The translations under genes and the position numbers were made by a program. Below are positions 1 through 64,000 of a stretch of 64,000 nucleotides of DNA, one piece after another. Location of the stretch: contig CP000875.1 of the NCBI GenBank assembly GCA_000018565.1, positions 2,061,199 through 2,125,198 on the forward strand, read 5' to 3'. Position 1 is the first letter of the stretch. Each line of letters begins with the position of its first letter. Under the pieces are notes generated by a model, which saw only the letters and a list, made by a program, of their open reading frames with translations, was not told the DNA's origin and did no database searches. The DNA is from Herpetosiphon aurantiacus DSM 785. GTDB lineage: Bacteria > Chloroflexota > Chloroflexia > Chloroflexales > Herpetosiphonaceae.

Positions 1-60
1 TGGCATCAACAACATCCTCACGGCTATAGCAAATAAAATTTGCTTCAAGGAGCAGCATTG

Positions 61-537
61 ATGGTTTCAACGACGCAACCAGCCTTTCAAGATCAATTGC
101 AGGGCAATCATTGTTGGGGCTGTGGCAAGGATAATCCTCATGGCTTGCAAATCAAAAGCTATTGGGATGGGGCTGAGGCGATTTGTCATTGGCAACCACA
201 GCCATGGCATTGTGCCTCGCCAACCCATGTGGTTAATGGCGGCATCATCGGCGCATTAATCGATTGCCACGCGATTATTAGCGCCATGGCCTTGGCGGCT
301 CAACAGGCTGGGGTTGCGCTAAGCAGCCCCACTCCAATTTGGTATGTGACTGGTAAGCTTGAAATTGCCTACCACAAACCAACACCGCTTGGCCCAAGCT
401 TGGAGTTGCGTGCCCGCTTCGAGGTGCAAAACGAGCGCAAAACCTTGGTAACCTGCACGCTTAACGCCGCCGATCAGCTGTGTGCAACTGGTACGGTCTT
501 GGCCGTGCGCGTTCCCAGCGAATGGATGCGGTCTTAA
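61..537 (+). CDS. PaaI-family hotdog-fold thioesterase
   Basis: A 158-residue protein of the size of single-domain hotdog thioesterases, which hydrolyse acyl-CoA type thioesters in the cytoplasm. The N-terminal HCWGCGKDNPHGLQ segment and the central HVVNGGIIGALIDCHA segment match the PaaI/YbgC-like pattern, in which a His/Asn-Gly-Gly stretch opens the central helix carrying the catalytic acid (here Asp). ATG 61 is chosen because AAGGAG lies 7 nt upstream; a TTG at 40 is in frame but has no ribosome-binding site of its own. The natural substrate cannot be read from the sequence. Nothing links it functionally to the injection-system operon that follows. Confidence 0.85.
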   Translation: MVSTTQPAFQDQLQGNHCWGCGKDNPHGLQIKSYWDGAEAICHWQPQPWHCASPTHVVNGGIIGALIDCHAIISAMALAAQQAGVALSSPTPIWYVTGKLEIAYHKPTPLGPSLELRARFEVQNERKTLVTCTLNAADQLCATGTVLAVRVPSEWMRS

Positions 538-542
538 TAGGT

Positions 543-623
543 TGATCCACGAAGGACACGAAGAGCACGAAGCTGAGATTTGGATATCGTGTCCTTCGTG
601 TCCTTCGTGCTCTTCGTGGATCA
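543..623. repeat. Inverted repeat of the dispersed 'cttcgtg' family
   Basis: Two arms built from cacgaaggacacgaag-type units face each other around a short spacer, so the element can fold into a long hairpin. It lies just after the thioesterase stop and could end its transcript. Related units occur at 25650-25680, 42241-42300 and 42658-42702 in this window, so this is a dispersed repeat family. Short open frames inside it are artefacts of the repeat. Confidence 0.8.
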
Positions 624-763
624 AATACTCAACCCGCGTTCTACTACCCTCATTCGTGTTTTGACTAAACCCTGCATCTGTCAGAAGCCATGATTTGCAT
701 GCTCTTTGTGCAATGTGTGTGAGCAATTGGAATTGTTAAAGCCAAAATCACCCGAAAAATCCG

Positions 764-793
764 TTGACGCTGACTTTTGGCCTATGCTATAGT
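764..793 (+). promoter_or_regulatory. Putative sigma-70-type promoter of the injection-system operon
   Basis: TTGACG at 764-769 and TATAGT at 788-793 are separated by 18 nt. They lie in the 377-nt gap before the sheath gene and would give a leader of about 115 nt. It is the best promoter match upstream of the 17-kb operon. The rest of the gap (624-763 and 794-903) shows no other recognisable feature. Confidence 0.5.
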
Positions 794-914
794 AGCAGCA
801 ATTCCACAACCTACTCCTACTTTCCACCCGATCGCTCAAAAGAGTTCAAATTCGTTTATGGCAACGTAATGCTGTAAATGCTTCTTTGGTGTGCGTATTG
901 TTTAGGGAGGTATT

Positions 915-1997
915 ATGGCTGAAGTGATTTTGCCAGGCACCTACATCACGGTGCGTGATGAGGGGCTGATTAGCGCAGGGCGCATCGCCTCGGGCTATAT
1001 TGGCATTGTTGGCACGGCAGCAAGTGGTCCAATCAATCAAGTGCAAATTTTGGGCAGTTTCAGCGAAGCGAAGGCGATTTTCGGAGTCAGCGATGCTTGG
1101 CAAGGCGGCACAAAAAACGAGTTAACCCTCATTCGGGCCTTGGAACAGATTTATAACAACGGCGGCAAAACGGTCTATGCAGTGCGCAGCGAAGGCGTAA
1201 CAGTTGATAATTATAAAACTGCCCTCGCTGAATTGGAAAATGAAATCGTTAATTTGGTGTTATTGGCTGGTCAAGATAGCTCAAATGTGGGCATGGCCAA
1301 TGCTTTAATCGCGCACCTCACCACCACCGCAGGCATCAAACGCGAACGCATCGGCTTGATCGGTAGTGCGCTTGGCGATGATATCGCTAAAATCTCTGGT
1401 CATAGCTATGCCAGCGATCGCTTAATTTTCGTCGCACCTGGGATCAAAAGCTCAGTCAGCGATCCAGCGACCCAAACCGTCAGTCAAGTTTCCTTGCCTG
1501 GTAGTTATTTGGCCGCTGCGGTGGCTGGCTTGATCGCCGCCTTACCAGTGCAATCCAGCCCAACCAACAAAACTGTGGCAATTGAAGGTTTGACCACCAA
1601 CTTTAGCGCCTCGCAACTTGAACAATTGGTGCAAAAACGGGTGCTCGTGGTCGAAAAACGCGAAGGCTGGCGGGTGGTCAAAGGCATTACCACCGCCACC
1701 AACTCGGCTTGGCATCAAATTACCACCCGCCGTATCGTTGATTATGCAATTTATGGCGTGCGCTCAGCTTGTAATCCCTACATCGGCAAACTGAATAACG
1801 ACCGAGTACGCGGCGCAATGAAAGCGACGCTTGATGCCTTTTTGACCCGTATGGTCGAAGATGAGGCCTTGGTTGGCTATTCGTTGGATGTTTCAGCCAC
1901 TCGCGCTCAGCAAATTGCTGGCGAAGTGCAAGTGTCGCTCACGTTGCAACCAACCTTCAGTATCGATTTCATCTTAGTAACGATGTATTTGGGTTAG
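915..1997 (+). CDS. Contractile tail sheath protein
   Basis: A 360-residue protein resembling phage and extracellular contractile injection system (eCIS) sheath subunits, which form the outer cylinder that shortens to drive the inner tube. The N-terminus (VILPGTYITVRDEG) is the typical sheath opening. The C-terminal part (YGVRSACNPYIGKLNNDRVR, then a TLQPTFSIDFILVTMYL strand) matches the conserved sheath core that forms the extended-arm beta sheet. Length is close to the short Afp2-type sheaths and below most phage sheaths (about 390-500). ATG 915 follows GGGAGG at 905-910. It opens a long one-strand operon and is followed after 10 nt by the tube gene. Only one sheath gene is present, unlike Afp/PVC loci with several. 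Confidence 0.85.
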   Translation: MAEVILPGTYITVRDEGLISAGRIASGYIGIVGTAASGPINQVQILGSFSEAKAIFGVSDAWQGGTKNELTLIRALEQIYNNGGKTVYAVRSEGVTVDNYKTALAELENEIVNLVLLAGQDSSNVGMANALIAHLTTTAGIKRERIGLIGSALGDDIAKISGHSYASDRLIFVAPGIKSSVSDPATQTVSQVSLPGSYLAAAVAGLIAALPVQSSPTNKTVAIEGLTTNFSASQLEQLVQKRVLVVEKREGWRVVKGITTATNSAWHQITTRRIVDYAIYGVRSACNPYIGKLNNDRVRGAMKATLDAFLTRMVEDEALVGYSLDVSATRAQQIAGEVQVSLTLQPTFSIDFILVTMYLG

Positions 1998-2007
1998 GAG
2001 CAAACTC

Positions 2008-2517
2008 ATGCCAAATGTCAATGTTTTTCGTGGCTCAGATGCGTCGTTGGTGCTGGCGGTTGATGATAGCAGCACTGCCGAAGGTGGTTTGGCCGATGCC
2101 TTGATTGGCGAATATGCGCTCTCAAGCGTGGTCGGGCGGTTGCAAAATGTGCAAATTGTGGTGCAAAACGATATTCGGCCTTACCACGAGATTGGTCGGC
2201 GTTTTGCCACTGAGCTGCGTCCGGGCAATATCACTATTGCGGGCACTGCTGAACGGGCGCATATCAATGGGGCACTGATTCGCTTGTTGCTTGGCGATGG
2301 CTCGAAAAGTCCCCCGCCAACCGGAGCCATTGCCCAACCATCCTTTAATATCGTGATCAATTTGGTCAATCCGGCTTCGCCCGACAATAGCAGCACGCTC
2401 ACGATCTTTGGGGTCAAGTTTGATACATGGAGTTTTCGCTTGCCCGAAGACGATTTCGTGATGGAAACGGTGACCTTCAAAGCCTTGCGTATGAGCAGCG
2501 CCGAAACCAGCGCCTAG
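2008..2517 (+). CDS. Tail tube protein
   Basis: A 169-residue protein placed directly after the sheath gene, the usual position of the inner-tube subunit in myophages and contractile injection systems. The size fits the Hcp/gp19/tube fold (about 140-180 residues). Segments such as IRPYHEIGRRF, GNITIAGTAERAHI and VKFDTWSFRLPEDDFVMETVTFKAL look like the alternating strands of a tube beta-barrel, with a terminal strand pair typical of phage tube proteins. AGGAG precedes the ATG. The call rests on synteny, length and strand pattern rather than on a diagnostic motif. Confidence 0.75.
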   Translation: MPNVNVFRGSDASLVLAVDDSSTAEGGLADALIGEYALSSVVGRLQNVQIVVQNDIRPYHEIGRRFATELRPGNITIAGTAERAHINGALIRLLLGDGSKSPPPTGAIAQPSFNIVINLVNPASPDNSSTLTIFGVKFDTWSFRLPEDDFVMETVTFKALRMSSAETSA

Positions 2518-2531
2518 AGGAATGAGCTTGC

Positions 2532-2870
2532 ATGAGCGACAACCACCTAACCGCCGATGAATTGCTTGCTGGCGCTCAAGCACGCTATGCCGTGACGATT
2601 CCAGCCGAAATTGTTCAGCCTGGTCAGGCCACTGCAACCGCTCGTGAATTGGTGGTGCAACTCCAACCAATCACGATTGGCACATTTCAATTGATTATGC
2701 GAGCCGCCAAACAGGATTCCAGCCTGATTCCGCTGCTGCTGATCAAAGAGGCCTTGGTTGAGCCAAGCCTGAGTTTGGAGCAAGTCAAGCGCATGCACTT
2801 GGGCATGGTCGATTTTTTGATCGCGCATATTCGCGAAATTAGCGGTATGACTGAAAAAAAAAGCCATTAA
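2532..2870 (+). CDS. Tail assembly chaperone, unshifted (G-type) product
   Basis: A 112-residue protein between the tube gene and the structural genes, the standard place of the tail assembly chaperone in tailed phages, which coats the tape-measure protein during assembly. Helical content is high (FQLIMRAAKQDSSLIPLLLIKEALV, LGMVDFLIAHIREISG), as in known G-type chaperones. It ends in MTEKKSH at a run of nine A's. A -1 slip there extends it to the fusion listed separately. Upstream TAGAGGAATGAGCTTGC supplies the ribosome-binding site. Assignment is from position, size and the frameshift signature; the sequence alone is not diagnostic. Confidence 0.7.
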   Translation: MSDNHLTADELLAGAQARYAVTIPAEIVQPGQATATARELVVQLQPITIGTFQLIMRAAKQDSSLIPLLLIKEALVEPSLSLEQVKRMHLGMVDFLIAHIREISGMTEKKSH

Positions 2871-3016
2871 TTGAGTTGCAGCAAGCACCATTATTGCAGG
2901 CTAGCTATCGGCTTGCTAAGGCCTTTGGCTGGACACCGCAGGAAGTGCAGGCCTTGACTATGGCTCAAATTACGCTGTATTTGCAATTATTAGCCGAGGA
3001 TGTTGGCAGTGAATAA
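2532..3016 (+). CDS. Tail assembly chaperone, -1 frameshift (GT-type) fusion
   Basis: Reading continues through codons GAA AAA AAA (2853-2861). A -1 slip makes the next codon AAG at 2861-2863, and the new frame stays open to TAA at 3014-3016. The result is a 161-residue protein carrying 51 extra residues (KPLIELQQAPLLQASYRLA... to LAEDVGSE). The added part contains FGWTPQEVQALTMAQITLYL, a helical stretch like the T extension of phage lambda GT-type chaperones. It has no convincing start of its own, and no intergenic gap is left once it is counted. This is inference from frame structure. A missed A in the sequence would also join the frames, but would remove the short product. Confidence 0.7.
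2855..2861 (+). promoter_or_regulatory. Programmed -1 frameshift slippery heptamer A_AAA_AAA
   Basis: Nine consecutive A's (2854-2862) contain the heptamer A AAA AAA in phase with the upstream frame, the most slippery bacterial -1 site. It lies five codons before the zero-frame stop at 2868. The -1 frame encodes a plausible 51-residue extension. Confidence 0.7.
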
Positions 3017-4301
3017 GCCCGAATCAAGCTTAATAACTCTTGGCACGGCGATTCAGGCCGATTTTAGCGCTTGGCTGGATGGCTTAACGAGCTGGTTGCC
3101 AAGCGAGCAACCTGCCAGCATTTTGGCTGACGATTGGCAAACTGAGCTGGCCTTGGCGGCCCAATTGCAACAACTCAGTGCTTGGGCTGATGGTTTGAGC
3201 AGCGGTCTGGTTCCGCAATTAATTGTTGGTCAACCGCGCAACCAGACCCAGGTTGCTGAGCCTGAACCAACCAATCTGGCTGCTTGGCAACCTGCGTTGG
3301 TTGAAAATAATATGCCTGCTAGGCCGTCATCCGATCTGTTTCAGCCGCCAGTTTCAGCCATGTCCAGCCAAACCCAAGCCACAAAAGTTGTGGTTCGGCC
3401 TGAGCTGCATGGCACTCGGCAGGTGTTGGCTGCCGCGCCATTGCGCAAAGTTGTGCCGTTGCAAGCAGGGCTGGCCGATCACGCTGCAACCAACCAACTC
3501 GATCGTGGTTTGCCTGAGGTTGTACCTAGCAGTACCAACTTGGATGTTGCGCCAAACCTAGTAGTACAGCAAGCAGCCACCCAACCATCAAGCCCAGCGC
3601 TTGCGCCGATCACCAACCAAACATTGCCAATCCAAACCAGCCCAATCAAAGGGCTAGCCGATTTTGCCCAGTTGTGGCAGGGCGCGGACCACGCTGAAAC
3701 GGCCTGGTTGGCTGAGGTTGCTCAACCTCAGGCGTTTGAGCCAGCTTTGCCTAGTCAAGCGCTGCCACAAGCTGTAGCTAACCAAAGCGTCGAGCCAGTT
3801 CAGCCGTCGTTGCCAAGCCAATCAGGTGGGCAAGCTACAAGTAACAGTACGGCCTCAGCTTGGCAGCAGGCGGCAACAACTCAAAGCTTCAATCAACCAA
3901 ATAGCCCAAATCAGGCTGCTGACCAACCTGAGGCGACGCTTAGAAACTTTAATCTGGCTGAAATCGCCAACGCTCAGAGGACATGGATTACGCCAGCGCT
4001 TGGCAACCAAGCAGCGGCCAGCGCAACCCACTACAACATTCCAGCGCCAAACATTCATCCAACTAAGCCAGCCTTGGAATTGCCAGCTACTCCAGCCTCG
4101 CCACCAAACCAGCTGACAATTGCCAATCCGACCCAAACGCCAAGCGACCAACCACCGCCGATTGAAGCGATCCAGCAAGCGGTTGCTTCGCAAACTCCCA
4201 ATCAAGCTACTGAAATTCAGCGTGAGCAACTGGTGGACGACGTTTTGGCAGCCTTGACCCAAGCCTTGCAACGCGAATATTTGCGTTTTTATAGCGATTA
4301 A
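3000..4301 (+). CDS. Pro/Gln/Ala-rich protein at the tape-measure position of the tail operon
   Basis: A 433-residue protein of unknown family. Residues about 1-75 (LITLGTAIQADFSAWLDGLTSWL...) and the last 35 (EQLVDDVLAALTQALQREYLRFYSD) look helical. The roughly 320 residues between are low-complexity Pro, Gln, Ala, Thr and Asn and should be disordered. ATG 3000 overlaps the end of the frameshifted chaperone by 17 nt; a GTG at 3009 is an alternative start. In phages the gene after the chaperone usually encodes the tape measure, but this composition is not that of a normal hydrophobic, helical tape measure. It could be an unusual tape measure, a tube-filling protein or a cargo adaptor. Confidence 0.5.
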   Translation: MLAVNKPESSLITLGTAIQADFSAWLDGLTSWLPSEQPASILADDWQTELALAAQLQQLSAWADGLSSGLVPQLIVGQPRNQTQVAEPEPTNLAAWQPALVENNMPARPSSDLFQPPVSAMSSQTQATKVVVRPELHGTRQVLAAAPLRKVVPLQAGLADHAATNQLDRGLPEVVPSSTNLDVAPNLVVQQAATQPSSPALAPITNQTLPIQTSPIKGLADFAQLWQGADHAETAWLAEVAQPQAFEPALPSQALPQAVANQSVEPVQPSLPSQSGGQATSNSTASAWQQAATTQSFNQPNSPNQAADQPEATLRNFNLAEIANAQRTWITPALGNQAAASATHYNIPAPNIHPTKPALELPATPASPPNQLTIANPTQTPSDQPPPIEAIQQAVASQTPNQATEIQREQLVDDVLAALTQALQREYLRFYSD

Positions 4302-4315
4302 TCAGGAGCGGAGCC

Positions 4316-4891
4316 ATGGCGCTTGAGCTAGCAGGGATTGCCTTACAACGGGTGCATCGCATCCAAACGCTCGAACAACGGGCGGCGGTCTATCACCATG
4401 TGCCAGGTATGGCTGGTGATGTGAGCCAACAGCTTGGACGACACTCGGTTTGTTTGCAAATTGAAGGCATCTGTTATGGAGCCGAAGCCCAAACCATGTT
4501 GGAGCAATTGCGCGGCATTTATCTGAAACAAGAGCCAGTCGAGTTTATCGCCGATATTGTTGGCCAAGGCTATGTTGCCAAAGTCACGCTTGATCAATTT
4601 CAAGTGACCCAACAAGCCTACGAGCCTGATCAATATAGCTATCGGTTGCAGATTGTCGAATATGCAGCGTCAAGTAAAAGTAAGGTCGCGGCGGCCCAAG
4701 TGAACGCCAGCATCAAAACCCAAGCTGTCCAATTGACCACACTTGCCAGCCTGCCCGATGCCTTAGCATTTGGCTCGCTGCCAGAAATCACCAATCCAGT
4801 TGAACCATTGAAAACCGCGCTAGATCCGGTGCGTGAAGCCGCCAGCAGTCTGAGCGATTCGCTGGGAGCGCTGCGCAGCCTGTTGGGCTAG
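4316..4891 (+). CDS. Baseplate hub adaptor-like protein (phage Mu gp43 N-terminal-like)
   Basis: A 191-residue protein. The first 120 residues (HSVCLQIEGICYGAEAQ, LRGIYLKQEPVEFIADIVGQ, YVAKVTLDQFQVTQQAYEPD, YSYRLQIVEY) follow the pattern of small proteins that seat the hub on the tube in contractile tails, such as those with the 'DNA circularisation' N-terminal domain or the XkdN/LysM-type adaptors. No LysM motif is visible. The last 65 residues are helical (PLKTALDPVREAASSLSDSLGALRSLLG). A strong CAGGAGCGGAGCC site precedes ATG 4316. The family name is moderately supported, the baseplate role better. Confidence 0.55.
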   Translation: MALELAGIALQRVHRIQTLEQRAAVYHHVPGMAGDVSQQLGRHSVCLQIEGICYGAEAQTMLEQLRGIYLKQEPVEFIADIVGQGYVAKVTLDQFQVTQQAYEPDQYSYRLQIVEYAASSKSKVAAAQVNASIKTQAVQLTTLASLPDALAFGSLPEITNPVEPLKTALDPVREAASSLSDSLGALRSLLG

Positions 4892-4909
4892 TGTGTTACG
4901 GGGAGATGT

Positions 4910-7900
4910 ATGCAATCGTTGTTGAATGAATTACCGGGCAAAGGCCAATTAACCAGCCTGCTCGATGGGAAATTTACCCCCAGCGCCGTTGGTGCCGATG
5001 GCATGCGCGAGATCAACGCTGGAGCAATTAAAGATGATCTGGCGGCGGCCACGCCTGATGGCACTAGCCCTGCCGTCAGTTTACCAGTCATGCCCCAAGG
5101 CTTGACCAAAGAAGGCTTTACTGGCCGCATCAATGCCCCGCTTGATCAACTTGGCGGGGTTAATCGCAATGCCTTGATTGGCGATGTGACCAGCAAGCCG
5201 CTGCCGATTAACTTGCCTGCGCCAACCTTCGATGTCAACGGCACAATGGGCAAAATCACCAATGCAGTGATTCCGGTGCAGGTTGATACGCCAACTACTA
5301 CACCCGATCTGCCTTGGCTAGATGTCGATAGCTTTACCGCACCGTTGCGCAAATTGGCCGATGCTGGTGCTTCAACGCCCATGCGAATTTTGGGCATGCT
5401 CTTGAAAATTGTCGAATCATTCAAGAATACCTTGACTGATCCGGCCAAAATGACTGAGCTGACCACCGAGGCCTTGGCTGAAATTTACGTGGTGCAACTG
5501 CGCACGCTACGGCATAATTTGCCCTTGCATAGCCTGACCGCAACCAACAGCTTGCTCAGCAGTGGCTACCTTAAATCGTATCAACAAGCGCTCGATGCGC
5601 TCGAAAAAAGCCAAGATATCGATGCTTTTCAAAAGTTGGGGCGCAGCACCTTGCTTTCGGGCTTGAGCCAGATTCAGCAATCCGACAAAACGTTGCAACG
5701 CATGCTGGCCAAAGATGTGGCGCAATTGCAACAGGCCTTGACTCAAGTGCTCGATTTTGGCGCTGCCGACGATGTGTTTTTGCAAGCCTATTTCGACCAA
5801 CTCACGGCGCGAACTGGTCAGGTTTTGGGCGCAATCACCAGCCCAATTAAAGAATTAACCGATATGGCCAACGATATTGTCAAATATCTTGAGGCCGCCG
5901 CGAAAAAGGCCGAAGAGGCTGCCCGCAATGTTTCAACCGCAATTGAAACCAACATTCAAAGCGTCAGCGGTGTGTTGAATGGCCTGCAAACCCAAATTAC
6001 CAATGTTACCGCTGAGATCGAAGCCTTTCTCAGCCAGGTTGATGTTGGGCCAGTGGTGCGCCAAATTAAAGATGGCTGTAACCGCATCAGCAGCGTGATC
6101 GAACAATTTTTTGTACGCATCGAGGAATTGAAACTCAAACTCGATGCTGCGGTCAAAAATGTGCAAGATAACGTTGATGCCAAATTGACCCAAACCTTCA
6201 ACACCTTGGAGCAGCAAATTCGCCAATTGCTGGGCAAAATCAGCGAAGTGCTCAATCGACCTGATGTGCAAGATGCCCTAAACAAAGCTCGTCAAGGCAT
6301 CGAAGATTTCAAAACCAAAATCGGCGATGCCTCGCTCAAGCCAGTCTTTGATTTGGTGATCGAGCAAACCACCAAATTAGAGGGCAATGTACGGGCGATT
6401 GATGTTGCTAGTATGGGCACGCCGCAAAAAACTGCGCTCAAAGTTGGCGCAAAAGTGATCGAAGCCGTTAAAGTTGATGAGATCGTCAAGCCTGAATTGC
6501 TCGATGCGTTCCGCCAAATTCGCGAACCTTTGCAAGAGTTGGTCAATTTGCTCAAAAATCAGGTATTAGTGATTGAGCGCATGATCGATGAGTTTAATCC
6601 TGGCACAATCGCCACCGATGCGATTCTCAACTCAGCGCCCTATCAACTGGTGATCAAAACCTTGGAAGAGTTCAAGCCTTCGGAATTGTTGGCTCCGCTC
6701 AAGGATGCTAATGCCGAGCTGGCTAAACTGGTCGCCAAACTTGATCCTGAGATTATTTTGAATGAACTGCAGCGCTTGTATGATCAATTGTATAGCTTGG
6801 TCGAGACGCTTTCGCCTGAGTCACTCAACCAACTGATCAACAAAGCGATCAATGCAGCCTCCAAAGAATTAACCAATATTCGCGATTACGAAATTGATTC
6901 GTTGCTCAGCACGATAAAATCGGCGGTATCGCTGGAGAAACTGCTCGCCAAAACCGGCTTGCAAGATTTGGCTGATGCTGAATTTTGGACAATGCTCAAA
7001 AAAGTGCTGGGCGGCGATTATCTCGATGAAGTTTCAGCGGCGATGGATTCAATCGAAGTGTCGTTGCGGGCGAATGCTGCAACCTTGACCTTCCCAAGTG
7101 TCGCCGATGAAATAGCCAAAACCCGTGAGGCTTTTCAACTTGAGCTTGGGGTAACCTCGACCAATTTGGATGCTGCCGCAACGACCTTGAGTCAAACGAT
7201 TGCCGCTGCTGCCGCTGAAATTGAAGGTTTGCAAGTTCGTCGCCGTACCTTGATGCAAACCTACGATCTTTCAACAGGCACAGGCTTGATGCTGCGCGAT
7301 TTGGATTTAGCGCCGTTGACTGCCTTGAGCACGACGCTTGGCCAAGTGACTGGCTCGACCAAAACAGCCTTGAATAGCTGTATTGGGGTTTACAAGCCAG
7401 TGATCAAAGCCGAAGAAAGCCGGATTATCGCGCTCAACGAAAGTGTGTTGCAAAATGTGGTTGCGGCCATGTTCAAGCGCCAATTTGGCGACCCAGTGCG
7501 CAAATTCGTCACTGATGTCAAAGTTCAGTTGCAACCTTTCAAAGATGCGATTACTGCGATCCAAAAGATTTTAACCACAGTTACCAAGCTGCCAGCTCAG
7601 ATCGATGCAGCAGTAGCGAATGTGTTGGATACGCTAGGTCTCAGTATCAAACAGGTGATTACCGATATTCTGGCCTTGATTGAAACGATTCGCACCTCGC
7701 TGATTAGCGTGATCAAAACCACCTATGAAACGGTTAAGCGCAGTGTTGAAGCATTTAGCCCAATGTGGCTACTCAACTCGGTTAGTGCCAGCGATTTTGC
7801 AGGCCAAGGTTTAATGACGCTGGCATTGCGCATTCGGAATCCCAGCGGCGATCGCTTGGCGGCTTTGGTACAAACCAAACTTACCGCCGCAGCCTTGGAA

Positions 7901-8560
7901 TTATTGCAAAACCAAGCGGCTGGTAGTTTGAGCGAAGTCAATGCCACCAACGTATTGCAGGCGATCAACGATACCCTGCGCGATGCGACGATTAGCACCC
8001 AAGCCACAGTTGATCTGGTGACGCAGCAATTGAGCAGCGCGATTGGCCTGATCGAAGCCAAGCCAGCCGAAACCCGTAGCGCCAGCGAAATGCAACAACT
8101 CTACCGCTACTTGGCTTTGAAGGGCCAACTTGGGCGGGCATGGTATGAGCTTTCGCGCACCCCAACCAACCAAAATCGCCTGATTCGGCTCAATCGGGTG
8201 TTGTTTGAAGCCTCGTATCCCAGCGATCTGGGCATGAGTTTGCAATCGCTGCATCCATTTATTGTCGAAGAAATTGCCCATCTCTATCCCGAAGAAACCG
8301 TCAAGCGGCTTGATGTGATCTACAAAATCATCATCGATAAAATCAAAGGCCTGCCTGATCAATTGATTCGTCGCCCCTTGGACGATGAATTCAATAAAAT
8401 CAAGCAACTATTGCATAAAACCTTTGATATCGAAGGCTTATTCAACGTCATCGATATCAAATTGGCTGGGCTTGATGGCGATTTGGAAAAAGGCCTTGAT
8501 CGTTTGAGCGATGCCTATGGTCAATTGTTGAACACGCTTGATGAGCGTTTAGCAGGGTAG
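4910..8560 (+). CDS. Very long helical tail protein, candidate tape measure or internal scaffold
   Basis: A 1216-residue protein and the largest of the operon. After an N-terminal 150 residues rich in Pro and Gly it is almost entirely amphipathic helix and coiled-coil, with recurring I/L-x-x-I/L/V heptads, few aromatics and no signal peptide. A weakly hydrophobic stretch near residues 900-950 (VLDTLGLSIKQVITDILALIETIRTSLISVI) could insert in a membrane. Such length and helicity suit a tape measure, which sets tail length. However, the gene lies after the hub-adaptor gene rather than directly after the chaperone. At about 1.5 Angstrom per residue the protein would span roughly 180 nm. GGGGAG precedes ATG 4910. 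Confidence 0.5.
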   Translation: MQSLLNELPGKGQLTSLLDGKFTPSAVGADGMREINAGAIKDDLAAATPDGTSPAVSLPVMPQGLTKEGFTGRINAPLDQLGGVNRNALIGDVTSKPLPINLPAPTFDVNGTMGKITNAVIPVQVDTPTTTPDLPWLDVDSFTAPLRKLADAGASTPMRILGMLLKIVESFKNTLTDPAKMTELTTEALAEIYVVQLRTLRHNLPLHSLTATNSLLSSGYLKSYQQALDALEKSQDIDAFQKLGRSTLLSGLSQIQQSDKTLQRMLAKDVAQLQQALTQVLDFGAADDVFLQAYFDQLTARTGQVLGAITSPIKELTDMANDIVKYLEAAAKKAEEAARNVSTAIETNIQSVSGVLNGLQTQITNVTAEIEAFLSQVDVGPVVRQIKDGCNRISSVIEQFFVRIEELKLKLDAAVKNVQDNVDAKLTQTFNTLEQQIRQLLGKISEVLNRPDVQDALNKARQGIEDFKTKIGDASLKPVFDLVIEQTTKLEGNVRAIDVASMGTPQKTALKVGAKVIEAVKVDEIVKPELLDAFRQIREPLQELVNLLKNQVLVIERMIDEFNPGTIATDAILNSAPYQLVIKTLEEFKPSELLAPLKDANAELAKLVAKLDPEIILNELQRLYDQLYSLVETLSPESLNQLINKAINAASKELTNIRDYEIDSLLSTIKSAVSLEKLLAKTGLQDLADAEFWTMLKKVLGGDYLDEVSAAMDSIEVSLRANAATLTFPSVADEIAKTREAFQLELGVTSTNLDAAATTLSQTIAAAAAEIEGLQVRRRTLMQTYDLSTGTGLMLRDLDLAPLTALSTTLGQVTGSTKTALNSCIGVYKPVIKAEESRIIALNESVLQNVVAAMFKRQFGDPVRKFVTDVKVQLQPFKDAITAIQKILTTVTKLPAQIDAAVANVLDTLGLSIKQVITDILALIETIRTSLISVIKTTYETVKRSVEAFSPMWLLNSVSASDFAGQGLMTLALRIRNPSGDRLAALVQTKLTAAALELLQNQAAGSLSEVNATNVLQAINDTLRDATISTQATVDLVTQQLSSAIGLIEAKPAETRSASEMQQLYRYLALKGQLGRAWYELSRTPTNQNRLIRLNRVLFEASYPSDLGMSLQSLHPFIVEEIAHLYPEETVKRLDVIYKIIIDKIKGLPDQLIRRPLDDEFNKIKQLLHKTFDIEGLFNVIDIKLAGLDGDLEKGLDRLSDAYGQLLNTLDERLAG

Positions 8561-8564
8561 CGCT

Positions 8565-9533
8565 GTGTTGGTGAAGTATCGGATCACAATTGGTTCTAGC
8601 AGTTTTAGCGCCGATCAAGCCGATTGGTTGGTGAGTTGTGCGAGTTATGGCTCGTTGCGCTCGCCAATCAACCGCTGTAGCCTGGTTTTTGCGAGCAAAA
8701 GCGGCCTGAATGCCAAACTTGGCGATCCTGTGAGCGTTGATTTAGGCGATGCTGACAGCTTGCAACGAGTCTTTACGGGCTGCGTTGCAAGCTGCCAAGC
8801 TAATCTGCACACGATCACGGTCGAGGCTTATAGTAGCGCTCAATTGCTGACCAAGATGCATCTCAACGCGCTCTACGAGCAGCGTTCAGGCGGAGCAATC
8901 GCCAAAGATTTGCTTGGTCGAGCCAAACTCAAGCTTGGCACAGTTGACGATGGCTTGACCTTCAGCAGCTATTTATGTTCAGTCAATCAAAGCCTGTGGC
9001 AACATCTCCACGCTTTGGCGCAACGCTGTGGAGTCGATTGGTATAGCGATGTTGAAGATGCTGTGCATTTCAAAGCCTACGCCGCTAAAACCACCCATCA
9101 AGCACAGTATGCCCAGCAGCTTTTGCAATTTTCAGCCAGCCCAGTTCAAGCAAGCATCGATGGCCTCGAAATTCATGGCACTAGTCCAGCTGGCCAAGGC
9201 CAAAGTGACGAGGCCAGTTCATGGCTAACCAAGAAAGTGGTCAAAGGCAGCGCTGGAAAAAGCTCAGGCAATGTTTGGCGGATTAGCGATGCTACTGCGC
9301 GGAGCCAAGATCAAGCGCGTCAAATTGCCGAGCATCGTTTTCAAGCCTACGCCGCTACCCTGGCTGGCAAAGCCCAAGTGCTGGGGATGGCCGAGCTGGC
9401 TTTGGGCGATGCGATTCAGTTTCAGCAAATGCCTGATGCTAGCCATAATCTGAGCGCCAAAATTCTGAGCGTCAGCCATAAACTCAATCGCTATCAAGGC
9501 TTTGTCAGCGAAATTAGCTGGGAGCAGCGTTAA
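8565..9533 (+). CDS. Baseplate hub protein (phage late control gene D / gp27-like)
   Basis: A 322-residue protein with the layout of the GpD/gp27 hub: an N-terminal half of beta segments (CSLVFASKSGLNAKLGDPVSVDLGD, RVFTGCVASCQANLHTITVEAYSS), a middle SLWQHLHALAQRCGVDWYSDVEDAVHFKA segment typical of the family, and a C-terminal barrel (LGDAIQFQQMPDASHNLSAKILSVSHKLN). In the particle it would form the trimer that joins tube to spike. The GTG start lies 4 nt after the previous stop. The end overlaps the spike gene by 1 nt (TAATG), which indicates translational coupling; hub and spike are adjacent or fused (VgrG) in related machines. Confidence 0.8.
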   Translation: MLVKYRITIGSSSFSADQADWLVSCASYGSLRSPINRCSLVFASKSGLNAKLGDPVSVDLGDADSLQRVFTGCVASCQANLHTITVEAYSSAQLLTKMHLNALYEQRSGGAIAKDLLGRAKLKLGTVDDGLTFSSYLCSVNQSLWQHLHALAQRCGVDWYSDVEDAVHFKAYAAKTTHQAQYAQQLLQFSASPVQASIDGLEIHGTSPAGQGQSDEASSWLTKKVVKGSAGKSSGNVWRISDATARSQDQARQIAEHRFQAYAATLAGKAQVLGMAELALGDAIQFQQMPDASHNLSAKILSVSHKLNRYQGFVSEISWEQR

Positions 9534-10201
9534 TGGAAGAGCTATTGCAGATTATTCAGCGGGTTGCCGAACGCAGCACTCAGCGTATCCATACCAGCGA
9601 GTTGGGGGTTGTAACGGCAGTTTTTTCCCATGCCGACGAGGGCGATAACGATAATTATCAATGCTCGGTGCAATTACGCAATTATAGTTTGCCCGATGGC
9701 AGCCCGTTTGAATTACGCAAAGTGCCAGTTGCCACGCCCTACCTTGGTTTAGCCTGTATTCCCAATGTTGGCGATTTGGTGGTGCTCTCGTTTATTGGCG
9801 GCGATATTAATGCGCCAATCATTATGGGGCGGGTCTATAACGATGAAGATCGTCCGCCGGCCAATAATCCCAAGGAGTTTTTGCTGCAACATAGCATCGC
9901 CGAAGGTGGCAGTTTGCTGCTGGATAGCGAAGGCAAAATTATCTTGACCAGCAAAAATGGCGAGAACACGATTACGCTTGAAGATGAGAAAATCGCCATC
10001 AGCAACGAGAAATTTAGCTTGGTGATTGATCTTGCGGGTGAGAAAATTAGCCTTAGCTCCAACAAAGATCTCAGTTTAATTGCTGAAACTGGCAAACTAA
10101 CCGTCCAAGCCAATGCAATTGAACTTAAATCCGATTCAACCTTGGATCTACAGGCTAGCGGCGCGATTAAGATCAAAGGTAGCACGATCGATTTGAACTA
10201 A
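9533..10201 (+). CDS. Baseplate spike protein (gpV/gp45/VgrG C-terminal-like)
   Basis: A 222-residue protein with an N-terminal OB-fold of the Phage_base_V type (GVVTAVFSHADEGD, VPVATPYLGLACIPNVGDLVVLSFIGGDINAPIIMGRVYN). It is followed from about residue 115 by short repeating beta segments (ILTSKNGENTITLEDEKI, LSLIAETGKLTVQANAIEL, LDLQASGAIKIKGSTIDLN) that form the triple-stranded spike helix of VgrG-like proteins. It should form the trimeric puncturing needle under the hub. The start codon overlaps the hub stop. The next gene encodes the PAAR tip, as expected. Confidence 0.88.
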   Translation: MEELLQIIQRVAERSTQRIHTSELGVVTAVFSHADEGDNDNYQCSVQLRNYSLPDGSPFELRKVPVATPYLGLACIPNVGDLVVLSFIGGDINAPIIMGRVYNDEDRPPANNPKEFLLQHSIAEGGSLLLDSEGKIILTSKNGENTITLEDEKIAISNEKFSLVIDLAGEKISLSSNKDLSLIAETGKLTVQANAIELKSDSTLDLQASGAIKIKGSTIDLN

Positions 10202-10210
10202 GGAGATGGT

Positions 10211-10606
10211 ATGGGCAAGCCAGCTGCCAAAAAAGGCGATCAAGTGACTGGAAGTTGTATGCATACTGTGCAACCGCCAGGTGGGCCGCCGCCGCCACCA
10301 GTTCAAGTGCCGCATCCATTTGTCGGCATGATCAACGATCAACTAAGCAGCGATGTCAAGATTGGCGGGCAGCCTGCGGCGGTGGCTGGCTCGAAGGCAA
10401 TGAATACGCCAGCCCACATCCCAACGCCGCCCAACCTGAGTTTTATCAATTCACCGAACAATCAAGCAACCTTGGAAGGTGGCAGCCAAACCGTCAAAAT
10501 CAATGGCAAGTCAGCGATTCGCGCAGGCGATCAAGCGACGACCTGCGACGAAGCCAAGGTTAAAGGTGTGGTGGTGGCGGTTGGAACTGTCATGATTGGC
10601 GATTAA
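10211..10606 (+). CDS. PAAR-like spike tip protein
   Basis: A 131-residue protein beginning KPAAKKGDQVTGSCMHTV, with later KIGGQPAAVAGSKAM, KINGKSAIRAGDQATTC and VVVAVGTVMIGD motifs. These are the repeats of PAAR/DUF4150-like proteins that cap the spike and bind a metal ion at the point. A Pro-rich loop (PPGGPPPPPVQVPHP) lies after the first repeat. AAGGAG precedes ATG 10211. No toxin domain is fused, so effectors would have to load elsewhere. Confidence 0.88.
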   Translation: MGKPAAKKGDQVTGSCMHTVQPPGGPPPPPVQVPHPFVGMINDQLSSDVKIGGQPAAVAGSKAMNTPAHIPTPPNLSFINSPNNQATLEGGSQTVKINGKSAIRAGDQATTCDEAKVKGVVVAVGTVMIGD

Positions 10607-10618
10607 GCGAGGTGTGCA

Positions 10619-11062
10619 ATGGCCGAATCTCTTGAAACTGATTTACAACTAACCTGGCGCAGCCTTGGTATGCAATCGTCTGATCGAATTGCAGTTGATT
10701 TGATGGCTGAGCGCAGCGATTTGGCCTTGGTTAGCGGTCGGGCTAATTTGGCGCAGGCAATTGTTAATCGGCTCTTGACCCGCCAAGGCGAATTGAGCTT
10801 GCTTGGGCATCCCGATTATGGCTCACGCTTGTATTTGCTGGTTGGCGAGCCACAAAGCCGCCGCACTCATCTGCGGGCTGAGTTTTATGTGCGCGAAAGT
10901 TTGGGCTTCGAACGCCGCATTAGTGAGGTTGTTTCGGTCACAATCGCGCCAATTATGCCGCGCTCGGATCAACGCTCAACCCTCGAATTGCAGGTCGTGG
11001 TGCGGCCAATCGATCAATCGGAGCCGTTGGTGGTGAATATAGCAGTAGCCTTGGAGGGCTAG
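10619..11062 (+). CDS. Baseplate wedge protein, gp25/gpW-like
   Basis: A 147-residue protein matching the gp25/GpW lysozyme-like wedge family. The LAQAIVNRLLTRQGELSLLGHPDYGSRL segment is the family core (helix, then RxGE.......YGS.L), followed by helices and two strands (RISEVVSVTIAPI, STLELQVVVRPI). It links the sheath ring to the baseplate wedges and starts sheath polymerisation. Its place between PAAR and the J-like protein is the same as in P2-like phages and eCIS loci. Confidence 0.85.
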   Translation: MAESLETDLQLTWRSLGMQSSDRIAVDLMAERSDLALVSGRANLAQAIVNRLLTRQGELSLLGHPDYGSRLYLLVGEPQSRRTHLRAEFYVRESLGFERRISEVVSVTIAPIMPRSDQRSTLELQVVVRPIDQSEPLVVNIAVALEG

Positions 11063-11063
11063 C

Positions 11064-13133
11064 GTGACGATTCATAAAAAACAATTTAATGATATTTATG
11101 CCAGCATGGTTGCCGATTCGCGCCAGCGCTTGCCACGGCTCTCCGATTTTGAAGAAGGCAGCGTAGTTCGTTCGCTGTTTGAATCGTTTGCCTATGAGCT
11201 AGCCGTGCTGTATGAGCAGATGGATCTGGTTTATCAGGCTGGCTTTATCGATACCGCTGAGGGGGCACAACTTGATCGGGTGGTGGCGATTTTAGGCATC
11301 AAGCGCAACGAGCCAGATTTTGCAACAGGTAGTGTTACCTTTCAACGCGATAGCACCAGCGAAGAAACCTTGATTCCAATTGGCACGCTGATTACCACCA
11401 AGGAAGATCCCAAACAAACGCCCTCCAAAAAGGCCTATATCACAACTGAAGAGGGGCGAATTGCCCCAGGTACAGCCACGGTTGAGGTGCATGTACGGGC
11501 CGAAGAGCGCGGCAAACACATGACTACCGCTGAGCAAACGGTGATCGTGATGCCCCGCCCATTGCCTGGCATCAAATCGGTGACCAATCCTAAAGCAATT
11601 GGCTTTCGTGGGCGTGAGCGCGAAACCGATCAAGAATTGCGTGAGCGTGCCAAACAAACCTTGCTGGCTTCAGGCCGCGCCTCAAGTTTATCGATTGAAA
11701 ATGCCTTGTTGAGTTTGCCCGAAGTCCGCGAAGTGCGGATTCACGAAGATTTTCATAATAATCCTGAAGGCCGCCCAGGCTCGATCGAAGTCTTTGTTGA
11801 TGGCATGAACGAGCATAACGAGCGCCAATTGCGTCAACGTTTGGATGAGGTGCGGGCCGCCGGGATTTATGTGGTGCTTAAGCCAGCAGCACCGATTAAT
11901 GTTGATGCAGTGATTCATATTGCAGCGAACGAGCAGATTGCGAATGCTGAAAAAGGCCTGCTTGAAACCCAAGTGCGCGAAGCAGTTGAGGCCTACTTTG
12001 GCCGTTTGGGTATGGGCCAGCCCTTGCTTTTCTCGCAAATTACCAGCGAAATTTTGCAAGTCAAAGGCGTAAACGATCTGATTAATTTGGAATTGCAGCT
12101 TTATCGTGAGGCCGAAAGCAAAGCCCAAGGCCTTGTGCAGTTGACTCGTAGCACTAATTTGAGCCAAACCTTATTGATCGAGTTGCCATGTGAATTGCGC
12201 ACGCTAGATAATCAACGCTTTTTGGCAACCAATCCTGCAAGTTTTGCTCCCAACCAAGCGATGATTGAGCTTCAAGTGCAGGCGATGTTGGCTGGACGCA
12301 GCGGCGAACTAGCAACCAGTGCCGCCTTGTGGGAAGAATTGGTGATCAACCAAACTAAATTGACGATTAGCAATCCCCAGCCAATTTTATTGCAACGCAC
12401 CAAACACACGCCCCAAGATAAGCGTTTGGAAAGCGCCATTTCCGAGCTTTTCAACGCTGCTAGCATTCGAGTAGCGGCTGAGCCAAAGGATTTGCCAATT
12501 TTAATCTTTATTAAATTAGTTGAGCCAGGCTTGGAGCGCGACGAGAAACGTCGCAAAATCGAAGGCGCAATTCAAGAATATATTGCTGGTTTGACGCTTG
12601 GCTCAGCCATCCAAGCTAGCGAAATCGAGAAGAAAATTCGGCTCTATCATCGCAAAGATTTTAGCTTGCGCATGTTGGCAAAGCCCTTTCAAAGCAACGA
12701 ACGCCCCGAAGATAGTGCGATTCAGGTCAGTATTATTGAACGGCCTGTGTTGGCTAACCTGCTGATCTATAGCGAGCGCGTCGAATTAACTGGCAAACTT
12801 GAGTTGACGGTTGCGCCCACGACCAGCGATAGCCAACGCCGCCAAATTTGCTATGAAGTGCGACGGGCAATTATGGCCTATCTCGATGATTTGGCTCCAG
12901 AGCAGGATTTAGAGCTAGCCCAAATCGAAGCGCTTGCCAAAGCCCAGCTTCAAGTATTGCAAGTTGCTTTCAACCCTAAACACTGCCAGCTCTACAATGT
13001 CTCGACCAATCCAGTTGGTGTGCTGGCTGAGCGCAATAACGGCAAAGTCGTCAAAATCGCCAGCTTCGAGAAGGTTTTTCTTGCCAGCGATAGTGCCAGC
13101 GATCCGGCGCTGCGCTTTGTGATACAGGCTTAA
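11064..13133 (+). CDS. Baseplate J-like protein
   Basis: A 689-residue wedge protein. The N-terminus (DFEEGSVVRSLFESFAYELAVLYEQM....FIDTAEGAQLDRVVAILGIKR) is the characteristic start of phage Mu gp47/P2 GpJ-type proteins. It continues with the RETDQELRERAKQTL and RASSLSIENALLSLPEVREVRI segments of the same family. From about residue 370 there is a further half with repeated INVD/TISN-like beta segments, making it roughly twice the length of P2 J and nearer Afp11-type proteins. The GTG start at 11064 has GGAGG inside the end of the preceding gene and lies 1 nt after its stop. Confidence 0.85.
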   Translation: MTIHKKQFNDIYASMVADSRQRLPRLSDFEEGSVVRSLFESFAYELAVLYEQMDLVYQAGFIDTAEGAQLDRVVAILGIKRNEPDFATGSVTFQRDSTSEETLIPIGTLITTKEDPKQTPSKKAYITTEEGRIAPGTATVEVHVRAEERGKHMTTAEQTVIVMPRPLPGIKSVTNPKAIGFRGRERETDQELRERAKQTLLASGRASSLSIENALLSLPEVREVRIHEDFHNNPEGRPGSIEVFVDGMNEHNERQLRQRLDEVRAAGIYVVLKPAAPINVDAVIHIAANEQIANAEKGLLETQVREAVEAYFGRLGMGQPLLFSQITSEILQVKGVNDLINLELQLYREAESKAQGLVQLTRSTNLSQTLLIELPCELRTLDNQRFLATNPASFAPNQAMIELQVQAMLAGRSGELATSAALWEELVINQTKLTISNPQPILLQRTKHTPQDKRLESAISELFNAASIRVAAEPKDLPILIFIKLVEPGLERDEKRRKIEGAIQEYIAGLTLGSAIQASEIEKKIRLYHRKDFSLRMLAKPFQSNERPEDSAIQVSIIERPVLANLLIYSERVELTGKLELTVAPTTSDSQRRQICYEVRRAIMAYLDDLAPEQDLELAQIEALAKAQLQVLQVAFNPKHCQLYNVSTNPVGVLAERNNGKVVKIASFEKVFLASDSASDPALRFVIQA

Positions 13134-13135
13134 TT

Positions 13136-15217
13136 ATGCAACGATTAACTGGCAAAACGATCGCCCTATTGCAACGCTTGGCTCATTTTTATGCCCCAGC
13201 CGAGGCGGGTGAGTTGCTGTTGCTGTTCGCCGAGATGTTTGGGCGCAGGCTTGAACGAGCTGAGCTTGATCTATACCATGTGCTGCGTTCGCATCATGTC
13301 GAGACGGCGACCAACCAAGGTTCACAGGGCTATATTGCGCCAATCGAGCAGCGCGGCGATCTCGATAAGATTTTTGCGCTCTACCTTGAGGCTTTGGGTG
13401 GTACATCGCAGCTGATCAAAATGAACCCCCGTTTTACCCAGCGTTCATTTGATGCCTACCGTTTGAGCCAAATAATTCTGACTGAACAAAGCCCACTCCC
13501 AGCCTATCTCGATCAACTGATTGATCCAACGACCTGGAAATTACTGCGGCGCTATACCGTGGACTATGCCTATGTTTTGGGGTCTGAGGTTCAGGCGGGC
13601 TTAGTTTTAGAATTATTGGTGCAGCGCACGCCGATCAGCGCGATCATTGCCCAACAAATTGCCGAACGCAGCCCACAGGAATATCAGCAGATTCAACGCT
13701 ATAACGGGGCCAGCAGCATTAGCCGCGAATTGGCCTTGGCAGTTGCCCGAGCCTTGAATCAAGCGATTTTGGCTGATACCCAATTTTTTACGCGCCATTA
13801 TGCTGTGCTGAGCAATTTGAGCTTGCCCGCCCATGCTTGGAGCCTGATTTATAGCTTGTATCGTGAGTTCTTGCGGCCAATCTATGAACAGGAGCCGAAT
13901 CCTGATCGGCGCAGCCAACTGCTGAATGTGCTTGATCAAAGTGAATCGAGCCCCAACCCCTTGAGCGATGATGTAGCACGTTTGAATCGAATGATTGTTG
14001 ATGCAGCGTTGGGCTATGATGCGCGGTTGCGGCCTTGGGGCTTGAGCGTGCGGCGAATTTCGAGCCTGCAAGAGGTGCGCCAAGCCTTAATGATGTTGCT
14101 CAATCAATTGCTTGATGACCCACATTTAGTCAATGCTGAGCGCTTTCCCGATTTGGCTGAAGATTTACCCATATTGCAAACCACCTATGCTGATGATCTG
14201 ATTCGTTTGAATCGTTATGCCTTGGAAACGACCTGGGATTATGCGCTTGAGCCAAGCCATGCCCCCTATCGTGAGCGCTTGCAAGGCCTGATTGCCGTAC
14301 TCAAGCGCGGAGCCTCGACTCGCCAAGGCATTTTGGATATTGTGGCGGCCAATTTAGGCATTGTTGGCAATGATCCAGCGGTGGCGGCAGCCAAAGCCCT
14401 GATTGATATTGAAGAATTTCTGCCCAAACGAGCGCTCTTTTTTGCCGATAATCTCAAGTTCTACCAAGAATTTGAAGTCGATAACATCAATCGTAGCCCT
14501 GAAACACCGCATATTTGGATTACGATGCTGAATGGGCCGTTTCGCGAGCTGACCAATATTGAGCTGATCGATATCAAAAGTGGCCAGCGGGTGCGCTTTC
14601 CTGGGCGTTTGCAAATTGGCGATCGTTTGACCTTGGAAGGTAAGCAAGTGCTGCGCAATGGGATCGTGCCGCCCGAAGGCTTGATCGGTACGATTCCTCA
14701 ATTAAAACCTGGCGTGGCCCGTTGGCGCTTGAATGCCGACATTATTGGGGCTGATGGCAAGGTTTATCCAGCTGGAGCTTTTGATAAACAAGCTTTTGAT
14801 CAAACCCTCTTTGTGCCCGATGAGCCAATTGTGCGGGTCGAAGTTTCGTCGTATGCCCTGACCTATGGCGTGTTCACAGTCACAATTCCTTGGCATATTG
14901 CGGGTTTTACCGATAAATTTGATGAAGGTGGCGATCACCCACGTCAGCAAATTCTGAATTTGGTTAATCGCGTGAAGGCGGCGGGTGTGCAAGCCTTGGT
15001 CGCCTATAAACAAGTCTTCCAAGAAGATCACGACCAACTTGATCGGCTTGATTTACGAATGCAAGGCCGTTTGCTCAATCAACAACACGACGTGAGCGAT
15101 AGCTTTGACCTTGAGAGTCAGCAACGTAGCAATGAGCAGCATGATGTCAGCGATAGCTTAGTGCTAGCAGGCCAATTTGATTACACCCGATTTGATAGCC
15201 TCAATACATTTGCATAG
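13136..15217 (+). CDS. Baseplate/tail protein, GpI- or Afp12-like
   Basis: A 693-residue protein that starts 2 nt after the J-like gene, the usual order J then I. The N-terminal 500 residues are helical, with blocks such as TRQGILDIVAANLGIVGNDP near the middle that resemble the I-family motif following DxxP-type wedge domains. The C-terminal third is beta-rich. The last 50 residues contain two copies of an HDVSDS motif (QQHDVSDSFDL, EQHDVSDSLVL), a small tandem duplication that may be a docking site for the fibre. I do not recognise a specific family across the full length; the call is by synteny and weak pattern. Confidence 0.65.
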   Translation: MQRLTGKTIALLQRLAHFYAPAEAGELLLLFAEMFGRRLERAELDLYHVLRSHHVETATNQGSQGYIAPIEQRGDLDKIFALYLEALGGTSQLIKMNPRFTQRSFDAYRLSQIILTEQSPLPAYLDQLIDPTTWKLLRRYTVDYAYVLGSEVQAGLVLELLVQRTPISAIIAQQIAERSPQEYQQIQRYNGASSISRELALAVARALNQAILADTQFFTRHYAVLSNLSLPAHAWSLIYSLYREFLRPIYEQEPNPDRRSQLLNVLDQSESSPNPLSDDVARLNRMIVDAALGYDARLRPWGLSVRRISSLQEVRQALMMLLNQLLDDPHLVNAERFPDLAEDLPILQTTYADDLIRLNRYALETTWDYALEPSHAPYRERLQGLIAVLKRGASTRQGILDIVAANLGIVGNDPAVAAAKALIDIEEFLPKRALFFADNLKFYQEFEVDNINRSPETPHIWITMLNGPFRELTNIELIDIKSGQRVRFPGRLQIGDRLTLEGKQVLRNGIVPPEGLIGTIPQLKPGVARWRLNADIIGADGKVYPAGAFDKQAFDQTLFVPDEPIVRVEVSSYALTYGVFTVTIPWHIAGFTDKFDEGGDHPRQQILNLVNRVKAAGVQALVAYKQVFQEDHDQLDRLDLRMQGRLLNQQHDVSDSFDLESQQRSNEQHDVSDSLVLAGQFDYTRFDSLNTFA

Positions 15218-15229
15218 AAGGATGAGTGT

Positions 15230-15703
15230 ATGTTCAGGAGTGAGCATTTGCATATTGCCGGACGCTTGACGATTCAGCAATTCACCAGCGCTGGTGAGTT
15301 GGTCGAGCAAATTAGCGCCCACAACGATATTACCGTGGCTGGCCGCACGCTGGTAGCGCGGTTGTTCAATCACGAAAAGCAAGGCGACGTGATTCAGCGG
15401 GTTTCGACGATTCAGCTTGGTGGATCAAAAGCCGCCTTCAATCCGTCCCATACTGCTCTGGTGCAGCCAATTGGCACAACCAAAATTGCCCGCATTGAAC
15501 AACTTGACGTAACCGATAGCAGCAACAAGCCGCGAATTATGCTGCGGCTCACTGGTGAGTTGGGCGAGCGCGATTGTAACGGCGAGTTGCGTGAAGCTGG
15601 CTTATTTACCGAAGATGGCGTGATGTACAACCGCGTGATTTTCGACACGATCACCAAATCCGAGCAATTCAAATTGACATTAATTTGGGAAATTACCTTT
15701 TAG
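15230..15703 (+). CDS. Tail-fibre attachment (collar/adaptor-like) protein
   Basis: A 157-residue protein whose pattern (NDITVAGRTLVARLFNHE, VSTIQLGGSKAAFNPSHTALVQPIG, GELREAGLFTEDGVMYNRVIFDTITK, LTLIWEITF) resembles the N-terminal domain of many phage tail fibres. In those the NxxVxxGR..LA..L block is followed by a G(T/S)G/GG....P..TAL motif and ends in an EAGLF...G.L..R..F strand pair. Here the domain stands alone directly before the fibre gene, so it probably joins fibre to baseplate. GAAGGATGAG precedes ATG 15230. Confidence 0.6.
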   Translation: MFRSEHLHIAGRLTIQQFTSAGELVEQISAHNDITVAGRTLVARLFNHEKQGDVIQRVSTIQLGGSKAAFNPSHTALVQPIGTTKIARIEQLDVTDSSNKPRIMLRLTGELGERDCNGELREAGLFTEDGVMYNRVIFDTITKSEQFKLTLIWEITF

Positions 15704-15718
15704 CGGGAGTCAGCAGCA

Positions 15719-16903
15719 ATGGCCTATAATCATCAAGATAAACAAAGTGGGCAGCTTATTCGTGCCGCTGACTGGAACGAAATGAGCCGCGAAGTTGCGC
15801 GTTTGGATGAGGCGAAAGTTAACCGAGCTGGCGGTGATACGATTAAAGGGCCGCTCAACGTAACTGCTGGAGCCGATGCAGCTCAAGCTTCGCTCAAAGT
15901 TTCGGCGACCACCAATGGCCCGAAGGCTCCGTTGGCTGAATTTCGCCATAGCAACCAAACCCAAGGCGTGAGCATTGGTTATGCAAGCATTTTGGCCACT
16001 GGCTCGAACCCCAACCAACCGCTAGCGATTGCCGCGCGTGGTACCGACCCCCTGACGTTGAATGCCGAAAGTGGCGGCAACGTGGGGATTGGCACGACCA
16101 ACCCGCAGAATAAATTACAAGTTGAAGGCAACCTGCACCTGAATGGCAATAGCCTGTATTTGCGCAAAGGCCCAGCTGATCAATTTCATCTGGTACGTTG
16201 GCAAGAAACGTCTGATCGGGTGGAGATTGGTGGTTTCAGTGGGGTAACGCTTGGACATACCAGAGATGGCGCAAATGTGATCAAACCAGTTTTGCAGGTT
16301 CGGTCTGATCAACAGGTTGAAGTCAGTGGCAGCTTAACTGTTCAACTTGACGCAGCAACCCGCAATGTGCCAATTTTGCAAGTTCGTCGTTCGGCTGCCG
16401 CCCGTGAAGATGGTAAATTTGTCTTCTTAGAATTGTTTCAAGAATATGCGGCAGCGCTAGGCGAGGTATATCCAAGTATTCGCTTTCATCATGGCAATCG
16501 CTATTGGCGACGGATTGAGGGCCGTAGTGATGGCTTCCATTTCAAAGATGGTGATATTAATAGCGATGGTTTGACCGGACTTGTGGCTAGTAGTCTGCGT
16601 TTTGGTGATGGTACGACCCAAAGCACGGCGGTACGGGTACAAGGTGGCTATGTTGATATTGGCGCTTTTCGCGGTAATAATCAAGTAAGCCAAGTTCGTC
16701 GAGCCATTAGTTATGCAGGATTTACCGAAGCTCCTTCGGTTATTGTAAGTATTGTGGCGATTGATTCAGAGCGTGGCAATAACTTACGTTTTCATGGCTT
16801 TGCTGAATCGGTGACCCGTACAGGTTGTACGATTGTCGCTCAGACATGGGCTGATACCATTATCTATGGTTCGTGGGTTTCTTGGATTGCGATTGGGCGT
16901 TAG
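15719..16903 (+). CDS. Receptor-binding tail fibre with C-terminal H-type lectin domain
   Basis: A 394-residue fibre. Residues 1-60 form a short helical adaptor. About 60-150 hold the trimeric-fibre motif (GNVGIGTTNPQNKLQVEGN), and a central beta-rich shaft follows. The last 75 residues (GYVDIGAF..., FTEAPSVIVSIVAIDSE, ESVTRTGCTIVAQTWADT, WVSWIAIGR) match the H-type lectin pattern of snail agglutinin and discoidin C-terminal domains, whose trimers bind GalNAc-like sugars. The fibre would target the particle to glycans on a cell surface. No collagen-like or peptidase domain is seen. It sits in the usual fibre position at the end of the baseplate block. Confidence 0.8.
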   Translation: MAYNHQDKQSGQLIRAADWNEMSREVARLDEAKVNRAGGDTIKGPLNVTAGADAAQASLKVSATTNGPKAPLAEFRHSNQTQGVSIGYASILATGSNPNQPLAIAARGTDPLTLNAESGGNVGIGTTNPQNKLQVEGNLHLNGNSLYLRKGPADQFHLVRWQETSDRVEIGGFSGVTLGHTRDGANVIKPVLQVRSDQQVEVSGSLTVQLDAATRNVPILQVRRSAAAREDGKFVFLELFQEYAAALGEVYPSIRFHHGNRYWRRIEGRSDGFHFKDGDINSDGLTGLVASSLRFGDGTTQSTAVRVQGGYVDIGAFRGNNQVSQVRRAISYAGFTEAPSVIVSIVAIDSERGNNLRFHGFAESVTRTGCTIVAQTWADTIIYGSWVSWIAIGR

Positions 16904-16912
16904 GAGTTAATC

Positions 16913-17104
16913 ATGCGTCAACAACTTGAACAACGTTTAGCGACATTGAAGGAAGAATTTCAGGCTGGCCAAACCATGCTGGCTGAGCTTGAAACCAAGC
17001 GCGAAAATCTGAATGCTACTTTACTGCGGATTAGTGGGGCGATTCAGGTATTAGAGGAAGAATTGGCACGTGAGGCAGACCAATTGGCAATCGAGGCGGC
17101 ATGA
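16913..17104 (+). CDS. Small coiled-coil protein of the tail operon
   Basis: A 63-residue protein that is one continuous predicted coiled coil (LEQRLATLKEEFQAGQTMLA, LETKRENLNATLLRISGAIQ, VLEEELAREADQLAI). It has no signal peptide and no known domain. GGAGTTAATC lies before ATG 16913. Its stop overlaps the next start (ATGA at 17101-17104), so the two are translationally coupled. Small coiled-coil proteins of this type occur next to fibre genes in some phage and eCIS loci as chaperones or trimerisation factors; the role here is not known. Confidence 0.7.
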   Translation: MRQQLEQRLATLKEEFQAGQTMLAELETKRENLNATLLRISGAIQVLEEELAREADQLAIEAA

Positions 17105-17646
17105 TTCAGCAACTGCTCGAATCGGTTGGGGCGTTGTTGCACTACCATTTGTTCGATAACGATCCCGCTGCCAAAGCTCAAGTGCTGATTGGCATACCAG
17201 CCACCAATCCGCCAGCCAAATTGCCAAGTGTGGCGATTTATAGCACGCCGACCAGTTTTGGCATGAAACAGCAGGATGATCAGGCTTGGCGTGAATTTAG
17301 TCAGAGCTGCACCATCGCGATTTATACCAAAGAACCAGCGCAGGCTGAACGTTGGCTCTCGTTGAGCATTGGCGCGGTATTGCTCAGCCAAACTGAGCTT
17401 TTGCACCATTATAATCAGCAAAATCCTGTGCGCTATCGAAGTAGCGTAGTCGAATCGCTGCATCAAATTTATTCAATTCAACTGCTTGGAGCTGAGCCAC
17501 AAGCGGCCAGCGATTGCTATCAATGGCAGATTCAATTGCTGGTTCATGGCCAATTTCAGGCCAAGTTACGCCAGCCAGTTGAGGCCGACTATATTCGCGA
17601 GGTGCTGCTGCAACTTAATTCAAGTGATCCCAGCCTGCCCGAATAA
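17101..17646 (+). CDS. Tail terminator-like protein (Pvc16/DUF4255-like)
   Basis: A 181-residue protein closing the operon. Its layout (N-terminal helix, VAIYSTPTSFG strand, REFSQSCTIAIYT and SSVVESLHQIYSIQLLG strands, IQLLVHGQFQAK) resembles the small alpha/beta terminator proteins that cap the distal end of tube and sheath in contractile machines (Afp16/Pvc16, DUF4255). In eCIS loci this protein is indispensable and often the last structural gene. The assignment is from size, fold pattern and context. It overlaps the coiled-coil gene by 4 nt, and a 20-bp hairpin follows 15 nt after its stop. Confidence 0.55.
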   Translation: MIQQLLESVGALLHYHLFDNDPAAKAQVLIGIPATNPPAKLPSVAIYSTPTSFGMKQQDDQAWREFSQSCTIAIYTKEPAQAERWLSLSIGAVLLSQTELLHHYNQQNPVRYRSSVVESLHQIYSIQLLGAEPQAASDCYQWQIQLLVHGQFQAKLRQPVEADYIREVLLQLNSSDPSLPE

Positions 17647-17660
17647 GCTGTCTTTTTTGA

Positions 17661-17721
17661 TCAATAGCGTAACGTTCTTGCCGTGTGATACGTGTATCCA
17701 ACAAGAACGTTACGCTATTGA
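17661..17721 (+). terminator. 20-bp perfect hairpin ending the tail operon
   Basis: The 20-nt arms at 17661-17680 and 17702-17721 are exact reverse complements around a 21-nt loop. The loop itself contains a small palindrome (gatac-gt-gtatc). It follows the last tail gene by 15 nt. There is no clean T run after it, so it may end transcription, protect the 3' end or act as a processing site. Confidence 0.65.
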
Positions 17722-17754
17722 TTATTTAACCAGTACAAAAAGCAGAGGTTGATT

Positions 17755-18696
17755 ATGAATGAAGAATGGGATATTCACAGTAGCCAACGGCCATCAATTC
17801 GCCAATTTATTGATCTTGCCAAACGCGAACATGATGCCGCAATGCAAGCCTTAGAACCAGACCCTAACGCTGACCCATTAACCCAGCTTGATCTGCAATG
17901 GGCTAAAGAAAGCATAAAATATACAACATCACAGCGATCACAATTTGGGATTGCAGTCAAACAAAAGCCTCAGCCATTTATGCTGATGGGATTCACGCTC
18001 GTTTTTATTGTAATTACGAGCATACTGGTTGTATTTAAAGTCTATTGTATTAGCTTTTTCTTCTTGCCGTTCATCATTCTGATGCTGTTTGGTGTGCGGC
18101 ATCAATTGCGTTTTGCCAAGGCGCAAAAGGATTATTTGGCTAAGCGTACCCAATTAATTGCCCAATTGGGTTTAAAACCTGAGCAAGTTCCGTTAGCTCC
18201 AGTCGTAGAAAAACCGCTGGTTCATCGTACTCCATTGCTTTCGGCGGAATCGCAAATTCGCCAACTGCAACATCATTATCATGGAATTCACGATCAAGAA
18301 CAATATCGCCGTTCAGTTAAAAGCATTATTGCCAACGCCCCTGAGCACGAGCGCGATTATCTCAGAGCTTTGGCGGCAATCGAAGCTGAATGGGTTCAAG
18401 CGCGACTTAAATATATTCGCTTTGAAAATGGCCGTCGTGAACAAAGAATTCCACAAGCAATGAATCAATGGCTTATATTGATTGTTTGTGTTGTTTTTGC
18501 GGCTGTTGGATTTTTAAGCTATTTCCCATCTGGCAACTGGTTTAACTTGAGTATTTGGATTGCCATTCCTAGTGTGATTGCAATTGTGGCAATTCAATCA
18601 ACTAAAAATACCAAAAAATATCGTGAATTAGAGCAATATTACGCCGAAAAACGCAACCAATTGCAAAGCCGCTTTCGCAATCGAACACCTTTCTAA
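17755..18696 (+). CDS. Four-helix membrane protein, paralogue 1 of 3
   Basis: A 313-residue membrane protein of no family I recognise. Two halves repeat one layout. The first has a soluble ALEPDPNADPLTQLDLQWAK segment with an LxxxW....IKY motif, two transmembrane helices (about residues 75-115) and a charged FAKAQKDYLAKRTQLI helix. The second has a linker ending YLRALAAIEAEWVQARLKY, two more transmembrane helices (about 240-280) and ELEQYYAEKRNQLQSRF. ATG 17755 has AGAGG 6 nt upstream; the in-frame TTG at 17749 is rejected. Two paralogues follow directly. No signal peptide or enzyme motif is visible. Location after the injection operon suggests, but does not show, a link to it. Confidence 0.8.
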   Translation: MNEEWDIHSSQRPSIRQFIDLAKREHDAAMQALEPDPNADPLTQLDLQWAKESIKYTTSQRSQFGIAVKQKPQPFMLMGFTLVFIVITSILVVFKVYCISFFFLPFIILMLFGVRHQLRFAKAQKDYLAKRTQLIAQLGLKPEQVPLAPVVEKPLVHRTPLLSAESQIRQLQHHYHGIHDQEQYRRSVKSIIANAPEHERDYLRALAAIEAEWVQARLKYIRFENGRREQRIPQAMNQWLILIVCVVFAAVGFLSYFPSGNWFNLSIWIAIPSVIAIVAIQSTKNTKKYRELEQYYAEKRNQLQSRFRNRTPF

Positions 18697-18730
18697 TGCT
18701 GGACGCATAAGTTTACAAAATGAATAACGT

Positions 18731-18776
18731 AACCTTCCTGCTAGGGCAACGTATGAAATAACAGGAAGGTTTTTGT
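18731..18776 (+). terminator. Intrinsic terminator after membrane paralogue 1
   Basis: Arms aaccttcctg (18731-18740) and caggaaggtt (18762-18771) pair perfectly over 10 bp around a 21-nt loop and run into a T-rich tail (tttttgttgttt). This is the best-formed intrinsic terminator of the region, so paralogue 2 probably needs its own promoter or read-through. Confidence 0.8.
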
Positions 18777-18818
18777 TGTTTAAATGACCGAAAAACATTC
18801 GATTATGAGGTTAGGAAT

Positions 18819-19745
18819 ATGTTGAAGAAATCTGAAATCCACGAAATGATTGACCAAGCAATCGAAGCCAATAGCGAAGCTGAAAAAGCCCTTGAGCCAG
18901 ACCCAAATGTTGATCCTGTGACTTACCTTGACCAACAATGGCGACAAGAGCGTGCAAAATATGTTGGGGTCTATTATCTTGATCATTCTCGTTCTATGGG
19001 GAATCCACTTGCCCTAGTAATATTTTTCTTCATGTGTTTTGGCGCAGGCATTATGTTATGGATTGAAGCGAGTAGGCTTCCAATCAGCATGTTCTATTGT
19101 GTATCAATCTTTTTTATCTTGACGAGCTTGTTAATCCTTTGGGCTCTGCGTAATGCAATCATGCTGATGCTCGCTGAACGACGTTACTTAAAAAAACGAG
19201 CTATCTTGATCAAACAGTATGGTGATCCTACTTTAATTGTTGAGTTGCCAGTTGCAACGCGACGTTTAGGCTATTCATGGCCGAAAAATAGCCGATCAGA
19301 AGCTGAAACGCGATTTCATGAGCTGCAAGCTGAGTATTATGATGTTTCAACGCGTGATCAAGCCTATAATGAGCAAATTCAGCGACTGATTGCCCATACA
19401 CCTGCACCCGATCAGCGGTATCTCACTGAACTAGCCCAACTAGAGCAGCGCTGGGTTAAGCAGCGATTTAGTTATCTAGAATATGATAATCGAGCGAGAT
19501 ATTATCAATCACCTAGCTTGTTTGGGGCTTGGATTGTATTGGGATTAGGCTTGGGGTTGGTTGGTTTTGGTGTGATGTTGGCTGTTGAAGGGCATAAATT
19601 GCTCTATCCGATGCTGTGTTGTGCTTTTGGCCTGCTTATGGTGCTAAGTTTTTCAACGATCCGTAAGCAAGCGACAGAGCTTGATCAGGCTGAGCAACAC
19701 TATTTTGCCCAACGCCAACGAATTAGCCACGATTATGGGCGCTAA
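18819..19745 (+). CDS. Four-helix membrane protein, paralogue 2 of 3
   Basis: A 308-residue paralogue of the preceding gene with the same two-fold layout. Its N-terminal half has KALEPDPNVDPVTYLDQQW and QERAKYVGV, two transmembrane helices and LAERRYLKKRAILIKQYG. Its C-terminal half has YLTELAQLEQRWVKQRFSYLEYDN, two transmembrane helices and ELDQAEQHYFAQRQRI. The connecting region (ETRFHELQAEYYDVSTRDQAY, then IQRLIAHTPAPDQRYL) is conserved in all three copies. ATG 18819 follows GAGGTTAGGA. The end overlaps an alternative early start of paralogue 3. The function is unknown. Conservation of charged juxtamembrane helices suggests a structural or assembly role rather than transport. Confidence 0.8.
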   Translation: MLKKSEIHEMIDQAIEANSEAEKALEPDPNVDPVTYLDQQWRQERAKYVGVYYLDHSRSMGNPLALVIFFFMCFGAGIMLWIEASRLPISMFYCVSIFFILTSLLILWALRNAIMLMLAERRYLKKRAILIKQYGDPTLIVELPVATRRLGYSWPKNSRSEAETRFHELQAEYYDVSTRDQAYNEQIQRLIAHTPAPDQRYLTELAQLEQRWVKQRFSYLEYDNRARYYQSPSLFGAWIVLGLGLGLVGFGVMLAVEGHKLLYPMLCCAFGLLMVLSFSTIRKQATELDQAEQHYFAQRQRISHDYGR

Positions 19746-19791
19746 AACTAAAGATATTATCGTTGTTAATGCTTTCGATGAGGTGTATCTG

Positions 19792-20721
19792 ATGCAAAAA
19801 ACAACCAATGATCATGACCCTTTGGCCGAACTCGATCGACAATGGGACCAAGAGCGAATTGGCTATGTTGGGGTGCATAACGCTGATCGACGGATCAAGA
19901 TTGCGAGTTTATCAGTTGTCGGATCACTTTTATTTTTCTTTATTCTGGCTGGAGCAGCGTTTTTAAAAGAGGGCATTAATCAAGGCGATGTTCAATTTTT
20001 CTTAGCAACGCTTTTAATTTTTGGCTTTAGTTTAGTTTTAGGTTTTGGGCTTCATGCAATTATTCGCTTAAGATTAGCTGAAAGGCGCTATTTAAAAAAG
20101 CGAGCTAAATTACTCCATACGCTTCCAGCATTAGCACAAACAAAACCATTACAATATTCATACCGCATCTCTTCGCCATTAAATCCTCAATCGGCGCAAT
20201 GGACTGCGGCTGAAACTCAAATTTACACCTTGCAAGAGTTACATTATGCCGAACCAAAGCGTGATAAAGCCTATGCTGCGGCAATTCAAAAGATTATCGT
20301 TGATGCCCCGAAGTCTGAACAAGCTTATCTTAGCGAATTAGTTCAATTAGAACAACGTTGGGTTGTAGAGCGGCTGCGATATCGTAATATTCAACCCTAT
20401 TATCAGCATTATCATTATAGGCAACTTGCTAATGAGGATGAGGTGAGCTACCCGCTACCTATGAAAACGTGGATGGTGTTAGTGATTGGCATTGCCTTGT
20501 TGGGGTTGGGCTGCATGCTTGCCTGGAATGGCTCAACTACATGGTTGAATATCCTTTTAGTATGTTCATTTGGGTTGGTTTGGATTTTCACAGCCAGGGA
20601 GCTTTATCGAATTAGTCCAAACTTGCAGCGAGCTGAACAGAACTATATTAACAACCAATATGCGTTGGCCCAAAAACATGATCGGTTGGCCAGCTCAAGC
20701 GATCTGGGCTTGCGTGGTTAA
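19792..20721 (+). CDS. Four-helix membrane protein, paralogue 3 of 3
   Basis: A 309-residue paralogue. It carries DPLAELDRQWDQERIGYVGV, two transmembrane helices, RLAERRYLKKRAKLL, the linker ETQIYTLQELHYAEPKRDKAY, YLSELVQLEQRWVVERLRY, two more helices and NLQRAEQNYINNQYALA. ATG 19792 is preferred because GAGG lies 8 nt upstream and the resulting N-terminus matches the paralogues in length. ATG 19735 is in frame, overlaps the previous stop and cannot be excluded. It resembles paralogue 2 (KYVGV/GYVGV, AERRYLKKRA) more than paralogue 1, which suggests stepwise tandem duplication. Confidence 0.8.
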   Translation: MQKTTNDHDPLAELDRQWDQERIGYVGVHNADRRIKIASLSVVGSLLFFFILAGAAFLKEGINQGDVQFFLATLLIFGFSLVLGFGLHAIIRLRLAERRYLKKRAKLLHTLPALAQTKPLQYSYRISSPLNPQSAQWTAAETQIYTLQELHYAEPKRDKAYAAAIQKIIVDAPKSEQAYLSELVQLEQRWVVERLRYRNIQPYYQHYHYRQLANEDEVSYPLPMKTWMVLVIGIALLGLGCMLAWNGSTTWLNILLVCSFGLVWIFTARELYRISPNLQRAEQNYINNQYALAQKHDRLASSSDLGLRG

Positions 20722-20741
20722 TCGCAATCAGATCGCTTGAG
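20694..20741. terminator. Bidirectional hairpin terminator between convergent genes
   Basis: Arms ctcaagcgatctg (20694-20706) and cagatcgcttgag (20729-20741) are exact complements over 13 bp with a 22-nt loop that contains the stop codon of membrane paralogue 3. It sits between that gene and the oppositely oriented 55-residue gene. T-rich sequence follows on the plus side (20752-20765). Confidence 0.65.
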
Positions 20742-20750
20742 TTCAATTAT

Positions 20751-20918
20751 TTAGCGTTTTTGTTCGCCTTCAGCTGCCTGACGACGCAATAATTCGAGGA
20801 TTTTGGTTTGAGGTAAGCCAGTTTGGGCGGCTAAACGGGCTAACTCTTGAGCAAGATCACGCGGATTCAGCGCCAAGATCCGTTTGGCTTCGGTGGCTTG
20901 GGTCTTTTTATCAATCAT
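20751..20918 (-). CDS. Small helical protein, possible DNA-binding
   Basis: A 55-residue protein starting MIDKKTQATEAKRILALNP and ending GEQKR. The start ATG (20918) has AGGAG 7 nt upstream, which strongly supports a real gene. The middle (LAQELARLAAQTGLPQTKIL, then ELLRRQ) has the spacing of a helix-turn-helix or ribbon-helix-helix-like pair, but this is too short to be diagnostic. It is convergent with the membrane-protein genes. It could be a regulator of the neighbouring genes or an unrelated small protein. Confidence 0.75.
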   Translation of the reverse strand: MIDKKTQATEAKRILALNPRDLAQELARLAAQTGLPQTKILELLRRQAAEGEQKR

Positions 20919-20989
20919 CGCGGAACTCCTATATTGGCTCTAGTTGAGTTAGGCTTATTGTAGCGCAAATAGATTAAGCCTCAACATAG

Positions 20990-22000
20990 TTAGCGTTTAA
21001 TCCGTTTGAGGATGCGCATAATCCGACCATTATTGATTGTTTGTAAATGCTGCTCAAGCTGGGCGATGTGTTCATTTTTGGTCTTGAGGGTTGTTTCGAG
21101 ATGCTGTACATAGGCATTCATGCTTTCGAGCGTTTGGGCAATTGCGGCATGATCGTGCTCGAACCAAGCGAGTTTTTGGTTGGTTTGCTCACGTTGAGCA
21201 GCGAGTTGTGCTTGTTGATTGGCATTGATAGAGCGTGACGGTTTAGCGGCATAAATGGTCAAAAATAAATATTTAGGTGATTCGTCGCAATAAAATACCT
21301 GCAAACCTGCTTGTTCCAAGACCATGGTTAATGTTTCGGCGGTGTAATGAAATGGGTGTGAGGCACAGAAGATGTGCAACCCATTGCCTTGGCGTATATA
21401 TTCATCGGCAAAGCGATAGGCAGGCACTTGAATTGCCACAACGCCATCGGGCGTAAGTAACTCGCCAAGTTGACGTAACATTTGGACGGGATGGTGCAGA
21501 TGCTCAACCACATGCCAACAGGTAATCAGATCGAATAATTGGCCTTGCGGCAACGATTCGAGATCCGAATAAATTGGTAAGCCAAAGCGTTGTCGGGCTT
21601 CTGCCGCTGAAACTTGCGAGAGCTCGACTCCAAATGGTTGCCAGCCACGACGAGCCGCAGCGGCCAATAGATAGCCGCGATTACAGCCAACATCCAGAAT
21701 TGAACCTGGTTTAAGCTGAGTCATGGATTCAAGCCAGGCAATAATGCCTTCGCGATCATGGACGGCCTTGGCTTGTTGTTCAGCATCATACAGATAGACT
21801 TCGCTACTATCTTCAAGCATATGGATGCCTTCTAAGGTAAGCCGTGGGTTAAGGTAGACGATTGAGCAATTCAGACATTGATGCACCGATAAACCTTCTT
21901 CGATATGTGGTTCGGGAAAATGCCCAACGAAACGAGCCTCAGGATGCTGGCAGATTGGGCATCCAGGGATTTGCTCGGTTGGTAAAAATTGCGTTGTCAC
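20990..22000 (-). CDS. Class I SAM-dependent methyltransferase with N-terminal zinc ribbon
   Basis: A 336-residue protein with four cysteines in a zinc-knuckle arrangement (C14, C17, C42, C45; CPIC...CLNC). A Rossmann methyltransferase domain follows, with motif I ILDVGCNRGYLL at 101-112, the acidic end of strand 2 at FGVELSQ and motif IV DLITCWHVVEHLHHP. The last 60 residues form a coiled coil (LETTLKTKNEHIAQLEQHLQ) and a basic tail. Such proteins methylate sugars or glycolipids in surface-polysaccharide loci. The divergent glycosyltransferase and the glycosylphosphotransferase beyond it support that setting. The start is GTG with AAGGAT upstream. Confidence 0.85.
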   Translation of the reverse strand: MTTQFLPTEQIPGCPICQHPEARFVGHFPEPHIEEGLSVHQCLNCSIVYLNPRLTLEGIHMLEDSSEVYLYDAEQQAKAVHDREGIIAWLESMTQLKPGSILDVGCNRGYLLAAAARRGWQPFGVELSQVSAAEARQRFGLPIYSDLESLPQGQLFDLITCWHVVEHLHHPVQMLRQLGELLTPDGVVAIQVPAYRFADEYIRQGNGLHIFCASHPFHYTAETLTMVLEQAGLQVFYCDESPKYLFLTIYAAKPSRSINANQQAQLAAQREQTNQKLAWFEHDHAAIAQTLESMNAYVQHLETTLKTKNEHIAQLEQHLQTINNGRIMRILKRIKR

Positions 22001-22157
22001 GAAAAGATCCTTTCCACTGCTAGCTCCATTTAATCAAGCGTCGCTTAGGGGCTGGTACGCAGCCCATTATACCAAAGCAGAATCAAGGCATTTTGCTGGG
22101 GTTTGTTACCCGAATGATACAATTGACCACGCTATTTTGCAGTATAATTGGCAGGCT

Positions 22158-23078
22158 ATGAACCATATTGCTGTTGTGATTCTCAATTTTAATTCGGGCG
22201 ATGTCCTGAAGCCGTGTTTAGCCTCACTTGCCGACCAAGATTGGAATGGTCGGCTTGATGTGTGGGTGGTCGATAATGCTTCATCCGACGAGAGCGTGGC
22301 CATGGTGCGCGAGGCGTTTCCATGGGTGCGGTTAATTGCCTCGCCGCAAAATAGTGGCTTTTCGGCGGGCAATAATCTTGCTTTGCGCCAGATTTTGGCC
22401 GAAACTCCAACTCCTGAGGCTGTGTTGGTGCTTAACCCCGATACGGTTGTGCCAACGAATGGTATTGCGGGCATGGTTGAGGCCTTAGTTGAACGCCCAA
22501 AAGCAGGCATTGTCGGGCCAAAATTGGTGCTAGCCGATGGCTCGCTCGATTTAGCATGTCGGCGGGCGTTTCCTTCAGCCGAGGTAGCACTCTACCGTAT
22601 GATTGGTTTATCGAAGCTATTTCCCCGTTCGCCGCGCTTTGGCCGCTACAACATGACCTACCTCGACCCTGATCAAGCCACCGAGGTTGATTCGATTGTT
22701 GGGGCGGCGATGTTGTTGCGGACTGAGGTTTTGCGCGATGTAGGCTTGCTCGATGAAGCCTTTTTTATGTATGGCGAAGATATTGATTGGTGCTATCGAA
22801 CAAAAAGCTATGGCTGGCAAGTTTGGTATGATCCACGGGTGACGATTTTGCACTATAAACGGGTTTCGAGCACTCGTCGCGCCGTGCCATCAATTCGGGC
22901 TTTTTATGATGCCATGCGGATTTTTCACCGCAAACATTATGAAGCAACTACATTGGCCCCATTGAATTGGCTGATTTACCTTGGAATTACCCTAAAAGAA
23001 TGGCAAGCGCTGGTGCGTAATCGATTGCGCCCATTAGCCTCACGACGAGCAACCCATGGCAACAACCACAATGCTTAA
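22158..23078 (+). CDS. Family 2 glycosyltransferase, rhamnosyltransferase-like
   Basis: A 306-residue GT-A enzyme with the family-2 opening (AVVILNFNSGDVLKPCLASL), the nucleotide-binding VVDNASSDES motif, NSGFSAGNNLAL, the acidic NPDTVVPT segment and the downstream GAAMLLRTEVLRDVGLLDEAFFMYGEDIDWCYR block typical of WbbL-type rhamnosyltransferases. It transfers an NDP-sugar onto a lipid-linked or polysaccharide acceptor at the inner face of the membrane. ATG 22158 is chosen from its homology start. The gene overlaps the next by 23 nt, so the pair is probably one unit for surface polysaccharide or glycolipid synthesis. Confidence 0.9.
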   Translation: MNHIAVVILNFNSGDVLKPCLASLADQDWNGRLDVWVVDNASSDESVAMVREAFPWVRLIASPQNSGFSAGNNLALRQILAETPTPEAVLVLNPDTVVPTNGIAGMVEALVERPKAGIVGPKLVLADGSLDLACRRAFPSAEVALYRMIGLSKLFPRSPRFGRYNMTYLDPDQATEVDSIVGAAMLLRTEVLRDVGLLDEAFFMYGEDIDWCYRTKSYGWQVWYDPRVTILHYKRVSSTRRAVPSIRAFYDAMRIFHRKHYEATTLAPLNWLIYLGITLKEWQALVRNRLRPLASRRATHGNNHNA

Positions 23079-24492
23079 TCAAACAACCGTTGTTACGCGT
23101 CGTTATCGCTATGTTGTGCTGTTGCTGCTGATGGGCTGCGATATTATTGGCGTGAACGGCGGTTTTTTTCTGGCCTACTACCTTAATCTTGAAGCGATTG
23201 TGCGCGAATTTCAGCCACCAAGCGTTGGTCAGGTGTTGCTGACCTTGGCCGTGCTGAATGCTTTATTTGGCACGCTCTTCACGGCGAACGGGCTGTATCG
23301 TATGCAGCGCGGTGGCTCGCGGATCGACGAAGGCTACCATATTTTTCGGGCGATTTCGATCGGCACCATCATGTTTATCGCCCTGAATACCTTGTTTCCG
23401 ATAATTAATATCACCACGCTAACCCTTGTTTATGGCTGGATTTTGGCAACAATTGGCACGACAATCTTGCGCTTGATCTATCATCGGGCGATTGGTCAAT
23501 TACGCTTGCGCGGCTATGATACACGGCGGGTTTTGATTATTGGTGCTGGGGAAATTGGCCAATTGGTCTATCGCCAAATGAGCAAAGCACCAAGTCTTGG
23601 CTACCAAATTATTGGCTTTCTCTCCGATGACGTACCAACGGGTCAGCAAGTTGTCGATGATGTTCCAGTCTTGGGCAAACGGGCCAAACTTGGTTTAGCG
23701 GTGCGCACCTGCGCGATCGACGAGGTGATTATTGCGCTCAGCGGGGCTTCTTATAACGATGTTTTTGCGTTGATTTCGCAAGTTGAGGATGAGAGCGTTT
23801 CGATCAAAATCTATCCTGATGCGTTTCAACTGATTACCAATAACGAGGTTTCGGTTGGCGAATTAAGTGGTTTGCCGTTGATCACCGTGCGGGCTGTGCC
23901 ACTTGACCGTCAGTTAAACCGCACGGTCAAGCGTTTATTGGACATTGCGGTTTCAGCGGCAGCCTTGGTCATGCTTGCACCATTGTTACTGCTCATTGGC
24001 ATTTTGATCAAGATTGATTCGCCAGGTCCAGCATTTTTTATTCAAGAGCGGGTTGGCCGCGACGGCAGGCCATTTAAAATGATTAAATATCGTTCGATGC
24101 GGCTTGATGCTGAAAAACTTGGTACTTGGACAACCCCGAATGATGATCGCCGTACCCGCCTAGGCACATTTTTGCGGCGCTTTTCGATTGATGAATTGCC
24201 ACAATTTATCAATGTGTTGTTGGGCGATATGAGTGTGGTTGGGCCACGGCCTGAACAGCCGCGCTATGTTGCCCAATTTAGTGAACAAATCCCCCGTTAT
24301 ATGCATCGGCACCGTGAAAAAGCTGGTATTACTGGTTGGGCACAAGTTAATGGTCTTCGCGGTGATACCTCAATCGAGGAGCGTACCCGCTACGATCTCT
24401 ACTACATCGAAAATTGGTCACCAATGTTTGACATAAAAATTATTATTCGTACCGCCTATAATGCGATTCGTGGCGATGAAAATGCCTACTAA
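23056..24492 (+). CDS. Exopolysaccharide polyprenyl glycosylphosphotransferase (WcaJ/WbaP-type)
   Basis: A 478-residue membrane enzyme that loads the first sugar-phosphate onto undecaprenyl phosphate. It has four N-terminal transmembrane helices (about 20-150), a CoA-binding-like Rossmann domain (RRVLIIGAGEIGQLVYRQM), a fifth helix (LVMLAPLLLLIGILI) and the C-terminal bacterial sugar-transferase domain with SPGPAFFIQERVGRDGRPF, KYRSM, LRRFSIDELPQ, VGPRPEQP and the ITGWAQVNGLRGDT motif. All key catalytic motifs are intact. ATG 23056 lies inside the preceding gene; an in-frame ATG at 23071 is possible. The sugar specificity (Glc-1-P or Gal-1-P) cannot be read here. Confidence 0.92.
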   Translation: MATTTMLNQTTVVTRRYRYVVLLLLMGCDIIGVNGGFFLAYYLNLEAIVREFQPPSVGQVLLTLAVLNALFGTLFTANGLYRMQRGGSRIDEGYHIFRAISIGTIMFIALNTLFPIINITTLTLVYGWILATIGTTILRLIYHRAIGQLRLRGYDTRRVLIIGAGEIGQLVYRQMSKAPSLGYQIIGFLSDDVPTGQQVVDDVPVLGKRAKLGLAVRTCAIDEVIIALSGASYNDVFALISQVEDESVSIKIYPDAFQLITNNEVSVGELSGLPLITVRAVPLDRQLNRTVKRLLDIAVSAAALVMLAPLLLLIGILIKIDSPGPAFFIQERVGRDGRPFKMIKYRSMRLDAEKLGTWTTPNDDRRTRLGTFLRRFSIDELPQFINVLLGDMSVVGPRPEQPRYVAQFSEQIPRYMHRHREKAGITGWAQVNGLRGDTSIEERTRYDLYYIENWSPMFDIKIIIRTAYNAIRGDENAY

Positions 24493-24591
24493 CCCAAGTA
24501 TTGCTGGTTTTGTTCTAGTAGTTTGTATCAACGCATCGAGCAATTGGCTATCCATGTTAAAATAGCTCATCATTACTTCCGAGGAGCGTGC

Positions 24592-25578
24592 ATGGATTAT
24601 CGTGATTTAGGTCGAACTGGCTGGCAGATTTCGACGATTGGCTTTGGGGCATGGGCGATTGGCGGCGATGCTTGGGGCAAAACCGACGATGCTACCTCGC
24701 TGGCCACAATTCACACAGCGATTGATGCTGGGGTGAATTTTATTGATACTGCTGATGTCTATGGTGATGGCCATTCCGAGCGCCTGATTGCCCAAGTATT
24801 GCGTGAACGTCCAGGCGAGATTGTCGTTGCAACCAAGGCTGGTCGCCGTTTGAATCCGCATACAGCGGCTGGCTATAATCGCGAAAACCTAACTGCCTTT
24901 GTTGAACGTAGTTTGCATAATTTGAATACCGAAGCCCTCGATTTGCTGCAACTGCATTGCCCACCAACCGACGTTTATTCAATGCCCGAAGTCTTCGAGG
25001 TGCTTGATAATTTGGTGCGAGCTGGCAAGGTGCGTTACTACGGTGTAAGTGTCGAGCGCGTCGATGAGGCTTTGGCCGCGATTGAATATCCCAATGTGCA
25101 AAGCGTGCAAATTATCTTCAATCTTTTTCGCTACAAACCAATTGAGCAATTTTTTGCGGCGGCCAAAGCCAAGCGGGTTGGTATTCTGGCGCGGGTTCCC
25201 TTAGCCAGCGGTTTGCTATCAGGCAAAATCAGCGCTGCAACCACGTTTGAAGCTAGCGATCATCGCAATTACAACCGCCATGGCGAATCGTTTGATCAAG
25301 GTGAAACCTTCTCAGGGGTTGATTATGCTACCGGATTGCAAGCCGTTGAGGAATTACACGCTTTAGTGCCAATCGATGTCAGCATGGCCCAATTTGCCTT
25401 GCGCTGGATTTTGATGTTCGATGCGGTGACGACGGCAATTCCTGGGGCCAAAACGCCTGAACAAATGCGAGCCAACGCTGCTGCTGCCGAGCTAGCCCCG
25501 CTCGATGCGGCAACCATGGCCCAAGCCCAAGCGATTTATGATCGTTTGATTCGCCCGTTAGTGCACGAGCGCTGGTAA
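24592..25578 (+). CDS. Aldo/keto reductase
   Basis: A 328-residue (alpha/beta)8-barrel NAD(P)H-dependent oxidoreductase. The catalytic tetrad is complete: D52 and Y57 in FIDTADVYGDGHSE, K82 in VVATKAG and H122 in LLQLHC. The N-terminus (YRDLGRTGWQISTIGFGAW) and the C-terminal cofactor loop (TTAIPGAKTPEQMRANAAA) are those of the YajO/Tas-like subfamily. ATG 24592 has GAGGAG 6 nt upstream; upstream in-frame codons are not supported. The substrate is unknown, and no neighbouring gene suggests a pathway. Confidence 0.92.
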   Translation: MDYRDLGRTGWQISTIGFGAWAIGGDAWGKTDDATSLATIHTAIDAGVNFIDTADVYGDGHSERLIAQVLRERPGEIVVATKAGRRLNPHTAAGYNRENLTAFVERSLHNLNTEALDLLQLHCPPTDVYSMPEVFEVLDNLVRAGKVRYYGVSVERVDEALAAIEYPNVQSVQIIFNLFRYKPIEQFFAAAKAKRVGILARVPLASGLLSGKISAATTFEASDHRNYNRHGESFDQGETFSGVDYATGLQAVEELHALVPIDVSMAQFALRWILMFDAVTTAIPGAKTPEQMRANAAAAELAPLDAATMAQAQAIYDRLIRPLVHERW

Positions 25579-25585
25579 CGAGTTT

Positions 25586-25733
25586 GGGATTAGGGATCAG
25601 AGGCTAGGGTTTAGGGAACGTGGTGGATTATTGACATGATGTTCTTCGATCCACGAAGAGCACGAAGTTACACGAAGGCTTCTCTGTCCAGAACCTGATC
25701 CCTAGCCCCTGATCTCTGAATCCTGCCCCAATT
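25586..25733. repeat. Composite intergenic repeat with inverted ends
   Basis: The ends, gggattagggatcagaggct on the left and the complement of agcccctgatctctgaatcc on the right, form an imperfect inverted repeat. It encloses a 'cttcgtg' family unit (gatccacgaagagcacgaag at about 25650). It fills the gap between two convergent genes and may end both transcripts. Similar 'atccc.agcccc' text occurs near 27920-27950. Confidence 0.6.
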
Positions 25734-25734
25734 A

Positions 25735-26067
25735 TTATCGTGGCCAATACAAGATAATTGCTGCACCAACTAGGGCTAAACAGGCTCCAACTAGGCTTGG
25801 CTGATCCGGCGGATTATGATCGATCAGCCAGCCCCAAGCGAGCGAGAGCACAATAAACACCCCACCATAGGCTGCATAAACCCGCCCAAAACTCCAAACT
25901 TGCGGCTGAAGCGTTGGTAAAAACCCATAGCCAACCAACAAAATTGCCCCTAGTACCCCAAACCAGATCGAGCGATCGGCACGCAGCCACTGCCAAACCA
26001 AATAACCGCCAGCAATTTCGGCCAAGCCCGCCAAGATAAACAATACAACTGCGCGAAATACTTGCAT
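25735..26067 (-). CDS. ynfA: UPF0060 (YnfA-like) small membrane protein
   Basis: A 110-residue protein with four transmembrane helices covering nearly its whole length. The family motifs are clear: LFILAGLAEIAGGYLVWQWLR, then GFLPTLQP, FGRVYAAYGGVFIVLSLAWG and a C-terminal GACLALVGAAIILYWPR. UPF0060/YnfA proteins are small-multidrug-resistance-like membrane proteins of uncertain function. Size and motif order match the family exactly, so the gene looks intact. It is transcribed alone. Confidence 0.92.
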   Translation of the reverse strand: MQVFRAVVLFILAGLAEIAGGYLVWQWLRADRSIWFGVLGAILLVGYGFLPTLQPQVWSFGRVYAAYGGVFIVLSLAWGWLIDHNPPDQPSLVGACLALVGAAIILYWPR

Positions 26068-26393
26068 GAGCTATCCTTGAGTTAAATGACCTGATCCCCA
26101 AGGAGTTTAGCAGGAGCAAAAACTATCTCGCAACCATCTGAATGCGTGTAGCTCCGAGTTCTTGAGCATAAAGCATAATCGTTTGGAGTTTGAAAGTTAT
26201 CGGTTATGGACTTTGTTTATAGCTTTTTGGGCTTGACAGGCTGATTATACTGGCCCTAACAATGATTGCCACCCAAATCTGATAGTAATGAATTTTATGC
26301 AGTATGAAAACGTATTAAATAATGATCTGTAAAATAATAAGCCTGACTTGTCTATAGTACTAATATTTACTTCTTACTATATGAGGCTAGTCC
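26068..26393. other. Intergenic region without recognised gene
   Basis: This 326-nt stretch separates ynfA from the AT-rich DUF3644 gene. Base composition shifts from normal to strongly AT-rich at about 26260, which probably marks the left border of transferred DNA. No convincing promoter was found: a TTGACA (26233) and a TATACT (26246) are only 7 nt apart. No direct repeats or att-like sequence were seen. Confidence 0.6.
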
Positions 26394-27710
26394 ATGACTA
26401 CGAGTAGTATTGTTACTGAACGCAAGGAATCGGTTCGACAATGCTTAATTTCATTTGGCTTTCCTGAAGATACTGAATATTCGTATGAACTATTAACATT
26501 AAGTTACTTTCCTTCAAAACATTCGAAAAAAACACTTGCATTCTTGATACTTACATATAAACAAGAATGTCCTGTATCTATACTAAAAAGAGTAAGTGAT
26601 CAACCTGCTGGTATAGTACGATCACTTAGAGATAAAGGATTTGTTTTTAAATCTAATCCAAATGATCCATCAGAATTTCAATATCAGAATCAAGATGGAA
26701 TTCAATGTCGAAGTATTGAAAGCTTTGATCCGCATAAAATTAAGGTCGGAGGACGAGCGAAAGCTCTGCTTTCTAAAGCTTTGGCCGCAGTCATATCATC
26801 GATTGAGATCTATAATAAACCAGATTTTAGATATAGAGAAGAAACGTTTGCTATTTTATTAGTTAACGCTTGGGAGTTATTACTAAAATCAAAGATAATG
26901 GCTGATAATAATAATCAGATTTCTAGTATTCAGGTTTTCGATTCTAGTGGTTTTCCAAAACAGACTCGGTCTGGAAATATTATGACTATAGATATAATAA
27001 AAGCGTTAAATATGTTAAGCTCTCAAGGTAAAATTAATAAGTTTTGTACTGATAATCTAGTAATACTAGTAGAATTAAGAGATAATTCTATACATTTTAT
27101 TAATAAAAATACTGAATTATCAAAAAAAGTTCTAGAATTAGGAACAGCTAGTCTTAAAAATTTTGTTTCTATTATACTTGAATGGTTTGATGAAGATCTG
27201 TCACATTACAATTTCTTTTTAATGCCGATTTCTTTCTTTCATGTAGATGAAACAAGGAATAATATTTTTTCTAGCGATAAGGAATTGAATAAGTTAATTT
27301 CTTTTATATATAATAAAGAATTGAATAATAAATATGAAGAAGACTCAGATTATAGTATTACACTAGCCTACGAAGTTAAATTCAAGAAAGTTTCTACAGC
27401 AAATATTAGTATAACCACAAATAAAGAAGATACAGCAGTTAGAGTTTATATTGATGAAGATGAAAAAATTAAGAATCAATATCCAATAGATTCTAATCGT
27501 CTAAAAGAAATTCTTGCTAGTAGATATATTGACTTCAAGGCTAATAAACGATATCATCAGATACGAAAGAGTTTAGAGAATCAAGAAATATATGGTGAAC
27601 GTTATTGTTGTATCCGATATCTCAATTCTATAACTAAAAAGGGAACTCATAAGAAGTTTTATAGTACTGAAATTATTAAAGAATTTGACAAACATTATCA
27701 AAAACGATAA
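26394..27710 (+). CDS. DUF3644 domain protein, AT-rich, probably horizontally acquired
   Basis: A 438-residue soluble protein. Residues about 1-95 look like a winged-helix region (CPVSILKRVSDQPAGIVRSL, then RDKGFVF). Residues about 120-260 match DUF3644: KALLSKALAAVISSIEIYNK, FRYREETFAILLVNAWELLL, then VELRDNSIHFI. The rest is unassigned. The gene is visibly AT-rich with AGA/ATA-type codons, unlike the roughly 50% GC genes on both sides, which points to recent transfer. DUF3644 proteins occur sporadically and are often linked to mobile or defence DNA; a defence role here is inference. It stands alone, with no partner gene. Confidence 0.8.
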   Translation: MTTSSIVTERKESVRQCLISFGFPEDTEYSYELLTLSYFPSKHSKKTLAFLILTYKQECPVSILKRVSDQPAGIVRSLRDKGFVFKSNPNDPSEFQYQNQDGIQCRSIESFDPHKIKVGGRAKALLSKALAAVISSIEIYNKPDFRYREETFAILLVNAWELLLKSKIMADNNNQISSIQVFDSSGFPKQTRSGNIMTIDIIKALNMLSSQGKINKFCTDNLVILVELRDNSIHFINKNTELSKKVLELGTASLKNFVSIILEWFDEDLSHYNFFLMPISFFHVDETRNNIFSSDKELNKLISFIYNKELNNKYEEDSDYSITLAYEVKFKKVSTANISITTNKEDTAVRVYIDEDEKIKNQYPIDSNRLKEILASRYIDFKANKRYHQIRKSLENQEIYGERYCCIRYLNSITKKGTHKKFYSTEIIKEFDKHYQKR

Positions 27711-27958
27711 TTATGAACTCTGCGCTTCAGGCTTTGTAAACTCAAAAATTTCTATTGCCAGTTGTACGAGTATTGGCTATGGGCTAGTGGCATTTGAAAT
27801 ACCACAGCATGCTCCACTAGCCCGTAGCCTTCAGCCAATCGCCCTCCAACCTCTGCTCTTCTAAGTTAAACCCTCGTCCTGAGTCTCCTATGCTCTATGT
27901 TCTATGCTCTATGCTCTTCATCCCCAGCCCCCGACAACCGATCCCCATTAACCTGCGT
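27711..27958. repeat. Intergenic region with heptamer-like 'ctatgct' repeats
   Basis: Positions 27889-27919 hold several imperfect copies of the unit ctatgct/ctatgtt in a row. The same text recurs at 39138-39161 on the other side of the siderophore NRPS genes. The remaining sequence between the DUF3644 gene and the promoter at 27959 shows no gene. The two copies bracket most of the siderophore biosynthesis genes. Confidence 0.55.
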
Positions 27959-27987
27959 TTGACAAATCTGAGCCTGTTGCGTATACT
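27959..27987 (+). promoter_or_regulatory. Near-consensus sigma-70 promoter of the siderophore operon
   Basis: TTGACA (27959-27964) and TATACT (27982-27987) are separated by exactly 17 nt. They are followed by a leader of about 165 nt before dhbA. No clear Fur or DtxR box overlaps the promoter by eye. It is the only strong promoter upstream of dhbA through the NRPS gene, which are closely spaced or overlapping. Confidence 0.75.
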
Positions 27988-28067
27988 GCGCCTTGAATAA
28001 AAACAGTTATATCCGACTAAATTGTGTTAATGACATAATCAACTTGTTGGTGATAGATTTTGCAAGC

Positions 28068-28092
28068 TTTTAGCTGAACAATTGAGCTAAAA
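28068..28092 (+). promoter_or_regulatory. Leader inverted repeat of the siderophore operon
   Basis: The 8-nt arms ttttagct (28068-28075) and agctaaaa (28085-28092) flank a 9-nt spacer in the dhbA leader. A palindrome of the same words (gctaaaa-t-ttttagc) lies at 37785-37799 in front of the binding-protein gene. It could be a regulator site or an RNA hairpin; neither is established. Confidence 0.35.
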
Positions 28093-28161
28093 CGAGCAAC
28101 TGTCATCGTCAGTTATTGCCATTCAAACTGCAGGCAAGGCCTGATCGGTTAGGGAGCGTTT

Positions 28162-28956
28162 GTGCAATTTTCAGAATACCCCGAACTGAAAAACCAAGTA
28201 GCCCTAGTAACAGGTGCTGCTCAAGGTATTGGGGCCGCAGTTGCCCAAGAATTATGTCGTCACGGTGCACATGTGATGGCGTTAGACGTTCAATCTGCTG
28301 GTTTGCAGGCGTTGCAACAACGCTTAGAAACCAGCGCAGGCCAGCTTAGCACTCACACAATCGATGTGCGCAAGGCCCAAGCGGTTGAAACATTGGTTGA
28401 TGCTATCGAAAAGCAGACGGGGCCGATTGGCCTGCTGGTAAATGTTGCTGGTATTTTGCGCATGGCTCCAGTCGTTGAGTTGAGCGATGAGGATTGGGCA
28501 ACCAGTCTCGATGTGAATGCGACAGGTGTGTTCAACCTAACGCGGGCGGTTGCTCGACGCATGGTTCCCCGCCAAGCTGGCAGCATCGTGACGGTTGGCT
28601 CGAATGCCGCTGGCGTGCCGCGCATGCAGATGGCGGCCTATGCTGCCTCTAAAGCTGCCGCAACTGCCTTCACCATGTGCTTGGGCCTTGAATTAGCACA
28701 ACATAAGATTCGCTGTAATGTCGTTTCACCTGGCTCGACCGACACCGCCATGCAACGCATGTTGTGGCACGACGAAACTGGCCCGCAACGGGTGATTGCT
28801 GGCGCATTGGAAATATTTCGCTTGGGGATTCCGCTTGGGCGGATTGCCGAGCCTGCCGATATTGCCAACGCTGTTGTTTTTTTACTCTCCGAGCGTGCTC
28901 GCCACATCACCATGCACGATTTGCGCATTGATGGTGGGGCAACGCTCGGTGCTTAG
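28162..28956 (+). CDS. dhbA: 2,3-dihydro-2,3-dihydroxybenzoate dehydrogenase
   Basis: A 264-residue short-chain dehydrogenase that oxidises 2,3-dihydro-2,3-dihydroxybenzoate to 2,3-dihydroxybenzoate with NAD+, the last step of the catechol starter. It shows the nucleotide-binding TGAAQGIG motif near residue 18, [11 protein letters not shown], the catalytic Ser (TVGSNAAG), YAASKAA (Tyr and Lys) and the C-terminal [10 protein letters not shown] expected of the EntA/DhbA group. The start is GTG at 28162. The assignment to DhbA rather than a general SDR is secured by isochorismate synthase, DHB-AMP ligase and isochorismatase genes downstream. The DAHP synthase gene follows after 19 nt. Confidence 0.92.
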
Positions 28957-28975
28957 ATACAAGGATCTCTCGCTC

Positions 28976-29833
28976 ATGAGCAATGCAAACGCATCGACCA
29001 AGCCCGCGCCGTATCGACTTGCTGCTCGTACCGATGCTCACCAAGCCACAATTGTGGATCTTGGTTCGGTCAAAATTGGCGGTGGCCAACCAGTTGTCAT
29101 GGCTGGCCCATGCTCAGTCGAATCAGAAAGCCAATTGCTCAACACGGCCTATGCAGTGGCCGAAGCTGGGGCTCATATGCTGCGCGGCGGGGCTTTCAAA
29201 CCACGCACATCACCCTATGCCTTCCGTGGCTTGGGCGAAGCAGGCTTGAAGATTTTGGCGAAAGCTCGCGCCGAAACTGGCTTGCCAATTATTACCGAAG
29301 CGCTCAACACCGCTGATCTAGATTTGGTGGCTGAATACACCGATGTGATTCAAATTGGCGCACGCAATATGCAAAATTTTGCCTTGCTCGAAGCTGCTGG
29401 TCGCACTGGCCGCCCAGTTATGGTCAAACGTGGCCCAGCTGGCACGATTGAAGAATGGCTATTGGCTGCCGAATATGTGTTGGCAACCGGCAATCCCAAT
29501 GTGATTTTGTGTGAGCGTGGCATTCGCACCTTTGAAAATGCTACCCGCAACACCCTCGATCTGAATGCTGTGGCAATGGCCAAACATCGCAGCCATCTGC
29601 CGGTGATCGTTGACCCCAGCCATGGCACTGGCAAATGGTACTTGGTTGCGCCCTTGGCCTTGGCAGGCTTGGCGGTTGGCGGCGATGGCTTGATGATCGA
29701 AGTTCACCATGATCCTGATCATGCTAGCTCCGATGGCCCTCAATCGTTGAACCACGAACATTTTGCTGATTTGATGGAAAAAATCAATCAACAATCCGCC
29801 CAGCCAGTTGCGCGGGAAGTGGGTTTGAACTAA
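28976..29833 (+). CDS. aroF: 3-deoxy-7-phosphoheptulonate (DAHP) synthase dedicated to the siderophore locus
   Basis: A 285-residue type I-beta (AroF/KDO8P-like) DAHP synthase that condenses phosphoenolpyruvate and erythrose-4-phosphate, the first shikimate step. Motifs present are [65 protein letters not shown] and [13 protein letters not shown]. The frame is open further upstream, but ATG 28976 with AAGGAT before it fits the family start. There is no N-terminal ACT domain, so feedback control by ACT binding is not expected. Its place between dhbA and dhbC suggests it raises chorismate supply for dihydroxybenzoate, as aroAA5 does beside the myxochelin genes of Stigmatella. Confidence 0.92.
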
Positions 29834-29870
29834 GCCAAGGCTGTGTAGCAGGCAATTAAGGATGACGATC

Positions 29871-31058
29871 ATGAGCAGTTTTGAACAAGAACGGCTACGC
29901 GAATCGGCGTGGCAATTGCTAGACAACTATCAAGCAGAATCGGCCTTTTTCTTTGCATCGCCCAATCATACCTTGTTGGGCCAATTAAGCTATGTTGATT
30001 TGATCAGCCAAACCGCCTTGCTTGAGCTTGAGCAACGAGTTAACGAGGCGCTGCAACGGGCTGAACGTGGTGGTGAAGTTAATCCAGTCGTGGTTGGGGC
30101 ATTGCCTTTTGCTCCCGATGCGGCGGCTTATTTGGCCTTGCCATCGCGGGTGGTTTGGGCTGGCCCATTGCACGCCGAAGCCCAACCCTATTGGCATAAC
30201 CAGCGTTTGCCGCATTGCAGCATCGAGCCAATGCCAGCGCCCGAACACTACAAACAGGGTGTGGCTCAAGCCTTGGCCAAAATGCAGGCTGGCGATTTGC
30301 AAAAAGTTGTGCTCTCACGCTCGTTGCAATTGACCGCCGAAGCACCGCTTGATGTGAATTTGATTCTGGCGAATTTGGCACGTAACAACAAAACTGGCTA
30401 TACCTTTGCGGTGCCGTTGCCAACCCGCCGCGCGTTGGTTGGGGCTAGCCCTGAATTGTTGCTGGCGCGTAATGGCAATCAAGTGATCGCCAATCCCTTA
30501 GCTGGTTCGATTCCGCGCAGCGCCGACCCTGAAGAAGATGCGCGGCGGGCAGCAGGTTTGCTCGAATCGCCCAAAGATTTGCATGAACATAAGGTTGTAA
30601 TTGAGGCGGTTGCGGCGGCCTTAGCGCCATTCTGTCTGAGCCTTGATGTGCCGCAACCAACCGTTATTTCCACCGCGACGATGTGGCATCTCTCAACAAC
30701 CTTGGTTGGCGAATTAAAGCCTGATGCACCTTCATCGTTGGGTTTGGCATTGGCCTTGCACCCAACTCCAGCGGTCTGTGGTACGCCTACCGAGGTCGCC
30801 CGCGCCGCCATCCGCGAAATCGAGCCGTTTGATCGCGGCTTTTTCACGGGGATGGTTGGTTGGTGCAACGCCCAAGGCGATGGCGAATGGATTGTGACGA
30901 TTCGTTGTGCCGAAGTTGTTGATCAATCGTTGCGTTTATTTGCTGGTGCTGGGGTGGTACTAGGCTCGACTCCTGAAGCCGAGTTGGCCGAAACTGCGGC
31001 GAAATTCCGCACGATGTTGTTGGCGATGGGCATCGATAGCGAAGGCGAGGTGGCCTAA
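29871..31058 (+). CDS. dhbC: Isochorismate synthase
   Basis: A 395-residue chorismate-utilising enzyme that isomerises chorismate to isochorismate, committing it to dihydroxybenzoate. Family motifs are [48 protein letters not shown] and [33 protein letters not shown]. The EntC/DhbC length and the lack of a salicylate-synthase-type extension favour isochorismate synthase. ATG 29871 has AAGGA 8 nt upstream; the in-frame ATG at 29862 overlaps that site and is rejected. The stop overlaps the next start by 1 nt (TAATG). Confidence 0.93.
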
Positions 31059-32686
31059 TGGCTGAGCTGACGCTTGGCCTTGAAGGCACAACTGCTTGGC
31101 CCGCCGAGTTTGCCGAACGCTATCGTAAGGCTGGCTATTGGGTTGATCAGACCTTTGGCGAAGCACTACGCGAGTGGGCGCAACGCTCGGGCGATGCCAC
31201 CGCTGTGGTATGTGGTGAACGCCGTTGGAGCTACCGCGAGCTTGATCAACGGGTTGATCGCTTGGCAGCGGGCTTGCAACAGCTCGGCATCCAAACAAAA
31301 CAACGGGTGGTGGTGCAATTGCCCAATTGCGCCGAATGGTTTGTGGTTTGTTTTGCACTCTTTCGGGTTGGTGCAATTCCGTTGATGGCACTGCCCGCCC
31401 ATCGCTTGGCTGAAATTGGCTATTTTTGCCAACACAGCGAAGCCGTGGCCTATGTGATTGCCGATAAAGTTGGCAGTTTCGATTATCGCAATTTGGCAGC
31501 TGAGGTCAAAGCGGTTGCGCCAACCTTGGAACATGTGTTGGTGGTTGGTGAGGCTGGGCCGTTTACTGCTTTGGCTGAGGTCGATGCTGAGCCAAGCGAA
31601 TTTCCAACGCTTGACCCTGCCGAGGTGGCTTTGTTCCAGCTTTCGGGCGGTAGCACGGGCGTGCCCAAATTGATTGCCCGCACCCACGACGATTATTTGT
31701 ATTCGGTGCGAGCGAGTGCTGAAATCTGCAAGTTGGATGCCAGCAGCGTGTATTTGTGCGTCTTGCCGATGGCTCATAACTTTCCGATGAGTTCGCCTGG
31801 AACATTGGGAACTTTGGCGGCGGGCGGCACGGTGGTGCTTGCGCCGCAACCAAGCCCCGATGTGGCTTTTCCCTTGATTGCTCGCGAAGGTGTGACGATT
31901 ACTGGCATGGTTCCGCCGCTGGCATTGCTGTGGCTCGATGCTGCGGCAAATCGCAAGGCCGAATTATCAAGCCTCAAGCAAATTTTGGTTGGTGGTGCGC
32001 CCTTTGGTGCTTATACCGCCCGCCGCGTGCAGCCAGAGCTTGGTTGCCAATTGCAACAAGTCTATGGTATGGCTGAGGGCTTGGTTAATTACACACGGCT
32101 TGATGATGCGGCTGAGCTGATTTGCCACACCCAAGGCCGACCAATTTCGCCCTTGGATGAGGTACGGATTGTCGATGATGAAGATAATGATGTGCCGTTG
32201 GGCGAGCTTGGTCACCTGATTACCCGTGGCCCCTACACGATTCGCGGCTATTATCGCGCTGCTGAACATAATCAACGGGCTTTTACCAGCGACGGTTTTT
32301 ATCGGACTGGTGATTTGGCACGCTTGAACGCCACTGGCTATGTTTCAGTCGAAGGCCGCGCCAAAGATCAAATCAATCGTGGTGGCGAAAAAGTCGCTGC
32401 CGAAGAAATCGAGCAACATTTGCTCAATCACCCAGCGATTCACGATGTGGCGCTGGTGGGCTTGCCCGACCGATTTTTGGGCGAACGCACTTGTGCGGTG
32501 ATTGTCAGCAACGGTGTGAATATCAACCGCCGCGAAGTGTTGCAATTTTTGCGCAGCCGTGGGCTTGCCGAATACAAATTGCCAGATCGGGTTGAAATCG
32601 TGGAGAGTTTGCCCAAAACTGGGGTTGGCAAGATCAACAAACGGCTGTTACGTGAGCAATTAAGTGCTGGTCGTGTGCCAGCCTAG
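31058..32686 (+). CDS. dhbE: 2,3-dihydroxybenzoate-AMP ligase
   Basis: A 542-residue stand-alone adenylation enzyme that activates 2,3-dihydroxybenzoate with ATP and loads it on the aryl carrier domain of the next protein. The ATP-binding loop [19 protein letters not shown], the aryl-acid pocket motif [12 protein letters not shown] (His-Asn-Phe-Pro as in EntE/DhbE), [20 protein letters not shown] and the C-terminal [14 protein letters not shown] and TGVGKINKR motifs with the catalytic Lys are all intact. The start codon overlaps the dhbC stop. Confidence 0.95.
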
Positions 32687-32697
32687 AAGGATAGATT

Positions 32698-33555
32698 ATG
32701 GCGTTACCATCAATTGCGGCCTATGCAATTCCAACCGAATTACCAACCAACCGCGCTAATTGGGCGGCTGAGCCACAGCGCGTAGCCTTGTTAATTCACG
32801 ATTTGCAAAATTATTTTATTGATGCTTTTCCTGCTGGCGAGGAGCCAATTAGCAGCGTGTTGCGTTCGATTGCCAGCTTGCGCGATCACGCGCATGCGCT
32901 GGGCATTCCGGTGTTTTATTCAGCCCAACCAGGCGACCAAGCGCCCGAAGATCGCGGCTTGTTGAGCACATTTTGGGGCAAAGGTTTGAGCACTGGCACG
33001 CCACCAGAGATTGTCGCGCCGCTTGCGCCGCAGGCTGGCGATCAGGTAATTACCAAATGGCGTTACAGCGCGTTTCAACGCACGCCGTTGCGTGAATTGT
33101 TGCGTGAAGCAGGCCGCGATCAACTAATTGTGTGTGGGGTTTATGCCCATCTCGGCTGCTTGTTGACCGCCTGCGATGCCTTTATGCAAGATATTCAGCC
33201 ATTTTTCGTGGCCGATGCTGTCGCCGATTTTACGCTTGACGAGCATCGCATGGCTTTGCAATACGCCGCTGGCCGTTGTGCTGTGGTCACCACGACCGAA
33301 CAATTGGTACGCGAATTGGGCTACAACCAATTACGCAGCGAATTGCACGATTTGCTTGATGATGTTGAAAGCATCGGCGCTGATGATAATTTGCTTGATT
33401 GGGGCTTGGATTCAGTGCGCTTGATGACCTTGGCCGAGCGCTGGCGGGCAGCAGGCTGTGAAGTTGGTTTTGCTGAATTGGCCGAAACCCCAACTTTAGC
33501 CGAATGGTGGCAACGCCGTTTTGCCGCACCACTCCTGGAGCAAGCTCATGGCTAA
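32698..33555 (+). CDS. dhbB: Isochorismatase fused to aryl carrier domain
   Basis: A 285-residue bifunctional protein. Residues 1-205 form an isochorismatase (LLIHDLQNYFIDAF with the catalytic Asp, ITKWRYSAFQRTPLRELLRE with the Lys, LIVCGVYAHLGCLLTACDAF). It converts isochorismate to 2,3-dihydro-2,3-dihydroxybenzoate and pyruvate. Residues 210-285 are a carrier domain with the phosphopantetheine site NLLDWGLDSVRLM (Ser attachment), which holds the dihydroxybenzoyl thioester for the NRPS. This is the EntB/DhbB/MxcF architecture. The 3' end overlaps the NRPS gene by 8 nt. Confidence 0.95.
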   Translation: MALPSIAAYAIPTELPTNRANWAAEPQRVALLIHDLQNYFIDAFPAGEEPISSVLRSIASLRDHAHALGIPVFYSAQPGDQAPEDRGLLSTFWGKGLSTGTPPEIVAPLAPQAGDQVITKWRYSAFQRTPLRELLREAGRDQLIVCGVYAHLGCLLTACDAFMQDIQPFFVADAVADFTLDEHRMALQYAAGRCAVVTTTEQLVRELGYNQLRSELHDLLDDVESIGADDNLLDWGLDSVRLMTLAERWRAAGCEVGFAELAETPTLAEWWQRRFAAPLLEQAHG

Positions 33556-36500
33556 GCTGGCGCTATCGGCGGCACAACATGGCATTTGGCTGGGTCAACA
33601 GCTCGATCCGAGTAGTCCGCTGTATAACACAGCCGAATATGTGGCTCTGCGCGGTGCGGTTGAGCTTACCAATTTGACCGCTGCGATTAAGCAGGCCTTT
33701 GCTGAAGCCGCAACCCTGCATTTGCGTTTTGGGCTTGAGCATGATCAGCCGTATGCGCTGGTTGAGCCACAGCCAATTAACTTGACCGTGCATGATTTGC
33801 GTGATTTACCCGATGCTGAAGTACGAGCCATAGCTTGGATGCAGCACGATTTGGGCAATGTGGTCGATCTAGCAACCGGCCCGTTGTTCAACACGGCGAT
33901 TTTGCAACTTGCTGATGATCAGGTGTGGTGGTATTTGCGAGCGCATCACATTGCCTTAGATGGCTATAGTTTTGCTTTGCTCACCAAGCGCGTCGCCGAA
34001 ATTTACTCGGCATTGCAAACCAAGGCCACGCTCAGCCCAAGCTTTGGCGAATTGGTCCCAGTAATTGCTGAAGATCACGCCTATCAAGTCTCAATTCAGG
34101 CCACGCTTGATCGCGAATTTTGGGTTAATCGCTTTGCAGATAATCCGCAAGTGGTCAGCCTGACTCAGCAAACTGCCCTATCGCAGCCGCGCAGCATTCG
34201 CTTGAGCACGGCTTTAGCGAACGACTTGATCGAGCGATTGACTGCAATCGCCAAGCCCAGCCGTAGCACATGGCCCGATGCCTTGATGGCGGTGGTGGCA
34301 GCCTATCTCGCCCGCTGGAACAACAGCGAGAGCGTCGTTTTGGGCATGCCCTTGATGAGCCGTTTGGGTTCGGTGGCGTTGCGTGTGCCGTGTATGGCCA
34401 TGAATATTGTGCCGCTGTGTCTTAACGTTGCGGCTGAGCATGATTTGGCCCAATTAACTGCGGTAGTGGCAGCCGAACGCAATGCCTTCCGCAAGCATGG
34501 CCGCTATCGCTATGAGCAGTTGCGCCGCGATTTGGGCTTTGTTGGCGCTGGGCGGCGCTTGTTTGGGCCTGTCGTCAATATTATGCCCTTCGATCATCCG
34601 CTGAATTTTGGTGATTGCCAAGCCCAGAGCACTACACTCACCGCTGGCCCAGTCGAAGATTTGGCCTTCAACGTGATTTTGCGCGGCAACCAACTCTATC
34701 TGACGCTTGAGGCCAATCCGGCTTGCTACAGCCAAGCAGCGCTTGAATATCATTTTGCGGCAATTCAACACCTATTAAATGGATGGCTGGCAAATCCAAG
34801 CATACCTGTGGCTGAGCAGCAGGTTTTGCCAGCGCCGCTTGTGCTTGATGGCGGCGAGTTGCGCTTGCCGCTGACCAGCGTGATCGAGCGAATTTTACAT
34901 AATGCCAGGCAACAGCCGCACGCTTTGGCTTTGGTTACCGACACTGAGCAACTGAGCTATGCCGAGTTGGCGAGCCACGTCCATGCGTGGGCAGGCCAAT
35001 TGGTGCAGCGCGGGGTAACTGCTGGCAGCGTGGTTGGCGTGGCTTTGCCGCGTAGCCGCGAGGCAATTGTCGCAATTTTGGCGACGCTTTGTTGTGGGGC
35101 AGCCTATCTGCCACTTGACCCGCAATGGCCGCAAAGCCGCTTGGCGAGTGTCGTGGCGCAAGCCCAACCAGTGCTAGTTTTGGCACAGCAAGCTTTTGAT
35201 CTGCCCAATTTGTTGTTGGTCGAGCAGTTGAGCAAGGCCAATGCATGGTTCGAGGCACGGGTCGATTTGGCCCAACCAGCCTACATCATGTATACCTCTG
35301 GCTCGACTGGCGAGCCAAAAGGTGTGGTGATTAGCCATCAAGCCTTGGCGGGTTTTGTGCAGGCTGCGGCTGAGCGTTACGCAATCAGCGCCGCTGATCG
35401 GGTGCTGCAATTTGCCCCATTAGCTTTTGATGCTAGCGTTGAAGAAATTTTTGTGACGCTTTGCCAAGGCGCGACCTTGGTGTTGCGCAACGATGCCATG
35501 CTCGAATCGTTACAGCGCTTTGTGGCCGCCTGCCAAGCGCATGCGATTAGTGTGCTCGATTTGCCAACCGCCTTTTGGCATGAATTAGCCGATAGTGTGG
35601 CCCAAGGCGCGGTGCAGTTGCCCGAATGTTTGCGGGTGGTAATTATCGGGGGCGAGGCGGCTCTGCCAGAGCGGGTTCAAGGCTGGTTGAACGTGGTTGC
35701 GCCGAATGTGCGTTTGTTCAACACCTATGGCCCAACCGAGGCGACCGTGGTGGCGACCGTGGCCGAATTGAGCGACCCCAACCAGCCAATTACGATTGGC
35801 CGACCATTGGCTGGGGTGCAAGCAGCCATTTTGGGCAGCGACCAGCGGCCAATTTTTGCAGGCGATGTTGGCGATTTATATCTGCTGGGCAATGGCTTAG
35901 CAACTGGCTACTATCAACGCCCCGATTTGGATGCGCTGAATTTTGGCCAACTTAGCCAATTGCCGCATGCGCCCCGCGCCTATCGCACTGGCGATCGAGT
36001 GCGTTTGTTCGCAGGTCAGTTACAGTTTGTGGGTCGCAGCGACGACGAATTCAAAATTAGCGGCCAGCGTGTTACGCCTGCCGAAATTGAATCGGTCTTT
36101 TTGCGGCATACAGCGGTGCGCGAAGTAGCGGTGATTGGCCAGCAGCTTGGCAATGCGAGCAAGCGCTTGTTTGCAGCAGTCGTTGTCAGCGATGCTAGTT
36201 TGAGCGTGGCTGAATTGCGCAATCACGCCAGCCAACATCTGCCAGCGGCGGTCATTCCGGCGGCGATCACGATTGTTGAACGCTTGCCGCGCAGCAGTGC
36301 AGGCAAGATCGATCGCAAGGCTGTGGCGGCCTTAGCGCCAGCACCAGTGATGGTGAATGCTGCGATCAACGATACGCCAGCATTAATTCGTCAAGTTTGG
36401 GCCGAAGTTTTGGGCCAAACTGAATTCAACGATGAAGCCGATTTCTTTGGCTTGGGCGGTCAATCGCTGCAAACCATTCAGGTTGCCAATCGTTTGGGTA

Positions 36501-37789
36501 TGGCCTTGGGTCGCGAAGTAACCGCCGCCTTGATCTTCCGCTATCCCACGATTGCGGGCTTGAGCCAAGCGCTCGACCCTGAATTTGAGCAGGCTCCTGA
36601 GGCAGCGCCGCAATTTTTGAGCGATGCCAATTTGCCTGAGCAGATTGTGCCCAAACAACTGAATGCCCAGCCACGGCCAATCCAAACCGTGCTGTTGACT
36701 GGGGCAACTGGCTTTGTCGGGGCACATCTGTTGGCCGAATTGCTTAGCACAACCACCACCAACGTGATTTGTGTGGTGCGAGCTGGCTCGAATGCGGCAG
36801 CCTTTGAGCGGTTGCAAGCAAGTTTGCAACACTACGAATTGCCAAGCGAGCAGCTTGCCGAGCAGGTTGAAGCTTGGCAGGGCGATTTGGCTCAGCCCCA
36901 ATTTGGGCTTGACGATCAGCAATGGCAAAGCTTGATCGAACGTTGCGATCTGATTTATCACAATGCGGCGATGGTCAGCGTGGTTCGCGAGTATAGCAGC
37001 TTGCGGGCGGTCAACGTCAACGCCACCAGCGAAATTTTGCGTTTGGCAGCGGTGCATTGCACCCCAGTGCATTACGTTTCGACCTTGGCAGTTTCACCAC
37101 CGCAAAGCGTGATGCACCGCGTGCCCGAAGATTTTGTGGCGGCGCATGCTGGCCTACGCGATGGCTATAGCCAAAGCAAATGGGTTGCCGAACGCTTGCT
37201 CGAACAAGCGGCTACCCGTGGTTTGCCGGTTGCTGTTTATCGTTTGGGGCGGGTAGTTGGCCCAAATCAAAGCAATTTCGTCAATCAAGATGATTTATTT
37301 TGGCGGATTGTCCAAGCAGGTGTGCCGCGTGGCTTATTGCCCAGCCTGCCTGTCGAGGAAATCTGGAATCCAGTTGATTTTGCTGCACAGACAATCGTGC
37401 AATTTAGCCATAATCATCGCGGCGTGCGCGTGTATAACCTTGCTCCCAACGAACCAATCAGCTTTGCCCAACTTTTGGGCTGGGTTGGCGAGTATGGCTA
37501 TGCCGTGCAATTGTGCAGGGTTGAGCAATGGTATCAAGCGTTGCGTAACGCCGACGATGCGATGAGTCAGGCGACTCTGACCTTCTTTGAGCGCCAGGCT
37601 GATGGTGGGGAACTGCCCAGCGCAATTGGTACGATTGAAAACAAACGCTTGCTGCAAACGCTTGCAGCGCATGGCATTGCTGTGCCTGTGATCGATCGCG
37701 AGCGCTTCTTTGGCTATCTTGAGCGGTGTATTCGAACGGGTTTATTGCCCGCACCCGATTTACGCCAGACTAGTATTGGTATTCGCTAA
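33548..37789 (+). CDS. mxcG: Single-module NRPS with terminal reductase (C-A-T-R), myxochelin MxcG-like
   Basis: A 1413-residue megasynthase. The condensation domain (about 1-430) has HHIALDG at 133-139. The adenylation domain (about 450-930) has YIMYTSGSTGEPKGVVISHQ, NTYGPTEATV, YRTGDRV and a terminal GKIDRK. The carrier domain has FFGLGGQSLQTI. The C-terminal thioester reductase (about 1045-1413) has VLLTGATGFVGAHLL, VSTLAVS and YSQSKWVAERLL (Tyr, Lys). My alignment by eye to GrsA gives an A-domain code close to DAEDIGTVVK, of the lysine-like DAE..G.VVK type. The architecture and the preceding dhb genes match MxcG, which joins dihydroxybenzoate to lysine and releases the product reductively. 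GGAG precedes ATG 33548. Confidence 0.9.
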   Translation: MAKLALSAAQHGIWLGQQLDPSSPLYNTAEYVALRGAVELTNLTAAIKQAFAEAATLHLRFGLEHDQPYALVEPQPINLTVHDLRDLPDAEVRAIAWMQHDLGNVVDLATGPLFNTAILQLADDQVWWYLRAHHIALDGYSFALLTKRVAEIYSALQTKATLSPSFGELVPVIAEDHAYQVSIQATLDREFWVNRFADNPQVVSLTQQTALSQPRSIRLSTALANDLIERLTAIAKPSRSTWPDALMAVVAAYLARWNNSESVVLGMPLMSRLGSVALRVPCMAMNIVPLCLNVAAEHDLAQLTAVVAAERNAFRKHGRYRYEQLRRDLGFVGAGRRLFGPVVNIMPFDHPLNFGDCQAQSTTLTAGPVEDLAFNVILRGNQLYLTLEANPACYSQAALEYHFAAIQHLLNGWLANPSIPVAEQQVLPAPLVLDGGELRLPLTSVIERILHNARQQPHALALVTDTEQLSYAELASHVHAWAGQLVQRGVTAGSVVGVALPRSREAIVAILATLCCGAAYLPLDPQWPQSRLASVVAQAQPVLVLAQQAFDLPNLLLVEQLSKANAWFEARVDLAQPAYIMYTSGSTGEPKGVVISHQALAGFVQAAAERYAISAADRVLQFAPLAFDASVEEIFVTLCQGATLVLRNDAMLESLQRFVAACQAHAISVLDLPTAFWHELADSVAQGAVQLPECLRVVIIGGEAALPERVQGWLNVVAPNVRLFNTYGPTEATVVATVAELSDPNQPITIGRPLAGVQAAILGSDQRPIFAGDVGDLYLLGNGLATGYYQRPDLDALNFGQLSQLPHAPRAYRTGDRVRLFAGQLQFVGRSDDEFKISGQRVTPAEIESVFLRHTAVREVAVIGQQLGNASKRLFAAVVVSDASLSVAELRNHASQHLPAAVIPAAITIVERLPRSSAGKIDRKAVAALAPAPVMVNAAINDTPALIRQVWAEVLGQTEFNDEADFFGLGGQSLQTIQVANRLGMALGREVTAALIFRYPTIAGLSQALDPEFEQAPEAAPQFLSDANLPEQIVPKQLNAQPRPIQTVLLTGATGFVGAHLLAELLSTTTTNVICVVRAGSNAAAFERLQASLQHYELPSEQLAEQVEAWQGDLAQPQFGLDDQQWQSLIERCDLIYHNAAMVSVVREYSSLRAVNVNATSEILRLAAVHCTPVHYVSTLAVSPPQSVMHRVPEDFVAAHAGLRDGYSQSKWVAERLLEQAATRGLPVAVYRLGRVVGPNQSNFVNQDDLFWRIVQAGVPRGLLPSLPVEEIWNPVDFAAQTIVQFSHNHRGVRVYNLAPNEPISFAQLLGWVGEYGYAVQLCRVEQWYQALRNADDAMSQATLTFFERQADGGELPSAIGTIENKRLLQTLAAHGIAVPVIDRERFFGYLERCIRTGLLPAPDLRQTSIGIR

Positions 37790-37799
37790 AATTTTTAGC
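37785..37799 (+). promoter_or_regulatory. Palindrome overlapping the NRPS stop, before the uptake genes
   Basis: The sequence gctaaaa-t-ttttagc is a perfect 7-bp palindrome around a single base and includes the NRPS stop codon. It shares its words with the leader repeat at 28068-28092. A regulator site or mRNA hairpin is possible; chance is not excluded. Confidence 0.3.
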
Positions 37800-37818
37800 A
37801 TACAAAGGAATTACACCA

Positions 37819-38895
37819 ATGACATCCCTTTCAGTTCGTTTTCGTTCGTTATTGGCCTTACTCGCGCTTGTGACCTTGGCTGCTTGTGGCTCGACTACGG
37901 CTCCAACTGCCACCACCGCCCCAGCGGCCACCGAAGCTTCTGCGGCAACCATTCCTCCAGCAGGAAGCGAAGTGCCAGCGGAAACCGAAGTACCAGCCGC
38001 GACCGAAGCGCCAACCGCCGAAGCAACTACAGAAACCAGTGCTAGCGGCACACGCAGCATTGAAACCCGCTATGGCACGGTCGAAGTGCCAGCAACTCCT
38101 GCTCGGTTGGTAACGCTTGATGAAGGCGCATTGGATACCGCCGTGGCCTTGGGCATTATCCCAGTTGGTGGCATTAGCTCACGTTTGAGCGAAGGCGTTG
38201 CTCCCTATATCGCCGATAAAGTGCCTGGGATTGCGATTGTTGGTAACCCTGGCGAAATCAATTTCGAAGCAGTGATTGCTGCTACCCCCGACTTGATTTT
38301 GACCCACAACCGCATCGACGAAGAAACCTACAAAAAATTGAGCGCAATTGCTCCAACCATTGTGCCAACCAACGGCATTGGCGCTTGGAAGGATGCCGCT
38401 GGCGAATATGCCGCAGCCTTGGGCAAAACCAGCGAACTCGAAGCTTGGTTGAAAGAATTCGATGCGAAAGTTGCTGATGCCAAAACCAAATTGGCAATCA
38501 AAGAAGGCACGACTGGCGCAGTTATCCGCTGGATGCCCCAAGGCCCATTGGTGATGGGTCGCTTGTTGCCAGCAGTTGTCTTGATCGAAGAATTGGGCTT
38601 GAGCTTGCCCCAAGTGGCGATCGATTTGGGCACTGATGCACCACACACTGATGTTTTGAGCTTGGAACAATTGGCAACCGTTGATACCGACTGGTTGTTT
38701 GTGGCCACGTTCAATGCTGAAGGTGATGGCGCTTTGGCAACCGCCCGCGAACAAGCAGCGTTTGGCCAATTGAAGGCTGAAAAATCCAAGCAAGTTGTGG
38801 CGGTTAGCGCTCAACTCTGGAGCAGCGCGTTTGGTCCATTGGCTGCCGATGCAATTTTGAGCGATATTGTCGCTGGCGTTCCTGCGGCACAATAG
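37819..38895 (+). CDS. Iron-siderophore ABC transporter substrate-binding lipoprotein
   Basis: A 358-residue FecB/FepB-type binding protein. Residues 1-23 are a lipoprotein signal with the lipobox LAAC, and a Thr/Pro/Ala/Glu-rich tether follows to about 75. The periplasmic-binding domain starts at TRYGTVEVPATPARLVTLDEGALDTAVALG, with the cluster-specific ..PDLILTHNRIDEETYKKLSAIAPT segment and a C-terminal lobe. It captures ferric catecholate outside the membrane and delivers it to the permeases encoded after the repeat at 38944-39138. The cell appears to lack a TonB-dependent receptor here, which fits a lipid-anchored receptor. Confidence 0.92.
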   Translation: MTSLSVRFRSLLALLALVTLAACGSTTAPTATTAPAATEASAATIPPAGSEVPAETEVPAATEAPTAEATTETSASGTRSIETRYGTVEVPATPARLVTLDEGALDTAVALGIIPVGGISSRLSEGVAPYIADKVPGIAIVGNPGEINFEAVIAATPDLILTHNRIDEETYKKLSAIAPTIVPTNGIGAWKDAAGEYAAALGKTSELEAWLKEFDAKVADAKTKLAIKEGTTGAVIRWMPQGPLVMGRLLPAVVLIEELGLSLPQVAIDLGTDAPHTDVLSLEQLATVDTDWLFVATFNAEGDGALATAREQAAFGQLKAEKSKQVVAVSAQLWSSAFGPLAADAILSDIVAGVPAAQ

Positions 38896-38943
38896 GTTAT
38901 TGTGGGGTTGTTGTTGGGGATCGGGGATCGGTTCGTTTGCATG

Positions 38944-39138
38944 CCCTCACCCCCTAGCCCCCTCTCCCGCCCAGCAGGCGAGGGGAACCATTAAACCAAA
39001 AGCCCCTCGCCCGCCGTAGTGGGAGAGGGGTTGGGGTGAGGGAACGACCCCACCGCTCCCGCCCAGCAGGCGAGGGGGAACCATTAAACTAAAAGCCCCT
39101 CGCCCGCCGCAGTGGAGAGGGGTTGGGGTGAGGGGATA
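38944..39138. repeat. Two tandem copies of a GC-rich REP-like palindromic element
   Basis: Two copies (about 38944-39042 and 39045-39136) share the words ctcccgcccagcaggcgagg, aaccattaaac, gcccctcgcccgccg and agaggggttggggtgagggg. Each can fold, since the left ccctcacccc...ctctccc pairs with gggagaggggttggggtgaggg. A run of ctatgct-type units follows at 39138-39161. The element fills the 299-nt gap between the binding-protein gene and the permease genes and could reduce read-through. No open frame or transposase is present. Confidence 0.8.
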
Positions 39139-39194
39139 TGTTCTATGCTCTATGTTCTTCTTGCCCCAATTAAAACATTCTTGGGAAATGTATT

Positions 39195-40205
39195 ATGGCT
39201 ACAACTTTGCTCTCGCGACGCATGCTGATTGGAGTGCTGGCAGCCTTTGGCTTGCTGGCAATTGTTATTTTATTGAGCCTTGGGGTTGGCTCGGATAATG
39301 CAATTGGCTTGGCCCAAGTCTTTGCTGTGCTCCAAGGCGCTGGTGATGATCAAGCCCGTTTGACCGTGCTCGATTTGCGCGTACCACGCACGATTATTGG
39401 CGTTTTGGTCGGCGTGGCGCTTGGCTCGGCTGGTGCATTATTGCAGGCGGCTGCCCGTAATCCTTTGGCTGAACCAGGTTTGTTGGGAGTAAGCGCAGGC
39501 TCGGCAACAGCTGTGGTCGTATCGATTGCGCTTGGAGCCAGCTTGAATAATTTACAAGTTGGCGTTGCCATTTTTGGGGCGTTGATTGGCTGTAGCGTCG
39601 CGCTCGGCGTTGCCCGCATGAGTGGCCTCGGTGATGATCCAATTCGCTTAGTGCTGGCGGGAGCAGCCTTGAGCAGCATGCTGGCGGCGGTTTCCTCAGT
39701 AATTCTGTTGACCGATCAACGCACCGCTGATGAAGTGCGCTTTTGGACGATTGGCGCAATTGCTGGCCGTAATTTAAGCAGCATCACTTCGGCAATTCCC
39801 GTATTATTGCTGGGTTTGGCGGTTGCCTTGCTGCTAGCACGGCCATTAGCGGCCTTGGCACTGGGCGAAAAAGTTGCCAGTGGGCTGGGTCAACGTCCCA
39901 AATTAGTCCGAACAGGCGTGATGATCAGCGTCGCCTTATTGGTTGGTTCGGCCACGGCGATGGCTGGGCCGATTGGCTTTGTTGGGCTAGTGGTGCCGAT
40001 TGCGGCTCGTGCGATGGTTGGGCCAGATATTCGGCGAGCGTTAATATTGGCGGTGCTGCTTGGCCCAAGTTTTGTGCTGTTGGCCGATGTGCTTTCGCGG
40101 ATTGTTGCGCGACCAACCGAAACCCCGCTGGGTGTGATTTCAGCATTAATTGGTGCGCCAATTTTGGTGCTGATTGTGCGCAGCCAACGCTTACCAGCGC
40201 TCTAG
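39195..40205 (+). CDS. FecCD-family iron-siderophore ABC permease 1
   Basis: A 336-residue integral membrane permease with about nine to ten transmembrane helices. FecCD landmarks are visible: VLDLRVPRTIIGVLVGVALGSAGALLQ, ARNPLAEPGLLGVSAGSA, the LGEKVASGLGQ coupling region and AGPIGFVGLVVPIAARAMVGPDIR, the ATPase-contact region. It forms a heterodimer with the product of the next gene to import ferric siderophore. Only 9 nt separate the two genes, and the ATPase gene follows with an overlap. Confidence 0.94.
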   Translation: MATTLLSRRMLIGVLAAFGLLAIVILLSLGVGSDNAIGLAQVFAVLQGAGDDQARLTVLDLRVPRTIIGVLVGVALGSAGALLQAAARNPLAEPGLLGVSAGSATAVVVSIALGASLNNLQVGVAIFGALIGCSVALGVARMSGLGDDPIRLVLAGAALSSMLAAVSSVILLTDQRTADEVRFWTIGAIAGRNLSSITSAIPVLLLGLAVALLLARPLAALALGEKVASGLGQRPKLVRTGVMISVALLVGSATAMAGPIGFVGLVVPIAARAMVGPDIRRALILAVLLGPSFVLLADVLSRIVARPTETPLGVISALIGAPILVLIVRSQRLPAL

Positions 40206-40214
40206 GAGAATGGC

Positions 40215-41321
40215 ATGGATCGACTTTCGCTGAACCCAACCACGAGTGCTGCTCACGAGCTAAACCTAGCTCAGCCATTTACAGGCCAACCAACTGGCTT
40301 GTGGTTGCTGCGCTTTGGCCGTTTGAGCCTGCTGTTGGATCGACGGGCTTGGCTGGCAAGTTTGCTTTTGCTGCTTGCGACGGTAGTTTTGGTTGGCCTG
40401 AGCCTCGGCAGTGGCACAGTCAAAATCGCCCCACTTGATGCCTTGGCAGCTTTGTTTAATCAAGGCGAAACCAAAAATATCTTTATTGTGCGCGATTTAC
40501 GGCTGACGCGGGTTTTGGCAGGTGGCATGGCTGGCGCTGCTTTGGGTATGGCTGGCTGTTTGTTGCAAACGCTCAGTCGCAATCGGCTGGCCAACCCCGA
40601 TACGATTGGGATCGATAATGCTGCGACGGCCTTTGCGGTTGCCTCGGTTGTGGGAGTTAGCACAACTCTCGCGCCCTCAGGCATGGCCTTGATTGGCGCA
40701 ATCACCATGCTTTCCTTAACCTTTGCCTTGAGTGGCGGGGCTGGCACACGTGGCTATCGTTTCTTAATCACTGGGCTGGGCTTGGGCGCAATCTGTGGAG
40801 CTGCCACCAATTTGATGCTAGCACGTGCCCCAATTGATGCTGCCAACGATGCTTTTCCTTGGACAATTGGCAGCTTGAACGATCGTTCGGGAATTACTGT
40901 AAGTTTGCTGGCTTGGGGCGTGGTGATATTACTCCCGCTGGCTGCGATCGTGGGTAAACGCCTTAATTTGGTGCGCTTGCCCGATGCGGTTGCCCAAAGT
41001 TTGGGGGTGCGGGTCAATCGCTTGCGCTTCTTCACGATTTTGTTGGCGGGCAGCTTGACCGGCCTTGCGGTTGCGGTTGCTGGCCCTGTTGGCATGATTG
41101 GCTTGGCGGCACCTGAATTAGGGCGGCGCTTGGCTGGCCCGCGCACTGTGCCGATTGTGCCTTCGGCCTTGGCTGGCGCATGCTTTACCATGCTGGCTGA
41201 TTTGCTTGGCCGCACTTTGTTCAGCCCAACTGAAATTCCGGTGGGCATTGTTACAGCCTTAGTTGGCGGCCCTTACTTATTATGGTTCCTGTTGCGAACC
41301 CCGCGAGGCAAACAATTATGA
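40215..41321 (+). CDS. FecCD-family iron-siderophore ABC permease 2
   Basis: A 368-residue partner permease. The N-terminal 55 residues are an extra cytoplasmic extension before the first helix. The conserved blocks are VRDLRLTRVLAGGMAGAALGMAGCLLQ, SRNRLANPDTIGIDNAA, the coupling segment AQSLGVRVNRL and VAGPVGMIGLAAPELGRRLAGP. The stop overlaps the start of the ATPase gene by 4 nt (ATGA at 41318-41321), which indicates translational coupling. AGGAG precedes the ATG. Confidence 0.94.
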   Translation: MDRLSLNPTTSAAHELNLAQPFTGQPTGLWLLRFGRLSLLLDRRAWLASLLLLLATVVLVGLSLGSGTVKIAPLDALAALFNQGETKNIFIVRDLRLTRVLAGGMAGAALGMAGCLLQTLSRNRLANPDTIGIDNAATAFAVASVVGVSTTLAPSGMALIGAITMLSLTFALSGGAGTRGYRFLITGLGLGAICGAATNLMLARAPIDAANDAFPWTIGSLNDRSGITVSLLAWGVVILLPLAAIVGKRLNLVRLPDAVAQSLGVRVNRLRFFTILLAGSLTGLAVAVAGPVGMIGLAAPELGRRLAGPRTVPIVPSALAGACFTMLADLLGRTLFSPTEIPVGIVTALVGGPYLLWFLLRTPRGKQL

Positions 41322-42142
41322 GTGTTTCTCCCCCAGCGGCGTTGCAAACCCAAAATTTGGTCTTGGGCTACCAACGCACAACGATTATTGATCAGCTGAA
41401 TGCCTCGATTCCCCATGGCCAGGTTACGGCGATTATCGGCCCAAACGGCTGTGGTAAATCAACTTTGCTGGCGGGTTTAGCCAAATTGCATCCAGCCAAG
41501 CAAGGCCAAATTTTGCTCGATGGCCAAGATATTGCCCGTCTTTCGCCGCGAGAGATGGCCCAAGCCTTGGCTTTGTTACCCCAAGATGGTGTTGCTCCCG
41601 ACGGCATGACCGTAGCCGATTTGGTGCGATTTGGTCGCCATCCGCATACTGGTTTATTGCGTCAGTGGTCTAAAGAAGATCAACAGGCGGTGGTGACAGC
41701 AATTGCGACTGCTGATTTGATGGCGATGGCTGATCGACCCTTGACGACGCTTTCGGGTGGTCAACGCCAACGCGCTTGGATCGCCATGGCTCTTGCCCAA
41801 TCAACGCCATTGCTGCTGCTCGATGAGCCGACCGCTGCGCTTGATCTTGGGCATCAAATCGAGGTATTTGAGCTGATTCGCCAATTGGCGGCTGAAGGCA
41901 AAACCGTGGTGATGGTGGTGCATGATTTGGCTAGTGCTTGTCGCTACGCCGACCATCTGATCGCCATGTGTGCTGGCTCGATCATCGCTGCTGGAGCGCC
42001 AAACGCCGTGGTTACCCCCGAATTAATCCATCAACTCTATGGTGTGCACTGTCGATTAATCCCCGACCCAATTAGCGGTACGCCAATTATTGTTGGGGTG
42101 CAGAAAAGTCAAAAGTCAGAAGGCAAAAATCAAAAGGGCTAG
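41318..42142 (+). CDS. Iron-siderophore ABC transporter ATPase
   Basis: A 274-residue FecE/FepC-type ATPase that powers import through the two preceding permeases. Walker A GPNGCGKSTLL, Q-loop LLPQDG, signature LSGGQRQRAWIAMAL, Walker B LLLLDEPTAALD and the H-loop VVHDL are all intact. ATG 41318 (ATGA overlap, GAGG upstream) is preferred over an earlier in-frame ATG at 41282 that lies inside the permease gene. The last 15 residues (KSQKSEGKNQKG) are a basic tail that may derive from repeat read-in. Confidence 0.95.
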   Translation: MSVSPPAALQTQNLVLGYQRTTIIDQLNASIPHGQVTAIIGPNGCGKSTLLAGLAKLHPAKQGQILLDGQDIARLSPREMAQALALLPQDGVAPDGMTVADLVRFGRHPHTGLLRQWSKEDQQAVVTAIATADLMAMADRPLTTLSGGQRQRAWIAMALAQSTPLLLLDEPTAALDLGHQIEVFELIRQLAAEGKTVVMVVHDLASACRYADHLIAMCAGSIIAAGAPNAVVTPELIHQLYGVHCRLIPDPISGTPIIVGVQKSQKSEGKNQKG

Positions 42143-42240
42143 GTTCTACGCAGAGGCGCAGAGTTAAGCAGGATAAGGGATGAATTATGAGGGATGAAGA
42201 ACCATAATCAAACAAATCTGTGCTCATCTGTGGCTAAATA

Positions 42241-42300
42241 TAGCTTCGTGCCCTTCGTGTCCTTCGTGGTTTCATCCTTCGTGTCCTTCGTGGATCAATC
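42241..42300. repeat. Tandem 'ccttcgtg' repeat
   Basis: At least five direct copies of the unit ccttcgtg (as cccttcgtgt, ccttcgtggt, ccttcgtgtc, ccttcgtgga) occur in 60 nt between the ATPase and DUF2218 genes. It belongs to the dispersed family seen at 543-623, 25650 and 42658. The open frame running through it into the DUF2218 gene is a by-product of the repeat. Confidence 0.8.
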
Positions 42301-42328
42301 AACGACTATTTTGTATAAGGAGCATTTC

Positions 42329-42619
42329 ATGCAATCTCAGGCAACCATTCCGACCGCACTTGGTTCGAGCTACATCAAAAAATTGTGCAAGCACTACGCC
42401 CACAAAATCAAAGTCGAATACGACGATCAACAAGGTACGGCCTATTTTGCCATGGGCACATGTGCAATGCAAGCTGAAGCTGAACGCTTGATTTTTGTGA
42501 TTGATGCAGAGACCAGTGAGGCTATTGGAGCCATCCAACACATTATGGATGAACATTTTGAGCAATTTGCCTTTCGCGAAAAACTCAAAATTGAATGGCA
42601 AGCGGTCGAGGCTGAATAA
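42329..42619 (+). CDS. DUF2218 family protein linked to siderophore uptake
   Basis: A 96-residue soluble protein matching DUF2218: an N-terminal helix IKKLCKHYAHKIKVEYD, strand YFAMGTCAMQAEAERLIFVIDA, then IGAIQHIMDEHFEQFAFRE and a terminal IEWQ strand. DUF2218 genes are often found beside iron-siderophore transport genes, and this one follows such an operon. The biochemical role is not known. ATG 42329 has AAGGAG 7 nt upstream. The gene is followed by a hairpin shared with the convergent protease gene. Confidence 0.85.
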   Translation: MQSQATIPTALGSSYIKKLCKHYAHKIKVEYDDQQGTAYFAMGTCAMQAEAERLIFVIDAETSEAIGAIQHIMDEHFEQFAFREKLKIEWQAVEAE

Positions 42620-42657
42620 AGCTTCTGAAAGAGGAGCGATCAGCATTGATTTATGGT

Positions 42658-42702
42658 TTGTGCCCTTCGTGGATCATCATAATTGATCCACGAAGGGCAC
42701 AA
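42658..42702. terminator. Bidirectional 19-bp hairpin made from a 'cttcgtg' repeat
   Basis: Arms ttgtgcccttcgtggatca (42658-42676) and tgatccacgaagggcacaa (42684-42702) pair perfectly with a 7-nt loop. It lies between the convergent DUF2218 and protease genes, 8 nt from the protease stop. It shows a dispersed repeat unit occupying a terminator position. Confidence 0.8.
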
Positions 42703-42709
42703 GCTTTAA

Positions 42710-44695
42710 CTAGTTTACGGTAAAGTTCACATTTGAAAGATCAAAGAAGACGTTGTTGGCACAGCGTACTTTGATTCGTGCTTGGGTGGTTGCGGTGTTG
42801 GGGATGGTAACGGCTTGGCTGCCATCGTTGGGGGTTGAGCTAACCAAGCTGCTGAAGCTGCTGCCACCATTACTTGAGAACAAAATTTCAACATTGGCGC
42901 AGCTAATTGGTGCAGCGGTGGTGCTGGCAACATTCCAAGTGATGGTACGGCTGCTGTTGCGAGTCCAAGTGACGGCGGTATTCGGCGAGGTTACGGCGAA
43001 TGGCCCAGCCGCACTGCTGACCGTCACATTGGCGCTATCAATCGCATAGCTGCCGCCGCCTGCCCGGTTATCGCGCACAATCAGCCGGAAAACCATGGTG
43101 CGGCTGGTGGTTGGCAATGATTCACCAATTGTCGCGGTATTGTTCAAAATATCGCTCAATTTAGGGAACGAGCGCTTAGGGTTGGTGCTTGGGTTGAAGC
43201 TACGGAAAATTGGGCGTGAGCCGTTGTCGGTGTTGGGTGGCGCAGCCGTGCCCAAGTTATATTGCTCCCAGTTGTAGGTCATGCTATCGCCGTTGGCATC
43301 GCTGCCAGTGCCGGTTAATTCGAATGGTGTGCTGCGTGGAATCGTGTAATCGGCCCCAGCATTGGCCACCGGAGCGGTGTTGCCAGTGTTGGTTGCTGTG
43401 CCACAGCTTGAGCCGCCGCCAGTTGTGATGAAGGTCGTAATTTCGTTCAAGCTCTTGGAATGGAAATACGGATCGCTGTTGGATTGTAAGTTTTCAGCGC
43501 CACAGATCCCTGCGTAGGCCATAATTGTCGAGCCGCTACCTGGCTCGTAGGCGGCGCTACTAGCGCGATTGCCACCACCACAACTACCAGTTGTGCCATT
43601 GAAGGTATGGTTGCCGCCAAATTGATGACCAATTTCGTGGGCCACATAATCAATATCAAATGGATCGCCAACTGGAGCCGATGAGCCAGTTACGCCTTGA
43701 GCTTTGTAGTTGGTCGAGCAGACTGAGCCTAACGAGGCTACCCCGCCGCCGCCAGTGCTGAACACGTGACCAATATCATAATTGGCATTGCCAATTACAT
43801 TGCGAACATTGGTCTGATTTTGGCTGAGCATCGTAACCCCATTGTTGTTGGTGTAGGGGTCGGTGCTGGCGTTGGTGTAAATGATATTGCTGTTGTTGGC
43901 AACAAGTACCATGCGTACCGCAACTTCGCGTTCGTACACTGCGTTAACCCGATTGACGCTGGTGGTGATTGCCGCCAAGCCTTTGGCAACGGTTCCACCA
44001 TGATAGGCAGTGTACTCGCCAGTGGCGGCCATGGCCAAACGGTAGGTGCGCAATTTATCGCCAACCGCTTTGGGTGCTGCCAAGCCATCATCGGTCAATG
44101 GTAGGTCGATCACATAATCTTCGACTTGGCGATCAGCCAATTTTTGGCTGCTGGGCACAAAATTTTTGCTATCGTAAACGATGTAATGTTGAGTATCGCC
44201 AGCGCTGTAGGGATCAATGAAAATCCGGCCTTGATCGCCTAGAATTAAGCCATGAAAGCCGGCGGGGGTCAGATCCAAGCGCCCGCTCAGATTGGGAGTA
44301 TCCACCCCAAGGATTAAGTAGGTGCGAATTTCGGGGAATTTTGCCGCTAGTTCTGGCTCCATAATCGGCGATTCGACAACGCGGAATTGCTCGAATTTGC
44401 CATTGGGCATGGGCAATTGCAGGGTATACAACGAGTTTGCCACCGACTGATCTTGCTCTAGTGGTGCTTTGGCCAAATATTGGCTCAATCCAGCGACATC
44501 AAGTGCAACGGTGCGATAGATCGTTGGCACAATTTGGCGAGCACCTTTTTGGGCAATCCGACTTTCCTTCACATCTTGCCAAAAACCATCGGACGAAGCG
44601 GCGGTAGGAGTGACGAGAGTGGCGGCGGCAAAGCTACTCAATAATGCGACCACCAAGGCTGCAACGATCACCAGCGATGAACGTTTTCCGGGCAT
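42710..44695 (-). CDS. Secreted reprolysin-like zinc metalloprotease
   Basis: A 661-residue exported protease. A signal peptide covers about residues 1-34 and a pro-region runs to about 215. The metzincin catalytic domain carries the zinc motif HEIGHQFGGNH at 353-363 (H353, E354, H357, H363), a Cys-containing GSCGG loop and the later SGSTIMAYAGICG Met-turn. A linker GNTAPVANAGADYTIPRSTP and two beta-sandwich domains follow, the last ending DLSNVNFTVN. The order matches M12B-type proteases with C-terminal beta-sandwich domains found in bacteria that degrade other cells. ATG 44695 has AGGAGG 6 nt upstream; earlier in-frame codons lack a site. Confidence 0.9.
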   Translation of the reverse strand: MPGKRSSLVIVAALVVALLSSFAAATLVTPTAASSDGFWQDVKESRIAQKGARQIVPTIYRTVALDVAGLSQYLAKAPLEQDQSVANSLYTLQLPMPNGKFEQFRVVESPIMEPELAAKFPEIRTYLILGVDTPNLSGRLDLTPAGFHGLILGDQGRIFIDPYSAGDTQHYIVYDSKNFVPSSQKLADRQVEDYVIDLPLTDDGLAAPKAVGDKLRTYRLAMAATGEYTAYHGGTVAKGLAAITTSVNRVNAVYEREVAVRMVLVANNSNIIYTNASTDPYTNNNGVTMLSQNQTNVRNVIGNANYDIGHVFSTGGGGVASLGSVCSTNYKAQGVTGSSAPVGDPFDIDYVAHEIGHQFGGNHTFNGTTGSCGGGNRASSAAYEPGSGSTIMAYAGICGAENLQSNSDPYFHSKSLNEITTFITTGGGSSCGTATNTGNTAPVANAGADYTIPRSTPFELTGTGSDANGDSMTYNWEQYNLGTAAPPNTDNGSRPIFRSFNPSTNPKRSFPKLSDILNNTATIGESLPTTSRTMVFRLIVRDNRAGGGSYAIDSANVTVSSAAGPFAVTSPNTAVTWTRNSSRTITWNVASTTAAPISCANVEILFSSNGGSSFSSLVSSTPNDGSQAVTIPNTATTQARIKVRCANNVFFDLSNVNFTVN

Positions 44696-44786
44696 GCCAA
44701 ACCTCCTAGGGGTAGAAGTGGATACCCAGCTATTATACATTAAATTATTTAATTAATTTTGAGGTTTGTTAATTTTTATCGCAAAT

Positions 44787-45209
44787 TTAAGCACCACGTC
44801 GATAGTGGTCAAGCGATTGATCGAGCCATGTTTGAATCGTGGTTAGGCTGGTTGATCCAACAAGTTCTAAACAGACTCGCTGTGGTGGACGGAAGAGATA
44901 GAGCGGGTAGCGTAAATCAATATACTTTCGATGCCAAGCAATAAAGGCCGCAGTCAGGCTCCCAGCAACCTGATGTTCAAGGCTATGACCTGCGTGCCAT
45001 AAGCGACCGAGCATGCCCGCTGGCTCAAGCATCCATTCTAAGGCCCAATCAGGTTGATGATTAAAGCTGATCGCTGGCCAATCGTTGATCAGCGCATGGC
45101 GATAATCAACCCAATTAATCTGGAGTTGATCAGCAAGGCTGCTTGCATCAATTTGGTCATCGATGCTGGCCTGTGGGTTGTAGGCGCTGATCACAAAATA
45201 GGCTGACAT
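44787..45209 (-). CDS. Hypothetical protein following the ankyrin gene
   Basis: A 140-residue protein of no recognised family. It is rich in Trp, His and Leu (INDWPAISFNHQPDWALEWMLEPAGMLGRLWHAGHSLEHQVAG) with no signal peptide or transmembrane segment, so it is probably cytoplasmic and globular. ATG 45209 lies 2 nt after the ankyrin stop, so the two are one transcriptional unit. In-frame codons further upstream lie inside the ankyrin gene. The ankyrin protein may act with it, which is inference from the coupling only. Confidence 0.75.
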   Translation of the reverse strand: MSAYFVISAYNPQASIDDQIDASSLADQLQINWVDYRHALINDWPAISFNHQPDWALEWMLEPAGMLGRLWHAGHSLEHQVAGSLTAAFIAWHRKYIDLRYPLYLFRPPQRVCLELVGSTSLTTIQTWLDQSLDHYRRGA

Positions 45210-45211
45210 CT

Positions 45212-47659
45212 TTAATCCGGCACAAAACTTGACCATGGCTGCAAACGTGAGCGCCACGTAGCCATACTATTCTCCCAAAATACGGCCTGACAATTCCCAC
45301 AGCGATAGATCTCAATTCGATCGGCTAGTTGGCCTGAGCCATCGAAGCTGTGAGCAGTGTTGTAGAGCATGTGCTCGGCGCAAGCGGGGCAACGTTGGGT
45401 TTGCTGGCTAATTGGGCGTGGTTTGTGCCAGCCGTTATGCGCCATTGTTACGTCGTAGGTTCCTTGAATATGCTGCGAACCTGGCTCTGGCGGCGTGATT
45501 GTGGGCGTTAGTGGGTGCAGCAATTTAATTAATGATTGATTATCGACTGCATAGGCGCAGTGTAATGCCGTCCAGCCTTGTAAGCGCCCCGTCGTGAGTT
45601 GCACCGTCGGATCAGCCTTGGCTTGCAACAACAATTCAACCAGATCCAGTCGATTGGCTAAGGCGGCATAGTGCAACGCCGTGTAGCCATAGGGCGTTGC
45701 ACTATGCATATCCGCAGCCCAAGCCAGCAATTGTTGTATGCTTGCCAGCTGTTGCCGCTCAACTGCCCAGTGCAAGGCAGTGCGGCCAAAATGGTCAGTT
45801 TGATTGATATTTGCGCCGTTGGCATAGAGTGTTTGAGCGCCAGCTAAATCGCCGTGGACGCAAAGCTGGCTGAACCCCAACAATCCAGCATGATTCAGCG
45901 CATGGATATTGGCTCCGCGTGCCAGCCAAATCTGCCATGTTGTTTCGTTTGCTGTACAAACGCGCTCGGCAAACTCTTGATCGAGCAAGGCTTGATAAGC
46001 TGGGTTTGCAGGCTCAAGCTGGGCTAGCATGGCTTCGGCAATCAAATCGAGTAGCATTAAATTGCTGATCGCTGGCCGATTTGAGCGTTGTTGGCGAATC
46101 AGCATTGGATAATTGAGGCTTGGGTTCTCATCAACCAAGTGGGTTAAATCGGCTCCAGCCTCAATTAATCGCAGCGCGAATTGGGGATAAGAACTCAGTG
46201 CTAGCTGTAACACGGTTGTGTAATTGCGATATGGGCTATCAACATTTACGCCTCGTGCCAAAAAATCGTGAACATAGTGCTCGTTTTTAGCGGTAATCGC
46301 TGCGCCTAAAACATCGGGAGCATGCAGATCGGCTCCAGCCGCGATTAATTGTTGGGCAAAGCCGAATTTTTGCGTTATAAGCATGCTTGGCAGCAGCTTT
46401 GGGGGAATTTGCGGTTTGAGGCTGAGGAGCCAGCTAAACAATTCGCCAGCCTCTTGATCAATAACCTCGGCGCTAGCCACAACTTCAAGTGGTGTTTGCT
46501 CCATCGCCCACTTGCCATAGCTTGGCAAATTAAGCTCAGCACCATAAGCCAATAAACACTCGGCTAAATCACGCCGTTTTTGGGCCAACACATAGCCTAA
46601 GGGTCGCCAATGTTCGCGCACCTGCGTTTCCTTGCCAAGCTGCTTGATTGCATAACTTGGCTGGTTAGGATCGGCTCCCATCCGCAGAAAAACCTCGATC
46701 AACGCGAGATCGGCGCTTTTAGTCGCGCAAATAGTGCTGATCGCTGTGTGAAATGGCATCAAGCCTTGTGGATTGAGTGCATTAATCTTCGCTCCGTTGG
46801 CTAAAAGTTGCTGGGCCATCGCAGGGTTATTGAGTTGGGCCGCAGCATGCAAGGCGGTCGCATGCGGTTTTGCCATCGCACAATTAATGGGTGAGCCAAG
46901 CTGCAATAAACGATCAACTAAATCAGTAGCATTGTGCCAAGCAGCCAAACACACGCAGCTATTGCCCTCGCTGGTTATGGCGTTGGCCGCTGCCCCGTGA
47001 TCAAGCAACAAATTGGCAATTGCCATATGGCCTTTACTTAATGCAGCATGCAACGGGGTGCGAGTTCTGGTTGGCGGGCCTTCGATTGCTGCGTCATTGG
47101 CTAACAACCATTCGACGGCTGCTTGATGCCCATTCCACGCTGCCAACGTTAGGGCCGAGATGCCATTAGCCGTCGTTTGATCAATATCAACCGCTTGGTC
47201 TAACAACCACCTGAGTAGTTGGAGATTGCCACTGCTGGCTGCATATAACCATGGTGTGAAGTTTGAATCAGCTTGGGCATGCAGATCAGCGCCGTTATGC
47301 CAAAGCAATTGGGCTAGCTCGAAATGGCCGTTGAGACAAGCCAAATGTAGTGGCGTTTGTTGCTTAGCGCTTTGGGCATGGCAGTTGGCTCCATGGCTCA
47401 ACAAAAGCTCAGCGATCGCATAACGATTATAGATTGCTGCCCGATGCAAGCTGATATAGCGGTTGTCTTGCAGTGATTGGTTGGGGTTTGCGCCAGCGCT
47501 GAGTAATGTGGCGATCAGGGTTTCAGCTGGTTGGCTGGCAAGCTGATAGAGGGCATGATCAAGCGACTTTTGCTTCCAAGTTGGGCCAGTTTGCAAATGC
47601 TCAAGTATTTGGTGGTAGGCTTGGTGTTTGAGCAGTTTTTTTAATGAATTGAGATTCAT
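45212..47659 (-). CDS. Large ankyrin-repeat protein with C-terminal zinc ribbon
   Basis: An 815-residue protein made mainly of ankyrin repeats. Repeats such as NRYISLHRAAIYNRYAIAEL, QTPLHLACLNGHFELAQLL, GISALTLAAWNGHQAAVEWL, RTPLHAALSKGHMAIANLLL, RTALHWAVERQQLASIQQLL and YTALHYAALANRLDLVELLL are near-canonical. Ones between about residues 290 and 530 are more diverged. The last 75 residues hold two CxxC pairs (CPAC...CGNC), a predicted zinc ribbon. There is no signal peptide. Ankyrin arrays bind proteins; the partner is unknown. ATG 47659 has GAGG upstream. Earlier ATGs exist in frame but are less well placed. Confidence 0.88.
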   Translation of the reverse strand: MNLNSLKKLLKHQAYHQILEHLQTGPTWKQKSLDHALYQLASQPAETLIATLLSAGANPNQSLQDNRYISLHRAAIYNRYAIAELLLSHGANCHAQSAKQQTPLHLACLNGHFELAQLLWHNGADLHAQADSNFTPWLYAASSGNLQLLRWLLDQAVDIDQTTANGISALTLAAWNGHQAAVEWLLANDAAIEGPPTRTRTPLHAALSKGHMAIANLLLDHGAAANAITSEGNSCVCLAAWHNATDLVDRLLQLGSPINCAMAKPHATALHAAAQLNNPAMAQQLLANGAKINALNPQGLMPFHTAISTICATKSADLALIEVFLRMGADPNQPSYAIKQLGKETQVREHWRPLGYVLAQKRRDLAECLLAYGAELNLPSYGKWAMEQTPLEVVASAEVIDQEAGELFSWLLSLKPQIPPKLLPSMLITQKFGFAQQLIAAGADLHAPDVLGAAITAKNEHYVHDFLARGVNVDSPYRNYTTVLQLALSSYPQFALRLIEAGADLTHLVDENPSLNYPMLIRQQRSNRPAISNLMLLDLIAEAMLAQLEPANPAYQALLDQEFAERVCTANETTWQIWLARGANIHALNHAGLLGFSQLCVHGDLAGAQTLYANGANINQTDHFGRTALHWAVERQQLASIQQLLAWAADMHSATPYGYTALHYAALANRLDLVELLLQAKADPTVQLTTGRLQGWTALHCAYAVDNQSLIKLLHPLTPTITPPEPGSQHIQGTYDVTMAHNGWHKPRPISQQTQRCPACAEHMLYNTAHSFDGSGQLADRIEIYRCGNCQAVFWENSMATWRSRLQPWSSFVPD

Positions 47660-47802
47660 CGCTACGCCTCGCTTGCCCATCAGTGTAGCCCAACGCGTGT
47701 ACTGCCTAAAATAGCGCTTAATATTTAAATTGTCTATGATATACTGGTGTAACATTGATGCAGAGAGAAATACCCCCTGCTTGTTGATTGATGGGAGATT
47801 CA

Positions 47803-49467
47803 ATGAAGACCACAATGGTTTTTCGGCGTGCCGTGCTGGCGAGCATCGGTACAATTGTCGTGAGCAGTTTATTGGTAGTTAATGCCAATAGCCGAGGCTT
47901 GCTGGCCCAAACGCTGCCTAATCCAATTGATTTTCATCCAGTGGTGACCTATAGTTCACCAAGCCGCCCATGCGAATTGGGTCGTGGTGATTTCAATGGC
48001 GATGGTTTTGTCGATCTAGCGACGGCAAATCAGGCAAGTAGCGAAGTTCAAATATTTTTAAATAATGGAGCCGGCGCTTTCCCAACGCACACCACGTATA
48101 GTGTTGCTACTCCTTGTGGCATCGATGTCGGTAATGTTGACGGTGATAACGATTTAGATATTGTCGTGACCAAGCAAACCTCAAATCAACTAGGTGTATT
48201 GCTCGGTAATGGCGATGGCACGTTCCAAATTGCCCAATCGTTTAGCACTGGTGCACGCCCAACCGACGTAATCTTGCGTGATCTAAATCAAGATACTGAA
48301 CTTGATGCGGTTATAACCAACCAAGATAGTCAAGGGGTTAGTATTTTGTTGGGCAATGGCAATGGAACCTTTGCTAATCAAACGATCTACACGGTTCAGG
48401 CTTCGCCAACGCTTGAGGCAGTTGGTGATTTAACTGGCGATGGGTATGCTGATGTGGTTGTGGCCAATGCTGGTAGTGATAGTGTCAGCGTGTTGATTAA
48501 TAATGCCAATGGTACGTTTAGTTCTGCGGTTCATTATGGGGTTGGCAATATTCCCCATAGCGCTGGGATTGGCGATATTGATGGCGATAATGATAACGAT
48601 ATTATCGCGGTTAATCGTTGGGAACAAAGTATGACTCGCTTGATCAATAATGAGAGTGGTAGCTTTACGCCGCTTGCTCCAACGATTTTCTTGCAAGGCC
48701 CAAGCGATATTGAAATAACTGATCTTGATGGAGATGGCGTGCTGGATATTCTGGCAACCAATACGGTTAATGATGTTGATCCTGGCACGGTCAGTATTTA
48801 TTTTGGCTTAGGCAATGCCAATTTTAGCAGCCCACAACTGGTAACCTCAGGCGTGCACCCAACGTCGTTAATCTATGCCGATTTGAATAATGATGGTTTG
48901 GTTGATATTGCGACTTCAAACTTTTATGGCAATAGTATCAGCGTTTTGTTACGGCGAGTTCCTGCTGCAACCAGCACGCCAACCATAACCCCGACGGCCA
49001 CGAGCACACCAACCGCAACCAATACACCAACGGCCACGCCAACGAGCCAACCAAGCGTGACTCCGGTTGCTGGTAGTTCAACGACCTTTTTGCCGTTGGT
49101 TACTGATAGTCGCCCAATCTTCCCAATCGTGATTAATGCCGTGGCTCAGCCGTTGATTCCAATCACTCAACAAGGCCAAATTTATTACACCACGACATTA
49201 ACAATCAATACTCCATTGCCAACGACTGGGCGCTTCTATCTTTCATCGCGTCCTGACGCGATTGCCGAAGTTCGGGTTGATGATCAAATGACGGTTTGGG
49301 CTGATAATGCGGTGTTGTACGAACGTAGCTTAACAACGCCCCAAGTTGTTGAGATTTCGCGCAGCGAGTTGACATCATGGCTTGATCAAGAGCTAACCAT
49401 CACCTTCCGCGATGTAGCTGGCTCGGTTTACGGCAATAGCGCGGTGTGGTTGATTTGGGTTCCTTAG
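47803..49467 (+). CDS. Secreted FG-GAP/VCBS beta-propeller protein
   Basis: A 554-residue exported protein. A signal peptide covers about residues 1-36. Seven FG-GAP/VCBS blades follow to about 385, each with a calcium-binding Asp-rich loop (DFNGDGFVDLA, NVDGDNDLDIV, DLNQDTELDAV, DLTGDGYADVV, DIDGDNDNDII, DLDGDGVLDIL, DLNNDGLVDIA). Seven blades predict one closed propeller. A Thr/Pro/Ala linker (about 390-425) leads to a C-terminal domain of about 125 residues with no family I recognise. Such proteins act in adhesion or surface binding. ATG 47803 has GGGAG upstream. It is divergent from the ankyrin gene. Confidence 0.88.
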   Translation: MKTTMVFRRAVLASIGTIVVSSLLVVNANSRGLLAQTLPNPIDFHPVVTYSSPSRPCELGRGDFNGDGFVDLATANQASSEVQIFLNNGAGAFPTHTTYSVATPCGIDVGNVDGDNDLDIVVTKQTSNQLGVLLGNGDGTFQIAQSFSTGARPTDVILRDLNQDTELDAVITNQDSQGVSILLGNGNGTFANQTIYTVQASPTLEAVGDLTGDGYADVVVANAGSDSVSVLINNANGTFSSAVHYGVGNIPHSAGIGDIDGDNDNDIIAVNRWEQSMTRLINNESGSFTPLAPTIFLQGPSDIEITDLDGDGVLDILATNTVNDVDPGTVSIYFGLGNANFSSPQLVTSGVHPTSLIYADLNNDGLVDIATSNFYGNSISVLLRRVPAATSTPTITPTATSTPTATNTPTATPTSQPSVTPVAGSSTTFLPLVTDSRPIFPIVINAVAQPLIPITQQGQIYYTTTLTINTPLPTTGRFYLSSRPDAIAEVRVDDQMTVWADNAVLYERSLTTPQVVEISRSELTSWLDQELTITFRDVAGSVYGNSAVWLIWVP

Positions 49468-49492
49468 ATTGACCACCTAACTAAAATAAAGC

Positions 49493-49519
49493 AGGGCGCT
49501 GGTACAAAACCAGCGCCCT
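49493..49519. terminator. 11-bp hairpin terminator between convergent genes
   Basis: Arms agggcgctggt (49493-49503) and accagcgccct (49509-49519) pair perfectly around a 5-nt loop (acaaa). It lies 26 nt after the FG-GAP gene and 15 nt from the stop of the convergent clostripain-like gene, so it probably serves both. Confidence 0.85.
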
Positions 49520-49533
49520 TACGATTTAAAGGT

Positions 49534-51780
49534 TTACTCGATAATCAAGGTTTCATAGGCTGAGTAGACATTACCATCAAAATCTTCAGCGAAGAAGCCA
49601 ACGAGGTAATTCCCAGCAGGAGCTGGTTCAAGCTCCCAAGTAAAGTTGTCATCGCCAAACACAAAGGTTTCGCCTTCGTAATTGACAAATTCGCTCTCGC
49701 CAGTTTGTTGTGATTCTTCAAGCCAAGTATCGAGCACCACAAATTTATCGCCACGCTTAGGGTTGATTTCGCGCAACGAACCAGTATCTTCCTTGCCAGT
49801 ATACCCGAGCACTTGTACCAACTCGCCATTGCTGAACAACAACAACGCGCGTCGAGTCTTTTTGCCTTTGGCAGTGGTGTACAAGCCTTCGACGGTGTAG
49901 GTGGCATCTTCGGGCGATGCTCCATAATCTTCGGGGCTAAACAAGGCTAGACTTGCGGTGGTTTCGTTGTGCATGGCAAAAACTTGCGTATCCCACTCAA
50001 ACTCAATATCGATCGTCGAGGCCTCGCCCCAATCGGGATAAAAGACTCCGCCGATTTCGCGGGTTTGTTCAGCGTCAAGGTAGTCCATATCCAAAACTTG
50101 AATTGAATCGGACTCTTGATCATAGTAGCCGATGAAGATATAAACGAAGGCAATATTATCGCCAGTGATGCTGCTGGTGAGCACAACAGGCTGATCGAGA
50201 CTGGCGGTTGTGCTTGAAAGTTCAATCGCAGCAACCGTAATTGGCTCGGAGCCAGGTGCTTCAACCTCGGTCACATCAATTGGCTCAGGCGTTGGGGTTG
50301 GCTGACGTTCGACGGTTGCGGTTGGTTGCTCAATGGTGGTTGGCAATGGCTTTTTGGCGTATTGGAAGGCCAAAAATTCATCCCACAGCGAATCGTTGAC
50401 GAAGTTTACGGCAACCATGTTATAGGATTTGTAGCCAGCATCGGCACTGGTATACAGTTTGGAATTGGGAAAGTGGATCGAAATGCCCGTTGCCCCAGCC
50501 TTTTCATCGCCATGTTTCTCTTCGATCAAACTGCGATCAATCGCTGCAATCAGCTCATCAGCGGCTTTGTTGACGCTGGGCACATTAACTTTTTGCTTGA
50601 GCAATTGGGCAAAGTGCCCAAGATCAATGTAGGGCTTAGGTTGATCGCTATCAAACACGCTCTCAAACGCTTGGGTATAGCGTCGTGCCGCTGCAATGTC
50701 TTTGCGTTCGGCCTCGGCCAAAGTAATCACCAAACGATCAAGTGCATCGATCACCGCAGGCAATTTGCCCAAATCGATTGCCGTCAGGGTGATGGCCTTG
50801 CGCTCTTGCTCTAAAACTTCTTCAGCAGAAACATTGCCCTCAAAATCGTAGGTGCGCGAAACATATTTGGCGCGGGCATCATCATCGAGAATTTGTTGAT
50901 CCTGCTCGATATAGCTATCGACAATTGCTCGCGAAAGCTCAGCGCCATCGATTTCAGGGCTATCGGTTAATCGCCCCAAAATTGCAGCATAAGCCCAGCC
51001 CAGCGATGGCTCGACTTCTTGCGAGGCCACAGCATAGCGAGCATAGGGGGCGATCGCACTATAGACCTCAACATGGCTCATCAAGCAGGCATCAAAGCCA
51101 ATTAACTCAAATTCGCCAATATTGGTTTCAGCGATGATATGTTCGAGTGCCTCGCTCATTTCCATGAGAAAAAGCATATCGCCAAAGCTCTCGGCCAGCG
51201 GAATATCGTGGCGACCTGTGGTTGAAGGGTCAGGGTCGCTCCAGCCGCCCGGCCAGCCAGCCCCATGATCAGACATAATTAACACATATTTGTCCGAGGG
51301 ATAGGTTTTGGCGGCCCATGTGACAAAATCAGTCAAGGTATCGGCATCGGCCATATTGACTTCGCCAAGGTCGGCGAGTTCCTTGGAGTTCATTTGCTCA
51401 AGGTCGTCATCTTGTTCGATGTAAAAGCGTTTGGTGCTCGTCCAATCACCATCGCCATCGAAGCCGCCATCATAGCGATCGACCTGAGCTACTACCCGCA
51501 CCCGATCGGTTGAGCCAACCAGTTCAGCCTCGTTGATGTCGTTGAGCATATCTTCTTCAAGAATCTCATCGTCGGCATCGGAGTAGAGCATAATCAGCCA
51601 ACTCTGATCATCGCGGCCAGCAGGGGTGCGAGTTGGGGCGGCGGGCGTAGCTTGGCCAGCAATCGGAGTGCGTTTTGCCACCGGAGTTGGTTCGGAGAGA
51701 TCGGCACAAGCGGCTAAGAGCAAGAGTAAAATGAGGCTAAAACGAGTCAAACGCCAACGTCGCGGCGCAATCTGCTGCAT
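49534..51780 (-). CDS. Clostripain-like (C11) cysteine peptidase lipoprotein
   Basis: A 748-residue exported lipoprotein with the lipobox LLAAC at Cys25, followed by a Thr/Pro linker. The C11 peptidase domain (about 57-480) has the conserved WLIMLYSDADD start, the catalytic His172 in MSDHGAGW and Cys232 in GFDACLM. Clostripains cleave after basic residues, usually after self-processing. A Pro/Thr linker near 490 leads to a C-terminal Asp/Glu-rich beta domain of about 230 residues that may bind substrate or calcium. The gene is alone on its strand and ends at the shared hairpin. Confidence 0.9.
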   Translation of the reverse strand: MQQIAPRRWRLTRFSLILLLLLAACADLSEPTPVAKRTPIAGQATPAAPTRTPAGRDDQSWLIMLYSDADDEILEEDMLNDINEAELVGSTDRVRVVAQVDRYDGGFDGDGDWTSTKRFYIEQDDDLEQMNSKELADLGEVNMADADTLTDFVTWAAKTYPSDKYVLIMSDHGAGWPGGWSDPDPSTTGRHDIPLAESFGDMLFLMEMSEALEHIIAETNIGEFELIGFDACLMSHVEVYSAIAPYARYAVASQEVEPSLGWAYAAILGRLTDSPEIDGAELSRAIVDSYIEQDQQILDDDARAKYVSRTYDFEGNVSAEEVLEQERKAITLTAIDLGKLPAVIDALDRLVITLAEAERKDIAAARRYTQAFESVFDSDQPKPYIDLGHFAQLLKQKVNVPSVNKAADELIAAIDRSLIEEKHGDEKAGATGISIHFPNSKLYTSADAGYKSYNMVAVNFVNDSLWDEFLAFQYAKKPLPTTIEQPTATVERQPTPTPEPIDVTEVEAPGSEPITVAAIELSSTTASLDQPVVLTSSITGDNIAFVYIFIGYYDQESDSIQVLDMDYLDAEQTREIGGVFYPDWGEASTIDIEFEWDTQVFAMHNETTASLALFSPEDYGASPEDATYTVEGLYTTAKGKKTRRALLLFSNGELVQVLGYTGKEDTGSLREINPKRGDKFVVLDTWLEESQQTGESEFVNYEGETFVFGDDNFTWELEPAPAGNYLVGFFAEDFDGNVYSAYETLIIE

Positions 51781-51835
51781 ACAACACTCCTACAAAGTGC
51801 AAAAATCGACTACATTACACAACATGGGCTAACGA

Positions 51836-52027
51836 TTAATCATCATCGTTGCCACTAGGACGGCGGCGTTTGCGCAAGGTAATATGCTCATCGGCCTCTT
51901 TGGCTGGGCGACGATCACGCGGCTCGTTGGCTTGGTCAAGTTGATCATCTGAGGCATTGGTATGGGCGTTTTTCAAAGTTTCTTCGGCAACTTCACGAAC
52001 TTTTTTGGCAATGTCTTCAGGCTTCAT
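51836..52027 (-). CDS. Small charged hypothetical protein
   Basis: A 63-residue protein, MKPEDIAKKVREVAEETLKN at the N-terminus and a highly charged RKRRRPSGNDDD tail. The N-terminal half is predicted helical and the C-terminal half disordered. AAGGAG lies 7 nt upstream of ATG 52027, which supports it as a real gene; an earlier in-frame ATG at 52078 has no site. There is no recognised family. The distribution of Arg and Asp does not suggest DNA binding strongly. Confidence 0.7.
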   Translation of the reverse strand: MKPEDIAKKVREVAEETLKNAHTNASDDQLDQANEPRDRRPAKEADEHITLRKRRRPSGNDDD

Positions 52028-52145
52028 CAAAGCACTCCTTCTACAAACTAAGTGGTTGCCTACTACATAGAGCATCATGGAGCAGATTTATTGCAGTTGA
52101 GGGCCGCTTCAATTATACCATCGCTTGTTGGATTAAAGATGTATT

Positions 52146-53939
52146 TTAGGGAATTGGTATCTGTTCAATATCCTCGAGCATTATCTGAATCACATCATAC
52201 CCACCTTGCCAAAATAGTGGATCAGCAATATTAACCCCGGCCTTAGACAAAATGGCGACAGGATGATCAGAACTTCCAGCCCTCAATATTTCAAAGAAGC
52301 GGTCTTTAAAAGAATTTCCTTCTTGGCGATATTGCTGATAGAGCGCTAAAGCAAGCAGTTGTCCAAATGCATAACTATACATATAGAATGGATAATGGAA
52401 GAGATGGAAAATTAATGTCCACTCCCAGCGCATTGCATCAGGAATGTCAATGGTATCACCAAATTCCTCTCTGACCGTATCAAGATAGGCTTGGGCAACA
52501 TCGTCAATCGAAGCACCCTGCTGAATCAAATCATGGGCTGTGCATTCAAAAAAGGTAAAATAGATTTGACGATGGAGAAAGGCAAAAGAATCGTTCAACT
52601 GTTTAAATCGTAACCCAATCCGTACCTCAGGATCATGGGTTTGTTGTAAGAGATGATCGGCAAAAAGTAACTCACAAAACAATGCTCCAACTTCAGCAAG
52701 GGGAATTGATGGAGCATATTGCAATACCGATTGGTGTTCAGCGAGCATGCCATGAATAGCATGCCCAAACTCATGTATGAGGGCAGCAATGTCATCGACG
52801 CGACCATTAAAGTCAATCTGAACCCATGGAGTTATCGTAGGTCCAAAATCTAAACACCAACAACCACGACGCTTACCACTCCGCACTTCACTATCCACAT
52901 GATTTGCTTGAAAAATGCGATGCGCAAGCTGGTAAAAAAGCGGATCAAAGGACTCAAAGGTTGCAAGTGTCATCTCAACCGCTTGTTTCCAGGTATAGGA
53001 TTGTTTCTTGGTAATAATCGGGGCCGCTAAATCACAACGGCGCATTCGTTCCATTCCAAGCCAACGTGCTTTTAATCGGAAGTAGCGGTGAAAGAGTGGG
53101 GTATTGGTGCGGCAAACGCGAAAGAGGGTTTCAATCAGCGCGTCGGGGATATCATTCATCTGATTTCGTACCGCTAAGGGACTGCTATAACGACGCAGTT
53201 CAATATATTCTTGATACCAATCCTGCACGAGGGTGAAATAAATACGACCAAGCAGCGAGGCATCTTGGCTGTAAACGCGGTACAGCTCAACAAAAGCACG
53301 ATCGCGAACAGCAGGATCAGGATGCGATGCATAGCCCCAAATACCACTATCAGTTAAGTGGTGAATCTGTCCATCGGCTTCTAAGGTAAAGCTATACCGA
53401 CTCGTTATCGCATCGTACAAGGCACGAAGCGCTGTGACACCAGTACTGTTCTTGAGATTAATAGCTTGCTCGACAGGTTCTGGCAGCGTGTGGATAACAG
53501 CACTTCGCATCTGTCGCAACCAATAGGCGTACTGGGGGATGTCTCCAAGAATCGATGCAGCCACATCCTCAGGCAAATTCTTCCACCATAGGGGAAAAAA
53601 AAGTGTTTTATTCGTTGCTTTTGTAATCACAATATCAATCAGGGTTGCGCATGCTTGGGCATGCGGATTTTGCGTATCCTCTGCTATCCAAAGCTCGGCA
53701 TACCCGCTAAGTCGTTTTATGAAGGTGGTAATCGTTTCAAAATCGCGAATAGCTTGGAGCACCGCCTCGGACGAAAGGGACTTATCGAGGGATGAACGCA
53801 GGAGTTCGAATTGTGCCACACAACGATCAAGATCGGCAATTGTTTGCTGATACGATTGGTATGTATTCGTTTCAGTATCGGTTGGTAGAATATCGTCTCG
53901 TATCCAACGGGCTACAAGAAAACTTTGGGTGGTATTCAT
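52146..53939 (-). CDS. pepF: M3-family oligoendopeptidase (PepF-like)
   Basis: A 597-residue zinc metallopeptidase with the M3 signature HEFGHAIHG at 389-397 (H389, E390, H393). The upstream segment CLDFGPTITPWVQIDFNG and the downstream VGALFCELLFADHLL block, which supplies the third ligand (Glu), are also present. Length matches PepF-type enzymes (about 600). There is no signal peptide, so it should clear cytoplasmic oligopeptides. There is no partner gene beside it. A divergent 204-nt gap without obvious features separates it from the expansin gene. Confidence 0.92.
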   Translation of the reverse strand: MNTTQSFLVARWIRDDILPTDTETNTYQSYQQTIADLDRCVAQFELLRSSLDKSLSSEAVLQAIRDFETITTFIKRLSGYAELWIAEDTQNPHAQACATLIDIVITKATNKTLFFPLWWKNLPEDVAASILGDIPQYAYWLRQMRSAVIHTLPEPVEQAINLKNSTGVTALRALYDAITSRYSFTLEADGQIHHLTDSGIWGYASHPDPAVRDRAFVELYRVYSQDASLLGRIYFTLVQDWYQEYIELRRYSSPLAVRNQMNDIPDALIETLFRVCRTNTPLFHRYFRLKARWLGMERMRRCDLAAPIITKKQSYTWKQAVEMTLATFESFDPLFYQLAHRIFQANHVDSEVRSGKRRGCWCLDFGPTITPWVQIDFNGRVDDIAALIHEFGHAIHGMLAEHQSVLQYAPSIPLAEVGALFCELLFADHLLQQTHDPEVRIGLRFKQLNDSFAFLHRQIYFTFFECTAHDLIQQGASIDDVAQAYLDTVREEFGDTIDIPDAMRWEWTLIFHLFHYPFYMYSYAFGQLLALALYQQYRQEGNSFKDRFFEILRAGSSDHPVAILSKAGVNIADPLFWQGGYDVIQIMLEDIEQIPIP

Positions 53940-54143
53940 AATCTGCTAATCCTCTGTCTTGTGCTTATTTCATACCTTTATAGAACAAGTCGTGCTCGAT
54001 GGCAATCGTAAGATGTTGATCTCAAATCTTGACTTTTGTAAAAAATTGCTTAAAGTGTGTTTGTAATTTCATTGAACTTATTAATGCGAACTAGCTTGAA
54101 ATGAAATCACAGCAATGTTTTACCCGAGTTTTGGAGGATTTTT

Positions 54144-55577
54144 ATGGCTTGGCGTAAAGGCACTTTTTTCAGCTTTGGTTTAATCTTGAGTTTATTGTTA
54201 ACCTCAGCGCTATTTGTTGCCCAAGGCAGCGCCCAACGTATGCAAACGATTGCTGATCCATGGGCGTTGCGTAGCGGGCGGGCAACGTTTTATGATCCAA
54301 CGGTAGGTATGGGTAATTGTAGTTTGCCAGTGCCCAGCGATATGCTTTTGGCAGCCATGAATACGACCGATTATGGCTTGGCCGATTATTGCGGAGCCTA
54401 TGTGACGGTCAATGGGCCACGGGGCAGCGTTACGGTAAAAATTATTGATCGTTGCCCTGGCTGTGTGGTGGGCGGGATCGATCTTAGCCCGCAGGCTTTT
54501 GAGCGAATTGCAGCGCTTGAGGCGGGGAATGTACCAATTACTTGGCAATTGATCAGCGCACCAAATGTCAGTGGCAACGTTATCTACAACTATAAAGAAG
54601 GCAGTAGCCAATGGTGGGCTGGCGTACAAGTCCGCAATCATCGTAATGCAATTGCCAAGTTTGAATATCGCAATCCTCAGGGTATTTTCCAGAATGTTGA
54701 TCGCGTCCAGTATAATTATTTTCTGGTGCCAGGTGGAATGGGCACTGGCCCCTTTACCTTTCGCCTGACTGATGTTTATGGCAATGTCTTTACCGATAAT
54801 ACTATTCCATTGCGCTCAGAGGGTGATGTCGCCGGAAATCAACAGTTTCCTTTTGTGCCAACGCCTGGCAGTACGCCGACCGCCAGCCCAACCCGCACCG
54901 CCAGCCCAACCGTGGTTAGCCCAACTACTCGGCCTGACCAAACCATTATGAATGCTTCATCGACTGAAGCTGGCGGTAGCACGCACTATGCGCTTGATGG
55001 CAACCTCAACACCCGATGGAGTAGTGGCTTACCACAGGCAGCTGGTCAATGGATTTATATCGGTTTGCCGCGGGTTACGCCTATCTCAGGCATTAAACTT
55101 GATGCAGGCAGTTCAGGTGGCGATTATCCAGCAGGGTTTATTGTTCAAACTCGCGACGACACCAGCGATTGGGCAACTGTGGCGACAGGAAGCGGCTCAA
55201 GCCAAATCACAACCATCAACTTTGCTGCTCGGAATGCTCGCTATGTTCGCATTGAGCTAACTGCTCGTTCGGCTAATTGGTGGTCGATTCATGAATTGAC
55301 GGTGATATTCGCTGCTCAACCTGCGACGCTTACCCCAACGATTTTGCCGCCGACAAACACAATTGTGCCTGCCACCGTCACCCCAACCCTTGTGCCAACC
55401 ATGGCTCCACCGCCATTGACTGCCACCCCAACCCTGAGTGCTTGGCAAGCCTATACTAATTATAGCGTTGGCAGCCTTGTACAGCACAATGGTATTAACT
55501 ATCGTTGTATTCAAGCCCATACTTCGTTACCAGGTTGGGAGCCACAGATCGTTCCAGCACTTTGGCAACCACTTTAA
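54144..55577 (+). CDS. Secreted expansin with discoidin and chitin-binding-like domains
   Basis: A 477-residue exported protein. After a signal peptide (about 1-30) comes an expansin D1 double-psi barrel (GRATFYDPTVGMGNCSLP, KIIDRCPGC, GGIDLSPQAFERIA with the conserved Asp) and a D2/CBM63-like domain (NYKEGSSQWWAGVQVRNH, NVDRVQYNYFLVPGG). Then come a Thr/Pro linker, an F5/8 type C (discoidin) domain (about 270-395; DGNLNTRWSSG, QWIYIGLP, ARYVRIELTARS), another Pro/Thr linker, and a C-terminal CBM5/12-like module (WQAYTNYSVGSLVQHNGINY, RCIQAH). Expansins loosen polysaccharide networks without hydrolysis. The added sugar-binding modules suggest targeting to cell walls or chitin-like material. 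Confidence 0.88.
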   Translation: MAWRKGTFFSFGLILSLLLTSALFVAQGSAQRMQTIADPWALRSGRATFYDPTVGMGNCSLPVPSDMLLAAMNTTDYGLADYCGAYVTVNGPRGSVTVKIIDRCPGCVVGGIDLSPQAFERIAALEAGNVPITWQLISAPNVSGNVIYNYKEGSSQWWAGVQVRNHRNAIAKFEYRNPQGIFQNVDRVQYNYFLVPGGMGTGPFTFRLTDVYGNVFTDNTIPLRSEGDVAGNQQFPFVPTPGSTPTASPTRTASPTVVSPTTRPDQTIMNASSTEAGGSTHYALDGNLNTRWSSGLPQAAGQWIYIGLPRVTPISGIKLDAGSSGGDYPAGFIVQTRDDTSDWATVATGSGSSQITTINFAARNARYVRIELTARSANWWSIHELTVIFAAQPATLTPTILPPTNTIVPATVTPTLVPTMAPPPLTATPTLSAWQAYTNYSVGSLVQHNGINYRCIQAHTSLPGWEPQIVPALWQPL

Positions 55578-55583
55578 GCTGAA

Positions 55584-55611
55584 TCGAGCCGTGATCATGA
55601 TCGCGGCTCGA
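55584..55611 (+). terminator. Hairpin terminator after the expansin gene
   Basis: Arms tcgagccgtgatca (55584-55597) and tgatcgcggctcga (55598-55611) pair over 14 bp with one G-T wobble. It starts 6 nt after the stop codon. No long T run follows, so strength is uncertain. Confidence 0.6.
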
Positions 55612-55703
55612 CGCATTCTATGCTGCCATGCTGGTTGCTATCCCAAATTTGCACTTTTAACGTATACTGGTGCGCGTGCAATTGTTCACATGGGAGGCGA
55701 CCA

Positions 55704-56726
55704 GTGCCAAGTAAAATTGACCCTAATGATTGGGATGCAAACTTTTCGGCCAAGGGGCCGCGTCAACAAGGCCCACTCGGTGTTTTACTCCAAACCTTGT
55801 TAGTGCTTGGGATTGCTGGTGGATTAGGCTATGGGGTTTGGTTGCTTAATGAAACTATGAGTGAGCAAAATGCTGCAAATGCTGCTACGGCTACGGCAGT
55901 TGCTCCAACGATATTTGCGCGGGCCACCCAACGCTCAATCCAAGCAACCCAAGATGCGATTCCAACCGCGACCCCTAACTTGCCAATTGGGCGTTCGCTG
56001 GCAACCTCGGGGCTACGATTTGAGCCAAATGAACGCTCTCAATCCAAAGGTAATGTCAATCCAAATGATAGCCTGCAATATATCGAATCACGTGAGGTTG
56101 GTGGGGTGCTTTGGTGGAATGTGCGCTTGTTTGAACGAGCAAACATGGATTTGCCCGCAGCCGAGTTAGGTACCAGTGGTTGGGTTTTGGCTACGACTGT
56201 GACTGAACCAAGCGCACCTCCGCCGGTTGTCGCCGATTCAACCGCTGTTCCAGCTGGCCCTGTCGATTTACCAACTACGCCAATTGATCCAAGTAGCGTG
56301 ATTTTAACCCGCAACGCGAACACCAATATGAGTGTTTCACACCCCCAAGCCTGGACAGAATATGTGATTGGCGAAAACCTTGCTGTTTTTTTCTCAACCG
56401 CAGTCGATGGCGAGCAAGGCATCTTGGCGAATAAAGTGATTGGTAAAAACAACGATGTAGCTGGCATTCAAGCGGCTATCGAAGAGACCATAAATATCCT
56501 AGCAGCACCCAATAGCCAACGTGAATATGCTATTAATGCGTCGGAAGGAACGGTTAAGTTTGTGCGGGTTGTGCGTGGTCAGGAGGCTAAAATTCAGGCG
56601 TTCGTTACGGTTAAGCCTGGCCCAGGTGGTAGTTTAGGCGTGATTGTCGGCTTTGTGCCCGAATCAGGCTTTGCTGCCAACCAAGCTATTTTGCAACAAA
56701 TGACCCGTAGCGCAATTATTCAATAA
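55704..56726 (+). CDS. Single-pass membrane protein with extracytoplasmic domain, unknown
   Basis: A 340-residue protein starting at GTG 55704, which has GGAGG 6 nt upstream. The frame runs further upstream but without support. Residues about 25-47 are one transmembrane helix (GVLLQTLLVLGIAGGLGYGVWLL). A Thr/Ala/Pro-rich tether, an SH3-like beta region (LATSGLRFEPNERSQSKG ... GGVLWWNVRLF ... SGWVLATTV), a second Pro/Val linker and a C-terminal alpha/beta domain of about 130 residues follow. The first 20 residues (PSKIDPNDWDANFSAKGPR) stay inside. The SH3-like part could bind cell wall or peptide. No specific family is recognised for the rest. Confidence 0.75.
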   Translation: MPSKIDPNDWDANFSAKGPRQQGPLGVLLQTLLVLGIAGGLGYGVWLLNETMSEQNAANAATATAVAPTIFARATQRSIQATQDAIPTATPNLPIGRSLATSGLRFEPNERSQSKGNVNPNDSLQYIESREVGGVLWWNVRLFERANMDLPAAELGTSGWVLATTVTEPSAPPPVVADSTAVPAGPVDLPTTPIDPSSVILTRNANTNMSVSHPQAWTEYVIGENLAVFFSTAVDGEQGILANKVIGKNNDVAGIQAAIEETINILAAPNSQREYAINASEGTVKFVRVVRGQEAKIQAFVTVKPGPGGSLGVIVGFVPESGFAANQAILQQMTRSAIIQ

Positions 56727-56730
56727 CCAG

Positions 56731-56770
56731 ATTGTTGGTGGTATGGCTCAACTTGCATAGCACCAACAAT
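56731..56770 (+). terminator. 10-bp hairpin after the membrane-protein gene
   Basis: Arms attgttggtg (56731-56740) and caccaacaat (56761-56770) pair exactly around a 20-nt loop, 4 nt after the stop codon. It has no T run after it. The shape (10-bp stem, 20-22-nt loop) resembles those at 18731 and 20694. Confidence 0.5.
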
Positions 56771-56796
56771 CCTTGCTCTTGCCGGAGGTCATGTTA

Positions 56797-57360
56797 ATGG
56801 ACCACGAAAAAATATTGTTGCCTGAGCAGCGCGAAATGCTCATCACCGATTTGCAGGTACGATTTAGTCAACATATGTCGCGCCATGTTGGGCTTGAATG
56901 GGCCAAAATTCAAGCAAAACTCGAGCAACAGCCCGCCAAACTGTGGTCACTTGCTGAAATGGAGCGAACCGGCGGCGAGCCAGATGTGCTTGCTTACGAT
57001 CCTCAGTCTGACAGCTATCTGTTTTTTGATTGTGCTGCTGAAAGTCCGGCTGGTCGGCGGAGCGCCTGTTATGACCGTGCGGCCCAAACATCGCGTAAGG
57101 CGCATCCACCTGCGCACAATGCCCTCGATCTGGCGCTCGCAATGGGTATCGAGCTGTTGACTGAAGCTGATTATCGCCGCTTACAAACCTTTGGCGCATT
57201 TGATACCAAAACATCAAGTTGGTTGCACACACCTAGCGAAATTCGTAGCCTTGGCGGCGCAATTTTTGGCGATCGACGCTACAACCAAGTGTTTGTCTAT
57301 CACAATGGCGCTGATTCGTACTACGCGGCGCGTGGGTTTCGTGGCTTGTTGCGAGTTTGA
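56797..57360 (+). CDS. DUF4256 family protein
   Basis: A 187-residue soluble protein that matches DUF4256 across its length: LLPEQREMLITDLQVRF, AKLWSLAEMERTGGEPDV, YLFFDCAAESPAGRRSACYD, ALDLALAMGIELLTEADYRRLQ, GAFDTKTSSWLHTP, LGGAIFGDRRYNQVFVYHNGA, YYAARGFRGLLRV. The family is widespread and of unknown function. ATG 56797 is chosen because GGAGG lies 8 nt upstream; ATG 56791 would be only 2 nt from it. It is monocistronic, with a hairpin after it. Confidence 0.9.
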   Translation: MDHEKILLPEQREMLITDLQVRFSQHMSRHVGLEWAKIQAKLEQQPAKLWSLAEMERTGGEPDVLAYDPQSDSYLFFDCAAESPAGRRSACYDRAAQTSRKAHPPAHNALDLALAMGIELLTEADYRRLQTFGAFDTKTSSWLHTPSEIRSLGGAIFGDRRYNQVFVYHNGADSYYAARGFRGLLRV

Positions 57361-57406
57361 TAACTGGATCATACTGGCGCAAGTTTGGTGCGTTGCAATA
57401 GGTTCG

Positions 57407-57437
57407 GCAAGCCCATAGTTACACGCTGTGGGCTTGC
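57407..57437 (+). terminator. Hairpin after the DUF4256 gene
   Basis: Arms gcaagcccatag (57407-57418) and ctgtgggcttgc (57426-57437) pair over 12 bp with one G-T wobble and a 7-nt loop. It lies between the DUF4256 gene and the convergent lipoprotein gene. Confidence 0.65.
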
Positions 57438-57474
57438 TAGATTAAGTGAGTACTCGTCATTATTGTTGGCTGGA

Positions 57475-57569
57475 GAAAACAATCGGCGCGATCAGCACAT
57501 CAATAGATTTTGGGGAAAACAATCGGCGCGATCAGTGGATCGGCTTTAAGCCACGCATCAATAGATTTT
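57475..57569. repeat. Tandem partial duplication of the lipoprotein gene 3' end
   Basis: The 21-nt string gaaaacaatcggcgcgatcag occurs at 57475-57495 and again at 57515-57535, each followed by catcaatagatttt (57498-57511 and 57556-57569). The second unit keeps 20 intervening nt that the first has lost. The stop codon of the minus-strand lipoprotein gene lies in the first unit. Confidence 0.85.
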
Positions 57570-58021
57570 TCGGTAAAGCTTATGGTTGTAAGCTCGCGTT
57601 GTTGTTGTTGCACCTGGATTACACCATTTTCAGGATGGATAACAACCAGATTGCCTGCTTCAGGAATACGATAACTGGTTTCGTTAATAATTAATTCGGC
57701 GGACTTTCCATCATCGGTTACAATTCGCCATACAACGATCGTTCCATCATTAAAGACGATGCGACACTGATTTATTGCTGTGGTGCCCTTGAGCTCCATG
57801 CTTGATTCACAGTCTTCCTTCTGGTAAGCGCCGTCATAAACCATCAGCACCCGCATCCCAGCCTGCCAATCCAGAAAATTATAACCACTGATATTGGTAT
57901 TTGATGTAATCGAGTTGCCTGCTGCATAGCTTATTTTTTGCGGACTACCACAACCAGTTAACAACAAAACCCCTGCCAGTCCTGCACCAACCCAATTCCA
58001 ACTTAAGCGTTTCTGTTGCAT
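57500..58021 (-). CDS. Lipoprotein of unknown function with rearranged 3' end
   Basis: A 173-residue lipoprotein with signal MQQKRLSWNWVGAGLAGVLL and lipobox LLTGC. ATG 58021 has GGAGG 6 nt upstream. The mature part has a Cys pair (KEDCESSMELKGTTAINQC) and alternating beta segments (GTIVVWRIVTDDGKSAELII, GNLVVIHPENGVIQVQ). No known domain is evident. The last residues (LIAPIVFPKIY) come from the junction of the small tandem duplication. Without it the frame could have read LIAPIVF then SSQQ before a stop. It is divergent from the GTPase-like gene. Confidence 0.75.
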   Translation of the reverse strand: MQQKRLSWNWVGAGLAGVLLLTGCGSPQKISYAAGNSITSNTNISGYNFLDWQAGMRVLMVYDGAYQKEDCESSMELKGTTAINQCRIVFNDGTIVVWRIVTDDGKSAELIINETSYRIPEAGNLVVIHPENGVIQVQQQQRELTTISFTEKSIDAWLKADPLIAPIVFPKIY

Positions 58022-58121
58022 TCCAAACCTCCAAATAGTACCATTCAGCATTGCTTTAGACGTTCTAGATTGGGGATGGGTTACAATACCATGAAGGGTC
58101 GTTGATATGTGAGGACGCAGT

Positions 58122-59693
58122 ATGGCACACCCAATTTTAGTGCTTGGCAATGTTCGATCAGGTCGCCATAGTCTGATTCAGGCCTTAATTCAAGCAAAAC
58201 AACCTGTAGAACAACCTGTTGCACTGATCTATGAACCAAATAATCGTACCCGTGCCCAGTTTGGTTTTGAGGGACATACGATCACATTTGAATGGATAAC
58301 CAATTATGCCCTTGAGCCTGAGGATGAACTTGAAGCCTTCGTGCAACGCCCTTGCGTTGGGGTGATTTATTGTATCGAGCCAGGCCACGATCGTGATCAT
58401 TGGTTGATGGTTCCACCAATGAGCCAAGCTCGCCAGTTAGTCGATTTTGTTAAATCTTTTTGGCAATCTAATAAAGCTTGGGATACGTTGCCATGGTTGT
58501 GGGTGCTCACGAAATCTGATCTTGCAAGCGCGAATTTGCTAGCGCCATTGATGGCCAAAATTGATCCATATGGACAGCCACAGCAACCTATTTGCTGTTC
58601 GGCCTTGGATGCGCACAGTTTTGAGCCAATTTATGCTTGGCTGAGGACGATTGTTCAAACTTGCCCAACCTGCATTGATCAACTTCAACCATTAGCTGAA
58701 TTTCGTGCACATATTCCAGCTTTACCCTTGCCGATCAACTGGCATGCAGTGCCAAGCTATCCCAAACTGAATCTAGCAATAATGGCAATCGTGCGGCAAG
58801 CCTTGCCGCCTGTGTGGCAAATTAGCGAGTATTTGCCACAACTCGGTTTACATATAAAAATTGAAATCGCTGGCATGGCTATCAATCAAGCCGAAATTCA
58901 GCCTTGGATTGGTGAAGAGTTACCCTGTTATCTTGATTGGACAACTCCAATCGAGCCACAGATCTTGGAAATTCCACCACCGAATCACTCAATTATGCTT
59001 AGCTTGAAGCCCAATCAATTGGAAGTGATTCCGATGGATGTTCCTACCAGTTTGCTTAAAACAATTCATAGTTTAGGTGCGAGTCGGCCCGTTTTAGCAT
59101 TATTGATTGATCAACAAACGACAAACGTCTTTTGGGTTTGTCTAAATGATTATATTGATAAAATTAGTTTGCCAGCCCAAGCTGGCCAATTTAATCATTC
59201 AATCCATACAACAATCTTTATTCCGACTAAAAATCGCCTAGAACATAATGATCTGACAATCGATATTTTAGGATTTTATGCCAAACGCGCTAAACTATTG
59301 GCAGCATTTTCAGTGTTTCGGGAACAAAAAGCTAGATTAGACTATTTGAAAGATGCTGAATTAATCAACCAAGCGCAAATTTTTGCCCGAATGAACATTC
59401 ACTATGATTTCTGGCAAAGCTGCCGCCTATGGAAACCAATTATTCAAATTTATCATAAACTTGTACATCTGGCAGATCATGGCTTTACTGATCCAAAAAT
59501 GCATAAGAAAGCCCAAAAACATCAACATTATGATGAATCAATTTGGGAATCAGAATGGGCTGAAAAACCAGTTAAACTAGTTGATTCAATAACTTATAGT
59601 GGCATTATTTTTTGCTGGCTGGATATGCAACAACTAGCGGCAAGTTATGAAATGCATTGCCGTTGTTGGTTCCTGCCAACATTTTCAGGATAA
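58122..59693 (+). CDS. GTPase-like protein with degenerate P-loop, unknown C-terminal region
   Basis: A 523-residue protein. The N-terminal 190 residues follow a small-GTPase layout: ILVLGNVRSGRHSLIQALI at the P-loop position, LWVLTKSDL matching G4 (T/NKxD) and PICCSALDA matching G5. At G1 the Lys and Ser/Thr of GxxxxGK(S/T) are replaced by Arg-His (GNVRSGRHS), so nucleotide binding or hydrolysis may be impaired. The remaining 330 residues have no recognised domain and no transmembrane segment. The C-terminal 130 residues are rich in Tyr, His and Trp. It could be a pseudo-GTPase switch or scaffold. The sequence is more AT-rich than upstream genes, as is the remnant that follows. Confidence 0.7.
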   Translation: MAHPILVLGNVRSGRHSLIQALIQAKQPVEQPVALIYEPNNRTRAQFGFEGHTITFEWITNYALEPEDELEAFVQRPCVGVIYCIEPGHDRDHWLMVPPMSQARQLVDFVKSFWQSNKAWDTLPWLWVLTKSDLASANLLAPLMAKIDPYGQPQQPICCSALDAHSFEPIYAWLRTIVQTCPTCIDQLQPLAEFRAHIPALPLPINWHAVPSYPKLNLAIMAIVRQALPPVWQISEYLPQLGLHIKIEIAGMAINQAEIQPWIGEELPCYLDWTTPIEPQILEIPPPNHSIMLSLKPNQLEVIPMDVPTSLLKTIHSLGASRPVLALLIDQQTTNVFWVCLNDYIDKISLPAQAGQFNHSIHTTIFIPTKNRLEHNDLTIDILGFYAKRAKLLAAFSVFREQKARLDYLKDAELINQAQIFARMNIHYDFWQSCRLWKPIIQIYHKLVHLADHGFTDPKMHKKAQKHQHYDESIWESEWAEKPVKLVDSITYSGIIFCWLDMQQLAASYEMHCRCWFLPTFSG

Positions 59694-59703
59694 AGGATAT
59701 TCA

Positions 59704-60047
59704 ATGGTTATTGTCTGCGATAATCTCCGTGATTTTGCAATTCAGGCTCAATATTTGATTTTTTAAATTCAAGTATCGTTATAGAAATGCTTGATTTAAT
59801 TGCGGCGTGAACGAATCTTAGCTCGAAAAAACGCTACGATTTTCCGGATCGTGCTTATGATTTACCAAGGTTAATTGGAATTCATCGAGCATTAGGCCAT
59901 CAATGCTATACAATTGAGTTTTTTGATATTAATCAAACAGTTCTATTATTTCGTAAATGTAATTGGTGGGATAAACCATGGAAACGCTATGATTCCATTC
60001 GAGAATTACTGAAAAGCCAAGCTTGGTCTTTATATGATTATAGCTAA
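59704..60047 (+). pseudogene. Decayed gene remnant
   Basis: An ATG at 59704 with AAGGA upstream opens a frame that stops after 20 codons. Further on, an open stretch from 59811 to the stop at 60045-60047 encodes a protein-like 78-codon segment (RYDFPDRAYDLPRLIGIHRA ... RKCNWWDKPWKRYDS ... SLYDYS) with no start codon. Together they look like one gene broken by frameshifts or a deletion. No family was recognised. A translated sequence search would settle it. Confidence 0.45.
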
Positions 60048-60070
60048 ATTGAATCGATACTAAAGCAAAA

Positions 60071-60094
60071 CGAGCCATGGGTTTCCATGGCTCG
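60071..60094 (-). terminator. Terminator of the precursor-peptide array
   Basis: Arms cgagccatgg (60071-60080) and ccatggctcg (60085-60094) pair perfectly over 10 bp with a 4-nt loop. On the minus strand the stem is followed by tttt, giving an intrinsic terminator about 40 nt after the last precursor gene. Confidence 0.8.
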
Positions 60095-60133
60095 CTTGAT
60101 TGCTGGAATGTACCAAATTAATCCTAATGAGGA

Positions 60134-60301
60134 TTAAGGAATATCGTAGCCTTGATCGCTATCATCGCAGCTAGTGCCTGAGTAGCCATCGATTGGCATC
60201 AGACAACCTACAACGTCGTTAATTTCAGCAGCTTCTTCTTCGAGGTAGGTCAGGCCAAAAATAGCTGGCAGTTCTTCAGTTTTGATGTTCTCGAATTCCA
60301 T
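60134..60301 (-). CDS. RiPP (graspetide-type) precursor peptide 5
   Basis: A 55-residue peptide. The leader MEFENIKTEELPAIFG continues into the helix LTYLEEEAAEINDVVG, nearly identical in all five copies. The C-terminal part starts at CLMPIDG and carries YSGTSCDDSD followed by QGYDIP. Thr/Ser near Asp-Asp-x-Asp suits omega-ester formation by an ATP-grasp ligase. Start ATG 60301 has AAGGAG upstream. It is the last of five tandem genes on the minus strand, ahead of the terminator at 60071. It was identified by homology to its neighbours. Confidence 0.85.
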   Translation of the reverse strand: MEFENIKTEELPAIFGLTYLEEEAAEINDVVGCLMPIDGYSGTSCDDSDQGYDIP

Positions 60302-60348
60302 CAAGGTCACTCCTTATACACACAATCTAAATTTGTTGGCTAGCGAAA

Positions 60349-60519
60349 TTAAGGAATTTGAGTGCCTGGAGGCATATCGCTATCATCGCAGCCGGTGCCT
60401 GAGTAGCCATCGACCACAAAACAACCAACAACATCGTCAATTTCAGCAGCTTCTTCTTCGAGATATGTCAGGCCGAAGATCATTGGCGTTTCGTTGATTT
60501 GGGTGGTTTCAAATTCCAT
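60349..60519 (-). CDS. RiPP (graspetide-type) precursor peptide 4
   Basis: A 56-residue peptide and the most diverged of the set. The leader MEFETTQINETPMIFG precedes the common helix LTYLEEEAAEIDDVVG. The C-terminal part CFVVDG lacks the LMPI of the others, and the core YSGTGCDDSD is followed by MPPGTQIP. It keeps both invariant cysteines, the CDDSD motif and the terminal Ile-Pro. ATG 60519 has AAAGGAG 8 nt upstream; earlier in-frame codons are rejected. This divergence suggests that the product family is diversified under selection for the conserved ring residues. Confidence 0.88.
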   Translation of the reverse strand: MEFETTQINETPMIFGLTYLEEEAAEIDDVVGCFVVDGYSGTGCDDSDMPPGTQIP

Positions 60520-60582
60520 GAACGTCACTCCTTTACACACAATTACACACAATTATTGATAGCAGAAAGAATCAAGCTTGAA

Positions 60583-60741
60583 TTAAGGAATTGCGTCAAT
60601 ATCATCGCAACTTGTGCCTGAATAGCCATCGATTGGCATCAAGCAGCCAACGACATCATCGATTTCGGCAGCTTCTTCTTCAAGATAGGTTAGGCCAAAA
60701 ATTACTGGTAGTTCTTCAGTTTTAATGTTTTCAAATTCCAT
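60583..60741 (-). CDS. RiPP (graspetide-type) precursor peptide 3
   Basis: A 52-residue peptide, the shortest copy. The leader MEFENIKTEELPVIFG and helix LTYLEEEAAEIDDVVG match the array. The C-terminal part is CLMPIDG, then YSGTSCDDID with a short AIP tail. The Ser of the CDDSD motif is Ile here, so that position is not essential for modification. The start ATG 60741 has AAAGGAG upstream, spacing about 8 nt. It was found by direct translation between its longer neighbours. Confidence 0.88.
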   Translation of the reverse strand: MEFENIKTEELPVIFGLTYLEEEAAEIDDVVGCLMPIDGYSGTSCDDIDAIP

Positions 60742-60790
60742 CAGAATAACTCCTTTGAATAGAATTAATTACGAAATGTTGAATATGAGG

Positions 60791-60964
60791 TTATGGGATT
60801 AAATAACCACCATCTGAATCGTCGCAACCAGTTACGGTATAACCTTCGCCATCAATTGGCATCAAACAACCAACAACATCGTTAATTTCGGCAGCTTCTT
60901 CTTCGAGGTAGGTTAGGCCGAAAATAATGGGCAGTTCTTCAGTTTTGATAGTATTGAATTCCAT
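60791..60964 (-). CDS. RiPP (graspetide-type) precursor peptide 2
   Basis: A 57-residue peptide with leader MEFNTIKTEELPIIFG and helix LTYLEEEAAEINDVVG. The C-terminal part CLMPIDGEG is followed by YTVTGCDDSD and GGYLIP. It differs from peptides 3 to 5 by an extra Glu-Gly before the core and by T-V-T in place of S-G-T, and shares both features with peptide 1. ATG 60964 follows AAAGGAG by 8 nt; upstream in-frame codons have no site. Confidence 0.9.
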   Translation of the reverse strand: MEFNTIKTEELPIIFGLTYLEEEAAEINDVVGCLMPIDGEGYTVTGCDDSDGGYLIP

Positions 60965-61013
60965 AAGTGTTACTCCTTTAGCAAATGAGCTACAGCCATA
61001 CAATCTGAATCGA

Positions 61014-61202
61014 TTAGGGAATCATTTCGCCTGGATTGCCGCCATCAGAATCATCGCAACCAGTCACGGTATAGCCTTCGCCATCAATTGGCATCAAACA
61101 ACCAACGACATCGTTAATTTCGGCAGCTTCTTCTTCGAGGTAGGTCAAGCCAAAAATAATCACATCTTCGGTCTTTTCTACCAGCATTGTACGATCACGC
61201 AT
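61014..61202 (-). CDS. RiPP (graspetide-type) precursor peptide 1
   Basis: A 62-residue peptide, first in the array and next to the promoter at 61276-61303. Its N-terminus (MRDRTMLVEKTEDVIIFG) differs from the MEFxx start of the others, but the helix LTYLEEEAAEINDVVG is identical to that of peptide 2. The C-terminal part CLMPIDGEG, YTVTGCDDSD and a longer GGNPGEMIP tail follow. GAGGAG lies 8 nt before ATG 61202. The leader helix is the likely docking site for the ATP-grasp ligase, as in microviridin-type systems. The exact leader/core border is not certain. Confidence 0.9.
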   Translation of the reverse strand: MRDRTMLVEKTEDVIIFGLTYLEEEAAEINDVVGCLMPIDGEGYTVTGCDDSDGGNPGEMIP

Positions 61203-61275
61203 TGTTGATACTCCTCAAGTTAGTTTGATTAATTATTGAACAATAGATTCTTGTTCAATTCCAGCAATGAGCATG

Positions 61276-61303
61276 ATTATAGAAATATTTCTGTATATGT
61301 CAA
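61276..61303 (-). promoter_or_regulatory. Consensus sigma-70 promoter of the precursor array
   Basis: On the minus strand TTGACA (61303-61298) and TATAAT (61281-61276) are both perfect hexamers with a 16-nt spacer. Transcription would start near 61268, giving a leader of about 65 nt before precursor 1. It is the best promoter in the window and drives the peptide genes separately from the exporter and ligase genes. Confidence 0.8.
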
Positions 61304-61564
61304 GATTAATTTATGTATTTTTGTTACTTTATAATCATATTTACTTTTATAAAATTACTTGTATTATTAAATGAGTATATCCAAAAATAGCTTAATTGAT
61401 TGATAATTGCTACTTATTGGTAGTAATAGAATTTAATTGTTCATTTAATCAAAGTACTCTTAAGTTTACACACTATCAGGCTTAATTATTGATAGCGAGT
61501 TAAAATCTGTACCATCCTTACTTGATGATATTTGACCGATAGCAATGTTAGGCGCATTCAACCT
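61304..61564. other. AT-rich intergenic region
   Basis: This stretch lies between the precursor promoter and the hairpin after the exporter gene. It is very AT-rich around 61310-61460 and shows no open frame with a ribosome-binding site, and no repeat. It may hold regulatory sites upstream of the promoter, but none is recognisable. Confidence 0.5.
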
Positions 61565-61594
61565 GCCTGCTACCTTGAAGCTAAGGTAGCAGGC
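61565..61594 (-). terminator. 12-bp hairpin after the exporter gene
   Basis: Arms gcctgctacctt (61565-61576) and aaggtagcaggc (61583-61594) pair perfectly around a 6-nt loop, 14 nt past the stop of the ABC exporter on the minus strand. No T run follows, so it may attenuate rather than fully stop transcription into the precursor array. Confidence 0.65.
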
Positions 61595-61608
61595 TACGCA
61601 GTAACTTC

Positions 61609-63825
61609 CTAGGCCGCGAGTTGGTTCAAATGGGTTTCAGGCATGACAATTGGCTCGGGAGCGGGCTTGGTAATCTGGCCTTTGATCAAGTTGTAATAAT
61701 GGCCAGCTTGGGCTACAAGTTGGTCATGGCTGCCCGATTCGATAATTTCGCCATTCTCCATCACCAAAATGCGGTCGGCCCGTAAAATGGTGCTCAGACG
61801 ATGGGCAATCACCACGGTGGTGCGACCAGCCCGATTATCTTCGAGGGCTTGTAAAAACCCTTGTTCGGTGGCGCTATCCAAGTTGCTGGTAGCTTCATCG
61901 AGAATTAAAATCGGTGCATTTTTGAGCAATGCGCGGGCAAGCGTTATGCGTTGGCCTTGACCAGAAGAGAAATTATCACCACCACGTGCCACTTGCGATT
62001 CGTAGCCATACATTTGGCCTGCAATAAATTCATCGGCCTGAGCAATTTTGGCGGCATTGCGAATTAATTCTAAATCGGTATCACGCATCAGGGTGATGTT
62101 ATCGCGAATTGATTGTTGCAGCAGCCGCGTATTTTGAAAGACGGCACTAATTGAGCGTCGTAATTCATCGGGGTCGATATTGCGCGTGCTAATGCCATCA
62201 ATTAATACATCGCCGTGGGTTGGGAGATAAAAACCTGCGATCAAATTAGCCAACGAGGTTTTACCTGAGCCAGTTTCACCAACAATTGCTACAGTTTCGC
62301 CAGGCTTGATTTCAAAATTGAGCTTTTTTAGCACCATTTTGTTGCGCATATAGGCAAAATGCACATCATTGAACTTAATTTCGCCCTTGACTTCAGCTAA
62401 TGCGATTGGTTCGCTGGTTCGTGAAGCTTCGTCTGGTAAGGTGGTAATTTCATCCATCCGTTCAATGCCCAATAACGCTGTGCGCAGATTGAGAATTGTG
62501 GCAGGTAAACGCTGGATTGGTTGGAGATAAAATGCGACCATTCCAAACAAAACAACTAACTCACCTGGAGTCATGCGCCCAGCAAATACTTGGCTACTGC
62601 CGTACCATAAAATTGAAGCAGTAATTAATGAGGTTGCTAAAACGCTCCATGCGCTGGGCAGGGCGATATTAATTCGGCTATCCATACGAGATTTTGTGAA
62701 ATTAGCCAATTTTTCGTTGAGTAAAGCTTTATATTGTTCTTCTGCGCCAAAAACCTTGATTGTTCGTACACAATCAAATACATCGACCATCTGCGAGGTG
62801 AATTCTTCCATCCGAATGATTGCGGCTAATTGAGCGTTATACACCCGATCATTCAACGCGAATAAGACAAACCAAACAAGTGGTAAGGCAGCTGCTGCGA
62901 TCAAGGCCGCAATTGGGTTATAGAATGCGATAATGCCTAATGCAGTTACAAACATTGCTACATCGGCCAAAATCGTAATCAATCCTTCAGAAAGCGCTAA
63001 TTGCACCCCATCGGCTTGGGTAACCCGCAACACCAGTCCAGGGATACAACGAACATCAAATACTTTCATTGGTAGGCGTAACAGACGATCAATATACTGA
63101 GCTGAATAGGCTTGGTGGACATGCTGCCCAACCTTGGCACTAAGCCATAAACGCCCAAATTGGAGTGTCGATTGGAAAACACTGACCAAAATTAACCCTA
63201 GACCTAAGGCAAAAAGTAATGCTTGATCACGATTTGGGATAATCGAATCGATCAATATTTGCATAAAAAACGAGGTTACCCAGCCTAACGAGGTTGCTAG
63301 CAAGGCGAAGAAGAGCACAATTCCTAACATAAGTTTATGTTGGCGGGCGAGCTGCAACAGGGTTTTGAAGGGCTTAACATCGATCTCGCGAGGTTTGAGC
63401 GCTGCGGTAGGCTTAAATTCAACTAAATAACCACTCCACATGGCCTCAAATTCAGCTTTGCTGAGCGTGCGCAGACCACGGCTAGGGTCTAGCACAACCA
63501 CTGAGGTTGGCGACCATTTATGGATAACCACATAATGGCCTTCGCCACCCTTGAGGTGGGCAATCGCTGGCAATTGGATATGTTGCAATGCGCTATAAAT
63601 CGCTTGAGCAGGCCGTGATTCAAGCCCAATTGCGCGGCCTCCATCACGCAAACCTGCCAAACTTGTACCATTGCGATCGGCTCCAACCAAAGACCGTGCT
63701 TGCTCCAAGGTAATTCGATGCTTGTAGAAATGCGCTACTGATGCAAAAACCGAGGGGCCGCAATCGCGGCCTTCTGAAGCACGAATCCATGGTAAGCGGC
63801 GGTAAATTAACGTCTTACTGAGCAT
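61609..63825 (-). CDS. Peptidase C39-ABC exporter (PCAT) for the RiPP precursors
   Basis: A 738-residue protease-exporter. The N-terminal C39 domain has the catalytic Cys22 in GRDCGPS, His97 in GEGHYVVIHKW and Asp113 in VLDPSRG, so it should cut leader peptides. Six transmembrane helices follow (about 165-430). The C-terminal ATPase domain has Walker A VGETGSGKTSLANL, signature NFSSGQGQRITLARALL and Walker B ILILDEATSNLD. ATG 63825 has AGGAGG 7 nt upstream and overlaps the end of the ATP-grasp gene by 11 nt, so the two are coupled. It most likely processes and exports the five peptides encoded downstream. Confidence 0.93.
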   Translation of the reverse strand: MLSKTLIYRRLPWIRASEGRDCGPSVFASVAHFYKHRITLEQARSLVGADRNGTSLAGLRDGGRAIGLESRPAQAIYSALQHIQLPAIAHLKGGEGHYVVIHKWSPTSVVVLDPSRGLRTLSKAEFEAMWSGYLVEFKPTAALKPREIDVKPFKTLLQLARQHKLMLGIVLFFALLATSLGWVTSFFMQILIDSIIPNRDQALLFALGLGLILVSVFQSTLQFGRLWLSAKVGQHVHQAYSAQYIDRLLRLPMKVFDVRCIPGLVLRVTQADGVQLALSEGLITILADVAMFVTALGIIAFYNPIAALIAAAALPLVWFVLFALNDRVYNAQLAAIIRMEEFTSQMVDVFDCVRTIKVFGAEEQYKALLNEKLANFTKSRMDSRINIALPSAWSVLATSLITASILWYGSSQVFAGRMTPGELVVLFGMVAFYLQPIQRLPATILNLRTALLGIERMDEITTLPDEASRTSEPIALAEVKGEIKFNDVHFAYMRNKMVLKKLNFEIKPGETVAIVGETGSGKTSLANLIAGFYLPTHGDVLIDGISTRNIDPDELRRSISAVFQNTRLLQQSIRDNITLMRDTDLELIRNAAKIAQADEFIAGQMYGYESQVARGGDNFSSGQGQRITLARALLKNAPILILDEATSNLDSATEQGFLQALEDNRAGRTTVVIAHRLSTILRADRILVMENGEIIESGSHDQLVAQAGHYYNLIKGQITKPAPEPIVMPETHLNQLAA

Positions 63826-64000
63826 TAACAGCCTCCTGAGCCAACGGAATTGGATAATCAATGCTGGCAGCTTGTAACATTGCTGCAAAATGTTCATAAA
63901 TTGGCATACCTGTCAGGCGATCAATCCAATCGAATTGGCCGTTGGGGTTGATTTCGAGAAAAATATGCTCGCCTTCGGGGGTGACAATCATATCGATGCT
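63815..64000 (-). CDS. ATP-grasp peptide ligase (MvdD/graspetide type), 3' part only
   Basis: Only the last 61 codons lie in the window; the gene continues past 64000. The visible sequence (SIDMIVTPEGEHIFLEINPN, GQFDWID, then LTGMPIYEHFAAML) contains the D.i....G...FLE.NPNGQ metal- and ATP-binding motif and the W(I/L)(E/D)..TG(L/M)PI segment. These are characteristic of the ATP-grasp ligases that form ester or amide cross-links in microviridins and other graspetides. Its stop overlaps the exporter gene. The identification rests on this C-terminal motif and on the precursor array; the N-terminal part should be checked in the adjoining sequence. Confidence 0.85.
   Translation of the reverse strand, partial: SIDMIVTPEGEHIFLEINPNGQFDWIDRLTGMPIYEHFAAMLQAASIDYPIPLAQEAVNAQ

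Follow-up and report, generated by a model that had tools for sequence, protein, structure and literature searches.

A probable single-ligase graspetide locus with five PF14409 precursor genes in Herpetosiphon aurantiacus DSM 785

Herpetosiphon is a filamentous wolf-pack predator, and near the end of a 64,000-nucleotide stretch of the H. aurantiacus DSM 785 genome (the window) it carries a compact, conserved peptide system whose consensus promoter is the one perfect example in that stretch. Five small genes, an exporter gene and the end of an ATP-grasp ligase gene lie there on the minus strand, and the question is what they make together. The original prediction was a graspetide-type locus with a single ligase and a set of five related cyclic products. 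Ligase profiles, the co-occurrence of ligase and precursors, and the precursor cores all support this reading, and the locus is very probably a graspetide locus.

All five precursor genes, within 60134-61202, are intact, begin with ATG and have a ribosome site (AAGGAG or GAGGAG). Precursor 1 (61014..61202, minus strand as for the other four) encodes 62 aa with the predicted core LMPIDGEGYTVTGCDDSDGGNPGEMIP, precursor 2 (60791..60964) 57 aa with the predicted core LMPIDGEGYTVTGCDDSDGGYLIP, precursor 3 (60583..60741) 52 aa with the predicted core LMPIDGYSGTSCDDIDAIP, precursor 4 (60349..60519) 56 aa with the predicted core FVVDGYSGTGCDDSDMPPGTQIP and precursor 5 (60134..60301) 55 aa with the predicted core LMPIDGYSGTSCDDSDQGYDIP. 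They share the leader IFGLTYLEEEAAEI(N/D)DVVGC, within a conserved block that runs from IFGL to Gly-Cys and is longer than originally quoted. The five are paralogs rather than chance reading frames because 60 bases of leader DNA are identical at 48-56 positions over the ten paralog pairs, which confirms the earlier description of five paralogous peptides of 52-62 residues with a common leader.

The five precursors match the Pfam family PF14409 (Herpeto_peptide), a ribosomally synthesized peptide in Herpetosiphon, at 76.6, 68.9, 61.1, 68.5 and 66.2 bits in the order given above, against a cut-off of 22, and no microviridin model was found for them in the Pfam search at E 0.1. On these matches, the precursor family is already known and named, and no tested feature of the window precursors differs from it. 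The suggestion that the locus may represent a new group is, therefore, not supported at family level. Makarova 2022 (PMC8939145) places PF14409 among RiPP families from a 2009 ATP-grasp survey. Although the family has been named for years, we found no report of a finished PF14409 product, structure or function in the open-licence literature, among the matches listed. Table 6 of the type-strain genome paper has 14 clusters, none described as of ATP-grasp type (PMC3368417), and the main text of Carter 2026, whose ligase network comprises 43 numbered graspetide groups, contains neither 'Chloroflex' nor 'Herpetosiphon' (PMC13097080).

Within the window, the putative graspetide synthetase is represented by its C-terminal 61 residues (63815..64000, minus strand), with the FLEINPNGQ and TGMPI motifs on which the original prediction relied. 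The complete gene, whose recovery had been proposed, was found in the window's own genome (L008:8014-9072, minus strand); it has a GTG start and 1059 bases including the stop, encoding 352 aa, of which 873 bases and 291 residues lie beyond the window end. Three peptide-maturase models scored 194, 172 and 160 bits (E-values of 3.6e-57 for TIGR04187, 1.3e-50 for MvdC and 5.9e-47 for MvdD), all below their curated cut-offs of 350, 425 (MvdC) and 475 (MvdD). By sequence, the ligase is a superfamily member of MvdC/MvdD/SAV_5884 that falls outside all named subfamilies because each named maturase model has a cut-off above its score. Its position outside them tells us little as to novelty, since five further ligases that we scanned also fall below these cut-offs.

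Such scores could also fit a RimK-like or other amino-acid ligase, with the small proteins as other substrates or as unrelated secreted proteins. The earlier note had named this outcome as one that would speak against its reading; however, the rimK_fam model (TIGR00768) gave 31 bits, against its cut-off of 143.4 and against 194 for the top peptide-maturase model. A profile of nine related ligases found 7m4s (AMdnB), 7mgv (CdnC), 5ig8 and 5ig9 in the PDB at E-values from 6e-40 to 2e-35, followed by 9bou at 5e-13, and 7drm at just 0.012. We take 5ig8, 5ig9 and 7drm to be MdnB, MdnC and PsnB, respectively; the best matches are microviridin-type ligases. Together with the strict co-occurrence of the ligase with Thr/Asp-rich precursors (below), these results leave scarcely any probability for a locus that is not of graspetide type. 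Residues K175, R231, D294, E307 and N309, presumably ATP/Mg residues, occupy invariant columns across the nine ligases. The AlphaFold prediction for the ligase was of poor quality, with a mean pLDDT of 62, and plays no part in the conclusions.

We detected 30 intact precursors in nine genomes, each precursor adjoining a ligase of one clade. The ligase profile scored at least 632 bits in 9 of the 82 genomes of the order, the next best score being 164.5, and these nine are exactly the genomes with intact precursors. The precursor locus is present in all six Herpetosiphon genomes and in two of the three other members of the family that were searched, the third of which is 75% complete. Two other Herpetosiphonaceae genomes and one from another family of the order are newly added to the PF14409 members. 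Weaker ATP-grasp loci occur in G000 (contig C2), G046, G021, G024, G053 and G259, and a crude filter applied to the first four found no Herpeto-type precursor. Two further matches are not counted among the 30. One, at 21.8 bits in a phylum search (G104), lies in a 192-aa open frame that, on our reading of the DNA, belongs to an unrelated, longer protein, and was dropped as a chance match. The other (G021, 23.6 bits) is a leader-like stretch, PPIFGLCYLDEED...IVGC, which has no start codon ahead in frame and is accompanied only by a distant ligase (134 bits) on another contig; it is likely a relic.

The class feature of graspetides, a short precursor with a conserved leader and a core in which Thr/Ser/Lys precede Asp/Glu, was found in all 30 precursors. 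G[YF][ST]xT[GS]CDDxD...IP is common to 29 of them, as is the core pattern [ST]x[ST]xxDDxD, and [ST]x[ST]xC(x)DDx[DE] describes all 30 cores, none of which contains Lys. The divergent 30th precursor (G024) keeps the leader and has the core TxTxCSDDxE. Leader positions Y-15, E-8, I-7, V/I-4, G-2 and C-1 are conserved in 30/30. The locus is kept by purifying selection: across 43 between-species pairs, dN/dS is 0.06 for the leader and 0.13 for the core, the core value being biased downward by the use of pairs with cores at least 70% identical. As originally stated, TxKxPSD and TTxxx(x)EE are absent from all cores (0/30 for either). The parallel statement that the leader lacks PFFARFL holds for the literal motif, which is absent from 30/30 precursors; 23 of them nevertheless carry a Pro-hydrophobic-hydrophobic counterpart, P-x-IFGL, which fits the generic leader pattern Phhx(1,2)h given in PMC8939145 and is missing in seven, including precursor 1 of the window.

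How, then, might these cores be closed into rings? We propose that the sole ATP-grasp ligase of the locus would bind the leader helix (x-IFGLTYLEEE), phosphorylate Asp side chains of the core and join them to core hydroxyls, most likely giving two Thr/Ser-to-Asp ester rings per core. Ring 1 would close between the first Thr/Ser of [ST]xT and the first Asp of DDxD, and ring 2 between the second Thr and the last Asp, a crossed, microviridin-like arrangement that corresponds to T1-D7 plus T3-D10 in microviridin numbering. To this crossed two-ester layout taken alone, we give slightly less than an even chance. PMC7823629 gives the microviridin core as T1-x-K3-x-P5-S6-D7-x-E9-E10, and the divergent G024 core, T1-x-T3-x-C5-S6-D7-D8-x-E10, is in register with TxKxPSDxEE, although this register was noticed post hoc in one sequence and the full pattern arose in 77 of 100,000 shuffles of that core. 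Microviridins (group 1) also resemble the locus in ligase superfamily and in having nucleophiles ahead of acids. In contrast, they use two ligases where the Herpetosiphon locus has one, and the Herpeto precursors have no core Lys, TxKxPSD or PFFARFL, with a ligase below the MvdC and MvdD cut-offs.

A single ligase and a hydroxyl/acid core are shared with plesiocin and thuringinin (group 2, TTxxxxEE-type hairpins), and the same locus might build nested, plesiocin-like hairpin rings, in which the second Thr is tied to the first Asp and the first Thr/Ser to the second Asp, with the third Asp free. The nucleophiles do stand ahead of the acids and close to them, and the spacing of 3 between the second Thr and the first Asp matches that of the microviridin Ser-Glu link as described in PMC7823629. 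Yet the third Asp is invariant in all 29 main-type cores, and microviridin-type synthetases match the ligase profile at 2e-35 or better where 7drm (PsnB) barely matches, so that we consider nested rings somewhat unlikely. The locus also differs from plesiocin and thuringinin in that EE and TTxxx(x)EE are missing from 30/30 cores and each Herpeto precursor carries one core motif.

A two-ester model leaves the invariant Cys unpaired, and likewise one Asp out of three. In another reading, the ligase would make three links, with [ST], T and C paired with the three Asp and the third link a Cys-to-Asp thioester. Three potential nucleophiles and three Asp are kept in 29/30 precursors, the Cys is also there in the divergent core, and graspetide synthetases can make non-native thioesters according to PMC13097080. 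Against this, the Cys adjoins the first Asp and may instead serve a disulfide or packing, and a third link of this kind seems quite improbable. We know of no native graspetide thioester. A long shot is a lysine-free, single-ligase microviridin offshoot with a native Cys-Asp thioester and a three-ring [ST]/T/C-D/D/D cage; if true, the divergent TxTxCSDDxE relative would be an intermediate between the Herpeto core and microviridin. With five natural core variants served by a single ligase, ring connectivity and protease specificity are readily testable. Once secreted, the products would probably act as protease inhibitors or as ligands of a similar kind.

The predicted exporter gene (61609..63825, minus strand), a C39-peptidase ABC exporter (PCAT) gene, encodes 738 aa from an ATG with a ribosome site, or 762 aa from an alternative longer start in the ORF list, and its start codon sits just before the ligase stop. 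Its assignment in the original prediction was confirmed by the Pfam domains Peptidase_C39 (98.4 bits), ABC_membrane and ABC_tran, and by the Cys of RDCGP and the His of GHYVV; Walker A and the ABC signature are also present. The top NCBIfam match was NHLM_micro_ABC1 at 448 bits, under its cut-off of 853. The C39 Cys and His motifs were found in 9/9 loci, the G024 copy ending at a contig edge, and a loose search pattern for the third peptidase motif found no match in the exporters of G001, G003 and G007.

Canonical C39 (double-glycine) leaders end in GG, GA or GS and have hydrophobic residues at -4, -7 and -12. In all 30 precursors, Gly-Cys closes the leader, -4 and -7 are hydrophobic and -12 is Glu; the end thus differs from the canonical one. 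Apart from -12, where the peptidase LahT150 requires a hydrophobic residue (PMC10885120), the leaders fit the C39 recognition positions in PMC10885120 and PMC6363468. A C39 cut after the invariant Gly-Cys would best fit this pattern, and the exporter would then secrete cores of 19-27 residues. For precursors 1-5, the monoisotopic masses calculated for such cores after two 18.01-Da losses are 2703.11, 2451.06, 1945.84, 2320.96 and 2311.93. Removal elsewhere, before the Cys or after a Gly ahead of Tyr/Phe, would leave a product with an N-terminal Cys or an aromatic start. The misfit of Glu at -12 and the Gly-Gly ahead of Phe/Tyr in the G007 and G008 precursors agree with this, but Gly-Cys persists even in the relative with an otherwise different core and, on our reading of the alignment, cutting before the Cys would place acids at -4, -7 and -12; we regard it as rather unlikely. 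LahT-type PCAT loci likewise combine one exporter with a precursor family of near-constant leader, as described in the same two papers (PMC10885120, PMC6363468), whereas here the ring-forming enzyme is an ATP-grasp ligase and the cores are far less variable.

A perfect sigma-70-type promoter of the precursor genes, TTGACA-N16-TATAAT (61276..61303, minus strand), was detected by sequence scan and is the only one of its kind in the window. The perfect pair lies 5' of the precursors in 8/9 loci, all eight in Herpetosiphonaceae, and not in G024; promoter-like sites in the region show no excess (6 against 5.6 in shuffles). This strong, separate promoter would drive the five precursor genes. Between the exporter and precursor genes lies a hairpin (61565..61594, minus strand) with a 12-pair stem, GCCTGCTACCTT...AAGGTAGCAGGC, and without a T-run, at which a terminator scan made no call. 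Its folding energy is -23.3 kcal/mol (z -2.7), and a hairpin of other sequence occupies the equivalent position in L048 (-27.5 kcal/mol, z -4.0).

On the minus strand, the locus is transcribed in the order ATP-grasp ligase, C39-peptidase ABC exporter, a gap of about 400 bases and five precursor genes. The window holds the last 61 residues of the ligase, and the whole gene (352 aa, minus strand, L008:8014-9072) was recovered from L008, the stretch of the same genome that continues past the window end. This genome comprises 6,785,430 bases in three contigs of 6,346,587, 339,639 and 99,204 bases (the last by subtraction). The exporter gene (61609-63825, minus) has a start codon that precedes the ligase stop, and the precursor genes, running from 61202 down to 60134 (minus), are each preceded by their own ribosome site. 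Their 60-base leader-coding stretches are identical at 48–56 positions from one paralog to another, which bears out the original prediction of five paralogous precursors.

The ligase matches the peptide-maturase models TIGR04187, MvdC and MvdD at 194, 172 and 160 bits, each under its curated cut-off, vs 31 bits for the RimK model (cut-off 143.4), and the assignment to the graspetide type is upheld on these scores. Five further ligases (three from this clade or family, the others distant) likewise fall under the maturase cut-offs. Among solved structures, a nine-ligase profile matched 7m4s (AMdnB), 7mgv (CdnC), and 5ig8 and 5ig9, which we take to be MdnB and MdnC, with E-values from 6e-40 to 2e-35; 9bou followed at 5e-13 and 7drm, presumably PsnB, at 0.012. 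When 82 genomes of the order were searched, the top nine ligases scored 632.6–747.6 bits and the next match 164.5 (E limit 1e-25); all nine adjoin the 30 intact precursors described below. Plasmid relatives are at most 36.4% identical among the best 15 of 29 matches, and in species genomes the relatives outside the family reach 32–41% over the best segment in a pattern-limited search. The score gap, the adjacency and the low identity of outside relatives argue that the ligase is a discrete clade accompanying these precursors.

A second ATP-grasp peptide-maturase gene of the host genome is located on a plasmid-sized contig (G000:C2:28400-28993; L074:6032-7051). It scores 241.8 bits against TIGR04187, under the cut-off of 350; some adjacent ORFs appear transposase-like as judged by eye, and a crude filter detected no Herpeto-type precursor nearby.

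The suggestion that the locus may represent a new group fails at the family level, since Pfam PF14409 "Herpeto_peptide" matches all five precursors and Makarova et al. 2022 trace this family to the 2009 ATP-grasp survey (PMC8939145). No report of a product of the family was found in the open-licence literature among the matches listed. The type-strain genome paper describes 14 clusters, which belong to the PKS, NRPS, thiazolylpeptide and lantibiotic types (PMC3368417). We read the locus as a genuine conserved graspetide locus whose precursor family is already named and whose product chemistry is predicted from the genes. To this family, our analysis adds the full ligase, a larger precursor set, a relative in the microviridin register, a Gly-Cys boundary and a conserved promoter.

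Nine genomes yielded 30 intact precursors, 28 of them distinct. Six Herpetosiphon genomes carry 5, 6, 4, 5, 3 and 4, respectively, whereas two further Herpetosiphonaceae and one member of another family of the order have a single precursor apiece. A family search matched 10 of 100 relatives, one taken for a relic, and 8 of 400 phylum genomes (a sample overlapping the relatives), one taken for chance; neither search matched any of 14 control genomes. The dN/dS ratio was 0.06 for the leader and 0.13 for the core over 43 between-species pairs, which are non-independent and include cores only if at least 70% identical. The tail types AIP, VPPGTQIP, QGYQIP, GGNPGEMIP and GYLIP recur on different core fronts (precursors of the genome stretches L008, L047, L048, L049, L050 and L051), as if paralogs swapped tails. 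The likely relic, in genome G021 (C94 ~40614-40694; L054:9615-9695), is an orphan leader-like sequence, PPIFGLCYLDEED...IVGC, with no start codon before it and no close ligase relative in that genome.

The pattern G[YF][ST]xT[GS]CDDxD fits 29 of the 30 cores, and the same 29 terminate in Ile-Pro. At the first hydroxyl position, 19 have Ser and 10 have Thr, and the second is invariably Thr; the intervening residue can be Gly, Val, Ser, Thr or Leu, a variability also found between the microviridin Thr and Lys (PMC7823629). Lys is absent from all 30 cores. The remaining core, from the other family of the order, retains the leader including Gly-Cys but has the core sequence ...GTCTACSDDGES... This corresponds to T1-x-T3-x-C5-S6-D7-D8-x-E10 and is in register with the microviridin pattern T1-x-K3-x-P5-S6-D7-x-E9-E10, for which the same source gives the links T1-D7, K3-E10 and S6-E9. 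If the 29 cores share this frame minus position 6, the ligase would be expected to form two esters per core, T1-D7 and T3-D10, a layout that we infer from one divergent sequence noticed post hoc.

All 30 leaders contain IFGL-x-YLEEE, preceded by Pro-x in 23. The microviridin motif PFFARFL is absent, as originally noted, but it has a generic counterpart in those 23 leaders, where Pro-x-IFGL matches Phhx(1,2)h, a motif that Makarova et al. credit with the role of PFFARFL (PMC8939145). Every leader ends in Gly-Cys. Counted from a cut after Cys, Tyr at -15, Glu at -8, Ile at -7 and Val/Ile at -4 fit the C39 recognition positions given in PMC10885120 and PMC6363468, and Glu at -12 is a misfit. The alternative, a cut before Cys, places acids at -4, -7 and -12. 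Cleavage after Gly-Cys is favoured, and the C39 exporter would cut there.

The gap between exporter and precursors contains a hairpin and a perfect promoter, TTGACA-N16-TATAAT (61303-61276, minus), the sole perfect one on either strand of the 64-kb window. An equally perfect pair, likewise spaced by 16 bases, lies about 100 bases upstream of the first precursor in 8 of 9 loci, namely all eight Herpetosiphonaceae (six aligned), and was not found in the locus from the other family. Promoter-like sites in the region show no excess (6 vs 5.6 in shuffles), and the weight of the promoter lies in its perfect match and conservation rather than in site count. The hairpin, downstream of the exporter gene, lacks a T-run and was unreported by the terminator scan. 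Together, promoter and hairpin suggest that precursor production may exceed that of enzyme and exporter. A short inverted repeat, TTGAACAA...TTGTTCAA (61236-61258, minus), lies between promoter and first precursor; in the alignment, it is absent from three of the six Herpetosiphon genomes and present in the other three.

Another ABC exporter is encoded past the end of the window in divergent orientation (L008:9987-11777, plus strand), and its NCBIfam matches do not span a C39 region. No close match was detected in the fetched stretches of two other Herpetosiphonaceae members. The gene is 93–99% identical in five other Herpetosiphon genomes and adjoins the locus in all six; it possibly serves self-protection or is unrelated.
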